64,000 nt of DNA from Polytrichum commune (taxonomy: Eukaryota; Streptophyta; Polytrichopsida; Polytrichales; Polytrichaceae), in NCBI GenBank assembly GCA_950295325.1, contig OX485806.1, positions 6,946,001 to 7,010,000 of the forward strand, written 5' to 3'. Positions 1 through 64,000 of this stretch are shown here, piece after piece (the first letter of the stretch is position 1; the number at the start of each line of letters is the position of its first letter). A model generated the notes under the pieces. It searched no databases and was not told where the DNA came from. It saw nothing but the letters and a program-made list of their open reading frames with translations. Both the position numbers and the translations under genes were made by a program.

Positions 1-1180
1 GTGGGGTGCACACTTTTATAGAATCACACAACCCCAAACAAGAGAAGCAACCGCTAATAAGCATGATCAACTAATTAAGATCACATTAGACTCCATTGGT
101 ACCATATGTGTTTGACTTAAAACAATTCCAATTTTCAAATGTCATGTTTAGAACTAATTAGGAGCAACTCTCCCCCTATAAACATAATTGTTCTTTCTAC
201 TTCCCTCCCAATAATGCTACTTATGAATTGAGATTTTGTTACGTCACAAACAAATGTGACACCCTTGAAATGAGGGCGTCGACAGGAATCCATTGATATC
301 ATTCGTGTCTAAATTTTACAAAATTTTCAATCAATGTTGTTTCTAGAACTGATTCTAAGTAGCGAATTTTGTCAAGCAAGGCCCTCACCGTTCAGACCCC
401 ATTAGTTGGGTTTTTTTCTCTCTCTCACTTTCTAAATTATAGTGTTAGAGATGCTTATTAATAATACCAACACAACTCCAAAACAGTGCGTCTGGAAATT
501 GTTTAAGCACCTCTTAGCCACATTCTAAAAGACACTAACTTAACCCCTGCATGGTTAATGCCACACAGGGTCTGTAACCCTTCCTCTATACTTGCAGTTG
601 ATTGTGCACACTCGAAAAGAGTCTCAATTCATCCAAATATCATTGTTGCAAAACATTGTTGATTGAAATTTCCTGATTGTTGCACTCGTGCAGATTGATG
701 GCAAAAATTAACTCAGGTGGCGACATGAGTGACGGTTTTGTTCTTTCCACAGCAACAGCATCCTCATTCGCTACTCTTGAAACTCCAGGCTCCATAGGAA
801 ACTAATACATATAAATGTGCGAATATCAGTGCACTCAGAACCTCCTGCAATTGACCATGCGAGCTGCCATCCATTTTGATAAATGAATGCAGGCACCCTT
901 TTGCCGACCCTGTTTGATGTCAACTGAGGTGTTGATCAAGAGGCTCCAACTTTCTCCTTGAATTCTAAGCTTGAAGTGCAGTACGATTGCGGTGTGAAAA
1001 TACACGGTTGTATTTGTTTCCAAAGAGTGCAAGGAAAATGTTTCAGTCCTCCCTCCACTTATCTACAATCTCTACATTGGGGGTCTCTTCATGTTGTTGC
1101 CATGATTATTAGTACTGCATTTGATGGTGGAAATTTATTTATTTTAAGAAATTAAATACTAAAGAACCAAACAGAAGTAA
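1..1180. other. no gene seen; AT-rich intergenic DNA
   Basis: I see no coding frame, RNA gene or clear repeat boundary here. The short open frames on both strands lack recognisable motifs and overlap each other. Composition is AT-rich with scattered pyrimidine tracts, for example near 412-428. Confidence 0.5.
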
Positions 1181-3050
1181 GAAAATGCGTGGGAAGAAAC
1201 TCATTAATGTAATTTGTATGATGTTGTTAAGGAGAGTCACTTGTATCTATAAGGTAGACAACTCTTTGCTTTTCTTATTAGGACATCTATATTTGAGTGG
1301 CAAAGGGTTTGGTGTGGCTCCAAGAGCAGATATCAAAAAGGCATGTGTTGAAAAGAAATTAGATTCTATGTTCAAACTATGATAACCATTCTAAATTCAA
1401 TAGTCAACAAAATTGGGGGAGACTTATGTGACCAATTTGTGAGCACGAGCATCTTCGCTTTGACAATAGACTTATACGTGAAGTAAAGCAAATGAAACCA
1501 TGGGTTTAGTCCCAAACCTTGAGTTTGTGAGGATTAACACAAAGTCACCCAAGTATTTAATAGTTCATTAAAAATAGGTTTTCTAGCATGTCCTACTAAG
1601 ATGAGTGGGCCAAGCTAGTCTTGAATAGACTGATCCAAGATTTTGGACAACGAGTCCCATGAACATAACCTAATCTAGAACCTAAAAATCTCTTAAAATT
1701 TGAGAGATGGAAAGAGAAAGTCCCAAAGTTTCAACCAACTTCCAAAAAACAAAACTCCGATACACAACGAACTAACAAGCTCTTACTAGAAAATCTTCTC
1801 AAAGAAGGATCAAAGGCACAATTTCGTCCCTCTTTGGGGAAAGTTACAGGTCATTCTCTCACGACACACCGAGCTCCGAAAAACATGAGGAAAGTGGCTA
1901 CCGCCTTGACTTGGACTTACTAGCCATCTTGTTCTATCTCAATTACACATTTTGTATGCTAGGGGAAGTGAGCTAGTCAGAAAAAAAAAAGTAACTGTAT
2001 AAGACTGACCCATCCACCTTATTTACTTACTTTATATTCTCATATTCACACACAAACACCTCCAACACTGCATCATGCTTGCAACAATGAGTAATTAAAC
2101 AAAAGTTATGGTACGTCCATAAGACTCTGGCGAAACAAGGACAGCGCACCTCACGCCTTCACATGCTTAAGAGAAATGGCGGAAATAAATGAATGAATGA
2201 GCAAGCACAACAGCATGAAAATAGACATGCGAGGCCTACCTATGCCTGCCTGCAAGTACTTCCACTTACTACACACTCCGACAACTTTTGGCGTGATGCA
2301 ATTGAGATCAGATTTGCGTCGAAACAGAAAACAATTCACAAGGATTTTAAAGTCCACCTTGTAAGGGTCCGGTTACACTAACCAAGGTATAATATTAATT
2401 ATAATATACAACGTCTGGCAATCCGACGTGAATTTGAGTTCATTGGCCCAACCTTGTTCTAGGATTTTCTTGGTGCAAGGTGGGGTTTATTGTTTACCTT
2501 GTGATGGGCGGACTCTTGGTTTTCCCATCAAGTAGAGAGAAGATTTCACAACGGGGGATCGAACTGCCAACCCCTCCGTTCGGATTTGGGTACCTTTCCA
2601 GTGTCATCTAGTAGTTTAGGGTCATCTCAAACCCTAACCAAGGCATATTTGCGGATATTACTTCCCTCGATCGGGGGCCTTTGTTAGATTGATGTGTGGT
2701 TAGGTGAGGATCAAAGAACCAACACCATAATCGAATGTTTTTAAAAAGAGATTGGACTACTTTAAAATTTTATTATTGAAAAAAACAAAAAAATAATAAT
2801 CTGCTCCACATTTAATATTGAACTTAACGGAGAGGATATGTATATAGAGTCAAGGAATCAACAAGTGTGCACTTTTGAAAACCATAACTATATCGTGGGA
2901 GGTATGATTTAAGTTGATGTTTCATTGTAGATTTTCTAATGCAGCATAAGTTTTTTTGGTGTAATTCTAATAGGTTAAAGTTGGAGAATTTGAAAAACGA
3001 ACTGGAAAACATCCACACCCCTAAATCGGTACGTCCCAGTCTAAGTCCGC
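1181..3050. repeat. copies of a dispersed non-coding repeat (family D)
   Basis: The blocks around 1195-1480, 1740-2000 and 2640-3050 share phrases with many other places in the window. Typical phrases are 'gacatctatatttgagtgg', 'aaaaaggcatgtgttgaaaag', 'ccattctaaattcaatagtc' and 'atgaggaaagtggctac'. The 2820-3030 part is in the opposite orientation and matches 13930-14110, 41990-42300, 61390-61780 and 62460-62700. No protein is encoded. The family looks like an old, high-copy element whose ends I could not define. Confidence 0.6.
2410..2520 (-). repeat. LINE 3'-end hairpin repeat, copy 1
   Basis: Read on the minus strand, this block matches the 3' end of the LINE at 37500-37625 and a third copy at 24812-24920. 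All share a stem-loop followed by a conserved 'GGGCCAAYGRRCTCAAATT' type segment and a terminal 'TTGCCWGACGTT' type end. Here nine of ten outer stem positions pair. No LINE coding sequence is recognisable beside it, so this is probably a very short 5'-truncated insertion. Confidence 0.55.
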
Positions 3051-3394
3051 TTAAATTACACTCTGTCTCATGACCAAAGACTTAAAATGTGATGTGAATT
3101 TCTCATGGTCATGGTCTTCAGACCGTTGAATATGACCATGTTAAATCCTTAATCATTTTTTCTTGTGTGTATAACAGGCCTTAATTGTTGGCCAGCAACG
3201 TTGTGTAATTAATAGTGTGGTATATATGGAAGCTCACGCTAAAGGAGTTACCATCTGAGCTTATTGAAAGTTCATGGTGGCGGATCATAATCTCATCTAA
3301 GCTACATAGCATTCTTAGCTTCATAAGTGGGGACGAGCCCCGGGATTCGAAGCCACTTCGATGTAAAATTTGAAATCCATGTCAGAGCATATTG

Positions 3395-3640
3395 TGGGGC
3401 AAAATCCATCGAGATCCTAGGGTTTCCAACTCCAACCGCCTACATGTTGATTTTCATTTGATATCTTTATAACAATAATGCAATTAAGGTGTGTTCCATA
3501 TATGCTTCTAAATGGATAGGCGATTTGCTTAAAGTCTTGAACTTGAACCGGTTATTCGTCGAGCTCGAATTTCATCTCGAGACCCTCACATTAGAAGTCC
3601 CCCGGCTCGATCGGGGCCTTTCATCCTCTCTCACACTTTC
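3395..3640 (+). repeat. dispersed repeat family F, copy 1
   Basis: This block shares two phrases with 22130-22400: 'gagatcctagggtttcc' with minor changes, and 'gtcttgaacttgaaccgg'. Related sequence starts the minisatellite at 4120 and lies inverted at 13205-13300. It is non-coding. I could not define ends or a target duplication. Confidence 0.5.
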
Positions 3641-3999
3641 CGATGCAATGCATGTCGGGGCCGCAAACAACATGGGGCAAGAGGAAATTCTTGCATACAA
3701 GTGTACTTCTCATCCGCATCCGTCCAACCAAAAAAAAACATGGCCCCGGCCCCCTCTCTTTTTGGTGGATTTGACAAGTTTTTTTATGTGGATGGATGGA
3801 TGAAAGGTACGCTCATATGCATGTGCAATAATATGCGCACTGATGAGCAAGTTTGTCCACACATCGGGAAGCACAAGGGAGGATGAAGTCCGTAGGGGCA
3901 TGTGAGGGGATCTTAACCCCCTAAAGGATCATAAAGTCTAATCTAGCTTTTTGGTACTTTGTTTCATTAGGTGGGCGCGGACTTTGTCTTAAAATCTAA

Positions 4000-4115
4000 G
4001 AGCAAGCCCACTCGTTCCTGGATCTGCATCTGCATCCGGCAATGAAAAGTGGCCTCCGTCCAGAATGCAGATGCAGACCCAGGCATATGTGCCACTCATC
4101 CTGCATCGCATTTTT
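4000..4115. repeat. small GCATCT-rich foldback
   Basis: A short inverted repeat made of 'ctgcatctgcatcc' and its complement 'aatgcagatgcag' around a small loop, with outer sequence 'gcaagcccactc' that recurs at the other hairpin at 4880-4970. It lies just left of the 75-bp minisatellite. It could be a very small MITE or a slippage-expanded hairpin. Confidence 0.45.
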
Positions 4116-4135
4116 CACTAACTTCAGAAGTTCCT

Positions 4136-4740
4136 CTAAAATGATCGGTAGGTTTCTGAAGTCATGAACTTCAACCCGTTATTTCTCGAACTCATTTGCA
4201 AGTAAGTAAGTGAGCTGATGAATTCTCCCAGATTTACCCTAATTCTCATGTGGTTATTTCTCAAACTCATTCTCAAGTAAGTAACCCAGCTGACGAATTC
4301 CCCCAGATTTACCCTAATTCTCATGTGGTTATTTCTCATGTGGTGATTTCTCGAACTCATTCTCAAGTAAGTAACCCAGCTCAACGAATTCCCCGAGATT
4401 TACCCCAACTCTCATGTGGTTATTTCTCGAACTAATTTTTAAGTAAGTAACCGAGCTCAAGAATTCCACCAGATTTACCCAAACTCTCATGTGGTTATTT
4501 CTCAAACTAATTTTCAAGTAAGTAGCTGAGCTCAAGAATTCCCCCAGATTTACCCCAACTCTCATGTGGTTATTTCTCAAACTAATTTTCAAGTAAGTAG
4601 CTGAGCTCAAGAATTCCCCCAGATTTACCCCAACTCTCATGTGGTTATTTCTCAGGTGGTTATTTCTCGAACTAATTTTCAAGTAAGTAACCGAGCTCAA
4701 TTCACCTGTAAGTAAGAAAGTGAGATGTAGAATTCACGCA
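4136..4740. repeat. minisatellite, ~75-bp unit, about 7 copies
   Basis: The unit carries 'gaattcccccagatttaccc', then 'tctcatgtggttatttctc', then 'aagtaagtaaccgagctcaa'. Copies differ by a few substitutions and small deletions, and a short sub-duplication of 'catgtggttatttctc' occurs near 4320 and 4640. Open frames across it on both strands follow from the repeat length and are not genes. The first unit is continuous with a copy of dispersed family F, so the array appears to have expanded inside that older repeat. Confidence 0.85.
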
Positions 4741-4879
4741 GGTGGCTTCTCTTATTTGACGTGTGTCTTAATGGGCCGTGTCTTATTGAAATAGCAAACT
4801 CCTTGCATAAGTTGACGTTATGCAGGGAGGGTTGCTGTGCCTGCAATACTTTTCATCCCGATTTAGAATATAATGGGAC

Positions 4880-4970
4880 CATTGGGCGTCATTCCTGCAT
4901 CTGCATCTGCATCGCGGATGTAAAAGTGGAGATGCAGATGCGGATGCAGGGTGAGTGGCCTTGCCCTAAT
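4880..4970. repeat. second GCATCT-rich foldback hairpin
   Basis: The left arm 'cctgcatctgcatctgcatc' faces the right arm 'gatgcagatgcggatgcagg' across about 18 bases. Outside the hexamer tract, 'gggc' and 'tgccc' extend the pairing. It mirrors the hairpin at 4000-4115 on the other side of the minisatellite. Confidence 0.55.
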
Positions 4971-5203
4971 AGTGATTTATTTAGGGAGTCGGTCCAATAA
5001 GGTTTTACCTTTTGGCCAGACATAAAAGCACTTGATGGTAATCTTCTATTATTTACCTGTTGAAAACGAGAGAGAGAGGGAATTATTGTATACAAACATA
5101 CCTTCACTCATCCAACCTAAGAGTCTTGAAAAAGTATGTAGCTCAGAGGCTATCTTATTTTAGTTGGATTGACACTGGACTTAACTCCAAAGACCTTGAA
5201 TTA

Positions 5204-6667
5204 GGGCCAGTTTACACTATGGAGAAGGAAGTCGGATCAAGACGTTGTAAGAGCGTTGATTGGCTGTTGAACTCGTCCCAAGACCACTTTGGTTAACACT
5301 AAGGAAAAAAATGGTAGAGGGACCATGGAGGTCGAGATCCCCAAAATACAATTTTCAAGGCCTAATAAATGTACTGACATGGTCCAACAGGTTATGTGGT
5401 GAGAGAGGCAAGAGAGGTGGCCTAGTAGGAGAAAGCAATGGCCTATGTTAGAGAAATGCCATTATAATATATTTTTAATGAATTTTCTAAAGGGGGGAGG
5501 GGGTTAGATACAACTCTTCCCACTAGGTAAGGCTCATAAGGCACACTTTTCAACATCTATTTGATGTAATGAATGTTGAGAAGCAAGTCCACCCTCTTTG
5601 TGCGTAAATAATATCATAGCCCATGATACATACTATTAGTTCCATGCCCTACCCCTTAAACTTGCTCCCACATGTTTCATCAAACAATGTGGGACAATCT
5701 AGAACTCAAGAATTTGAGTGCTGATTTGTTTTTTAGGTCTACCAACTAAAATATTTGCAATTTGTGGGCTTGTAATATACGGTTGGAAAGGTCTTGAAAA
5801 TACCTTTCCAATAGTATATTACATGTCCAGAACAAATTTAATTATAGTTGCAAAACGAAAAAGAAAAATCTGTAGTCGTTTAGCGACAGTAAATCAGGGT
5901 GGTCAAAAGAACCGCAATGGGTTCTTTTGACCAAAAAAAACAATTGCGGTTCTTTTTTGTAGAGTTTTCTACTACACTAAATAGGACATTTGGTGTTCGA
6001 TACACTATATATCAATAACCCTATGAAAGTAAGTAACATTAAATGTAATCTCAAACACTAAATATCAACTATGGTAATATGTGGAAGTTACATGTTTTAA
6101 TTTAGTGCTAGTAAGGATAAGAAAAAAATAAAAGTGATAAAAGAAGAATTCCAACATATCTTCTAGCAAATTTTCTAACACTAATTATCAAAGAATTGAA
6201 AATTAGTGTTGAGCAAGGTACGGTGGTAAAAACATTAAATATAATCAAACACTAATTATCTAAATTAGTGTAGTGACAACACAAGGTACATGTCACATGT
6301 AATTACATTGAGCATGTACAAATTAAATCTCTTAATTTTGTAAAAATTGTTGTGCGAAGAATTTCAAGCCACATCTTCAACACATTTAACAAGAAGTGAA
6401 GACAAGTGAAAGCCCAAGAGAAGACAAGAGAATGGTCAAACTTGAAGTTTTTTCAAAACTGCCATTTTTGGGCATGTATAAAAAAAAATCAGCGCATTCA
6501 CTTTTTGGTGCATGGTCATTCTTCTTGTTCCACATTCGGTTTACACCTAGTGAGGGGCCCAAGGCTTTCAAAACTAATTTTTTAAGAAGTCGGACCACGG
6601 AAGTTGGACCATTGAAAAAGGCCCTCTTCCATGGTCCGACTTAATGGTTTATAGTGTAAACCGGCCC
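5204..6667. mobile_element. Tourist-like MITE (family A), interrupted copy
   Basis: The terminal inverted repeats read GGGCCAGTTTACACTAT on the left and, reversed, GGGCCGGTTTACACTAT on the right. Flanking triplets are TTA and TTT, an imperfect 3-bp duplication. The ends (about 5204-5480 and 6380-6667) match the 0.6-kb copies at 14494 and 15772, including the shared stretch 'ggcatgtataaaaaaaaatc'. The roughly 0.9 kb between them is absent from those copies and must be a later insertion or a longer version. There is no transposase frame. Confidence 0.65.
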
Positions 6668-7222
6668 TTTGTCTGATCAAGTTCATTTGAGATGCATTGG
6701 CATACACCCATAGGAGGGTCAAGTTTTAATATTGGATGGATGAGGGATGCACTCATATACACCTTTGAACTCCTCACTTCAACCACGTATTTGCATCTAT
6801 GAAATCTAAAACTTGAATTAACAATATGTATGCTTCGCAATCAATAATTGTATGATACAAAAGTTGATCCAATCCGAAGGTCAAAATTGTTCGTGGAGTT
6901 GGAAGTGCCCACAAACATGGCCACACACCTTAATAATAGTTTGTCACTTGACTATGCTCGACACATAATCTTGTAAACAAGGACCCCAATTCTTACATAT
7001 GTGTTCCTTGAGTCTTATAGATAAAAACGGAATAAGCTCATGAGGTCTAAGGTAGACGTGTATATTTAGAACACAATAAAAATATGGACACCTATATTTG
7101 ATGTGGTATGTTGATTAGGTGTGGATCTAAGAATTGGCACAAAAAAGATGTATTAAAAAGAGATTACACTACATGCTCAATATATGCTATTACCAGTCTA
7201 AACTCAATCATCATCATGATCC

Positions 7223-7235
7223 GGGGGGGGGGGGG
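7223..7235. repeat. G13 homopolymer
   Basis: Thirteen consecutive G residues, one of more than a dozen long G or C runs scattered through an otherwise AT-rich window. Confidence 0.9.
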
Positions 7236-7364
7236 TCAAATGACAACTCAATGAGTAGAAGAATCTTTACTATTGATGATGATTGAAATATTCATATGAG
7301 CTCCAAAAATTCATAGACAAATGGATACATGCATGATTTGGGTTTGCCATTCATCTTGTGCTAA

Positions 7365-7643
7365 GGGCCGGTTCATATGGGGTCCCAAGTCTGAAGTCCC
7401 AACTATGACACAGATGCCTACATGGCAACACTTTTTGGAGGTGAGAATTGGGACTTGTGTATAGAGTTGGGTCAAGCAAAAATTTAAACCCAGCTCATAT
7501 TTTTGCATAAAATAATCAAGATCCAACTTTGATGATAACTAACCATTTTTTTCTTGAGGTTCAAACGTTGGGACTTTGCCTCCATGTTGGGACTTTCTAG
7601 CATGAGTGGGACTTGGGATTTGGGACCCCATGTGAACTGGCCC
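7365..7643. mobile_element. Tourist-like MITE, 279 bp, TAA duplication
   Basis: The left end GGGCCGGTTCATATGGGG and the reversed right end GGGCCAGTTCACATGGGG form terminal inverted repeats of about 35 bp. They are flanked by an exact TAA at 7362-7364 and 7644-7646. A 3-bp TWA-type duplication and GGGCC termini are typical of Tourist/PIF-Harbinger MITEs. It encodes nothing and would depend on a Harbinger transposase in trans. Confidence 0.8.
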
Positions 7644-7726
7644 TAATTGTACACTACATCCTACGAGAAGTCAGTCCAAAGAGCAAAAATATCCATCTAA
7701 GGCATGTCGTCTACGTTAACAATGCC

Positions 7727-7939
7727 ATCACAACACTATTCAGATCCATAACAATGTTCTGTGGGACTGACTGTATTCCACGTAATATTCCCGGATATTC
7801 TCCACAATTTGTGGGACTGACCGTATTCCACGTAGTATTCCTGAATATTCCCCACAATATGTGGAACTGACCGTATTCCACGTAGTATGCCTGGATATTC
7901 CCCACATTCGATTGTTATGCATATGAATAGTGTTATGAT
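7727..7939. mobile_element. foldback MITE containing a 50-bp tandem repeat
   Basis: The ends are near-complementary: left ATCACAACACTATTCAGAT and reversed right ATCATAACACTATTCATAT. The interior holds about three units of a 50-bp repeat with 'gggactgaccgtattccacg' and 'atattccccaca'. Related elements at 42698-42836 and 46970-47079 have the same ends but no tandem expansion. Confidence 0.6.
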
Positions 7940-8019
7940 TGGATTGTATATGTTTTTATAATATACTATATATTGCATATTTTATCAAATCTTATATCTT
8001 ATACACTGAGATTTTGTGG

Positions 8020-8320
8020 TGGATCGTATCTATGGAAGACAAATTGTACAAAACAAACAAACATAAGTACTGCATCTAGTATACATTCAGCAAAGTTGGC
8101 ATGTACAAACAAACAAACTAACAAACAACACACTCTTCTCGCATCAATGATGCAGCAGCAGCAGCACATCTACATCTGATTTAATTCTTTGAAGTCCATG
8201 GACTAACAACTAGTAGTTCCCGAATCGGTTTCAACAACATATAACTTACACCAGCACACATGTACTACTACTACTACTGATCACCGATCACAACAACAAC
8301 AACAAAAGGGAATGGAGGTA
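8020..8320. repeat. cluster of simple repeats
   Basis: Short runs of AAAC, CAG, CTA/ACT and CAA trinucleotides occur near 8058-8130, 8150-8165, 8263-8278 and 8290-8306. I see no gene in them. Confidence 0.7.
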
Positions 8321-11290
8321 CTGCCACTCTGCAACACGTACCATATATGTGCCCATTTGAAGTGGGACCACAACTACTACAAGCAAATTTTGCATCAATC
8401 GACTCATTAAGAAGGTTCACTAGATTGCTCGATTAAGGTTAGATGGGGTCTTAAATGGCCCACTTCTCCTTGGATATGACGACTCGTGCGGTTAGTACGA
8501 GACGATTTGCAAATCCAAATCGAGGCCGTTGTCACTTTCGTCATGGTCTTTGGAGCTCATATGAATGTCTTATTCATTGTTTACTGATGTTCATGTAAGT
8601 TTCTCCAATTTTGTTGACTGTTGAGGTTAATTTTATTATAGTTTGAGTATAAGAGCACGTGTCTTCTTGGTATATGTTCTTAGAGCCACACCAGACTGCT
8701 TATCACTCAAATTGAGATAATTTAATGAGAAAAGTAACTGAATGAGGGTTGTCTACCTGAGTGTGCGTCAAAAATCAGCGTGAAAAAACTTAATTTGGTC
8801 CACTCCAATTGTCCAACCACGGTAGGATTGGTATGTCCAAGACCTTCTCAATGTTGTCGCGACATCAATGCCACACAAGCACAGTGTAGGGAAACATTTT
8901 GGTATATGATGAATATTGGAAAAATCAAAGTATGTTAAAATGAAAAATAATGTTCACTTCATGAAATTTTGCCCATTTTTTCTCGATACTCTCATAACAT
9001 TGCTAAGGACCATGTATAACAAGAGAATATTTTTTGTATTGTGTCAGCATTGGGTGGAATCTATGGCCATTGCTTGCTCACACTCACAACTTGCAAACAA
9101 CTTACTATGTTTAGAAAGAGAGTATGATTATTTTTCTTGAACCTAAAATTCATGGGCAACCATAAAGTGGTCGATTTCTAGTCAATAAGCCAAAACATCA
9201 ATTTCCAAACCTCTGTTAGAGATACTCCTTTCACAATATATTACTATCAGGATATGATGCAGTTTTTTTGATCATTGGGATTTCCAACTTCGAATCTATA
9301 TACACTTTGATTGATGAGGAAAATAGGAAATCAACCGAATATTTTGAAAGATCAAAAGTAGGTTGAACTTAGAACCGAATCAAATCTTTGGAGATTTCAC
9401 CAACACCTTTTTAACATCAATGCTACATACATACAATTTATGAAAGAAAATGTTGGCTTAAAAATTGTTTATGAGAAGGACTCCGGAAAGACCAAAATAT
9501 ACTGAATTAATTTTTTTCCGACGTCAAATATTTGTAGAACATAAATGCGGTCCTCACTAGTTGGTGTGGGTTAAGAGTTCAAAGTTTTCCACACTAATTC
9601 TACACTAAAATGAATTGTGGTCCTAGAAAATTAAACTTGTGCCCACGCTAAAAGGACAATTGATGTAGTTGCGATGCCTCCTTGTACATTGACCAGGAGG
9701 GTTAACACAATTAGGTGAAAATCAAGAGGGTACCGTACCAAGACCAAAATTGTGATCACGGTCACCAATGGATTGAGAGAACCAAGATATAAGTAATTGC
9801 CAATGAATTCAATTGTATTGATAAACAAAATTGACCCAAATTTCAAACCTTAGAGAAAACAAACCAATCATTTAAAGAGAATTGATATATGCATTATTTT
9901 ATTAAGTCATAACATGTAATACATGAAAAATGGTAGGTCTTTACTCACTTTTTACCCTCCTTTTACACCGGCTACTATGGACCCCTCTAATTTTGCAATA
10001 TCATAATATTTTAAGTGAATGTAATTTTCTTGCAAACCTACGTCATTTTTGAGCTCAGAATACCTTAATATGTTCAAAATGTAGGATTGTAGAATGCTTA
10101 CATAAACATAAAATATCGTAGTTGAAGCTTGAAAATACATTATCAATACTATACCAAAAATATCAATATTTTAAACAAATATTGTTGTTTTATATTTGAG
10201 TATCAATGTTCTATTGGAAGTCAACCCATGCATAAAATATTGTGGGTTATGATATTTATTACTTGCAATAACTTTCAACCCACACTATTAGGTGTAAGCA
10301 GTGTAGTTGTTCCAGATTATGCTTGTTAATCGGTTCTCGGTTGGTGATACATTATGCAAGCTTGAATTGGCTACTTCTCTTAATCATATGTCCACATATG
10401 AGTGGTGTATGATCAAGTGTGAATTAAAGAGCAAACATTGATTGGAGCCCTGAAGAAATTTTATATAATCATCCAAGAAGTAAGAGAATCTTCACTTTGA
10501 TAATGCATAAGATATCCATATGAACTCCAAACATTATAAGGAAATGGCTATGGCCTCGATTTGAATTTGGTCATCAACTTGTACAAATTGCGTGCTTGAC
10601 GTCCTAGTAGAAAAACTAATAATCACTTAAGACATGTCTACCCTAACTCCACAAATAAGGGATTTATGCATGTGTATTGGGAAAATGTCATCTACCTAAT
10701 TAACCAAACAAAAGTTAGATCAATAGAGTTTTGTTTTTTAAAGGGTGATGGAGGGTGATACACAAGAATAAACCCTGAGTCCATATGCAGTTTTGTTTTT
10801 ATGTAGCTTGCCTCTCTTGTGTTTTAGGGCAAGTACATAAACACATGTTTGAAGAGTTTTTCCTCTTGCTATTGACTTTATTGGAGTTTGGTCATTTTCT
10901 CTTGGGAACATCTAAGGTGAGAACTTCTTGGAAGTTGTGAGGTTGGTGTGCCTGGCATGTCTATACTTGGAGCATTTCCAGGAACTAAAGAAGTTCTTGA
11001 CTAAACACATCATAGATGACATGCACCTTAAAATATTTGATGGTTGCTCCCATCCTCTTAAGCATAAGTCTAAGGTAGGTGGGTATTAAATGGGCATTTG
11101 TTTCTCTGCACTCACCTCTCATAGGATATGAAAGTTGAAACACGCAATTGGTGCAAGATAATTAGCAAATCCAATTCATACCTATAACCACAATCCTTAT
11201 ACTTCGTGGAGCTTGAATGAATGTCCTATTCGTTGTTGAAGTGAAGATTTTCCAAGTGATTGAAAAATCATATAAGTTCCCCCAATTATG
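8321..11290. other. no gene seen; dispersed repeat family D fragments
   Basis: Several segments (about 8400-8640, 9550-9850 and 10330-11300) resemble other copies of family D. One example is 'gagctcatatgaatgtcttattcattgtt', the complement of the phrase at 60930-60960. The longest open frames are under 80 codons, AT-rich, and show no motif. Confidence 0.5.
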
Positions 11291-11297
11291 TTGAACC

Positions 11298-11692
11298 ATG
11301 ACACTTAAAATGCTTAACAAATTTGTAGCATGCACTCAATCCCTTTTCAACACATATTTTTTAGTGTTCTTACTTAGATCCACACCCAACCCACCACTCA
11401 AATATAGGTATCCATTCATGATGAGGTTTTGCAATAGGCACACCTACCTTAACGTTGGAACAAAATTGCACACCCATGTTGGTATCTCCATGCTAAGGTA
11501 GACATGCCTAACTCCAACACAAGAGTAATTTGGACACCTATATTTGAGTGGTATGTGGTTAAGTGTGAATCTAAAAACAGACACCAAAAAGACATGCGTT
11601 CCAGAAGAGATAAGACTACGTGCTCAAAACATGCGAACCATTCTAACTCGGCAATCAACATGATTTGAGGAGAACTACACAAACATTTAATG
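11298..11692 (+). repeat. family D copy, left part, interrupted by the foldback element
   Basis: This sequence resumes at 12975 after the palindromic insertion. For example 'gatttgaggagaactacac' on the left and 'gagaatctttactttgatcatg' on the right are consecutive phrases in other copies (compare 60890-60960). The 9-bp CATTTAATG at 11684-11692 is the left target duplication. Confidence 0.7.
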
Positions 11693-12974
11693 GGAGGACG
11701 CTAAACACCCCCCCACGAACTTCTAGGGATTCCATATTCGGGCGGGGGCAGCCCTCCCACGAAATTCCTGGCCCCGCCCGGATTTTTTCCAAACCCGCCC
11801 GAAAATAGCTGCCCGCCCCGCCCGAAAACGAAAAAAACATTGCTCTTCCATTCTTGAAGGCCGCTTGACTACAAATCCCATATTGAGTGCACTTCACCTT
11901 CAAGGTCTCAAATCCAATATATATGTGCACTTCCGCCTAGTAAATAAGGCATTAAATGGGATTTGATTCCGGGAGTGAAACCATCAACCAAGAATGTGAT
12001 TAACTTGGAAGTCAAAAAATTAGAAAATCCTCATCAACATTGAGGTTATAATTTTTATGACTTACCATTTGAAATTGTCTTCGTCATTCTTAAATGACAC
12101 TTAAATTTAGTGTGCTGATGTGGTATGTATATTTTATGATATTTTAGATAATTCTGGCTACTTTCAAGAATATTCATACGCACTTATTCTAATTAAATGT
12201 GATTTAATATAATTATGTCTAATTAATTCTGATTAATCCTAATTAATCCCAAATAAATCAGAAAGTATTCTTTCCAAATTAAGTAAGACTAATTAATCCT
12301 AAATTTTAATTACTGGAATTAACTCCAATTAAGTCCAATCAATTTTAGTAATTACAATACTCAATTTTTGTATCCAGTAAGCCTAATTAACCCTAAAATT
12401 TAATTAATGGAATTAACTCCAATCAAATCCGGTAATTAAAATAATTGATTAATTAGTTCCATTAAGTATATTTTATAAATAAGTGCGTATGAATATTCTT
12501 GAAAGTAGCCAGAATTATCTAAAATATTATAAAATATACATACCACATCAGCACACTAAATTTAAGTGTCATTTAAGAATGACGAAGACAATTTCAAATG
12601 GTAAGTCATAAAAATTATAACCTCAATGTTGATGAGGATTTTCTAATTTTTTGACTTCCAAGTTAATCACATTCTTGGTTGATGGTTTCACTCCCGGAAT
12701 CAAATCCCATTTAATGCCTTATTTACTAGGCGGAAGTGCACATATATATTGGATTTGAGACCTTGAAGGTGAAGTGCACTCAATATGGGATTTGTAGTCA
12801 AGCGGCCTTCAAGAATGGAAGAGCAATGTTTTTTTCGTTTTCGGGCGGGGCGGGCAGCTATTTTCGGGCGGGTTTGGAAAAAATCCGGGCGGGGCCAGGA
12901 ATTTCGTGGGAGGGCTGCCCCCGCCCGAATATGGAATCCCTAGAAGTTCGTGGGGGGGGTGTTTAGCGTCCTCC
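11693..12974. mobile_element. palindromic foldback element (MULE-like), 1282 bp
   Basis: The left arm (11693-12188) and right arm (12478-12974) are reverse complements along almost 500 bp; the difference I noticed is one base in a C/G run (7 against 8). Ends are GGAGGACGC and GCGTCCTCC. An exact 9-bp CATTTAATG flanks both sides (11684-11692, 12975-12983). Nine-base duplications with very long inverted repeats are typical of Mutator-like foldback elements; no transposase is present. The outer arms hold a GC-rich 'gcccgcccg' block unlike the AT-rich surroundings. The two 'proteins' read outward from the arms are the same sequence and are probably not genes. Confidence 0.85.
12189..12477. repeat. 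AT-rich loop with two imperfect tandem units
   Basis: This is the unpaired centre of the foldback element. Two units of roughly 90 bp share 'ctaattaa(t/c)cctaaa', 'ggaattaactccaat' and '(a/g)gtaatta'. It contains no open frame of interest. Confidence 0.65.
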
Positions 12975-13320
12975 CATTTAATGAGCATGAGAATCTTTAC
13001 TTTGATCATGAATAAGATCATGTGAGCTCCAAAAAAGTATGAGGAAAGTATCCACGGCCTCCTTTTGGATTCGCTCACCATCTCGTACTAATCGCATGTT
13101 TCATGTCCTAGGAGAAAGTGGGGTCGTTGGAAAAAGTAACCACATAAGGCCCATCTACCTTAGAAGTTAGGTTTCCACTGCCAATGAAACAGGGAGAACC
13201 AACAACTAATAACAGATGAACCAATTGAATTTGAGAAATAACCAGTTGAAGTTCAAGACCTCAAGAAAATTACCAAACATTTTAGAGAAATCTATGGAAT
13301 ATATCTCAAATTGATAAAGA
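12975..13320. repeat. family D right part and an inverted family F copy
   Basis: The interrupted family D copy continues from the right target duplication (12975-12983). From about 13205 to 13300 the minus strand matches the 'ttgaacttcaac(c/t)ggttatttctc' segment of family F. Confidence 0.55.
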
Positions 13321-13324
13321 AAAA

Positions 13325-13663
13325 CGGGGGGGGGGGGGCAGTGTGTTAAAAAGTTAAGGATATAGGTGCGAACAACCACTATTTTATAGGGGGGTATTAC
13401 TTTTAATTCTTTTTTTTTCACATGCTATCATTATGTAAATTTCTACTTTGGGTTGATAGAAAAATGGCTTGCATTACTTATAATTCCAAATTACCTATTA
13501 TTCCGAACCCTATAGTACTTTAAAGATGTCCAGTGTCATTTTTGATACCCTCTATTACTCTTAAGTCCATTTATAATTTTTTGCCCCCATGTTTTTAAAA
13601 TACCCTATCATTTGTTCACACGTATATTGCTACTCCAACCAATGACTACCCCCCCCCCCCCCG
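13325..13663 (+). mobile_element. G/C-tract-bounded element, copy 1 (339 bp)
   Basis: The element runs from CG(13) to C(14)G, so its ends are complementary homopolymers. The 310 bp between match 62110-62421 in reverse orientation with only a few differences, and the tracts sit at exactly the same boundaries in both. A non-autonomous DNA transposon with homopolymer termini, or sequence repeatedly captured between G tracts, would explain this. I see no clear target duplication. Confidence 0.7.
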
Positions 13664-13734
13664 AGAGAAAAATCGGTTGAAGATCATAATATGTATCTGG
13701 TTGGACTTCGAGACACTAGGATTTTGACCGAGTA

Positions 13735-14120
13735 AGGTAGATGGGTCTTGAGTGGCTCATTTTCTTAAACAAACCCCTATATTTGATTGGTACGTGGTTC
13801 GGCGACGATCAAAGACCAAACATCATAAAGACACACGTTCAAAAGAGACGGGACTACGTTTTCAAACACCAATAACTACACTATACTCAACACTGATCAC
13901 AATTGGGAGGACATGCGTATACCAGTGAAGAAATCAACAAACACTACACTTCCAATAACCATAACTAAATCAGGGGAGGTCCGATTCTCAATCCGGTTTT
14001 TTTTTTTTGCATAGGTTTCATTCGTAGATGTTCTGATACAACATGAAGTTTGTCGTGTACATCGAATCGGTAGAAAGGTGGAGACCATGAAAAGCGAACC
14101 GAATAGCACCCACACAATAA
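13735..14120. repeat. family D copy
   Basis: 'acccctatatttgattggtacgtgg', then 'aaagacacacgttcaaaagagac', and on the minus strand the block ending near 14110, correspond to phrases of family D elsewhere. Non-coding. Confidence 0.55.
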
Positions 14121-14490
14121 CATATACCTCCCTCCCTCCCTCCCTCATGTCACACCCGCCAATGTTCATGGACACTGTGTGTCGAGTGGCAGGAAGGAAG
14201 GCCGGCTGGTTCCCGAACCGAATAATAGATTCTAGGGGGGGCATTAAAGCTTATTAGATCTCAACTCTCAGATCCGGAAATCCTCCTGTAATTAATGAAG
14301 TACGCCTGTCGCGAGGAAGGAGGGTGTGGACAAGTGAAGTGGCTGAAGGCCGAGGGAGGTGGGGAGCAAGCAGGCAGGCAGCTAGAGGCAGGCAGGCATT
14401 TGGGCATTGAATGAGCGTCCGCCTGCACGGGCCGTTCATCAAGCCGGCATGCCGCATGATGGGGATCATGCCATTGTTATAACTTCTTCT
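14121..14490. other. no gene seen; GC-richer spacer
   Basis: It includes a (CCCT)n run near 14128-14145 and GGCAGGCAGG-type repeats near 14370-14400. No motif is seen in the short open frames. Confidence 0.5.
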
Positions 14491-14493
14491 TTA

Positions 14494-15089
14494 GGGGGGC
14501 GTTTCCATCATGGGCCGTGAGGTCGTCCCGTGCTCCTCTAAAATATGTGATTGGTTGTTGAACTTGTCCCGGGACTAGTTCGGTTTACTGTTGAGAAAGG
14601 AGGGAAAAAAGTTGGGAAGAGTGACCATGGAATTTGAGGTTTTCAAATGGTTTATTTTCAGGTCGATGGTATCCATTGTCATGGTCCAAAGGGGTTTGGA
14701 ATGGGAGAGGTAAAATAGGTTCTCTCGTTGCAAGTTTTAGGGGATCGTGGAAAACAAATGCCGTTTTGAAATATATTTTTTATCATTTTTCTTCTTTTTT
14801 TTGCCAAACGTCTTTCATAGTTACGAGGAAAGAAGGTCTAACATGAAGAACATTCCCCAAATTGCCTTTTTTGGACATGTATTAAAAAAAAACAGCGCGT
14901 CCATTTTTTGGAGTATGGTTGCTTCTCTTGGTCCATGTTCGGTTTACACCTAGTCAAGGGCCCATAGACTTGAAGAATGCATTTTTTTTTTTGGAAATCA
15001 AACCATCGAAGTTTTACCATGAAGTGTGACCATGGGAAAATGCCGTCTAACATGGGACAACTTCATGTAGACATGATGTAAACATCCCC
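14494..15089. mobile_element. Tourist-like MITE (family A), 596 bp, TTA duplication
   Basis: The left end GGGGGGCGTTTCCATCATG and reversed right end GGGGATGTTTACATCATG form the inverted repeat. TTA flanks both sides (14491-14493, 15090-15092). It is homologous along its length to the copies at 15772-16341 and 5204-6667, sharing 'gagtgaccatggaa', 'gcgagaggcaaaagagg'-like and 'ttttttggacatgtattaaaa'-like segments. It carries no transposase. Confidence 0.8.
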
Positions 15090-15092
15090 TTA

Positions 15093-15768
15093 GACCCCCG
15101 CAGCTACCCTACCCTACCCGACCAAAATCCACTCCACATATACCATTAGGTATACAAATTTCAAACCCATTACATGGCCTTGGACCTTGTACGGCCGCAT
15201 ATGATGAGGAAAATACCTCACATACCTTGTCTTAAATAAAACAAATCTCGACAACAACCAAGCCTTAGTTGACCTGCCCTCATGAACCCAAACACCCACA
15301 CCTAATTCACCAAAAATTATTATTCAAAGCAGCTCAACTCCCGGAAGGTAGGAAGTATGCCTACCATGTCACTTGGTAAAATGGGACCAGGGTAAGGAAG
15401 AACATGCTCCCATTCACGTTAGTGCAAATGAAAAGCACCAATATTATTATTATTATTATTTATTTTTTGTTTAGTAAGATCAAAGGGACCTTTAGGCCAC
15501 ATACTCGAGATTTTAGGGTTAAATACGAGCCATGATATTCGCAATCATTTCAATGCTTTGGTGCTGTCACTCAAAGAGAGATTGACGAAGGCAACTTATG
15601 CACACAACGGAAGGTAGGTGTGTGAGGTGGCCAATATTTGTTGGGTCTTAGGTTTGTGTGGCCGTTGCTTGCATATAAAGTAGGCTCCAGGCCGAGTTTT
15701 GGCTTGCTTACACGCCGCCACCGGTGGGGACTTTTCCGAAGCACGGCCAACTTAGGGCCGACCCATTA
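15093..15768. other. spacer between two family A MITEs
   Basis: An (ATT)n run lies near 15441-15462. I see no gene or other repeat boundary. Confidence 0.5.
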
Positions 15769-15771
15769 TGA

Positions 15772-16341
15772 GGGTTGTTTACATCATGGGCCATGAAGTC
15801 GTTTCTTGTTCCCCTAAAATATGTGATCGGCCGCTGAACTTCTTTTAGAATCATTCTGGTTTACATCAAGAAAAACAAAATGTAAGAGTGACCATGGAAC
15901 TTGAGGTTCTCATAAGGTTTATTTTCATGCCTACATAATCCATGTCATGATCCAACAAATTTTGCGGTGCGAGAGGCAAAAGAGGATTCTCTGGTTGCAA
16001 ATGTTACATGACCATGGTAAAGAAATGTCATTTAATCTTTATTTTATTTTCTCCTTTGTTGGCCGAATGTCACCATAGTTACACAAGGAAAGAAGGGGAG
16101 AAAATCAAACATGCAAACAAAAAAAATCCCTAAAGTGCCCTTTTTGGACACATATTGAAAAAATCAGGACATCCACTTTTTGGTGCATGGTCACTTCTTT
16201 GGGTCCACATTCAGGTGACACCTAGTGAAAGGGCCCAAAGGCGTTCAAAATGCCAAATAATTTTTGGGAAATCGGACCATGGGAAAAGGCCCTCTGGTAT
16301 GTATGGGCCACCTTCGTGGTCCACAATGTAAACGGGCCCCC
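15772..16341. mobile_element. Tourist-like MITE (family A), 570 bp, TGA duplication
   Basis: It has the same orientation as the copy at 14494. The left end GGGTTGTTTACATCATGG and reversed right end GGGGGCCCGTTTACATTG are flanked by TGA at 15769-15771 and 16342-16344. The different triplets at the two neighbouring copies (TTA and TGA) indicate two separate insertions and argue against a segmental duplication. Confidence 0.8.
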
Positions 16342-17683
16342 TGAGTCTCCCTTCAAGGACAGTGACGTTCAATTCAGTTGGCGGGTCTTGTGTGCAGCAA
16401 GGCAATGAAAGAAAGTCGTTGCCCAAAAGGGGCCTAACAAACAACTAACTTGGGTGACTTGGCAGGCAAGGGGGCGGCCGCCCCGCCCCGCTGGCAGCTG
16501 ACGTGGCGGAGGGGCTACCTGTTAAGGAAACCGAAATCAGTTATTCCACAACGTCCGAATGACATACGTCTCGCACGGCCATGCGGAAAATATCGGTTGA
16601 TATTATTGCTACCCAGTTACGGTTGAGGCACCTATACCCGATTTTATTTTTATTTTAAAAAAAAAAAGTAATCCCCCATTGTTTAGGAGGAGTAACAATG
16701 GGGGATTACTTTCCTTGCGAAGAGATACAGAGTCTAAGGAGAGGTTTTAGTTATGAATGTGATGCAAATTTTGAAGTGGTCAATGCTCTTGGAACACACA
16801 ATCAATCTATAGGTTAACCCATAACCGTTCTTCTAGATGCTAATTCTTGGCTGTGACAGTTGTCAAAACTCTTATGAGGGTAATTGATCACAAGCTGCCA
16901 CCACATATACTGTAGCTTTTGTTTGCCTAAAAAATTATAGATCTCATCCATGTGGGCATTACATGTACCCTAGTGTGTAGTTAAATGGACCCGGTCAACT
17001 ATGGATGCCTCGACCTTAATGGGTGTGACCATTAACAAGGTTGACCATTGGTATAACCAAATGACACTTGTCATTTGCATGTTCAAGGACATCTTTATGT
17101 GAGGAGCATGTAGTGCAAAATTATCGTCTCAAGCATCCCAAGTATGTGCTACACTAAATGTTATAATAAAAATAATCTTGCACTTCAAAATGTCACTCAT
17201 TTTTCCAAATCATTTGCAGATTACATAGCCAATCTATAGCAAATGAGCCTAATCAACACACACTCACATAACAACAACTCAAAAGTATTGAATTCTCTTT
17301 ATTATTCCAAAATTTAATTGGAATGGCTTAAGAGGTGACAAATTATTTCCTTCATTCTTATTTCCCTTCAGAGTTTTAAAATTTTGGTTGTTTAATTCAA
17401 GTTCAAAATCTTGATTCTTATTTTGCAAATCAAGGATTGACTTTAACCAACTTCTCCTCCGCTCAACTTTGCATCTCTTATACTCCCTAGCTACCACACG
17501 ATCTTCTTTGGCCTTGTCATAAGCAGCCTTCTATATTGACGTTATCTGCAAATGGAATTTAGCATGTGCAAGTTCCAGTATGAAAGTTGCATATGTCAAT
17601 AAATAGCACTATCTATTTATCTAGTTTTTTTTCTCACATGTGTTTTCCTTCCATTCAAGTCAAATTTTGTACAAGGGTCAAGG

Positions 17684-17700
17684 GTTTAGGGTTTAGGGAT
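17684..17700 (+). repeat. short TTTAGGG array
   Basis: The stretch reads 'agggtttagggtttaggga', slightly over two units of the Arabidopsis-type telomere repeat. It may be a telo-box-like site or an interstitial telomere scar. It supports a plant origin but has no evident function here. Confidence 0.6.
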
Positions 17701-18444
17701 TCCACTATCTGTATCCAAACTTATTAACTAAGAAGTTTTTGGTTTTATGATGACCATAAACCAAGAACAAAAGCCTAAGGTCAACTCTCAATTGTGGGTG
17801 TCCTTCTACAATAAGTATTTCATCAAAGTTTTTGCCATTCTGTTAAACCATTTCCAAAATATCATCTTGTAGATGAAGTGGTAGATTAAGGAAATTTCCT
17901 ACAAACCCTTTGGATAGACGGGAATCTTTGGACCTATATCAAAACCTACCCCCCACAAGGAGGCTTTATAAAAATAGTATAGGGCAATGAACAAATGTGG
18001 ACCTTTGTAAAACCAACTTTCAAGGGTGTTTAATTCCTCATCTTTAAGGTCCCATGGCCACATTTGTAAATCACATTATTATGACCTTCAATAAGTGTTA
18101 TCTTTCAAGGGATCAATAATATATGTTTCAAAAACTAACCCTAAATATAGTTGCTTTAAAAGACGTACGTCATCCTTTTCCTTCTTACAAAAAGGATTTT
18201 TCCAAGAATCCTTAACATTGCATTCTTGAGGCCTTGTAAAATTTGACCCACCTCTATTTACTAAGGGTATCTCTCTATATTAGTTTGGTCCAATTGTAGG
18301 AAAATTGCAGAAATAGTAAACACTTATTTCACAATTTTCAAAACCGGCCTTATTAATATCAAAATTCTCACTTAGTTAGATTTTTAGGTCACATTCTTTG
18401 ATTCCTATGAAGACCTAATATTTAGATTTTGACGAATGTAGCCT

Positions 18445-18462
18445 TCCTCGGCAACGATGCCA
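18445..18462 (-). other. decayed tRNA-Asp primer-binding site of a Ty3/gypsy element
   Basis: On the minus strand this reads TGGCATCGTTGCCGAGGA. The usual primer site of many plant Ty3/gypsy elements is TGGCGCCGTTGCCGGGGA (complement of the tRNA-Asp 3' end), so three transitions separate them, all G/C to A/T. It lies three bases from a CA that would end an LTR on the minus strand, as expected. Confidence 0.6.
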
Positions 18463-18465
18463 AAA

Positions 18466-19060
18466 TGTAGATAGATTTTTTGGATTGGATTCCATTCAAC
18501 AAAACCATACATAGAAAACCAAAAAAAATCCTAGGTTAAACTCCAAGTGTCACTTTTAGGTTGATTGATAAGTCATATTGACTTGAGAATGAAATTTGAA
18601 TATCAAGTCTAGGCAGGATTTTGTTTCATGCAATTTTTGGGAATTTATGAGATTAAGGAGTGGAATATGAAGGTCACTTAGTGCAATACATACAATTGCA
18701 TGGTCTCTCCCTTATAGCCAACCATAGTCCAATAATCACAATTCACTATATCATGGATTCTCAATGCAAGGGGTCTGAACTCGTCAATAATATTTTTGAA
18801 TAACTGGTAACCACCCATAATTAGGGCCAAGGGCACCCCAATTTGAGCAATGATCTCTCCTTAATTATATGATAATTGAATGAATCAAGAAATATTGTAG
18901 AATAAACCTTGCAAGTTGCGGCATTTATTGATTTATCTTAATTTAAATGAGTCAGTCAAACAATTGTCCTCACATGGATCGACTGAAGGACTTCATATTG
19001 TAAGTATCCATAACCATAAAGCCAAGGCAAATTAGATAATAGCCAAGACCATAGTCTGTA
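18466..19060 (-). mobile_element. degenerate gypsy LTR, copy 1
   Basis: It begins next to the primer site with TGTAGATAG (LTR end CTATCTACA on the minus strand). It is homologous in reverse orientation to 57300-57865, sharing 'aggttgattgata(a/g)(g/a)tcatatt' and 'gattttgtttcat', 'gaaatattgtaga'. The outer LTR end was not found. Internal gag/pol sequence is not recognisable. Confidence 0.5.
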
Positions 19061-19782
19061 TTGTACACCTTGGTGTATTAATCCCATTGTGCAATTCAAT
19101 CCAAGGTTGATTCTCATTCTCATTTAATGATGTGATGGTTGTTTTCATTAATTAATTTATCTCCTCTTAAGTTCATTGATTCGTGAAGTAATTAATTACT
19201 TCTCAATTCTTTTAATTAATATGAGGAATGCAAGGACTATGGTCAACCCTCACCTTAAATTGGCCATTCACAACTCCATGTTACAAAGGTAATTTTCTTG
19301 TTCACCTTCGCTGGCTTCTTCATTGGTGTAACAAGCACCATGTTTTTTTCACCTGCCCATGGTCTCGCCACGCGTCCTAATTCTCGCTTCTTACTTTCCA
19401 AAAGATGAGGGACTTGTATTGACCATGGCAATGACCTTGTTTTGACCCTTTGAATTCCAAAGGACAATAGCCAAGTCGTAGTTTCGTGGTTCCACACTTC
19501 AAATGTGATGCTTGCTTTACTTATGGCCCTTCTCAGGAATGAACTAATAGTTTAAAAAAAAAAATCATGAGCAAATTAACTATACCTTGTAAACATCTTG
19601 AGTAGATGGATGTCTTGTTACTACCATAACTTGTCATCCACTCTCCTTTTGTCGGTTATGTAATCCAAATGCTTTGGGACCTTGTCAGAGTTTGAGTCTC
19701 CAAGAAGTCATTCCCCAAAATCACAAATAAACATTCCACACTTTCATTTACTTACTGCGCACTCATCTTTTGAAGTTTGCAA

Positions 19783-20067
19783 CTACCGTAGAGAGCCAAT
19801 ATAGTCTAGATTCTCTTTACTAATGTGGGGGTGTACTTTCCACATGGAATTCAAGTGTGTCTCAAATGACACATGACAACATTTGAGAAGATTGTAATTT
19901 TGGGTTTTTTTTTTAGGGGGGGGGGGGATTGGAATACAACGCCCTCTAGGGTAAGCTTGGACTTCACAAATTTGTCCTCTCAATGCTTTTTGATTTCTAT
20001 AAGGTCGAGGCATCCATAGTTGACCATGTCTATTTAACCACTCATTAAGATCACGTAATGCCGACAT
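19783..20067 (-). pseudogene. unassigned coding fragment inside the composite's right arm
   Basis: The frame has 94 codons. The stretch 'LRGQICEVQA' has a counterpart 'LRGHFCEVQA' in a plus-strand frame at 54119-54478. Two diverged copies keeping the same residues suggest a remnant of a real transposon protein, but I recognise no domain. A G12 tract (19916-19927) lies inside the frame and encodes a proline run. Confidence 0.35.
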
Positions 20068-20359
20068 GGATGAGATTTGTATTTTTTAGGCGAACAGAGT
20101 TAAGGTTTATGTGTTGGTGGTTTGTGATTGATTACCCTTATAAGAGTTTTGATAATTGTCATAACCAAAGAATATCATTTAGATGAGTGGTTACGGGTTA
20201 ACTTATAGATTGACTATGTGTTACCCTAACTTTACCACTTCAGAAATGTGTAGCAATTTCATTATTTATTAATAAAATAGAATAAAATAGTGTTCTCCTT
20301 ATAATTTGTTTCTCTTCAAAAGAAAAATAATTCTTCACTATTACTCCTCCTAAACGGAT

Positions 20360-22040
20360 GCAATTTCTCTTATTTTATCAATTATAGATCCCTCAACCTT
20401 GTTACCCATGGAAGGAGCAATTGAACCTTATGGCAGGACACCAATGTCCCATAATACACCGGTTAAACCCTAAAGCATGTGTCGACGTCAAAAATGGTCA
20501 GTTGAAGGCAATCAAATGGGCATTGAGATTATTTTGACGTCATGTACACGATGTGATGTTCGAGTTGGTTTCAATTTTCGGTCACTTACAACCACAAAAC
20601 CAATCATTAAAGAGACTTTGATTTCTTTGGGACACCGGTGTCCCGCCATAAGGTTCAATTATCAAAGATTCAAAGTGAAAAAAAAAAGTATCTTTCTTTG
20701 AATGATCATTGTGTGGAACCGTCATATTTATTGGATGGGAGTTGAGTTGCAATCATGGTCTCTTTGGAGAGGCCTTGAAAAGTTTCTTCATGATAAGCTT
20801 TTCTCTCCGTGTTTGAAGTCTCATTTGAATTGCTTGCCTCTAGTTGCAAAAATCAAAGGGCGAAGTCTTTCGCTCACTTCTAGGGTGCTTTTACATGGGT
20901 TCCCAAAGCATTTATAGCTTGTATGACTAGCATTTGTGGTAACTACAAAACCAAGAATGATGGTCAGTTATTGGATCTATGTTGGATTTGTGTGGGACAA
21001 GAATACAAAAAGTATGCCACATGTTAAAATTAGCATCCTTGATCATTTTGAAAGGAGTTGGGCCTTCAATAGAGGGTTTTTTGTAATGGAAATAGCAAGC
21101 AAATTGACTGGTTATGTCCGAAAGCGCATGTTGACTAGCGTGTATTGGCTGGGTTTGGGGTTGGGTTGGCATGAGTGGATCTTGTTGTGGGCCTCTCTTC
21201 ATTCTTTCATATGGCAACTCAAGAATGTCCATATGTTTGGAAATTTTTCCTTAAAAAAAAATTGGGATAGTGTCTTTGCTCCTTTTGGAGAACATAGTCC
21301 AATCTCATCATAGCATGTGTATTTTTAGTGGTTTCTCTTAAGTACAAAGCTTATCTTCATATATCAATATCCAATTGAGAGTGATTGCACAAGGCTCCCA
21401 AACCTTATTAACGTATCATAACTTTCATGATTTCTCGTATAAGAATCCAAGCAATGTTGTGCAATGTTCATTATTTTTCTCTATTTCTAGAGCTAAATGG
21501 AGGCTGGGACTTGTATTATACCCCTAATCTAGCTCAAATAACATGTTAAATATGATAAATGCAAGGAGTAGTCTTATACCCCACACCTAGGAATCCTAGA
21601 TGGCAAACCATATCATGATTGATCGTCCATTTGTCCACCGTTTTGACTGAGTGAATTAGATTTTGCCAATGTTGGTGAAGCTTTTGATGGGATCTCATTA
21701 CGGTTTTTGTTGGCCAAGCAATTTCATTTGGAGTACGAGGGCCAAGATACGAGAGACCATATTTGCTTCATTATCACATATGCAAGTCAAAAAGTGGCTA
21801 TCATCCTATTTATCCATTTTGAGTGCTCCATGAATGGATGTATAGAACTATAACACTTGAATTTTTTTTTTAAAACAAAAGGAGATGTTAAAGAAATGTA
21901 CGACTGCTAAAATATGCCACAATGAGAGATTATGACGTATAAAACAATCATCAGTTCACACCAACATGTTTATTCAAACACATCCCTCTTCTGAGAGTCA
22001 AAACTAACTTTCCAATTTGATTTGAAAATGGAAATGTTGT
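20360..22040 (+). pseudogene. possible decayed ORF, unassigned
   Basis: Reading frame 2 from about 20477 to 21313 is open apart from a few stops, notably at 20699-20701, 20915-20917 and 20924-20926. No diagnostic motif is visible. A short segment, 'catccttgatcattttgaaaggagttggg' near 21030-21060, recurs with changes at 25155-25190, so at least this part is repetitive. I see no feature between 21320 and 22040. Confidence 0.25.
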
Positions 22041-22050
22041 CGTCTATGAT

Positions 22051-22064
22051 CCCCCCCCCCCCCC
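22051..22064. repeat. C14 homopolymer
   Basis: Fourteen consecutive C residues, preceded by 'ctatgat' and followed by 'tttatcac'. It lies just before the family F copy at 22130. Confidence 0.9.
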
Positions 22065-22129
22065 TTTATCACAACCTAATCCACCACCTCTCACCCAGGC
22101 TATTCCACACTCAATGCCAATGTTCGGGG

Positions 22130-22400
22130 AGGTTTTTGGGCATCATCGGTTGAGATCCTAATGTTTCCAAAACCAACCAGTTATATGTTGACATCCGTCG
22201 GATCTTCTTTGTTAAAATGAGGAATATTCTGTAAATTCCTCTAAACGGACCGGTAATTTTCCTGGAGTCTTGAATTTGAACCGGTTGTTTCTCAAAGTCA
22301 ACTACACAGCAGTCGTTTCTCCCCGTTCGTTGTCTAATGCACCCAACTTCTAACTTACTTTGGGCACTTACTTGCCACAATTGAGGTCACGGTCTTATCC
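22130..22400 (+). repeat. dispersed repeat family F, copy 2
   Basis: It shares 'gagatcctaatgtttcc', 'aaattcctctaaac' and 'gtcttgaatttgaaccggttgtttctc' with 3395-3640, 4110-4200 and (inverted) 13205-13300. Non-coding. Confidence 0.55.
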
Positions 22401-22997
22401 CCTTGTAAAGTACTTAAATAATTCCCACCCTTTCTCAATCTTTTGGCGTGGAAATTGTGGTTATAGCTTCAATATACTACTTATGTAAAATTCTACATTA
22501 GAATTTATGCTTCTTTGAGTAAACCGAAATTACTCATATGGAGTGCTTTGACTTTTTGGAAACAGGCTCAGGCATGTAGGGGGTTGATTTACTATCACAT
22601 GTACTTCAAAAAAAAGCAGAAACTACCCCAAGTTCCCAACGAGATTTGACCGTGAACACCTGTCATCTTGAGGATCTTCAGTTATTACTTTAGTGTCCAT
22701 ATTTGCAATCCTCTTGTGATATGTACCTTGATAACTTAAAAAAAGAAAAAAAGAAAAAGGATTTATTATCTTCGTACTTTCACTATGATGTACAGTAGCG
22801 AGGCGGGTCAAAAAGGTGAGCGAAGACATTACTTAATACCTATTGTTTGCTACATTAGTTACCCTAGTTTTTCCTTCTTTAATTACTTCCCCTTGAAATC
22901 ACCATTGTCAACAATTGTAGTGATAATCATGTTAATCACACACGTCGATCTTGATGTCAAAGATCCAAGCACAACAACTTATGGGTGGGTCCTTACT

Positions 22998-23277
22998 CTA
23001 AGGGTGAGTTTCCATGTAGGTCACTCTCCAACTAGATTCTAGATAGTGGGTTGGAGGTGTTCTCCTGTAGATAATCAGAAGCAACCAATCACCCAATCAC
23101 ATTTGGGTGGCATTTTACAAGAATGTGGAGGGTCATGGCCTTGAGTTGCTAAAAACGCTTGACATAGTAATTGTTGGTTGACACGTATGAACACCACCCC
23201 ATCAGATTCCATCTACATTTGCCCATATTCCCTTTAGAATCTAGTGGGCGAGCGACCTACATGGAAACTCACCTTAG
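22998..23277 (+). mobile_element. MITE family M5, simple copy (280 bp)
   Basis: The left end CTAAGGGTGAGTTTCCATG and reversed right end CTAAGGTGAGTTTCCATG form an inverted repeat of about 45 bp that continues with 'gtaggtc.ct..cc(c/a)actagattcta'. The two halves inside the ends differ from each other. This makes it possible to see that the copy at 44290-45090 contains an inverted second element. No coding sequence. Confidence 0.75.
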
Positions 23278-23279
23278 TT

Positions 23280-24800
23280 AGCCCTTCAACTAGAAGGTAG
23301 GCAGTAGCCTTTGGGTAGACCTTAGAATGTATGTACATTGTAAACTAGCATGCAATGACCATGTTGTTCTCATATCGATGATCAATCTCTCTCTTGGTGG
23401 GTTAACTTTATAATAGGCTTTATTCTTTGGTTCCAAGAAACTTGGGTCTAACACACCCTTTTAATAGACTTTAATTTGGACTCAAGATTGGTTTCTCAAA
23501 TTAGGAGCATTTTTCTTGAGTTCATGCAGTTGTGATTTTTGGGGTAAGGGAGTGGTGCCACATTAGGGCTACACCTTCGGTCTAAATTTGTATTCTTGAA
23601 CAATATGTTTGTTTTATTCCATAGTTTTATTATATGAACGGTAGGAAACGAGCATTCCATTAGAAAATGCCATAATTCAAATAAAATGTCTTAATGAATG
23701 CTTCCAAGAGAAAATTATATAATTAATAAAAGAAATAAATGTATTGAAACTCATTTTGGGAACATATAGGGTGAGATCAAGAATACTCTTTGAATATACA
23801 AAATATGCCATGAATATGCACATAGCTTCATGGCCCTCCTAAAATATCCCTTAATCTTGGGTGGTTTGTAAATCTACAGGGATGTGACCCCCCCTCCCCT
23901 TTATTTACTTGGTCTGAGACTCTAGAATGCAATAGGATTAATGAGTTGCATCATATAATGCGATGATACTAGTGCATTACATATGCGAGAATACAAATGC
24001 ATCATCGCACCTAACTTAAAAAATTCAATATGCAACATGATGATGATTATCCCAATAACTTGACCAACCCAAAACCATTTCAGATTCGTCTCTACTAGTC
24101 TCTATCCATGATCTCTTGACCTTCATGGGGATTTGATTGTGCTATGCTCATCTCTAGTCCCGCTAACTACTCCAAAAACTTATTCAAACCACCTACTTAT
24201 TCCCCAAAAAAACCTAACCCTAATTCTTGGATTATGTACCATAATCTAGTTATAGTGCCCTTGATTACCCAAGGCATGGTTATGGTGACAAGGTTCCCCT
24301 AACCATTTTATATCAACCATGTCACAATGTGCCAATCCAATTAATCCTTGTTGGATCAATTCTTGAGGCCAATCCGTCCCGATCTTCCAAATATATCCTT
24401 ATTTTTGAATCCTATAACTTCTTTACTTCATATCTATTGGTCTTATTCCCATATTTGATTCTTATCTTTCTTACCTACCTAGATCCATCCTTGACATTTC
24501 GAGGGTGAAGTGTCCCTCATTCACACCTACCTTGATTGGCAATGCCATCATCTCTCTCTCCATGTATGAGAAAATCACACGTGCATTGTATATTTCCTAT
24601 TCTATGCAGCTCAATTTGGCCAATGTCTAAAAGGTACAAGGGCAAGAGCCCGAGCAACTTTCTTACATATAGAATGCCACAAGGTTCAGTGCATTACGCC
24701 ATATAATGTAAGGGTGGCAATGCATTCCATGGAAATGGACAAACTCAACTAAATGAAACCCCACTATGCATAATCTCAACTACATGAGGGATACTAGAAA
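23280..24800. other. no gene seen; low-copy spacer
   Basis: Short AT-rich frames only. Near 24560-24790 there is a phrase (agaaaatcacacgtgcattg) shared with 24960-25000 and 26365-26390, part of the dispersed LINE-associated sequence described next. Confidence 0.4.
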
Positions 24801-24811
24801 GAAAATAGAAA

Positions 24812-24920
24812 CTAACGTCAGGCAATCCGGCATAAATTTGAGCCCGTTGGCCCTACCATGCTTAAGAATCATCTTGGTGCAGGGTGGGGTGTACTGCCTA
24901 CCTTGCGGTGGGTGGGCTCT
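24812..24920 (-). repeat. LINE 3'-end hairpin repeat, copy 2
   Basis: On the minus strand the outer stem CCCCACCCTG faces CATGGTAGGG (eight of ten pairs), with an inner AAGA/TCTT pairing, then the shared 'GGGCCAACGGGCTCAAATT' segment and terminal 'TTGCCTGACGTT'. The same layout occurs at 37500-37625, directly after LINE coding sequence. The adjoining 24925-25220 is repetitive but its coding content is unrecognisable. The 207-codon frame read across this region is probably not a gene. Confidence 0.55.
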
Positions 24921-25852
24921 TGGAGGGATACCAATCATAAGCTTATTACATATTTGCATAAATACATGTATGAAAGAATCACAGGTGTATTGAAAATTTC
25001 TTCTGGTAAGTGGGCCAAGTTCCAAAGCGTACCAAGGAGAAAGGGCCTGGGTGACTTTCCCACAAACAAAACGCACAAAGACCCTCATTGCATTACATCG
25101 TGGAATGTAATGATACCAATGCAATTGCACCATCACACCCAGGGAAACTCCGATGTGTGATATCCTTGATTGTTTTGATAGAAGTTGGGGTTCTAATGGA
25201 GTTCTTTGTAAGGGAAACTCACTTGGACCCATGCCATCATGACCCAATGTACCAGCGTGCATATGAACCAATATCCTAGTAATCTTTTGTTCACCCTGTC
25301 CCATTGCACCCGTGCATATGAATGAATATCTCGGGTCAACCCAATCCCATACACCCATACACCCATGCAACCATATGTTCCCATGTCCGTATGAACCCAT
25401 CAACCATATGCATGTATGTCTATACTCATCTCATAAGCCCTCACAACCCGCCATCATGTGCCCCTTGTTGCCACCATTGCCATGTCGTCACCTTGGCTTC
25501 ATGCCCACCACCTTCCATGGGTTTCCTTACATAACATCACTCAAAGGCACCTGAGTTGTCTCGTCTCTACAATAAGGGGCTACATGGTGTCCCAGAAATC
25601 ACCCACCTTTATTCCATACGGAGCCGTACCTAGTGGTGCGGTAACCAACATTACTACCTTAACGTAGCATGACAACATTGGTTGGGTAGCAACGAAGTAT
25701 TTTATTGAAAGTACTAAACTATTATGGTAAGCGGACTCAACAAGCAACACCCTAGTGATGAGTAATGTTATGCACATACCCACCTTTTGCACTTAGTGCA
25801 TATAGATAGTAAACAAATCAGACGGTTGTATCCCAAAGCACATGTAGACTAG

Positions 25853-26071
25853 ATTGTTTTGTCTAATTAGTGTGGGTTTCCATTAGAAGTTACGTGTTGT
25901 TAAAACTTTAACCCACATTGCTGATTTTGGTCAACTAAGTTATATTATATTATATTATACAATATGCATACTAACTACTTATATTATTTGAGTAACCAAT
26001 GACAGTCTCAATAAAATGTTACAGCAGGGCACAACTCCAAACAGTAACCCACACTAACTAGACAAAACAGT
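25853..26071. mobile_element. MITE-like element, 219 bp
   Basis: The left end ATTGTTTTGTCTAATTAGTG and reversed right end ACTGTTTTGTCTAGTTAGTG match at 17 or more positions and continue 'tgggtt'. The interior is AT-rich with a (TATAT)n stretch. No duplication is clear. Confidence 0.6.
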
Positions 26072-26296
26072 GTAACACTTGGTTTTGGGTCGGGGTGGAG
26101 TGGGTTCATAACTTCATAGTAAACTTCCTTGAGGGTGCCCACCCCCTTCCCTCCTTGTTGTGGGCCTCCTTCTTCTCCTCTTTATTCTTTCCATACGGAT
26201 GGCAACTGCAACTGGAGAGATATTGTCCATTGACTCGCCTCGACTTGAAAAAAGGAAACCACAATGATCATAATGATCGTCTCAACAACCTAAAGA

Positions 26297-26311
26297 GGGG
26301 GGGGGGGGGGG
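26297..26311. repeat. G15 homopolymer
   Basis: Fifteen consecutive G residues followed by 'gatacccatag'. The minus-strand open frame across it reads as a proline run and is not a gene. Confidence 0.9.
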
Positions 26312-26549
26312 ATACCCATAGTAAACCTACCATTATGTATATTCTGGCATGTGCACGAGTACGGGTATAAAAGAATCGCATGTGCATTGAACTCTTCCAC
26401 TCGGGCGAGTGGCTCAACTCCTCCGAAACCCGCTTCCCCAGATGGTACCCAACTAATCCCCATTGTCTTTGTACTGCGTGCAGATAATTGTGGGTGAGTA
26501 CTTGGTGAGCTAGCCATATAGGCTGCGCTCTCTGATGCCATCTCCATTC

Positions 26550-26697
26550 TCCACACAGCCCCCCTGGTTTGTGTACCAGGCTTACATCATCACCACCCGC
26601 GCGCAGGTCTTCCATTTATTTCCGCGACCAATGTGATAAAACCCGGTTTTCCGCAGTTTCGGAGGTATGAATGTCGTCGATCTCCTCTACTGTAGTA
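26550..26697 (+). repeat. first unit of a degenerate tandem repeat, left part
   Basis: 'accaggcttacatcatcacc', 'ccatttatttccgc' and 'aacccggttttccgcagtttcg' recur at 33820-33910 and partly at 34040-34110. The unit is cut by the Tigger element at its TA (26696-26697), resumes for 19 bases at 28519, is cut again by the Harbinger element, and continues at 33664. Confidence 0.75.
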
Positions 26698-28516
26698 CAC
26701 CCTAACCTTGATAATGTCACACCCTCTGTTTCACCAAAAAGTGTGATATAAACAAGGTGTGACATACTTGATAATGTCACATTTTGTGCATAATGTGATA
26801 TTATCAAAAAATATGTAGGAAATCAAAATATAATTACAATTTTTTTTTAAATAACAAATACGAGACTTCAATGTTTTTGAATGTAAAATCTAATTCAAAA
26901 TTGTGAATAACAACAAGAGCACATCATAATGTGTCATTGAGATCAGGTAAAGACCTCTCACTAGAGACAAAGAAGCTTCTAATGTCACATTGTTTTGTTG
27001 ATGTTAAATGTGCAACACCAATTCTAATGAGTTTGTCATGGATTTTTTCCATTTCTAACAACTCATGAGTACTGAAAATTTGAGAACCTTGGCTAGCCAT
27101 AAAATTCAAAACATATTTAGCATATTTTTGTGCATCGCTTAGCTTCACTACTTTAGACTCATCATCACTGCTATCAACAATCAATGGGTCCACTTCCATG
27201 GAATCAAGAACTTGTTCGCCATCTTGTACTAATTGCACAAGCTCCTCAGTAGAAAATTCCACCTCAAAATCATCTTCACCTTCCATGTTTATGTACTCCA
27301 AAAGACAAAGCTTTTCTACAGGCTTGCCTTCAACATCCAAACCCAAATTTAATGCGGGGATGAGTCTACCCAATTCCAAAGTTGCTTCCTCCATTTTGGA
27401 CTTCATACGTTCATCAAGATTGTTTATATCTGCATTCCACTCTGCAGGCAATATGGCGGACTTTCTCCAACAATTTCTAATGGTTTGATCATCTAATTCA
27501 TGCCATGCCGCCACACACCATAGCATAGCTTGAAATACATCAACATTCAATTCCCCAAATCTTCATTTGAGTTGTTATCAATTTGTTGCAAAGTCCAGGC
27601 AACAAGCTTGCGCTTATAACACATTTTGAATGCTGCAATCACTCCTTGATCCAAAGGCTGAACAACTGAAGTCACATTTGGTGGAAGGAACAAGATAGTG
27701 ATATGGGAGAGTACAAAAGCATTAAACCCATCTATAACTTTCTTGACCTCACCATGAATATCATGGCTTCCTGCATTATCCATAATAATGCAAATCTTTC
27801 TGTCTTTCAATGCCATTCTTCGGTTCTCATTCTTCATCCAATGTGTAAAAACATCATCATTCATACAGGCTAAATTGTTAGAATAATAGTGTACTGTCCT
27901 ATTTGGATCAAAATTCCGAGGAAAACATCTGGGACGCGCTGCTTTGTGAATGAAAACAAGCTTCAATCGCTCCTCCCCTGAGATATTAGTGCAAAGCCCC
28001 AATGTCACACGGTCCTTCTTTTTCTTATTTCCTTTCGCCTTCCCAATATTCAAAGTCTTATAAGGAGAGGCTCTATAATACAAACTTGTCTCATCAAAAT
28101 TGAAGATGTCTTCTGGATCATATTTCTTCAATATGAATGGGATCTTTGCCATGGCCAATGCAACTCCAACTCCATCTGCATCTCCACTTTCTCCATGCAG
28201 ATAATTGAAATTACACAAGGCATCCCACTATGCCGAAAGCATTGAATGAGAGCTCATTCAATGACCCCCAATATGCTTTGCTTTAGCCCATGCTCACCCG
28301 TGAACAATAATATCGAACCCATGCCCACCCATACAATCCATCCATACTTGATATTATCACATTTACACTACGGATTTTGAAAAAAAATAGTGACATTATC
28401 AAGGGTGATAGGGATAATAACGAGGGAGTTTTACACTATGAAAATCGGTTTCAAACTTTTAGGTGACAATATCAAGGTGTTCTATTAACAAGGGTGACAT
28501 TATCAAGGTTAGACTG
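26698..28516 (-). mobile_element. pogo/Tigger-type DNA transposon, 1819 bp
   Basis: The left end CACCCTAACCTTGATAATG and reversed right end CAGTCTAACCTTGATAATG form the inverted repeat. A TA flanks each side (26696-26697, 28517-28518), as expected for the Tc1/mariner superfamily. Removing the element rebuilds 'ctgtagtatttcgg', matching 'ttagtatttcag' in the neighbouring repeat units at 33930 and 34130. The motif GTGACATTATCAAGG is repeated inside both ends. It carries a broken transposase on the minus strand. It is too short for a full element, so the N-terminal DNA-binding part has been lost. Confidence 0.9.
26924..28220 (-). pseudogene. Tigger/pogo transposase pseudogene
   Basis: The cut-and-paste DDE nuclease that would move the element is present without its N-terminal helix-turn-helix region. 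The first frame (28218 to 27547) holds 'KLHGESGDAD'-type sequence at its start, then the catalytic-type motifs FNFDETSLYY (D at about residue 42), IIMDNAGSHD (D at 147) and VVQPLDQGVI (D at 190). The second frame (27550 to 26924) continues in the next register with 'FQAMLWCVAAWHEL' and an acidic C-terminal tail, so one single-base frameshift near 27548 splits the gene. I see no plausible start codon: the first frame begins at a TTG, and upstream sequence has stops in all registers. It is probably not functional. Confidence 0.88.
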
Positions 28517-28518
28517 TA

Positions 28519-28537
28519 TTTCGGAAAACGGACGTCA
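28519..28537 (+). repeat. tandem-repeat remnant between two transposons
   Basis: Nineteen bases, 'tttcggaaaacggacgtca', remain between the right TA of Tigger and the left end of Harbinger. The same words occur at 33942-33960 and 34588-34605 in the uninterrupted units. The last three bases (TCA) are the Harbinger target duplication. Confidence 0.85.
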
Positions 28538-28853
28538 GAGCATCTCCACTAGGACTCTCGACCAGGTTCTGTAAAAGGAGTTGACACGGGTTGTGTGCAA
28601 GGCCACATGCAGGGCATGTGTTTGTGAGGTATTTTGCAGCCCCAGCACGCATGCTGAAATTGGCTCTTCACCCAAATGGACCCGCTCTGCGATTCTGGTG
28701 GTGCCCGTTTTCAACACGAGGGTCCCGCGGTCAAAGAACTGGATTGGTCTTCCCGCCAAGGATCATCAGGGCATCCCAACTCAAACCAGGGGTTTTCTCT
28801 CGCTGTGAGCTTCACAATTGTTGTTTTTTGGTTTTTTTTCTTTCCTTGAAGCT

Positions 28854-29963
28854 ATGGTAGGTTCTTCTTCACACTCCAAAAGGCTTTGTGGGTGGCTTCA
28901 AGAATGGTACGATGATGACGAAGAAGAGGGGTACTTCTTTGGGTAGCTGCTACAGCGTTTGCGAGAGAGTACTGAAGAAGAAGATCCCGTGTCGGTAGTG
29001 CGGTGGGGCTCGAAGCCAGGGAGGGCTTTGAACTTGGATAGGGAGAGGGGTGCAGGACATGATAGACTATGGAAAGATTATTTTGCTCCCAACCATGTTT
29101 ACGATGAATCTATTTTCAAGCGAAGGTTCTGGATGACAAGTTTGCAAATATGACGATTATTTTGTTCAAAAACCTAATTGTGTGGGAGTTCTTGGACTGT
29201 CACCTTTACATAAATGCACATTGGCCTTGAGGATGATGGCATATGGGGTATGTGTTGATGCTACTGATGAATATTGTAGCATAGAGCATAGCTATGGAGT
29301 CCCTCAAGAGATTTGTCTTGGCCATTCAAGTATGTTTTGAGAGGATTTATCTATAGTAGCCCACAGGGGATGACATTCAAAAGCAACTTCACATTAACTC
29401 TAACCGTGGATTCCTCTGTATGTTTGGCAGCTTGGATTGCATGCACTAGGAGTGGAAAAATTGCCTAGTTGGATGGCAAGGGTGGTAAACGGACAAGGAT
29501 AGGAAGAAGTCTATTATTTTGGAGGCAATAGTTGATCAAAGTCTATGGATTAGGCATGCGTTTTTCGGTTTACCAGGAGGAAACAATGACCTGAATGTTT
29601 TGGATAGGTCCCCCTTGGTGGCGAATTGTTGAGGCAAAAGGGATCACGTTTCTCATTCCAGGGCAATGGGAAAACCTATCCAAGGTACTATTTGCAAGCG
29701 AATGGAATTTATCCCCAGTGGAGTTGTTTTGTACAAACAATCCACAAGCACAAGGTGAGAAATGCTCATACTTTGCACAAATGCAAGGAGGAGCAAGGAA
29801 GGATGTGGAGAGGTGTTTTGGAGTGTTCCAAGCCCGGTGGGCCATTACTCACAACCCCGTGCAACAGTGGGACCCCAAGATGATATCCAACATCATGTTT
29901 GCTTGCATTGTCTTACACAATATGATCTTAGAGGATGAACTCAATGCTAACTTGGAACCTTAA
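28854..29963 (+). pseudogene. Harbinger DDE transposase pseudogene
   Basis: This would be the nuclease of the surrounding PIF/Harbinger element. The sequence starts at ATG 28854 with a Ser-rich, then acidic stretch. The family pattern follows in several registers: the first Asp in GSLDCMH (about 29431-29451), the second in the GLPGGNNDLNVLDRSP region (about 29570-29615), and the Glu in ARKDVERCFGVFQARW (about 29794-29841), ending with 'FACIVLHNMILEDE'. Stops and at least three frameshifts separate these blocks, for example within 29450-29700. The last uninterrupted frame is 29595-29963. It is inactive as it stands but clearly recognisable. Confidence 0.9.
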
Positions 29964-30199
29964 TATGACCCCAATGCACCTAACAACCTATGAAGGGGTG
30001 TGACATTTGAGCAATATAGAGACTTTGTGGGTGAAGTAGAAGATAGCAATTTTCATTACAATATGAGGAATGACCTCATTGAACATTTTTGGGCCTTCAA
30101 AGGCCAATGTATATTCTAGTCATTATAAATCTATGAATAAAATCTACTTTGGCTATTCAAGTACAAATCAATGTCCTCTTGACTATCTTCTTGTTAGAT

Positions 30200-31930
30200 C
30201 CTTCTAACTTCTGAGCCAATTTGTTCTACACCATTGCAAGCATGTTCTCCTAAACCCCAAAAAGTGATTATTAAGAAACATGGAGGCAAATTCTGGTCCC
30301 GATTGGTGATTAGGAGGCATCATGCGAATGGAATGTGCCAGTGCATACATTTGGTGATTCCGCACTTGGGTTGCCGGAATGCACTCCTCCGTATTGGCCT
30401 CATCCTCAAATTATCCACCCTATCACCCCTTCCATCCACACTCCCCACATGAGGGGCCGGAATCCCATTCCCCAAGGCCCCACCTCTTGAAATTTCTGCT
30501 CCCCGGCCTTGCACTTGCAAATTCCCCACCGGCACACCCTTGCCTCGCACATTTCCTTGGCGCCCTGCTTTGCCATGCATTGTGCCAACCTCACCTCGCC
30601 CCATCGCTGAATTATCCATCCCAAGTTGACCAACAATTGAATTTGGGGCATCCTGGCCCCATGCACCCTCCCACACACCATGTCAAGCCAATTTGACTAC
30701 TCCAACATCCTTACAACTGAACCCAACATCCCCGCAGGCCACCCCAACATCCCCCGAACCGAATCCAACATCCTCACAACCCATCCCAACACCCTCATTC
30801 CCCAACTCAGTCCACTCATCACCTTGACGTGCATCCAATTCCTTATCCTTGTTTTGTACTACTGTTAGTTGGGCCAATGCTAGTTCTCGGGCCCAAACTC
30901 TTTCTTTGAGCTTCGGCAACTCCTCCTTCCTCCTCAATTCCACATATTATTCTGCATCCTCTCCATGCAAATCAACGGGTTTCTTGGAAAACAAAGCCAA
31001 TGCGCCAACATCATGCATAATTTTAGCCTTTGAAGATGTTGCAGTAGCCATTTCGATGGAAGCCTTGGCATGCGCCTTGAGGAAGATGTCATTTGATTTT
31101 GATCTTGTGTGGTCAATCATGGCTGCCTTGTTTCCCTGGGGCCTCCTCACCATCAAATTCGGTGGCTCCACCCCGACTTCAACCTTGAATCCGTCTTTAG
31201 ATAATGACTTCCTAGCCCGCATCCTTTTTGTGGTGTGGTTGTTTTGGCTACTTCCCAAATACGATTTATTCAAGCTAGGAATCTCTTTGACAATAAGCCA
31301 TCAATGCATGTAAACAAACATTGCACCCTTCACATTTCAACACTGGTACAAATCCAAGGCTTGGGCAATGACATCCCCATCAGACGTCCTAGACTCCCCC
31401 AAATCTTCGCATTGTGCATGATGGCCGGCAAATTTGGCCACATCATGTTTAATAACAAACCACTTCATCTCCAAACTAGGATAACTTTTTTGCTCTCTCC
31501 CCATAAGATGCCTAATATTGTAATCTTCACATATTTGTGTCCAAAATGCAGTTTATTTCTGGTTGTTACCTACAATAGGGTTTTGACATATACTCAAAAA
31601 ACTCCTACAAAGTTGGCACTCTTTGTTTTGACTAAAATTCCTACCCTTCCACACTTGCGATTGGGATCCATTACACAAACTGGTAGGATAGATACAAGTG
31701 CTCACCACACCTTGCTCAACCGCAAGTCCTTGTCCTCCATCAGCAACTTGCTCTGTAATGCGACCTCGCTCGAAAACTCTCATTATTGCAGCAACATAAT
31801 TTGACGTTGGGATGTTGTTAAGTTGCTCCTCCTGTGCCAAAAATCTTTGGTCAAAATTTGTAGCATCGTCCCCGGTGGTGGCGACAGTAGCACTCCTTAC
31901 CGCATACTCAATGGCATGCCCTCGCACTAC
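30200..31930 (-). pseudogene. Harbinger ORF1 (trihelix/Myb-like partner) pseudogene
   Basis: PIF/Harbinger elements need a second protein, a DNA-binding ORF1 that recruits the transposase. Read on the minus strand, 31545 to 31360 gives the pattern FW..I.EDYN, SYPSLEMKWFVIKHDVAKF, then GESRTSDGDVIAQALDLY, as in plant trihelix-like ORF1 proteins. Next come 'VRRPQGNKAAM' (about 31140-31170) and a charged helical region with 'RRKEELPKLKERVWAREL' (about 30870-30935). The part beyond 30690 is low-complexity Gly/Asp repeats. Stops and frameshifts interrupt it (breaks near 31552 and 30944). It converges on the transposase. Confidence 0.75.
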
Positions 31931-32860
31931 AAAAGCTCCCAGCTCCGCAACTCGCCCTGCCCGCTCTGCAGTGCTTCCCCCTAGCTTCGCGGTGCTTCCT
32001 CCCTACCCGCTCTCAGGAACCCTCTACAAACATGTTCTCCCCCTGGGCGCCATATTTGCGGGTCTACTATTCACGTACCCACCCATCCGGTCTTTCGTGC
32101 ATGGTTGTCGCAACCCTTGCTAAGCCCCTTAACAACATTGGTCATTTTTCAATTCTAGCAAGGGTCACAAGCCCTAACCCTTCGCATTCCGCCATGCAAA
32201 TGGTTTGCTCTCCATACCACGAACCTCTTAGTTCATAGGAGGGGGACCAACCCTCTTACATTTGCATTTGGGACTCACCCCTTAATCGGTAACCAAAGGT
32301 AAGATGTAGACTTCCATCCATGGAAGTCCAATCTTAGTTGATCATTGTGTTATTGGAGCAACACTACAACAACCTGAACCATACTATGCCCCCATCTTGG
32401 GCCAATGCATGTGGAGGCCGTGTCATTTGGCCTCAAATGGGTTTGGCGGCCACACCGCCTCACCCATATAAGCCTCTAGGTCTTTTGGCATGGTTCTTAC
32501 CCCACCATCAAGAAATCTTTTGTCTCTCTACCAAGAGTTGGGGCCAAGTAGACATTTTCCCTTAGCCGCTGGGGCTAGAAGCCCTCAGCAGCTTCAGATC
32601 AGCATAACTTCCTTGTATGATCTTTGATGCTCACATACGACCACTCCATTGTCATCTACGTTTCACATAGATGCTAATGGATGCCTCACTTGCCCCATTT
32701 GGGCAAGTATTGAGGAAGTTATGCCTGTTCAAACCTTGGCAGTCCCAGGAGCCACTGTTGCACCAGGGCGTTGTCCCGGGACAGCGCCCCACTCAGATTG
32801 TCATATCTCTTAGCTCACACCTCCGATTGAGATGTTCTTGAGCATTTAAGAATCCAAACA
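31931..32860. other. right non-coding arm of the Harbinger element
   Basis: I see no convincing gene. The plus-strand frame 31812-32123 lies opposite the start of ORF1 and looks like a shadow. Confidence 0.5.
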
Positions 32861-32865
32861 GCATA

Positions 32866-33252
32866 AGGTAGGGGTGGCAATTTCCGTGCGGGTCCTAAAG
32901 TCGACCCCTATGTCGGAAGCACCTATTTAGGTGCTTTTACTTGGGTTTACAAAAGCACCTATCAAGGTGCTTTTACCGTTCACAGCGCTGCCAACATTTC
33001 ATTGGCTGCCAGCGGTCGGTTTTAGAAATCCACCCTGTGGATATACCACGTACCCTATGTGCGAGTGTTGGTCACTCTACAAGGTTTCTTTTAAAAATTC
33101 GTAGGAAATCATAAACATGCTGGAAAATTTTGATTTTTTCATAGTTGCTCTTGCACCAGCTTTGCGGAGCGCTCAAAATTTATAAAAAAATAATTTCAGC
33201 ATCCCAACTAGACACATATGAAATTTGGACGGAAATTGCCACCCCTACCTTA
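32866..33252. mobile_element. small inverted-repeat element nested in Harbinger
   Basis: The left end AAGGTAGGGGTGGCAATTTC and the reversed right end are identical for the first 21 bases or more (through CCGT). Inside, two adjacent hairpins share the AAGCACCT...AGGTGCTT stem (about 32919-32938 and 32952-32976). There is no open frame. The flanks TAA and TTA are not an exact duplication. Confidence 0.65.
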
Positions 33253-33663
33253 AGCTATGCATGGCTCATGGCATTACCCTCGTGCCTCCTAGTCTTCGTG
33301 GGTGGGAGGTGTTCCCAACGCCCAGGGCCCTCACCCACACTAGGATCACTTGGGCCCTCCCACCAACAGCGCCACAAGTCCCGGGTGTCACTATGGGGTC
33401 CCCCTTGTGCCCATGGTGTTTTGGACACTCCTCATGGAGAGGTACGCGACAATGGTCAACTTCTAAAAATGTAAAAGCGTGAGAAATGCAACGCCCTGGA
33501 GAATCGTGGAATTTGTAGAGTGGAGGCCATATAAATTGGAGGGAGAAGGTTGTTTGACCACATACAAAGTTGTTGTTGGGGCCATTTGTGACCCTGCCTA
33601 GCCCACTCCCGCCATTTTTCCATATGCAAAGCATGGTCGAGAGTCCTAGTAAAGATGCTCTCA

Positions 33664-34700
33664 CATAGACAAAGGTAAAAGAATAGAAAAAGGAACGTTA
33701 ATGTTTTTACACCGATATGCAAAGTTTGTTCATCACTTCCTTCCCATAGTCGTGTGTGGTCATGGGGGTGGCGAAAGTGGCTGCTTAAACTTAGTACCTA
33801 GTTTTATCAGGTACTAGGCTTACATCATCACCCATGGGTTTTCCTGTGAGCTCCATTTATTTCCACTGCTAATATGATATCTCTTAACCCGGTTTTCCGC
33901 AATTTCGAAGGCATGATTGTGGTCAATCTCCTTTAGTATTTCAGAAAACGGACGTCATCTAGACAAGGTAAAGGAAAAGAAAAAAGAACGTCAATGTTTT
34001 CACATGGATATGCAAAGTCCGTTTACCACCCGTCGGTCTTCCCATGAGCTCCATTTAATTCCGATGCCAATATGATATCGTAACCCGGTTTTCTTACAAT
34101 TAATAAGGTAATGAGGTCAATCTTCTCTATTGTAGTATTTCAGAAGACAAACATCACATAGACGATGTAATGAAAAAAAAAGAAGGAATGTCAATGTTTT
34201 TTACATGAATATGCGAAGTCCGTTCGTCACTTCCTTCCTAGAGTCATGTATGGTCATGGGGGTGGCGGAAGTGGCTGCTTAAGCTCAATACCTATTTTCA
34301 GAGGTGGATCGTGGACAAGGTAAAAGAAAACAAAAAAGGAACGTCAATGATTTTACACGGATACGCGAAGTGTGTTCATCACTTCCTTCCCATAGCCGTG
34401 TGGTCATGAGGGTGACGGAAATGGTTGCTTCAACTTAGTATCTATTTTCATAAGTGGACCATAGGTTAGTGTCAATATTTTGTTATCTATAGTTTGCTAT
34501 AGTAGATGTGTGTTAATAGGGATTTTAACCATATTATATCTTAATCCATATTTTTGCCATTAATGTATGTGGTCAATCTCCACTACTATTTCGGAAAACG
34601 GACGTCTCACAAACAAGGAAAAAAAAACAAAAAAGGAACATCAATAGTTTTTTACACTAACATATGAAGTGCATTCACCATTTCCTTCTCATAGTTGTGT
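33664..34700 (+). repeat. degenerate tandem repeat, about four further units
   Basis: Recurring words are 'cggaaaacggacgtc', 'aaaaggaacgtcaatg', 'atatgcgaagtccgttc', 'cacttccttcccatag' and 'catgggggtggcgg(a/c)agtgg'. Spacing varies (about 150-300 bp) because parts of the unit are missing in some copies. It continues the unit cut by Tigger and Harbinger, and supplies the empty-site sequence for both insertions. Non-coding. Confidence 0.8.
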
Positions 34701-36180
34701 GCTCATGGGGGTGACGGAAGTGATAGTGATGGAGGTCAAGGGGGCATGTAAGCGAGCGAGTGAGAATGAGTCTATGAGGAATTCTAATATGGAGGAAGGT
34801 ATAATGTTGTGGGCTAGGGGATGTTTGAGTTTAATAAGATTGGTAGGGGGGGGGGGAGGTCGGGTTTGTATCTTTGGGTAAGCCATGTTAGTTCAATTAA
34901 GAAATCATGGGGCAGGGGTCAACTGTTGCGGTTAGTTTGGAGTTGTGTTGTTGTTGGTATTGGTTCCAGAACCATTGGATGCATGTGGTCGAGAATTTGT
35001 GGTGGGTGGATCCTATGAATGTGTGGAGACGTGCTATGGGGATTCTATCAATGTTATTCTATAGTGTTGGACCAAAATTACTAGAGTTTTTTTAAAATTT
35101 ATAAATGCATCGAATAAGTAAGAAGACATACTCACCCAACTTCATGTGTCATCACTTGTTAAAAAGTGAATTTGACCTTATCTTAGAAACTTGGGACTGT
35201 AAATCAATGCCATAAGTCACTCTAATCAAAAGGTCACACAAATGACCATATTTGGCATAGTTGCCACCTAGTGATGATTAGACAATTAATTTGGAGTAAT
35301 GATGAATATTGTTTAGTGTAGCACATGCAAGCACAAGTCATATATTGCAACACATTGTTATAATGTATTAATACCAACAAACATTGACAAAACTTAACTA
35401 TGCTTTCTGTCAATCACACACAGTAAATGGCATGCATTGTCCCCCAAGGTGTATGGCTAGGCCTTGATATGGTTAAAAGTAGCAATCATGTTGAGGAATG
35501 GTTCATATTTGAGCATGTAGTCCCATCCTCATTTAACTACATGCTTTTTGTGTCCATTCTTGCATAACATCACTAAGCAGTTAGATGATGGTCTCTCTCC
35601 AAAGAAAGAGACCGAGATGTTAAAAAACTTTGATAAATCATAATTACTTGTCGAAAGCTCTACAATACATGACTTGAGTGCTCCTCATATACGGGAAATC
35701 CCATAATTATAAGAGAATCATGCTTGCCCAAAACCTGGTCCATAGAACGCATCCAAAGGGCTAGGTAATGAAATGCGAAAACAATCCTTTACATATGCCA
35801 CTTAAATACATGTGGCCAATTAAGAAGAGTGACCATATGATAAGGCCCACATACGTTAGGTGTCCATAAAAGGGTGCCTAGTGACCATTAATGGATCACA
35901 AAACAAATGAGAATGATTTGTCCTTTTAACTCACACCATGAAGATATCTACAGCTCATCAACAATCATGGGTTTGCAACTGCTCTATTGTAAAGAGGCCC
36001 TTTACATACACTCATTGTACCCCAAAGAATATACTTAGACTTGCATTTTGAGCAAGGGTCCACGCAGGCTGCCAAAGGCTTCAATTTCTTCTTCTTTTTC
36101 GGGTAGGTACTTGTAGTTGAGTCCCCTATGGAAGCTTAAACTCATTACCACTACACGGTTTATGGTCACTAGGCACCCCT
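34701..36180. other. no gene seen; G11 tract and AT-rich spacer
   Basis: A G11 tract lies at 34846-34856. I see nothing else that I can define. Near 35270-35330 there are words (gtttagtgtagcacatg) shared with the M4 MITE ends. Confidence 0.45.
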
Positions 36181-36186
36181 TTTGAG

Positions 36187-36565
36187 CTATACTAAATATG
36201 GAATTTAGTGACATATGGCATTCAATGACACTATGGTAACTTTTTGGATGACACTTCTTGGGAATAAGTTTACAAATGTTGTCATGGATGATGGATGAGT
36301 TTCATATGTTGGCCAAAACCCTACCTTGTCTTTGTCACCAACTTGTGATAAAATATTGTCACGGAGGATTGAAATTTGGATGAAAGATCACTTGGTAAGT
36401 GACAGTAATTGCAACACTGTAAATCTATAATCCCCCAAAAAATTACAATGAAAGACAAATAATGTTGGGTTAACATTTAGTGTTGGTGACACTATACCGT
36501 GGTTTACAAATACTATTGATCAAGACAATTAGAATTGGTGACACTAGATATCATATTTAGTGTAG
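36187..36565 (+). mobile_element. MITE family M4, copy 1 (379 bp)
   Basis: The ends are CTATACTAAATATG and, reversed, CTACACTAAATATGATATCT. The interior matches 47399-47761 in reverse orientation along its whole length, for example 'gttgggttaacatttagtgttggtgacactat' against its complement there. No protein is encoded. Confidence 0.75.
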
Positions 36566-37490
36566 CTGCCTAGAGGTCTCAAAGTGTCACATTTATTAAT
36601 TGTCAGTATGATATTGTTCGTCAACATAAGTAACTTTGTAAAGAGAGAAAAAAATTTCATTATGACATTTGGCATAAACACCTTGGGATACTTGAGATGA
36701 TAGTTTGCATTTTGATATGCAAGGGAAAGGTATTATTGAGCATACCAATGGCAAGTGTCACGTGTTTATATTTTAGTATGCAAGAGGAAGATATCCTTGA
36801 GCATACTAATGCCAAGTGTAATATGTGTACACTTTAGTCAACTCGTAGACCATACAAGTGTAACATAAGCATACACCTCATAACACTATTGAACATTTCC
36901 ATGCTAAGATATTAGTAAGCACACTTGAATACCAAATGTCACGAGGTAACACTAATGATGAAGTTCTTGATCCTTAGTGTGACATAGCATAAGCTTCATA
37001 ATAGGGTAAGTGACAGTGTAACACATCTAGCACTAAATACCACAAACGGTGTAAGGTAAGTGCACCAATGACCAAACGCAGCCCACAGACCGCACAAAAA
37101 TTTCATTCATGAGAACTCCCGAGGAAACTTCGGGAACATTCAGGGAATTCGTAGAGAACGTAAACGTACATGTGAAGGTTTTGAGATCCACATGTGTATG
37201 TGTGGATTCAATTTGTGCTAGCTTTCACAAATCAAACTATCTTTTAATTTTATTTATTTGTAGGAGAATCCCCACTTCACAATTAACAATCCTTCAAAAT
37301 TTGAAACGATTTAGGCTTGTAAATTATTATTTACAAGAATTTGAAGATTGACCATGCAGTCATTGGCACACTTACCTTAGTACCCACCACCTCCCATGCC
37401 AAAAATGTTTATAAAAGGAGGAAAATCAATAGATATGTGTCATGATAAAAGCGAAGTATTCCTTGGAAATATGGCACAAGTGTAAAGAAA
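36566..37490. other. no gene seen; repeats of 'gcatactaatgccaagtgt' type
   Basis: Between about 36700 and 36960, several similar phrases such as 'gagcataccaatggcaagtgtcac' and 'gagcatactaatgccaagtgtaat' form a loose tandem array of roughly 75 bp. The short plus-strand frame at 37109-37351 shows no motif. Confidence 0.45.
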
Positions 37491-37499
37491 AGAAAAAGA

Positions 37500-37625
37500 A
37501 AAAATAATGCCAGTGTTTAATACCGGCGTGAATGTGAGCCCGTTGGCCATACACTGATCACGGTATTCCGTGATGCAGTGTATGGTTTTATGCCTCTTGT
37601 GGGGAGGTGGGCTCTAGGGGCACAA
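37500..37625 (-). repeat. LINE 3'-end stem-loop, copy 3 (attached to its LINE)
   Basis: On the minus strand, CCATACACTG pairs perfectly with CAGTGTATGG, enclosing a second stem ATCACGG/CCGTGAT with loop AATA. It follows directly after the ORF's C-terminal coding sequence and the C13 tract. It ends 'GGCCAACGGGCTCAC...', matching the orphan copies at 24812 and 2410. In LINEs, 3' stem-loops of this kind are read by the element's own reverse transcriptase. Confidence 0.7.
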
Positions 37626-37639
37626 GCAAACCATTTTTA

Positions 37640-37883
37640 TTTAGGGGGGGGGGGGGTACGGGTTTTTGTTTGTTGTCTAGTTTTCTTTTATTTAGTACTA
37701 AATAGGTGAGGTATTTGATGGTGTTCTAGTGTATGTTTTTCATAAGGTTTTTGATGTTTGATTTTGGGATGTTTAGTCTTGTGAGGTTTTCAATGGAATG
37801 CTCGTGTATGGCTCCTCTTACTCCTGCCGTGATGGTTATGAGGGGGTTGATTTGCTAGCCGTTATTTCGGATGGTGTTATTTA
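37640..37883 (-). pseudogene. C-terminal end of the LINE endonuclease, beyond the LTR
   Basis: Joining across the LTR, the minus strand continues with a segment ending NNG(stop)QINPL, then ITITAGVRGAIHEHS and a Lys/Asn-rich tail. The 'I..GW......PI..G.RG' pattern is what follows the catalytic core in restriction-like endonucleases of non-LTR elements. The conserved Trp of 'GW' is a TAG here (37855-37857). A C13 tract at 37644-37656 lies at the coding end and would encode prolines. Confidence 0.65.
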
Positions 37884-37888
37884 GTGGG

Positions 37889-39513
37889 TGTGAGCCCAAA
37901 ATGGTGCCCACATGTGGTGATTAACTCTTCGAAACCAATTTTAGTTTGACTTTGATGTGTTATGATTATTCACAAAACATAAAAAGAGTGAAGTGTGGTT
38001 TGGATTTAAGTTTAGGCTTTAGAATGTGTTGTGTGATTATTTCAAGGTTGAATTCAATAAGAGTATGCCTTGATAATGTGAGTAGGGGGTAAGGTGAAGC
38101 AAGGTGAGCTCCGCGGGTTAAATGCCCACTTTTGGATCCACCTTGTTAGTTTAGGAAGAAGGAAGCTTGGTGGAAGGGGATTAGTCCCTACTTTAGAGGT
38201 GAAGGTTAAGGGATTGTGATTGGAGGTGCTAATCCCCTCACCCTATCCTCACCTCTCTCTCCCTCTCTCCCTCTCTCCCTCTTTACTACTTAAGGTGGTT
38301 TCTCTCTCATTTTCCTCTCTCTCCATCAAGTGCTCTCAAGGGAGGAAGCTCTTAAAGAGCTTGAGCCACGTATGTGTGATGTTAGTTTCTAGTGAAGTCA
38401 ATTAGTTAATCTCTTTCTCTCAATGCCTCCCAAGTGAGTGAGCTCTTAGAGCTTGAGATTGCCTAGGAGGATTAGGTAGTTGTTAGTGAAGTTAGTGTGG
38501 TAGATTAGTTCATTAGTTAAGGAGAAAAGAAAAAAGAAGAAGAGATTAGAAAACATTTGATTAGTGGATAAGGTGGCTGTGTTTAAGGGCAGTTTAGGGG
38601 CAGAGTTACCAAGTTCAATTGTTCAACCCAGGCTACGGACTGCAGCTAAGCTGCTGTTACCAGGCTCAGCTGGTTCGACCCAGGCTACATATGCGACTAA
38701 GCTGCTGATACTGGCTCAGCTGGTTCGACCCAGGCTACATATGCGGCTAAGTTGCTGATACTGGCTCAGTTGGTTCGACCCAGGCTACAGTTGCGGCTAA
38801 GCTACTGATACCGGCTCAGTTGGTTCGACCCAGGCTACAGTTGCGGCTAAGCTACTTATACCGGCTCAGTTGGTTCGACCCAGGCTACAGATGCAGCTAA
38901 GCTGCTGGAGGAGGGACAACACCGAGACTGCTGGTCATTAGCCAGCACCGAAAACTAATTGGCGGCAGACTGCACCGAGAGCTGATTAGTGGCAAACCAC
39001 AATTAGGACGTCTAGGGGTTAGCAAGGCTAAGCCCAATTAGTGGTGTTAGCACATTAAAAACTTAATCACATTAGGCCATTTTAGTGGTGGCTAAGTAGT
39101 TAGATTCATTGGGCTAGTTGGTACCACGTGTGGATTTGTATGAGTGTGTTTAACCATTGATAAAAGTGTTTTTCAACACTTGCACCGATCGGTCAAAAAT
39201 AACTCACTTGCGTTATTAATGGAGAATGTGAAGGACTCTTGCAGTGGCAAGAGAAATGGGGTGAAAATCAAAAGAGTGAGGGGAATGTCCGTAAGGGCAT
39301 GTGCGGCTAAAGCCGCGGGTTGGACTCTTGAGAAAGCCAACTCTAGCACTAGCCAAGAGGCCAACATTAATAAAGCATAATGAGTGAGACAATATGTGTT
39401 CATTTGAACATGACAATTACCTTGCACATGGTTCAATATTGTAATAGATAAATGTGATTCTCAAAGTCATCACCCAGACTAGGATGCTAAAGGGTGGTGG
39501 ATTTGGCCTCACA
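37889..39513. mobile_element. solo LTR, 1625 bp, inserted in the LINE
   Basis: It starts TGTGAGCCC and ends GGCCTCACA, so TG/CA ends lie within a perfect 6-bp inverted repeat. A 5-bp GTGGG flanks both sides (37884-37888, 39514-39518). Removing it restores the LINE register (...KYDP then L.NTIRNNG...). No part of its start recurs near its end, so it is a single LTR rather than a complete small element. Inside are a CT-rich tract (38250-38283), a 50-bp tandem repeat, and an AATAAA at about 39368, compatible with promoter and polyadenylation parts of an LTR. Confidence 0.82.
38607..38912 (+). repeat. 50-bp tandem repeat within the LTR, about 6 copies
   Basis: The unit includes 'ggctcagttggttcgaccca' and 'ggctacagttgcggctaagc'. 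Copies differ at a few positions. The first block resembles a tRNA A-box (GGCTCAGTTGG) directly followed by a B-box-like GGTTCGACCC. Spacing is wrong for a real tRNA promoter, so this may be chance. Confidence 0.85.
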
Positions 39514-39518
39514 GTGGG

Positions 39519-39722
39519 TCATATTTGGCGTGCTTGTGTGTGATGGCTTGTTCCGGAAATCTGTCGTGGCAGTATGTGAATTCAATGAATTGGATCGTGT
39601 GTTTGGGTGATGGTGATATAGGTGGTTGTGTTTGTTTTGGGGCTCCTATTACGCATAGGATGTCTGGTCTTAGTTTGGCTTGACATTGGCATGGATTTGG
39701 GTGGCAAGTGCAGTGGAGTAGC
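39519..39722 (-). pseudogene. LINE Cys-rich linker and restriction-like endonuclease core
   Basis: In the shifted register the minus strand reads CTCHPNPCQC, then LRPDILCV (about 39648-39672), a spacer of about 25 residues, and IQFIEFTYCHDRF (about 39568-39597), then '..KH.KYDP' at the LTR junction. An R-PD, E-x-T/K and K..KY order is the PD-(D/E)XK pattern of restriction-like endonucleases in R2-, Utopia- and Dualen-type elements, which nick target DNA. The assignment is by motif order only. The gene is broken by a frameshift and the LTR. Confidence 0.6.
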
Positions 39723-39799
39723 CATCCGGTATTGTTTGTTCTTGGGGCTGGTTATGGAAGTGGCCTGCATTTGTCAATGTAAAGAATCTGGTATTTTTG

Positions 39800-40710
39800 T
39801 TGGCTTGTAACGTTTGGGTAATGAGATGGACTGCTTTATTATGTCGTGCGATTGTGAGTCCTTTAAGGAATGGGTGTTCACATGTGGATAGCAAGTGGAG
39901 CCACGTGTCACGTTCATTTTTATGGCATAGTGTGCAGTTGGGATTTTGGTGTGTGATGGGCCAGAATATGTTTTTCCTATGGTTGCCCATGTATTGAGCG
40001 TATCTGAATTTGAGTGTTTGGGTGATTTGGGTATCCGGGATTTTCTCGTCTTGCCAAAAGTGGTTGGAGAGTTTCTACTTTATTTGGGTATTAGATAGCC
40101 ATTTGTCTACGTATGGGAATTTAGGTTTGGCTAGGTTTGTTTCATTGTTTCCATGTTCTTTTGTTATGAATGTGCGTAGATTGCGGATGGCCCCGTCATG
40201 TGTGGATGTTGGGCAGCTGGCTAGCCAGTATGGGGTCGGGTGGGCAATGTGTATACGTGGGGTGGCCGCTAGCTTTTCTTTGGTTGTCCCTTCATTTGCT
40301 AGGTCATCTGCTAGTTCATTCCCGGTGATGCATGTGTGGGCCCTTACTTTATGTATATGGACTTTATGTGGGGTCCAATATATTTGTTGTACTATTGCAA
40401 CTATGAGTAGTTTGTCTGGGTGGTGGTGTTGTGATGTTGGGTGGTGGATGTGGTTGTTAATTAAGTATTTGCTATTAAGGCTATCTGTAAATATGTGTGT
40501 GTCTATTTGGGTGGTTTGTATATTTTTGACTGCGATGAGTATTGCGTTTAGTTCGGCTCTAAGTATGTTTTGGTAGCCTAGTAGTCTTTCTGAGATTTTT
40601 GTGTTGTTATTGGGATTGTATACTCATGAGCCTGCAGTGTTTCCTTCTATTTGGCCTTCGGAGTTTTTGGTTGGGGGGATGAATGATCCATTTGTGTATG
40701 TGCATTGTTG
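39800..40710 (-). pseudogene. LINE RNase H domain and zinc knuckle
   Basis: RNase H removes the RNA template during reverse transcription. The order of conserved pieces is TYTNGSF (40684-40704), RAELNAI (40541-40561), IFTDSLNS (40471-40494) and RAHTCITGNELADDLAN (about 40290-40345), i.e. the D, E, D and H/D positions of the type I fold. The first Asp is Asn here (TNGS for TDGS), which alone would disable catalysis. An in-frame TGA (40624-40626) replaces a Gly and a TAG (40075-40077) a Trp. Downstream, CTLCHKNERDTWLHLLSTCEH (39874-39938) supplies a C-x2-C...H...C knuckle as in many LINE C-termini. Confidence 0.8.
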
Positions 40711-40849
40711 TGGATGGAATTTAAGTGGGTATGTGTGCTTGAATGTGTTTGGTAGGGGTATTATATTGTTGTTTATGATTTGGGTAGTGTTGATTTTTGG
40801 GGCGCTTTTCCATGCGTTGGAGAATTTAACATTGTAGTGTGTGGATGTA

Positions 40850-41835
40850 GGTTTAATGGGGTGGATGTCTATATGTGTGTTTGTTGTGTGCTTGGGTATT
40901 TTTTGTAATTCAATTGGTATTTGGGTATTTTTTGGTATGGTTTCTTGGTTGTGTACGCAGATGATTGATGTAAGGGATGGTTCAGTGTATTGGTAGTATT
41001 TTGGCCACTCTAGTGTGGGGTTGTATTGTATGGTATGTGGTGGTATTGTGGCTAGTATGTGTATGTCGGGGTTCGTGAGTGGTAGTTGTTGTGGTGTCTA
41101 GTCCTTGTGGTTTATTATTAGAATAGTGGTTGTTTGAGCGTCTTCTTTAGTGGCCATTCTAGCCCAATGGAGGGCTTCTAATGTTGTATTGTGGTCCGTG
41201 GGGAATGCTAGGCCGTGTCGTGTCCATCTAGCTGAATTTGTTTTTCCCATTGATCCAAATATTATATCTCGAGCATGTGGTGAGTTATATTGGGTGAGTT
41301 GGGTGGGACAAGTAAGGGGGGATGAGTAGTACGAGTGTGTGATTTGAAAGGATTTTATCAGTGTTTTGGTAATTTCGGGGTGTAGCGTTTGGTGTAGGTT
41401 GTTTGGGTGGATAGTTTTTGGCTTTTTCTTGGGAAGTATAGTTATATATCTTTGGAGAAGCCATAGAATTTCTGTTTCAAAATCTTGTGGGGGTGGTTGT
41501 AGGAAATTAGTTAGGTGTTGAAGGGTATTATGAGAGAATTGGTTCCAAAGCCAGTGTAGTCTTTCGATGGTAAGGGTAGCTATGTAGTTTCCTTTTTGGT
41601 CGTATATATTGGCTTCTGATGCATGTGTTTTTATGGTGGGTTTGTTGGTTAAGATGTCTTTGTCTGGGTTACATTCTTGAATGCTTAGTGTGAGGTTGGT
41701 GATTTTTAGTGGTGGGTGTATGAACTTGGTGTCTTTTGTTTGGGTATGGGTAAGGTAATTGGCATATGCGTTAGTGGTTTTTTGTGCTTGCACTAGCGTT
41801 AAGGGGAAGCTTTCTTGAAAGTATAAGAGTTTCAT
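40850..41835 (-). pseudogene. LINE PCIF1-like adenine methyltransferase region
   Basis: The frame from 41835 runs 245 codons to a TAG at 41098 and then continues in the same register towards RNase H. Ordered motifs resemble the catalytic domain of PCIF1/CAPAM-type adenine N6-methyltransferases: EILWLLQRY (residues 122-130), a helix, SYYSSPLTCP (168-177, compare the family's 'E.FASPLN'), then RDIIFGSMG (189-197, compare 'D..FGS.G'), a hydrophobic strand at TILIINHKDW, and 'IHILATIPPHTIQY' after the stop (compare 'H.LILPA..H.Y'). The catalytic NPPF-like position reads AFPT (210-213), so this copy should be inactive. Which part of the element's life cycle it served is unknown. Confidence 0.6.
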
Positions 41836-41849
41836 TTCTCAAGTATCTA

Positions 41850-42340
41850 AGTGTGGTGATCATGCCTACGCAACTTGCTTGGCGATTTATCATTCCCTAC
41901 TTGTTGTAGATGATTATCCACATGTCGGTTCAAGTTCATGTGCCACCGGGGCTTCCCCCATGTAGTGTAAGGTATGCATGTGTTATTTGGTTGGTTTTCC
42001 TCACTATCCATCTTATATTAACCTTATTTATGTCTTGCATTAGCAAATCTACAATAAAATATCAACAAAAGTTTGATCAAGGATTAATCTCCCCTCAATG
42101 TGGTTATGATTATTGAAAGTCCATGTGTATTGATTTCTTCAATGAAAACATAGCATTTCCTCCCCCAGTTGTGTTGACTACTAAATGTAGAGTAGTTGAT
42201 AGAAATTGGAGATCTAGTCCAATTTCCCTTCAACAATGTGTCTTTATCATGGTGTATATCCTTAGATTGACACCTGATTACACAACCATTCAAATATAGG
42301 TGTCCAATTAGGAAAATTACATGTATATCACCTGCATAGC
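41850..42340 (+). repeat. family D copy next to the LINE's truncated end
   Basis: 'gcattagcaaatctacaataaaatatcaac', 'aatgtggttatgattattg' and 'acaaccattcaaatataggtgtccaattag' correspond to 61490-61560 and 62560-62700 and, reversed, to 2820-2960. Non-coding. The LINE appears to have landed beside it. Confidence 0.6.
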
Positions 42341-42524
42341 GTAAATATTTAAATGACCAACAATTGATAAAAATTTATTTCCACCTCTACTTCTAGTATA
42401 TAACATTGGTTAACATCTACATACTCCAACTTTTCTAAATTAAGATATGGAAATAATAAGAAAGCTTGACAACTTTGTACGAAGGGTAGGGATTGGTCCC
42501 TAGTTCAAAAACACACACACATAC

Positions 42525-42565
42525 ACCCTATATAGATGGATAGATGGATGGATAGATAGATACAC
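42525..42565. repeat. (GATA/GATG)n microsatellite
   Basis: A run of 'gatagatggatggatagatagata' type tetranucleotides. Confidence 0.85.
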
Positions 42566-42697
42566 AAATGCAACCTTTAGCTTATTGTTGAGATCGACAA
42601 AATGTCCTCCATTTAAGCATAAACAAGTTATTGTTAGTTGTACACCCGTACCCAAGCTATAACAACTAATACTAGTTGCAGTACAAGACATAACATT

Positions 42698-42836
42698 ATT
42701 CAAATCCATGATAGTCTTATGTGGTACTGATAGTATTCCGTAGAATATTCTTTTATAGTTCCCACGTTGGGACTGAACGTGGAATATTCTATGGAATATT
42801 GTTAGTCCCACGGAATAATGTTATGGAGGGGCATCC
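42698..42836. mobile_element. foldback MITE related to 7727-7939
   Basis: The left part 'aacattattcaaatccat' and reversed right part 'aacattattccgtggga' plus 'atattcca' words make most of the 139 bp self-complementary. The same ends occur at 46970-47079 and, in expanded form, at 7727-7939. Confidence 0.6.
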
Positions 42837-42914
42837 CATAAATAAGAGGGGCAAAATGCATGTCTAATTCCCGGCTCCATATAGCATTTCCAAGGAGCCT
42901 ATGAGTATTGTTAT

Positions 42915-43375
42915 GTGCCTCAATTTAACATTGGTATCAATAACATGATGAAAGTTGGTACTACGCAAATGGGACCTTGGAGAGAGCTTGACCGGCATCA
43001 TGGGATTTTGGGGAAGAAATCTCCCTTGTCCCTTAGCAAAGTCTCTAGGATTTGGTTGCTACTTAGAGGAATCACATTGCAGACCATTTGGGTTGAGTGG
43101 AATGATTTTACCTTTTACCTTTAATAGTCATAAGTGGGATGCAATAAAAAGTCACTTTGTTCAATGCTATTAGACAAAGGCCATTATTGACTATGCAATA
43201 ATTGTATGGGATAAAGTGCTCAAGGAATCCAAGAAGGAGACAATCTATGATGATGTTCTCGCCAAATTCAACATGTTGTGCGGAGGGAATGAACTTGTCT
43301 ATCATATGTCAAATGATAAAATTGTGTGGCATATTAGAGCACCTTATGTAGGCTTGGTTACTCATGCTTAGACGT
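42915..43375 (+). pseudogene. C-terminal tail of a second LINE ORF2
   Basis: The plus strand gives SRIWLLLRGITLQTIWVEWN (about 43053-43112), then, after a +1 shift, HKWDAIKSHF, and 'TKAIIDYAIIVWDKVLKES' past a TAG. This is the 'LLRG..LWTIW.ERN..F..(x)n..DY....W..VL' pattern that follows the zinc-binding domain of L1-like plant ORF2 proteins. The coding trace fades near 43370. It belongs to a different LINE group from the minus-strand element at 37.6-41.8 kb, and no reverse transcriptase core is left. Confidence 0.65.
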
Positions 43376-43379
43376 TTCA

Positions 43380-44285
43380 CCCATCTTGGGGTTTTGTGGT
43401 TCCATCGCAAGCACCCAACAAAATTCTCCCACTTTCTTATTTGGATCCCGGTGGCCTTGTTTGAGTTTTGGCAATGAAATAAAATTATGTCTAAAAAGAG
43501 TGCCTCATTTTCAAATAAGATGCTATAAAATTAAATCCCAAATTCTTACATTTGGGACATACATATGGGTTTGACATAAATTATGGGTCCTTTATCTCAC
43601 ATTGGGCCCCGGGCCCTTTTGGGTCTTGCAGTTTTTTGGTACGTATGTGGTGTTTAGTTACCTACCTTTCCGGTAGTTACATTGATTCAACATGTCACAA
43701 CTTTTGTTGACACAAGAAGAACTCCGGTATCCAAAGGAAGCCAAAGTGAATAAAGTGTTTGTTTGTAAACTTCTTTGGCCACAACCTAGAGGACAACGAC
43801 TTTGGGTGTAGAACTACTTCACCCTTTACAAGAAGTGAACACTATGCTTGTGACCGGTGGACTTAGTAATAACCAATATTCATTCATTCATATATATATA
43901 TATATATAGAACACCTATTGGATTATGTGGTACTTGGGTGGGTTGTGCCCAAAGTGGGTTATAAAGGTGAGTTTTCAAAAATGAGTGGGCACTGGGTCAT
44001 TGGCCCCTTGTTGGTTAGGAGTGGATGTTCATTATTGGTATTTGGTTTGGGTTCAATTCATTAGAAGCCCATTTGAGTAAATATGGGTTTGAAGTGACTT
44101 GGTATTGCTATGTGTTCATAGGCACGAAACGTGGTGTCTAACCAACAGTCTATCCCTATATGAGCTAAACGTGATTTGTGCTACTATTAAGCTTTTGGTT
44201 GTTTTCTTTGGGCTTTTGTTGGCACTCAACAATGTAGCCACTACATAGTACTCCATATAACTAGAGTATTGCTTGTTCCTCATGG
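43380..44285. other. no gene seen; (AT)n at 43890-43909
   Basis: Only short, motif-free frames. An AT dinucleotide run is present. Confidence 0.5.
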
Positions 44286-44289
44286 TGTG

Positions 44290-45090
44290 CTTAGGGTGAG
44301 TTTCCATGTAGGCCACTTGCCCACTAGATTCTAAATAGTAGTGGGTTGGAGGTGTTCGCATGTGCTCACATTTTGGTGGCCTACTAGAATGTGGAGGGTT
44401 GTGGACATGAGCCGCTAGACTTCCATATGTCTGCTAAGGGTGAGTTTCCATGTAGACCGCTTGCCCACCATATTCTAGTGTGAATAAGGACAAACTCACC
44501 CAAATGTGGAGGGAACTTGGTGGGGTAGGGTTTGTATGTGCCAACTAGCTAATCCCATCATCTCAAATTTGGGCCCACCTACTAACCTCTTCTTCTCGGT
44601 TATCATGGATGGAGTTTTAGACTAGCATTGGTTTTCTTGAGTCTTCAACCAATCTTAATCCTTCGGTGACCAACACTTGTAGGTTGAGGTTTCTTTAGTG
44701 GGCACATGGAAGTCTAGTGCCCCGTGTCCATGGCCCTTCACATTCTAGCCGACCACCGGAATGTGGTTGGTTGGCAAGTTGTGCTTTACTACATGCGACC
44801 ACCTCCGACCCGCTATTATCTAGAACCTAGTGGGTGAGCGACCTACACAGAAACTCAACCTAAAGCAAATTTAAACGTGCACGTGCCAATCACCGACGGA
44901 GTGCAGTCTACAACTCCGTCCCTTGTAACCCAGAGGAAGTTAGTAAGTAGACCCTGGATTTGAGAAGACGGGAGTAGCTAATTGGCACATACGAACCTAC
45001 CCCACCATATTTCACCTACATTTGGACAAGTTTGTCCTTATCCCCACTAGAATCCGGTGGGTGAGCGGCCTCCATGGAAATTCGCCCTTA
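44290..45090 (+). mobile_element. MITE family M5 with an inverted copy of itself inserted
   Basis: The outer left half (44290-44433) matches the left half of the simple copy at 22998, and the outer right half (about 44876-45090) matches its right half. The segment between them (about 44434-44875) begins GCTAAGGGTGAGTTTCCATG but then carries the complement of the right half followed by the complement of the left half. It is therefore a whole element in reverse orientation. All four ends keep the 'GTGAGTTTCCATGTAG' type terminus with some decay. Confidence 0.7.
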
Positions 45091-45094
45091 CCGA

Positions 45095-46960
45095 TGTGTA
45101 ACAACTCTTGCAGCTTTTGTGGTTGCGACTTCAGTAATTCATTTGCCGAAAATCCGGGCCATGGCAGCAGGTCGGTGGATCAGTTTGTGATTTGAGCCGT
45201 TAGAACTGAACTGCGTTAAGTTACTGGTTGATGCTTGAAAAGCACAGATTACGTTATTTGCATGCAAAGAGTGTGACTTCCTGATGACAACAACAGGCAA
45301 CAGTGCACATTACTAACTGAACTGCGTCCTCGTGTTTTAATTCCGTTTCCTTTTCAAGCAAAACAGTGTGCCAATGAGGATAAGGAAGGTGCACTTATGG
45401 CCACTTCCAAACATGAGCCAAGGGCTGTGACCACGTAACTGTGAGGGCCCTTGATTCTCATCCAAAGGTCGTATCACTCGCATGGTCTGTCAGAATTTGT
45501 GTCAGGCCTTATCTCGTGGAGATTAACATGATGCAAATCTAAACAAAACATTATTTATGATATGTTATGTAGAAATCTTTGTAGACTTTTCATTTATGAT
45601 GATTTTTTGAGTTTTTGTGCCTTCACCTTCAAGTGTGAAACCAATGAGAGATCTAAGAATGTAATGGTCACAGACCTTTGGTATTGTGTGTGAAGAGGCC
45701 CTTACTTTGGTCCTGTATGACTTTTTTTTGGAACCCTTATAGTTTGAGGGTATCAATTGTAGACACATAGCATATGCTCAATGGCTTCAAAACAATAACA
45801 ATGGAGTGGAGGCTTAGAGTCATCTACCCTACCCTCTCCGCATGGCCAGTTAGGAATTGGTGAAGGAAAGTTAGTTTGAAGTTTTGCGGTCACGTCGGGT
45901 TGAGCTAGAGCTAGTGTTAGTAAGGATAAAATGGCTTGCCTTGTCTTTTAGCTTTCTCCCTAACATTTTGTGGGAGGAGTTAGTCTTAACTAGATTAAGT
46001 TATGTGTCCGAACTAAGGATGGTAAGAAGTTAGCACTAGTTAAGTTGATTGATATTGTCATAAGATTATTCAATCGTTATCAACCGTTCTAATCTAATAA
46101 TATTAAGTAATAGTGCTTCACCCGAATCTCACTCATTTTTCAAGTTGATTCTACTTATTGAGAAGCATCCGCAAAGTATAAATCTACCACCTTATATGAC
46201 ATATTCCCAACCTCACCCAACTTGGTCACTCAATTGAGTAATGTTATGGTGGTCACACAAACAGAAACCAGCATTAGTTAAGCTAACATTTTTTCCATGG
46301 CGCTCCTTATAATTTATTACCCTTATTTGGCAATGTGACCGGGACCTTGTATATGCATTAAGCAACACACAATATCATGAGTCATTAGAGACTCATATGT
46401 ACAAAGGGCAATGGATGGCCAGGGCTAGACGCCTGCCCATTTGAGCTAGGCCCCCACTAATATCACACAAGATGAAAACGAAGTCAATTGCACTATACAT
46501 TGTCTGATTATTTTTAAAGCCGGTTTGACCCCAAAAAAACACTGGAGGCCCTGAATTAGTCTAAGGGAATCCATTGGGATGAATCAACCACCAACATATG
46601 GGGCCAAGAGTCCCCTTCACCTCAATAATATTTTTGGGGCCCCATCTCAAATAAGCAACCTTCTAGCCATAGCCATTCATGGACTTGTCAATTTTGTACT
46701 ATAATGGAATATGAATAGGTCACTGTAAGCAAAAGTAACATGTCACATGTGGTCTCACATTCTCATCTTCATGTGGTTTTGGCGAGACCGTGAAAGGTTG
46801 CTCATAAAGCATCTCACTCAACATGTAAGGTGGGGACGACCTACATGAGGTATAAGCACAAATCGATGCCATATGTGAAATCCCTCAATGGGTTTTGGAA
46901 TAATTGGACCTAGAGGTTTCACAAGAAAGTGAGATATTGTCTGATCTTTTGAGTCACATG
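45095..46960. other. no gene seen
   Basis: AT-rich spacer. The minus-strand frame 45565-45768 shows no motif. No strong repeat boundary is visible. Confidence 0.4.
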
Positions 46961-46969
46961 GCTCCAAAC

Positions 46970-47079
46970 ATAACATTATTCAGATCAATCTGAATGTGGA
47001 AAATATCCGGGAATGTTCTGTGGAATACTGTCAATTCTACAAAACATGGTTATGGATTTGAATAATATTATGAATTCAC
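46970..47079. mobile_element. foldback MITE, 110 bp, related to 42698-42836
   Basis: The left end 'cataacattattcagatc' and reversed right end 'cataatattattcaaatcc' are near-identical. The middle carries 'gaatgttctgtggaatactgtc', as in the family. Confidence 0.6.
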
Positions 47080-47398
47080 CTGAAAAAGTTAATATAATGA
47101 GATAATATGCCCATGAATCGTATCACTCTAAGTACCCAAAATAGCCAAATGGGTACATAGCTTTGGCATAGGATCTTGGAAATTGGGAGTGGGGTTGGTC
47201 ATGACCACCTCAAATCTCGTTACAAATCCCTAGTCATGGAGTGGAAAGGGCGCTATACGTATAAAGAAAAATTATCCAACCCAAATTTTCACCAATGGCA
47301 TATCTGACCTCATTAGCTAAAGTGACGCAGGGCACCAAGGCAAAAGAATCTAAGTACCGAATGTGATAAGCAAGGTCTGGCACTTTGGTGCTGGAATG

Positions 47399-47761
47399 CT
47401 ACACACTAAATATGATATTTAGTGTCACCAATTCGAATTGCCTCGCTCAATACTAGTTGTATACCGTAGTATAGTGTCACCAACACTTAATGTTAACCCA
47501 ACACTATTTGTCATTCTTTGTAAAGTTTTTTGGGGATTGTAGATTTAGAGTATTGAAATTACTGCCACTTACCAAGTGATTTTTCATCCAAGTTTCAATC
47601 ATCCATGACAATTTTTCATCACAAGTTGTCGACAAGAGAAGGTAGGGTTTTGGCCAATGAATGAACTCATCCATCATCCCTGACAGTATTTGTTCGCTTA
47701 TTCATAAGAAGTGTCATCCGAAAAGTTACCATAGTGACATTAAGTATCATATTTAGTGTAG
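47399..47761 (-). mobile_element. MITE family M4, copy 2 (363 bp), inverted
   Basis: The ends are CTACACACTAAATATG and, reversed, CTACACTAAATATGATAC. Its interior is the reverse complement of 36187-36565 with scattered substitutions and small indels. Non-coding. Confidence 0.75.
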
Positions 47762-48750
47762 TTTTGGGGGGTAATACGTGGATCTTTGTAGAGGTTATGG
47801 GTAGTAAAATAGTGACACGTGATACTTTGCCCATAATTTGAATTGATTTTGTGCCAAATATGCTTATCGCCTCCGTGTAGTTATGGTCACCCTTGTAGGA
47901 ATACATGGCCATAAGTTGACATGATCGACTTTATGTCTATTGACTAAGCTTTGAAGATGGGTTCTCAAGCTCCTCCTTGGAGCGAACCACCAAAAGGACT
48001 TAAGGGCCCGGCCGCACCAAGGGGTGCTGGACCGGGACCGGTACGGAGGCAGGTCTACACAGACGCCCCAAACCGGGTAGGAGGGGCTACCCGGGCCCGT
48101 CTGCTGGTGCTGTGACGGAGGCCACACATGGGCGGGTTTGTGCCGGACAGCCACAAAGTTCATCCATATTTTTCCGTTCGTAGGCAGGTTCCGAGGGCTC
48201 TGGGCATCGCAAACTGCGTGGGTTGTGTACTGTTCGACGAACCTCCGAAGGTCCTCCGAAAGCCGACGAACAGGCGTTGCAGATGGAGGAAGACACCGCA
48301 ATCGACAACGAGCTGCGGGGGCTGCAATTCGGGTGACGAGCACACCAATTTGTACCCCTGGTTATTTCGTTGAACAATCAAACAACTGCAGATTTTGGGT
48401 GTTCGATGATGTGTGTGTGGTTTTTTTTGGGTGCGCCTCTGTTTAGGTTTTTGTCCTTCGAATTCTCTTGCAGCCTTTGCGCGAGTGTTGATCCCTTCTT
48501 TCCTCGTTCTTGGGGTTTGGTGTGTGCTCGCCCTGCTATGACACGAAACCCGTTGTGGGTGCGCCACCGCTGCCCATAGCGACTGTGCACTCACGGCATG
48601 GGACCCCTAACCCCTGCCTCCTGTGCGTTCGGAAACGATCGCGCCACAATCTTCACTCTCTGTCCGGGTATAGGCCTCACTGGCTGTAGGCAAGTGCTGT
48701 GATGTTTGCGGGAGGTTTCTTCGGGTGGGTTCTGGAGCCTTCAAGTGTCC

Positions 48751-49428
48751 ATGCTGGATTTATACGCTGTCGGCATCCAGGGTGGCTCTTGCGGTTTCAT
48801 GCTGGTGGTCGTAGGATGTGTGTGGACCCCAGAAGACCACAGTAATCGCGGTGGTTGTCTTCGCAATCGCGAATCCACAAACCCGCGGCTCCACCTGCTG
48901 TGCCATGTGCCTGGGTTTTGGTGTGTCTTCTCCAATTTTGCAATGCGCTGGTGTTCGCGGTTTCGGGGGGATCGTTGTGCTGTGTTCTTGGCATGTGGTG
49001 CCCACTTTTCTTTGGTCGCCACAAGAATCTTCTGGTTTTCTCTCTCTTGCATGGTTCCTGACGTCCCAATACAGTGTGCATTTTGCTGCAGACTGTTCAT
49101 CACTGGGACTATCTGTTGTGTTCTGCTCGCATTCAAAGCAATTGACCCACATGTGTTGTGTTCTCTTGCGGTTTGTGCACCTTTTGGCCCTGTCGTTGCA
49201 GGGTCGAGGACTATTGGCACGGATACAAACTATTTTGCTACGCGTATTATTCGCATTCAGTGGCACATGAATCCGAATTCCAAGAATCGAAATTGGGTGC
49301 GTCTTTTTCCTTTTTCCTGTCTTTTGCTTTCATTTATTGCGTTCTTCGCGCTACTGGCTTCTTTACTTCAATGTTGTGTTTGTGCAGTTGAGGTCCGCCT
49401 ACTAAACCTGGCCGTGCAGGGCAGCTAG
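48751..49428 (+). CDS. hypothetical Cys-rich hydrophobic frame (doubtful)
   Basis: An open frame runs from 48706 to 49428; the first ATG in it is near 48751. It would encode a Cys- and Phe-rich product with several hydrophobic stretches and no recognisable motif. The opposite strand is also open in two registers over most of the length, so the openness may reflect composition only. It ends just after an intron-like acceptor, 'ttgtgtttgtgcag', near 49373-49386, and may instead be an intron. Confidence 0.2.
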   Translation: MLDLYAVGIQGGSCGFMLVVVGCVWTPEDHSNRGGCLRNRESTNPRLHLLCHVPGFWCVFSNFAMRWCSRFRGDRCAVFLACGAHFSLVATRIFWFSLSCMVPDVPIQCAFCCRLFITGTICCVLLAFKAIDPHVLCSLAVCAPFGPVVAGSRTIGTDTNYFATRIIRIQWHMNPNSKNRNWVRLFPFSCLLLSFIAFFALLASLLQCCVCAVEVRLLNLAVQGS

Positions 49429-49487
49429 TGTGGCGCCGCCACGTTCGGAGCAGTAGTCCCTCCCATCATGCGATCCGAGCAACTTGC

Positions 49488-49778
49488 ATGGAACTTCTCC
49501 CCCTTGTCGAAATGTACTGCAAATGGGAGTTGCAAGAGGACTGTAGCAATTTGCGGGCACTCATGCTCCGCTTCAACTCGGAGGCTGACTTGGAGACGCA
49601 TGTCTTGGGCCGATCCCTGTTGATGTTGCTTCGTAATGATGATGTGGGGCTGGAAATGTACCCGCAGCGCATGCATTTCGATGCTCCCGTGAACCCATTC
49701 GAAGACATTAGGAGCAGACTTGATGCAGTGGACCTCGGATTCCGGGTGAAGGACTTGACAATGGCCATCCTCCAATGA
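49488..49778 (+). CDS. best protein-like frame in the GC block (96 aa), unassigned
   Basis: Starting at ATG 49488 the product begins MELLPLVEMYCKWELQ, continues with leucine-rich, charged helical sequence, and ends KDLTMAILQ. Composition (balanced acidic/basic, regular leucines) looks more like a folded protein than the other registers. A pyrimidine-rich stretch ending 'tttgtgcag' lies about 100 bp upstream, so it could be a last exon. I recognise no family. It overlaps open minus-strand frames. Confidence 0.3.
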   Translation: MELLPLVEMYCKWELQEDCSNLRALMLRFNSEADLETHVLGRSLLMLLRNDDVGLEMYPQRMHFDAPVNPFEDIRSRLDAVDLGFRVKDLTMAILQ

Positions 49779-50386
49779 AGCCGGAGGAAACCCCAAAGTA
49801 GGGAGAACACAAAACCCAACACAGGAATGCGAAATACCGGGAGCCTGCCCCTAACAACACAGGGGAGGCACGGACCTCCAACCGCCCCGACAAACAACAT
49901 TCAGAAGAAGATAACATGAAACCGGAGATAGAGAATGCGCACAACACAAAACCCCAACCTTCTTCAGCGGCAACCCACATGCCAGTAGGGGAAAACCAGG
50001 TGATGCTCGCAGGCAACGACACTGCGAGCAACAAGGAACAGAGGAAATGGGGAAACTTGGGGGCATATTTGCGAACCCCCAAACCCCAGAGAAGTTGCGA
50101 TCCAGCCGCGATGCCGGGCGCGGAGATGGGCGGAAAACCACCAACGCGCAAGGACCACAGGAGAGGCACACTACTGAAGCGGAATTGAAACAAAGGCAGA
50201 AGATGGTGGTGCAAAGGCAATGCGCTATAAAGAGGTGGCCCCCGAGGACGAACCCACACTTGAAAACACCACGCAGGAACGGCAACAATTGCATGCTCCC
50301 CTCAGAGCAGACCAACACCGTCCGACGCCTGCAGCGAGTGCATATGTACATATGAAACCCACAAAATCAACCTCAAACCCACTCAC

Positions 50387-50980
50387 CCGATCGATTTGAT
50401 AGGCAGATGTCGAGTCGCAGCGCAGCACGACCCTCCCCGCATCAAACTCCTGTAGAAGCGAACAATATCGAAAACGGGCTCCAAACCATAGACGAGGAAC
50501 GGGACACCCACATTCGCATTGACAATCCACGAAAAGCGGAGATGAGGTACGATCAACACAGTGGGCGGGCAGAGTTTCGGGCGTGGACGCATGCACAGCT
50601 CCCGCGCGCAGCAAGTTCGGCAACAAAATGCGAACCCTCATCACCGTCCCTGCGGGGACCGGGACCCTGTCCAGTCCAACGAAGGAGTCGTCGACAGACT
50701 CTATCCATGTCGCCGCGTTCTCATCCACTGTCGCTCCTAACGTTGCATGCGAGCAGCGGTTCAAAATGGCCCTTTCTGTATCATGCACTCCGTTATCCGG
50801 GAGCCACATGGCCCCAAGCACCTCTGACACACCTAGAGGCGGTCCAGTATGCACCCACCAGATGCGGCCTCCGGTTCTTCCTAAATCCCGGTTACAGCAC
50901 CGGTTCCGGGCTGGGACCCCCGGGTGCGCCCCCCCCCCCCTAAAGCTGTGAGGATTCCTCGGCATTCTAAGTTTTTTCAA
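50387..50980 (-). CDS. possible first exon, minus strand, unassigned
   Basis: A minus-strand frame opens at 50980 and runs 251 codons to 50225. At 50381-50386 the minus strand reads GTGAGT, a near-consensus splice donor, followed by T/G-rich sequence, so an exon ending at 50387 is plausible. The product contains DRVPVPAGTVMRVRILLPNL and is otherwise unrecognised. The plus strand is also open here (50407-50943), so strand choice is uncertain. Confidence 0.22.
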
Positions 50981-51380
50981 AAATTTAAAGTATCCATAAT
51001 GACTTTCACCATCAAAGTGAAGGAATCTAAGGATATGTTTACATGAAAGCCATTAAGTCATGGCTTCTTGACAATTCTTGAAATCCCATTGGTTGAGAGT
51101 GTCCTCAGTTTAGGTTTAGGAGAGGGCAACTGTGGATTACAATTCATAACAATTTTAGTCGATGGAAAATCTACATGGAATCTCACATAACAAGTATGGG
51201 ATAACATTGGCTGGGATTGTAGGGAATTCTTGGGGATGATTGCTGAGCTAGGCTAGGCAGAATGTGCGGTGGGCCGATGGGACAACCTTGACTTATTTAA
51301 AAACATATTATAGTATTGTTCATGTTTAATTTAGAATGTGATTTTGGAGTTGCTGCAAAGGGTTGCTTTTTTGTGTAACT
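50950..51380. other. no gene seen
   Basis: Return to AT-rich sequence after the GC block. No motif-bearing frame. Confidence 0.5.
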
Positions 51381-51389
51381 ACTGTGCAA

Positions 51390-51545
51390 CGATTTCTCAT
51401 GTGCAATATTTTTACCATACATTTTTTTTCTTCTCTTTTCTTTTGTGCAGTGTTTTTACCATGCAATTTTTCTTTTTTTTCTTTTGTGCAATATTTTAAA
51501 ATACATAGTTTTCTAATGTGCAAGACTTTTTACTATGCAATAAAC
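51390..51545. repeat. short tandem repeat, three to four units
   Basis: Repeated words 'cttttgtgca(g/a)t(g/a)ttt' and 'accatgcaatttttc' at roughly 40-60 bp spacing, pyrimidine-rich. Confidence 0.6.
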
Positions 51546-53960
51546 AAAGCTGAAATTTCTAATACATGTTCTATAAATAGACATTGAATGCTCATAACTT
51601 GTTGAAAGTACATATACAAACACCATACACATAAAACGGAGTTATGAATACTTTCTTCTCTCCTCTAGATAATACAATCTCATATCCAATTGAAATATTT
51701 TGATTTTTTTTAATGATCCCATTTGGATTTACACTAAGGGCTTCTCACCTCCAAAAAAACTTTGGGTTGTAGTTCATGGAGTTCTCTATGCTCTCATCCA
51801 AAAAGCAAGGTACCGTAGTCATTCAAGAGTTGTAGCCTAATGCTTATTCTGTAAACAAACCCTAATCTATTTGAAGTTTAGATAAAATTTATTGTTCATA
51901 TACACATATGTCTTGTAATGATATGTTTTGAAATATTCATCCACAATGTTTTTTTGAACTCATCTATAAAAAATATTATTAATTTTTAAACCAAATACTT
52001 AAAAAAAAAATTAGGTTGTTAGCATTCTTCTTTTTCACTAAATATATTCAATGGAATCCTTGGGCTTTCTTTCCCTCCCATAATGGTATCCATGCGTTGT
52101 GGTTGTTGACCTCAAATTGTTCACCTTTGTTCCGAGGGTAGCTAATTCATGGTGGATGCTCGACTAAGTGTTACTTGAATTATATGCACCCATGCCCGTC
52201 CATAGGAAGTGGTATGGTCAACTAGGGCAAGCACCTTGGACCTTTCGCTTTTGAACCCTAGCCTCTTCAACCCTACCTTCTCAAGCCTATGAAAGGGTTG
52301 TTTTGAGTGCATTTCACTCAATGTTGGTTCTGATATTTTCATGGACAAGTTTTGAGGTTGAAATGGGATTTATTCACATGATCTTGAAACATGGGAGACG
52401 AGTTATTTCAAGGGAAAAAATGGGGCATGAATAATCCTCTAGAGTTTTGGATTATAACATTTGAAGGATGTGGTACATAGAAAATGTAGTATTTTATCCC
52501 CTTCCCCCCCCCCCCTCCCCCAAAAGATCTTTGACCAATCAAATTTACTTGGAAAATGAATATAATTCTTGTGGATCCATTGGATGGGAAGAACTCAATA
52601 ATTGAGCAACTCCTCATATTCTCATGCCAAAATTTGCAATCCACAATAAACTAACCACCTTGCATGGGAAGTATGTAACTTGTATTCAAAGAGTTTCTAA
52701 ATGTTAAATTAAACGGGTTGATGTGGGCATTTTTAGGTTAATATTAAATCTAGTGTACAATTTGGGTACATGAATAAAGGGGATCATTTTATGGGCTAGG
52801 ACCGACAATATTTCCTAGGAAAACCAATATAGTCACATATTCGTACTTTGACTTCAAATCATGATGTAAGCTCTCGTGGTCCGATTGGTTTGCTCTCAAT
52901 CAATAAGATTGCTTTGAGATTTTCTTTTGCCTTGGACCCAAATCCTACGTGCAATGATGTACCCATATCACATTCAGTCAACACTACACTAAATAAATCC
53001 AAAGACGATGGCTCAACCTATTCTAAGCCAAACAAACCATGAAGACGCATGAGATAATGGCCAACGGGTGGATGGGGTTGAGTTGAAGGCGACCATTATC
53101 CAATGTAATTTCCATTACCTCTCATAAAATTATTCAACCATGTGGATTGGTTCCACGATCCTCTAGAATATGTCAATTATATTATGAAGATTGTTTTCTT
53201 ACTATCCATACATTCAAGCCGACATTTGGAAATTTGGGTGAGTGATACTCCTGACACTATTCACAAGAATCGTTGTTCATGCCATGTTCATCCTAGTACT
53301 TCTTTCACATGAAACAGTGTTCATCATGATATTAATCATTACAAATACTATTCATATCAACACTATCATTGAAAATACCGACATAATTCACAATATTCTT
53401 ACTATTCATACGGGTATTAGTTTCTTTCATTTTTCTAAGTTCCTTTCCATGAAGGTGAGATAGTGGAGGCCCATGTCAGATGCTAAATATAGGATGGAAG
53501 ATAATATCTTCCAAATGAAAATAATGATGGACTAATGTAGACTTGCCCAATTCAATTATTTGTCTTAATCGAACATCTATATTTGAATGGCGTGTGGTTG
53601 GGTGTGCATCCGATAACGGATGCCAAAAATACACGTGTTTGTAAAAACATAAAGCTACATGCTCAAAATATGTTAATCATTCTAGGAAAGAAACTATCTC
53701 ATGAGCTAATGAGCAATGAGCAATGAGCGGTGAACGGTGAGCAATAACACATAAGCAAAGAGTGGTAACATATGAGCACTTAATCTAAATTTAGAACATA
53801 TGCATGGGTATAGGGTTCATAAATTAAATTTGGCACTACATTAATTGTAATTTGTCAATTGTTAACTAGTTTTATTATTATTAAATGAAGCATGAGTAGA
53901 GGGGGGCTTATTAACATGGATCATTTAGAATACTTTCAATTCATTGTTGATTTTTATTAT
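51546..53960. other. no gene seen; C12 tract and family D fragment
   Basis: A C12 tract lies at 52504-52515. About 53560-53690 carries family D phrases ('acatctatatttgaatggcgtgtgg'). Around 53705-53745 there is a loose heptamer array ('gagcaatgagcaatgagcgg'), whose reverse complement-like partner is at 60760-60800. Confidence 0.45.
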
Positions 53961-54118
53961 TTCAAACCAAACCAATACATGTCATTTACTGACATTCTTA
54001 TACACGCAGCTTAACACGACACTTGCAACACTACTCACACTTTACAACACCACTCACACTTTACAACACCGACATGTTCAAATAGTCACACGACCTTGTC
54101 GTAGGTATACATAGGTGC

Positions 54119-55450
54119 ATGAATGGACTTCTCACTCTCGTAGTCCACCTTACACGTAAATCTAAACACATAATACAAATGTTTGCGGTACACCCATTTC
54201 CATTTTTTCCCCAAAGCCTAAGAGGACATTTTTGTGAGGTCCAAGCATGTGCAAGTGGAACGTCACAAATTGTGACACAATATGCAAATATCCTCCTTGG
54301 AGACGATGTTAATTATCACTCCAAAGCTTGGACATGGAATGGCAATGACTCCAACCATATAGTAATTGTCCATGAGTCCAGCGCTCTCCCATTTGTTTTT
54401 GTGATCCATCATCAATGTTGTTGGATTCCATCGCATTGTCTTCCCAAACCTAAATGTAGGGGTGGGTGTTTGGGTTAGGTGGCACATGGAAATGTGATGG
54501 ATGGATTGGGGGGGAGTTTCATAATTGTTGAAAGCCTATGACAAGGGGATAATGCCTCCCTTTGCTGTAATTGAAATTTAACGTTCTCAAGTGCCAACAC
54601 ATCCTCCCTCAATAGATTGGAACCTATCTTCACCGCCCAAGTGTTGGGCACTATAGGTCAATCAAGTACATGCTTCTTCTTGTTGCCACTCACACAACGC
54701 TTGACGTCGTCATGGCAAACCCATAAATCATACTCTACATTGTTGGTGGAGTGGAAATCCTTCTTGAGCCTTTTGTATGTTGGAGCAAGTGTGCCATGTT
54801 TGGCAATCCTGACCTTGGCATTGCACAAAAATCATGTAATGATTTGTAGTGCCCAACATTGTTTGGTTGAGTTGGGTGACAATCTTGCAATGTGCCACTT
54901 TGGAAGCAAGACAACAATCTCTAAAACGGATGTAGTATGAGCCACACCATGCTTTGCACTCAACGACTCCTCTATGCATCGACAAGTTGTCCAAGTATTA
55001 GGACAAGGAATGGTATAATTCACTTTATTGGGTCAATGGGAGCCGCAATAAACACTTGGCGGCATGTTGGGTTTTTGTTTGTTGGACCCAAGCTTGGACC
55101 CTCTAATGCACAATCATTGGTGTAAACATCTTATGTACTTGCGTAAGACTTCATGGTATGAGAAAAAAAATTTGGATCTCCACATAAGGCAGTCGCTTTG
55201 AGTTCCAAGGACGTCGAATCAAAACCTTTACCATTAGAACCCACTTTCAACCATGCCCGGTAATTCGTAATTTGCATGAAGGAGTGGATCATGTTGTCCA
55301 TCGGGCTTTGTATAAGCAAGTCATCTTGTTGTTGGATTGTTGGAGCCATTTGATGTGTACGGTCTCTGCAAGGTTGCATGTTGACATTTCCACACATTCT
55401 TCTATTGCCATTTCATGTGAACAACACATAAGTATAGAATTAAGAAAATC
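54119..55450. pseudogene. unassigned decayed coding region, strand uncertain
   Basis: The plus-strand frame 54119-54478 carries 'LRGHFCEVQA', shared with the minus-strand frame at 19783-20067. Further frames on both strands (for example 54728-54994 minus, 55131-55397 minus) overlap without a recognised domain. The shared stretch suggests remains of a repeated transposon protein. Confidence 0.3.
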
Positions 55451-57290
55451 ATGACACATATTTATAACAATGGATAAAAATTCAAAGAATATGATGACTT
55501 TGAATAATGCAATTTGGTATGCACTTACAAATAACATATTACCACCCCATTGCCTATAACAAAAGTGCCAAAACTCCAACCACTCTGAAAAGTTGAGGAT
55601 GCCTATTTATGTGGTAGTTCCAGATGACAACCACCATGAATGAATCACATGATACTTAGTCTCCGTGTTGTCCATTATCTTCGTGTCTTTGTAATCCTTG
55701 TGTATTTGCTTGTGTTAAAACCGCAAGGAAGGTTTGACAAACATATGCGTCACCTTATCCAAGCTCGTAGACTAGTGGAAAAGACATGTGCGATGACGCG
55801 TGACCATGGGCAGAGTTGGGTCACCGTCCCATTGGGGGTAGGCCATACATGAGACAGATACGCTCAACCACCTGACCATTGTCTCAAAGATGACGTGGAA
55901 CACCAAGGGTGCAAGTCGAGGGGGGGCTACTAGGACAAAGACATCCAACAACAATGGAGGCAATGGAGGCGTAGAAGATATGGGGGACCAATTTGTTTTT
56001 TTTTAATGCTCCAATTACCGTTTGCTGCAAGCAATTTTGAAACTTGTGGATTTAAGGGGGGGTCATTTTTTGTGAAGATGGTATCTTGTATACAAGAGAC
56101 CATTTTTAGGATTTATTTTGATTGCCCCCCCCCCAAAAAAAAAATTGGTATTTAAAAAAAAAACAAGAAGGTCCAATTTCCGATTTGATCCTTTTTCTTT
56201 TTGTTTGTTTGTTTGTTTGTTTGTTTGTAAATGGATGCTTTTGTCTTGCACTCAAGCTTAAATGAGAAGCTGGAGGAGGGTCAAATTGTTTCTTGAAATA
56301 TGTATATGAGTACAAGATACGAAGTTCTAGATAGCTTTTGGTCCCATGTTTAGGTTTTTTTTGGGAAAAAATTGGATATTGTTGCCTTCACTTAGGCTGA
56401 AATGAGTAGCTAGGGGGGGGGGGTTCAATTTTTTTTTTCACATATGTATCTTATATACGAGAAAATGATTTCAAGGAAGTTTGTGGTCCTCCATGTCATC
56501 CAATTTTTGGCCCATAATAGCTCATTTTTGAATTTGGATGATTTGTTAGGTGAAATCTTCTATATGAACATTGGTGTACTAAAGAAACCCCAAAATTGGT
56601 AATAGCTAAGTCAAAAGAATGTTAGTAGTTGCTTAAATTGAACTTGTTGACCATTGGCAAAGATTATAGGAGTCTTAATGAGGCTCAATGGACATGTGGA
56701 GAATTAAGATAAACTTTTGGATTTGGCTATGGATGGATGTACCTTTTGAGGCCATAGTTTCTTTCATGCTCGTTTCCATATAACCCCGTAGGCCATAGGA
56801 AAAGAGACTCAAAAGAGAGTGTATAAATTGGAGATCCCTCTTAGGAAGAGAGAGGACTTGATTTTGATGTTCAATTGTGCAAACATCATAGTCAATTTAA
56901 CTCAAATGGGTGTGAAGCCCCTACTTTTAGTTAGAGCAATCGGATTGACGATTGAACATGCGGTAAGGGTAAGAGTAAGTTCTACGTGCAACTGAAATAC
57001 ATTGTGGAAGTGTCGAATGGCCATATAAGATGGTCAATTCTTTTTGTGATTTTCTCAGGTAGTTCATTAATAATAATCTAAAATTACAAATATGTGAATA
57101 AATATAAAAAATAATTTAACTCTAATGAGTGGAATGAGGCCAATGGATTTTATTAGTTGAACATCCATCACTAAATTTATTTAATTAACCAAACTTGAAT
57201 TATTATCCCAATTAAATATCATCTAAATAGTCCAAAATTTCTCTTGAAATGCAATTCAAATCATGTAAAATTAAAGAGTGGACAATTGCT
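55451..57290. other. no gene seen; simple repeats
   Basis: Contains C9/A10 near 56126-56145, a (TTTG)n run at 56200-56228 and a G10 tract near 56415-56425. 'gatggtatcttgtatacaaga' and 'gtatcttatatacgaga' near 56080 and 56445 suggest a loose duplication of about 360 bp. Confidence 0.5.
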
Positions 57291-57299
57291 TTGGAACCT

Positions 57300-57865
57300 A
57301 TCTAAGTTGCCTTGGCCAATGGTTTCGGAAACTTGCAGGATGTTGTCCTTTAGTCAGTCCAGGTAAGGATAATTGTTGGTTGAACTCATTACATACAAGA
57401 AAAAATAATGAACCTAGTAACCCATAGGGTTTGCTCTACAATATTTCATGATCCACTAAATTATCACATAATAAAAGAAGGATTATGGTTCATATTGGGG
57501 GTGCCTTTGGCCATGATTACATGTGGTTACTAACACTCAAAAACACAATTGATGAGTTGAGGTTCCTTGGATTGAAATCCATGGTTTAGCGAGTTGTCAT
57601 TATTAAAGTTGTAGGGAAGAAACTATGCAATTGCATATATTGTATTGAGTGACCCTTGTAAAACATCCCTTATTCTCATTTCATCATGTGGAAATCGAAT
57701 GAAACAAAATCTAACCTAGTTTCTGGCATCCAAATCCTACTTAAAACCTAATATGATCTATCAATCAACCTAATAGTGTCATTTAAATACAAAAACCTAA
57801 CACTTATTTAGCCTTCTTTGTGTTGTTCTTGTTGATTGGAGCCCAATTTGAAATCCCTATCTACA
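57300..57865 (+). mobile_element. degenerate gypsy LTR, copy 2
   Basis: The reverse complement matches 18466-19060 over most of its length. It ends CTATCTACA at 57857-57865, the same LTR end as copy 1, but the following bases no longer resemble a primer site. If orientation is plus, the interior would lie to the right, where only broken frames are seen. Confidence 0.5.
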
Positions 57866-60400
57866 CCCCTTTTGTTCATTTAAAAATTTCGATGAGCCTA
57901 CTTGGTTGCAAGCTTGAATTTTTTATTTGAAATTTGTGCTCTCATACTTGATATGGCCATGAGGTTCCCTTAAAGGGGCTTCATTATGCACATTAAAATC
58001 TATGCTTGAAGGAATGACATGGCCATGACTTTTTTAATCCCACTCTTATGATCCTCCTTAAGGTTTTAAAATGTGCTTAAAATCTTTTTGTGAATGAGCC
58101 CAAGGGGCTAGCATGCAGTGGCAACAACATAAAGAAGGTTTAGTAATTTCCTTGAGAATTGTCTCTCGTACACGAAAGACTCTTTGTAAGAAAATTTATG
58201 GACCTAGTATTTCTTTTTGGACTTGGTTTGATTTCCTTGAATTTTGAGGTAAGCGCTAGTTCCATCAAAGGGGATCCAATCAATAGCATCTCAATTGATT
58301 GCATGGTTGGGTTCTTTGACATTATGGAATCCATTATTTATAGTCTTCTCATGTAGTTTTTATTATTTTAGTTTTCTTGTATGTGGTGTTAGGAAGTGCC
58401 AACCCAAGCATGTATAGGTGATGGTTATGGTGATTCCTCAGATTTTGGTTGTTCGGACATGACAAAGCCCACAAAGATAAATTTTAAGTTAGTGATGGCG
58501 AGTTTGCATTTCATGGTTCTTAGAGTTTTGTCATTGGTTTTAAAATTGTCATGTGGATTTTTTCCCCATCTGCTAGGAGGAAGAACTTCAAGGCTATTGA
58601 GAAAATTCTAGAGGTTGAGGAATCACGAGTTGTATCATCACAAACTGCAAAAGGAAGCAAAGAGGCAAGACTATTGGGACACCAACTCTTCTTTCTAATA
58701 CTCAACCTCATGGCAGTGTTACCAAGAATGCAACAAATTCTCCCATTGTTCAATTGGATCTAGAATCATCCATTCTCTCCCCCTTTGGTTCTCAAACAAG
58801 TTTTGGTTGTGTTATGCCATAATTCGCCAATGAAAATTATGTTGGAAAACAATTTTGTGTATGATATTATCAATACACTATCTTATCCAATGTTGGTGAA
58901 AATACATGAATTTGTCAAACAAGTAAGCATTGTTCCTATAACTTTCTTAGCCCTAAAACTTTTCATTGTCTTTGTTGTAACATCAATGTAGATAACACCT
59001 CTTATTCAATTGTCTTTGTTGTGTGCAACAATTTGATAGTATCCGTTTCACACATGTTTCAAGCGATTTGTGTCTGCACCAAGGTTTCGATTTATTAATC
59101 GCGGACTTGCCCAAATGGCTTCATGTCCCAAGTATTTATTTCACTTTGACGGTTGTACCATAATGGAATAAGCACAATAGCACAAAGATTAAAGCAGGTT
59201 TTGAATTTGCATTCTTGTTTCTTCATAATGATGAGTTCATTTTTTTCTTTACTTCAAAATGTAAATATGTCCGTGAAGATGTACAAACTTAATTGGCCAC
59301 ATATAACTTCATTATAGTGAGAGATTGGTGGGGTGTGAATGTCATGAAGTTATGTTGTGGTTTCAATGCTTCCGCCACAATAAGTCATCCTTTCAAACTG
59401 TATCAATTATAGTGCATTCAATTGGATTATATCGTTGTTGGGAAGTCTATGCTAATATTTGTGTGATTTGTTTGTTTTTTGTAGTGCAAGAGTTTCCCTA
59501 TGTTATTGTTATTCAGTGAGAATAATGCCAATATGAAAATATCATTCAACAAAAACATTGAGTTTGGAAAGCAAGGGCTTTGTGTTGGTGAAGATGATGT
59601 GTACTTTAACTACACTACCAAGGAAGACCATCTAATGAATGGCTCGGTGCCTTGGTGGGGCGTTTGTGAGGAACATCCAATTTTTCATTTAGGTGTTTAT
59701 TGAGGCATTGCCTACGTTTGGAACAGTAGTTGTTGATGCCACAACTTTTATTGGTTGGTTTCCAATGTTAATTTCTACATTCATGTTTCAATAATCCTAC
59801 CATTGTTTGTATTGTTCATTGAACATACGATTTATATGATTTGTGTTTTGTTCCAATCGGGTGCCTCTATCTACAAATATTGTAAGAGTGGACGCCATCT
59901 GATTGCTTATGAGGTAGATGACCTCATTTCAGTAAGATACTTGAACCACTTCAGGTGTCATCATCTCAAAACTCTGTAGTCAATTAATATTACAACCATT
60001 GTCATTGGAGGATGATGAAGGACCTCCTTGTAAAGTGGCTAGGAAGTCACATTTGAGTTGCGTAAGTTTTGCCTAGCCTTGTTTACCTTATTGTTTTTTT
60101 GGTTTTGTAGATTTTTATATGAACTAACTCTCATTATGAATATTTATGTGTAGTGTCCACAAGATGATGGAGCAGTTATCATCCCCTCCCAAGTCACTTG
60201 TGCTCCCCGTGTATGCGGACAATGTTGCTTGTGCACAAGCGGCCACATCGACACTTACACGTCATGCAAAGTCTCGCAAGTTCAATCCAATGTGGAAATG
60301 TTCTTTCAATATATTAGAGACATTGGGGGACAAGGGGGGGGGGGCATATAAATAGTTGACTAATCCATCCACTACATGTTTGATTGGATTGGATATTGTT
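57866..60400 (+). other. possible degraded retroelement interior; nothing recognisable
   Basis: Plus-strand frames at 58551-58763, 59500-59703 and 60146-60355 are short. They show a basic/acidic helix (FKAIEKILEVEES) and a few protein-like stretches but no gag, protease, reverse transcriptase or integrase motif. A G11 tract lies at 60334-60344. Confidence 0.25.
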
Positions 60401-62090
60401 GGATTGGATATTATTTGAACCCATTGCCTTTATTCATGTGATAATGATTGGGTTTGTGGCCTTCATGTGAAGTTACGCAATCAGTGGACATTGAATTTCA
60501 CTTTCATATATGCCTCAAACCTTATGCTACTCTAGTGTGCATCGTTTCCATCAACTTATTTATTTTTAAATCTCAAACTAACGACAATATTAAAACTTAC
60601 GGATTTGGATCTTAAATTTGGTGTAAGGTATTCAATACATTATGTAGACCTTCTTTGAACTCTACACACACATTTTCATAGAAAAATGTTGTTATCTATG
60701 CCTAGATACCACAGGTAAGGTTACTCGTGGGTATATTTCTCAAAAAAAACCCTCCCTCACTACTCATGTGTTACCACTCATCACTTATCGCTCATCGCTC
60801 ATCTGATAGCACACCCCATCATTTTAGATCAATAGGCAACATAATATGAAGCACTTGTGTGTGTGGGGGGGGGGGGGGGGGGGAGGGACTATACGACCAT
60901 TTTAATAATGAACAAGAAAATCTTCACTTTGACAATGAATAAGATACTCATATGAGCTCCAAAAATTGTAAGGGAAGTTGCTACAACCCCAGAGATTTGC
61001 TATTCAGCTTTGCACTAATTGTGTGTTTCGTTTCCTAGAAGAAGTAGGCTAGTTGGACCTAGTAACCATTCAAGAACCATCTACCTTAGTATCAAACAAA
61101 TTGGGTGCTATAATGATTCACTTGCTCACATGCTCACCTTCCGAACCGAATGGATGAATTTACATGGCCGCCACGAAGCTGAAATGTATCCAAAACACAA
61201 GTGTGTACTATGGAGCCGGAGCCTTGCACGTGCCGGGAATGCCTTTCAAAACAACAACCCGAATGTACTCCTGACCTGCAGTGACCCACATGTCATGGCC
61301 CTTCTCAGTCTGCTTCTGTTTTGCTGCTAAAAATTATCTCCCCAAACGGCCCGAGGGCCCACCCCATCCTATGCTATGGACCCTACTTCTAGAAGGGAAT
61401 ATGTATGACTAAGGTACGTGGGTGTTGATTTGGTTCGTTTTTTCATGTTTTCCGACTTCTACCGATTGGATTTACACAACAAAACTCGTGTTGCATTAGC
61501 AAATCTATGATGAGACGTCTGTAGAAAACCGGGTTGAAAATCGGACCTCTCTTGATATGGTTATGATACTCGGAAGTGCACGTTTGGTGATTTTGTAGCT
61601 GGATATATAGGTCCTCCAAATTGTGTTCATTATTGAGTGTAGAGTAGTTCTTAATGTTTGAAAACGTAAGCCAATCTCTTTTAGACATGTGTTTTTTTAT
61701 GATGTTTGCTCTTTGATCCTCAACGAACCATGTACTGATCAAATATAGGGGTTTGGTTAAGGAAATTAGTCACCTTAGACCCATCTACCTTATGCTTGTT
61801 GGGGTTTGAGATCCATGGCGGCTATGTTAACTCATCCATTGTGGTAGAAGGGGCTCGAGTAAAAAGCAGTTACCTTACAAGGTTGAGGGTTGATTCATTC
61901 CAACTAGATTCTAGTAGACTAGTTCAGGGTCTCTGATGTTATTTCCATATTCACAATGTTTTAAAATAGGTATCTACAAGCTATAATTTAACTTATTGCA
62001 TTCTCACTAGATCAATTTACATAGACACCACAAAATCCCTTGCCACTTGTTGGTTCCCTATTGCAACTTGCTTTAGACACATTACAACGT
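60400..62090. repeat. family D copies and a G19 tract
   Basis: A G19 run at 60865-60883 precedes 'gaaaatcttcactttgacaatgaataagatactcatatgagctccaaaaa' type sequence, the clearest right part of family D. The block 61390-61780 holds the left-type phrases. The minus-strand frame 61443-61742 lies in this repeat and is not a gene. Confidence 0.55.
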
Positions 62091-62093
62091 TCT

Positions 62094-62435
62094 CGGGGGG
62101 GGGGGGGGGTAGTCATTGGTTGGAGTAGCAATATACGTGCGAACAAATGATAGGGTATTTTAAAAACATGGGGGCTAAAAATTATAAATGGACTTAAGAG
62201 TAATATAGGGTATCAAAAATGGCACTGGACATCTTTAAAGTACTATAGGGTATGGAATAATAGGTAATTTGGAATTATAAGTAATGCAAGCCATTTTTCT
62301 ATTAACCCAAAGTAGAAATTTACATAATGATAGCATGTGAAAAAAATAAAAAATTGAAAGTAATACCCCCCTATAAAATAGTGGTTGTTCGCACCTATAT
62401 CCTTAACTTTTTAACACACTGCCCCCCCCCCCCCG
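62094..62435 (-). mobile_element. G/C-tract-bounded element, copy 2 (342 bp), inverted
   Basis: It runs from CG(15) to C(13)G and is the reverse complement of 13325-13663 apart from tract length and a few substitutions. The flanks TCTC before and GAGA after extend the end symmetry here but not at copy 1. Confidence 0.7.
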
Positions 62436-64000
62436 AGACAATGTTTATAGTACTTAGTGCCACATACACTAAATTGTGTAAGGTATGTGGGTGTTATTCA
62501 ATTTGGTTTTCATGTTTTCCAATTTCTACCGATTATATTTACACAATGAAGCTTGTGTTGCATTAGCGAATCTATGATTAAGCAAAAGCAAAAATTCAAT
62601 TGAAGACATACTCTAATTTTTTTTGAACACGCGTCATTCTAGCGTTGTTTGATCCTTACTAAATCACCCACCAATCTAATATATGTGTCCAATTAAAACC
62701 CGCTTACCTTAGTGCACATAAATGTCATGTCCATTAATTGTCATGAATGCATTTATTTTCAATTTAAGTGAATTTTTTCCTCTCTAGTATGACATCTAGT
62801 GTAGCACATTGCAGTGTTTGAAAGAATAGTCTTATGTTAAAAAATGGAAGAGCAAGGTAATATTAGGCATAATAATGTGAATTACAAGTTGTTTATAATA
62901 ATTTGGTCAATTTGTTGAGCATTGTGTAACTTAGGTTTAGGTTTCAAAATATCAACTTTTTGAGTATTTGTGTAACCTAGAGATAGGTCTCATTGTAAAG
63001 TAAGTGAATACACCATTGTAGTGAAAGAGGAGAAGTCCTCTTGTAGGAGGGTGTTCTCTTGTATGTGTGCACACACCTACCTCTCATTTCTCAAGCATTG
63101 AAGTGTTGCGCCAATTAACTAGACGCTCCCAATTGTGTTCACTATTGAACACGGATCAATGTCCATACTTTGAGCACATAGTCCAATTCTAGAGTATCAC
63201 TTTGTCTTTTTGATGTTCTTGACTACAACTCTTGCCATATAATGTAGATGTGTCTTATTCAAACAATGGTCCCCTTGTTCAGAAAACCAAGAGGTCAATG
63301 CTCAACATGAACTCAACACTAGTCACTTTGCACACATCTATGTAACAACTTATGAAGATCACATACATGTTATTTGAAGATTTGTCAAAAATTAAGGTTT
63401 AGTAGCCTTAATCTCATTCTCAGGGCATTGGATTGGTAAAAAATCTACTACTCGACTAACTTAAATCCTAGATCTATTGAACATCATAAGAGGCCAAACC
63501 TGTTGGAAATAATTGCAATAGGCTCGTCTACCTTACAAGATATTTGAGCCTAAATTGGATATTGGTTGTAAAGTGGTCAAAATCATGTAAAATGTAGGGT
63601 GTCTCTTCATTTGAAATTGCAAATCTAGGAGATTCATGCATTGGTAAACATATAAGAAAATGTTTGTTTTAGGCCCATACACCTTACCACTCAAATGATA
63701 GAGTCAACCATGAAGTCAGAAAAATTGGAGACCGCCTCAAGGTTCATTAAAGGAATCTCCCAAAGTTGCCACTTCCATCATTTGTGTCAATGACCTTTTG
63801 AAGAGGGAAGATGTGTTCTCTATTTCAACAACAACACTTTGTGAAAGTTTTGGTTGCATTTATTGAGTTCAATCTAACTTTTGGATGTACACAAGTGATG
63901 AGAGGACCTACTAGATGCATATGCACATAGGTGGCAAATAAAATAAGAAGATTCTTACTTATAAGAACAAGAAAACGGTAGAACCATGAGGCTCTGTCCT
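62436..64000. repeat. family D fragments, no gene seen
   Basis: Phrases such as 'accgattatatttacacaatgaagcttgtgttgcattagcgaatctatgat' (62527-62577) repeat 61457-61512. From about 63100 the opposite strand carries the 'acgctcccaattgtgttcactattga' type. The remainder is AT-rich and featureless. Confidence 0.5.

Follow-up and report, generated by a model that had tools for sequence, protein, structure and literature searches.

A PCIF1-related domain with a replaced catalytic asparagine in the ORF2 protein of a Dualen/RandI-like LINE from a land plant

The genome of a land plant, probably a moss, harbours hundreds of copies of a LINE that carries, between the reverse transcriptase (RT) and the RNase H of its ORF2 protein, a domain that sequence comparisons establish as a homologue of PCIF1, the cap-specific m6Am methyltransferase that acts on mRNA in animals. 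The catalytic asparagine of that family is replaced in every copy read. On balance we consider it probable that a PCIF1-family domain was captured, lost catalysis early and has stayed in the retrotransposition protein as a part that has no catalytic role and probably binds nucleic acid. In outline, a single capture into ORF2 would have preceded the split of the two subfamilies described below, N6-adenine methylation would have been lost early in the captured domain, and the domain would then have been retained as a nucleic-acid-binding module within the linker from RT to RNase H. The relatives compared are sequences of one genome of 407.8 Mb in 64 contigs, seven of which (C1-C7) total about 406 Mb.

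The copy in the window

The window, by which we mean the whole stretch of 64,000 nucleotides analysed, contains a broken copy of this high-copy non-LTR retrotransposon (Table 1). An earlier note, made from the letters alone, had placed a LINE with a PCIF1-like adenine methyltransferase region at positions 40850-41835; the feature is indeed there, but the element runs from about 41790 to about 37482. The peptides named in that note were all found on the minus strand, in the order given, upstream of RNase H and in its register: EILWLLQRY, SYYSSPLTCP, RDIIFGSMG and NHKD, then an in-frame stop and IHILATIPPHTIQY, which lies beyond the PCIF1-like open frame in the same register, after that one stop. 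From the PCIF1-like frame to the RNase H frame (40075-40623) the register is unchanged, with two in-frame stops between them. The start of the copy near 41790 reflects 5′ truncation, and its ORF2 could be followed to 39512 and resumes at about 37878, past the insert. No target-site duplication was seen by eye in the flanks of the copy. It is dead because of the two in-frame stops, the frame change near 39724, the 5′ truncation and the insert.

Within the insert lies a 50-bp tandem array of 5.7 copies (38621-38907). Elsewhere in the window, frames on the minus strand at 26924-28227 look by eye like those of a DDE transposase of Tigger/pogo-like type.

Table 1. Parts of the LINE copy in the window, with positions counted from the first letter of the window.
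Feature	Position	Strand	Evidence and remarks
LINE copy, 5′-truncated and interrupted	37482-41790 (ends approximate)	minus	tblastn/blastn with intact relative L076 and close relatives L067-L070; 3′ end inspected
Open frame with PCIF1-like domain, 246 codons	41098-41838	minus	first 13-17 codons are flank, outside the element
Pfam PF12237 (PCIF1_WW) match, frame residues 114-203	41230-41499	minus	E 1.3e-8, 35.1 bits
AFPTD, at the place of the PCIF1 catalytic loop A-NPPF	41194-41208	minus
RNase H domain, in register with the PCIF1-like frame	40288-40602	minus	Pfam RNase_H (hmmscan), E 2.1e-12
C-terminal CCHC and PD..(E)xT restriction-like-endonuclease-like region	39512-40074	minus	frame change near 39724; endonuclease reading weakly supported
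Insert breaking the LINE, about 1.6 kb	37880-39511 (ends approximate)	not assigned
3′ end of LINE ORF2, past the insert	37648-37878	minus	tblastn/blastn with relatives
3′ RNA structure and T/C-rich tail	37482-37614	minus	resembles the structure of 16 other copies

Homology of the domain to PCIF1

Membership of the PCIF1 family, which the earlier note had proposed from motifs, was borne out by profile searches. When the PCIF1-like frame of the window was compared with Pfam-A by hmmscan, PF12237 was the only family at E≤10, and its score exceeded the cut-off of 31.1 bits. Despite its name, the PCIF1_WW family is described as a CAPAM-like methyltransferase and not a WW domain (PMC7641849, in excerpt). 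Relatives in the same genome gave 47.0 bits (L001), 41.6 bits (L002), 39.4 bits (L005) and, below the cut-off, 26.7 bits (L076). All 34 aligned members matched PF12237 at E≤0.1, with any other family matched by at most two of them. Against the PDB, a phmmer search with L001 hit nothing but PCIF1 at E≤10, in two distinct chains (6irv, 3.1e-4; 6irx, 2.7e-3), and a profile of the 34 sequences returned the same two chains (6irx, 0.0011; 6irv, 0.14).

Columns invariant among the 34 members include W172, Q203-R204-Y205, Y240, P244, C247, D261, F264, G265 and G268. FGSxG, which we take to be the SAM motif, is nearly unchanged, its F, G and G being invariant. That the match arose by chance or from convergent low complexity is scarcely credible: despite the abundance of T, N, H and P in these proteins, one Pfam family is hit by every member, the independent search of the PDB yields PCIF1 only, and the order of the motifs is preserved.

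Pfam scans of the entire ORF2 frames of L001, L002 and L076 found no WW domain, and there was no sequence match to the helical cap-binding domain of PCIF1 upstream of the PF12237 part. A chromodomain-like stretch noticed by eye upstream of the PCIF1-like domain gained no support from profile searches.

The LINE family

The PF12237 profile gave 697 first-look candidates in the genome, and all 150 that were scored matched at E≤0.001, in frames of up to 2,924 aa; with the window frame as the query there were 2,362 first-look candidates, and again all 150 scored matched, at 53-100% identity. Exact patterns of the 3′ end occurred 181 and 404 times, against 0 for the controls. No relatives of the LINE were confirmed in viral contigs or prokaryote genomes.

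One broken copy occurs four times within 0.7 Mb (G000 C6:30013687-30679201), three times with equal and once with nearly equal score, which suggests segmental duplication. The genome also has fourteen light-harvesting (PF00504) genes of the same score within 95 kb (G000 C5:1751760-1846160). The nearest chain to one of its LHCII genes is 9vfj_2, of 620 residues, which it matches in two stretches; next come the LHCII chains 8htu and 7xqp, which are from moss.

Intact relatives share the order 2A-like motif, APE, RT, PCIF1-like domain, RNase H, CCHC and a putative restriction-like endonuclease. The earlier reading of the element as a LINE holds, and in the intact copies L001 and L076 the RT, the PCIF1-like domain and RNase H occupy one frame. 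In L001 (2,919 aa), Pfam matches place APE at residues 801-965 (Exo_endo_phos, 1.3e-5), RT at 1418-1681, PCIF1_WW at 2171-2299 and RNase H at 2434-2577. L002 (2,924 aa) has RT, PCIF1_WW and RNase H; its APE region gave no Pfam APE match at E≤0.1 despite aligning with that of L001 at 69% identity. L076 (2,422 aa), which belongs to the subfamily of the window copy, has APE (Exo_endo_phos_2, 1.1e-7), RT (3.6e-26), RNase H and, below the cut-off, PCIF1_WW (4.7e-6). The 2A-like motif GDI.xNPGP stands ahead of the APE in all six loci inspected, two of which are near-duplicates; it is found at about residue 577 in L001:82-8838 and at about residue 172 of ORF2 in L076, where it precedes the first Met. 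An upstream ORF1 is common to L076 and L004 (30% identity, E 5e-56) and had no significant match in Pfam.

Among solved structures, the nearest to the RT were the R2 chains 9nl2, 9nl3 and 9dou (7e-34 to 4.8e-30), followed by L1 (2.6e-19) and, below L1, R2Bm (2.5e-17). In the last approximately 330 residues of the protein, C..C, H....C, RHNK, PD and EFTY are kept in all six sequences compared. This C-terminal region matched nothing in Pfam above the cut-off, and its profile matched only two R2Bm chains in the PDB, over the CCHC/RHNK part and at E 3, which is not significant alone. The combination of an APE with a PD-(D/E)xK-type C-terminus is given as a mark of Dualen/RandI elements (PMC3636483 and PMC4640811, in excerpt). 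By its architecture, rather than by an RT tree with Dualen references, and with a weakly supported endonuclease, the LINE appears Dualen/RandI-like.

A 3′ end was obtained for 20 of the 23 loci searched (L104, L105 and L108 gave none). Sixteen of these 20, a set that omits the near-duplicates L003, L006, L094 and L095, have an outer stem round two hairpins, ATTCA[C/T], a terminal CCGG hairpin and a tail, and they come from both subfamilies. The consensus structure of the 16 copies comprises 21 pairs, 14 of which show at least one double change, and the folding-energy z-scores range from -1.9 to -8.1, negative in every copy. The structure of L099 folds less well and its tail is a run of T, and the 3′ end of the window copy folds like those of the other copies. 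The tails of most of the 20 consist of CTAT, TTC or T(n)C repeats. Both subfamilies, then, end in a covarying RNA structure with mostly short-repeat tails, and this structure is probably what the RT binds. By eye, part of the 3′ UTR (L001:8838-9200 and the matching part of L002 and L004) looks like an antisense tRNA-like stretch with the reversed B-box-like sequence GGTTCGATTCC; ARAGORN found no tRNA gene in the 3′ UTR of four loci.

Replacement of the catalytic loop

In PCIF1 the catalytic loop reads A-N-P-P-F, and N553/F556 mutants (APPA, SPPG) are inactive (PMC10544176, in excerpt). We read the corresponding loop of the LINE from a profile alignment of L001-L086, L090-L093, L121, L122 and the window, in which all 93 sequences could be aligned; since L090 and L007 are the same copy, these amount to 92 distinct places, 91 of them loci and one the window, which are not a random sample because the loci were chosen mostly by score. 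At the place of the Asn there is His in 74, Phe in 14, Tyr in 4 and Asn in none. The first Pro is kept in 91 of the 92 (Ala in L093), as is the preceding Ala (Gly in L031). The place of the catalytic Phe holds Asn in 55, Asp in 19, Thr in 17 and Tyr in one, so that the Phe is replaced everywhere and an aromatic residue occurs only in L083, a copy with stops. Active N6-adenine methyltransferases have an [N/D/S]PP[F/Y/W] motif, and this motif does not occur in the LINE domain at any of the 92 places.

A genome-wide search for the pattern G-x-A-H-P-H-N gave 260 exact hits against one for the reversed control, and NPP[F/Y] gave 132 against 6. Among the 100 hits listed of these 132, 91 are variants of one 21-mer, which in the copies inspected lies antisense in another retrotransposon. 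We examined 12 NPP[F/Y] sites in 11 loci (L110-L120), namely three of the 21-mer repeat and all nine others among the 100 hits listed, and none matched the profile of the LINE domain.

These results divide what the earlier note had proposed. The domain does belong to the PCIF1 family, and FGSxG persists almost unchanged in the 34 members. The Asn of NPPF is absent from all 92 places, frames of 2,400-2,900 aa among them, and the suggestion of an active adenine methyltransferase is not supported. Nor does AFPT mark a dead copy, as had been supposed: because Asn is absent throughout, AFPT represents the family state rather than decay of the window copy, and is usual in its subfamily, the copy being dead from other damage. 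With one genome compared, an ancestral or foreign version of the domain may have NPPF.

Selection on the domain and its possible role

The domain is under purifying selection, and its dN/dS lies within roughly twofold of the values for the enzymes beside it. In L002-L004, the one pair in which most regions are free of synonymous saturation, the ratio is 0.10 for the PCIF1-like domain, 0.07 for APE, 0.05 for both RT and RNase H (half the value of the domain), 0.13 for the RLE-like region and 0.52 for the N-terminal region ahead of the 2A-like motif. In the remaining pairs dS is at least 1 or could not be computed, and the dN/dS of the domain, where computable, is 0.09-0.29. Between the subfamilies the domain is 47% identical (L001 against L076).

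Binding of the element RNA, perhaps at its capped 5′ end, is the putative role that we favour. The position of the domain would be the one at which R2-like proteins deal with template RNA and target DNA, and the domain would most likely help to hold the element RNA during target-primed reverse transcription; what it holds could be the 5′ end of that RNA, as PCIF1 binds capped 5′ ends. It may also still hold SAM, to judge by the invariant F, G and G of FGSxG. Behind RNA binding we rank SAM-dependent regulation or a scaffold, and as less likely again an enzyme that is still active through an altered loop.

A narrower proposal, which we offer tentatively and regard as unlikely, is that the domain acts as a non-catalytic reader of the 5′ end of its own RNA, the polyprotein gripping both ends of the template, with the RT at the structured 3′ end. 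If true, such a reader would help to select full-length, capped element RNA and to complete insertion. Little is understood of the way in which LINEs recognise their RNA at its 5′ end and complete the second strand, and a LINE that retains a domain of a cap-methyltransferase family, with the catalytic residues gone, offers a direct test of whether recognition of the RNA 5′ end belongs to retrotransposition.

Equally doubtful, in our estimate, is a role as a SAM-binding sensor or protein-protein scaffold that makes no contact with nucleic acid. The invariance of F, G and G in FGSxG while the catalytic loop changed would suit it, and many pseudo-methyltransferases do work as partners, METTL14 being an example, but no partner is known here and the position between RT and RNase H would favour contact with nucleic acid.

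Still less probable is a methyltransferase that remains active with an unusual loop (HPPN, HPHN, FPTD) and marks the RNA or cDNA of the element, whether at adenine or at another atom. Conservation of FGSxG and of parts of the active-site loop YxSSPxTC, the purifying selection described above and the retention of the first Pro in nearly all places are what one would expect of an enzyme; the complete absence of Asn, the inactivity of PCIF1 with changes at N553/F556 and the variability, within the family, of the second Pro and of the last position of the loop, which would be odd for a new active site, all speak against it. A passenger remnant in neutral decay, to which the lost catalytic motif might point, is very improbable given an open frame whose dN/dS is close to those of APE and the RLE-like region, and about double the RT and RNase H values, and given the identity that persists between subfamilies.

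Comparison with known systems

Retrotransposons are already known to have captured methyltransferases (PMC5890265 and PMC6338049, in excerpt). PCIF1 would join the enzymes so captured, in a genome where the search made here found no ordinary PCIF1 gene: with a PCIF1 fragment as the query there were 131 matches at E≤1, the strongest at 1.8e-4, and the seven checked individually (L001, L090-L093, L121 and L122, with L090 the same copy as L007) are LINE copies. PCIF1 is described as restricted to eukaryotes (PMC8868631, in excerpt). Titles and opening lines of abstracts among the matches listed from the openly accessible literature contain no report of a PCIF1 domain in a LINE.

The domain resembles PCIF1/CAPAM (PF12237; 6irv, 6irx) in the order LW..QRY, Y.SSP.TC and D..FGS.G and in having A-x-P at the place of NPPF, and differs in lying inside a LINE ORF2, in the replaced catalytic Asn and in the absence of a detected WW domain. 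The LINE itself is like Dualen/RandI in having an APE, RT, RNase H and a putative PD-(D/E)xK-like C-terminus, and mostly short-repeat tails rather than poly(A); for green-algal RandI, eight tabulated families have tail repeats other than (A)n (PMC3747384, in excerpt). It is unlike them in its land-plant host and in the PCIF1-like domain, of which the excerpts of PMC4640811, PMC3747384, PMC8226300 and PMC3636483 on Dualen/RandI make no mention.

Captured methyltransferases are carried by SymbioLINE-Dnmt, SymbioDIRS-Dnmt3 and KnitGypsy-Dnmt3, the last reported to be under purifying selection (PMC5890265, in excerpt); these are C5-cytosine enzymes, whereas the LINE domain is of the PCIF1 family. 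The same excerpt names DIRS elements with a Dam-like adenine methylase, which likewise place a domain of adenine-methyltransferase type in a retrotransposon, although theirs is Dam-like and in DIRS, and ours is PCIF1-like and in a LINE. In the genome compared here there is, separately, an LTR-retrotransposon-like frame (L111:99-2576, minus strand, at G000 C2:25327650-25330650; also L110) with a C5-cytosine DNA methylase match above the cut-off (PF00145, E 7.4e-6) and aspartyl protease and zinc-knuckle matches, both below it. The 21-mer behind most of the NPP[F/Y] hits lies antisense in this element, which resembles KnitGypsy-Dnmt3 of Klebsormidium as excerpted from PMC5890265, but is from a land plant.

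TRAS LINEs of insects carry a viral SF1 helicase (PMC6338049, in excerpt) and are another case in which a LINE protein gained a foreign enzyme of nucleic-acid metabolism, there a helicase. The choanoflagellate eTudor/DCD proteins with a fused CAPAM-like methyltransferase (PMC7641849, in excerpt) similarly hold such a module within a larger protein, which there is a host protein and not a retrotransposon's. The catalytically dead yet useful Pcif1 of Drosophila (Franco et al. 2023, as cited in PMC10544176, in excerpt) is a PCIF1 homologue kept without catalysis, as the LINE domain appears to be, but it is the product of a host gene, whereas the domain described here belongs to a transposon.
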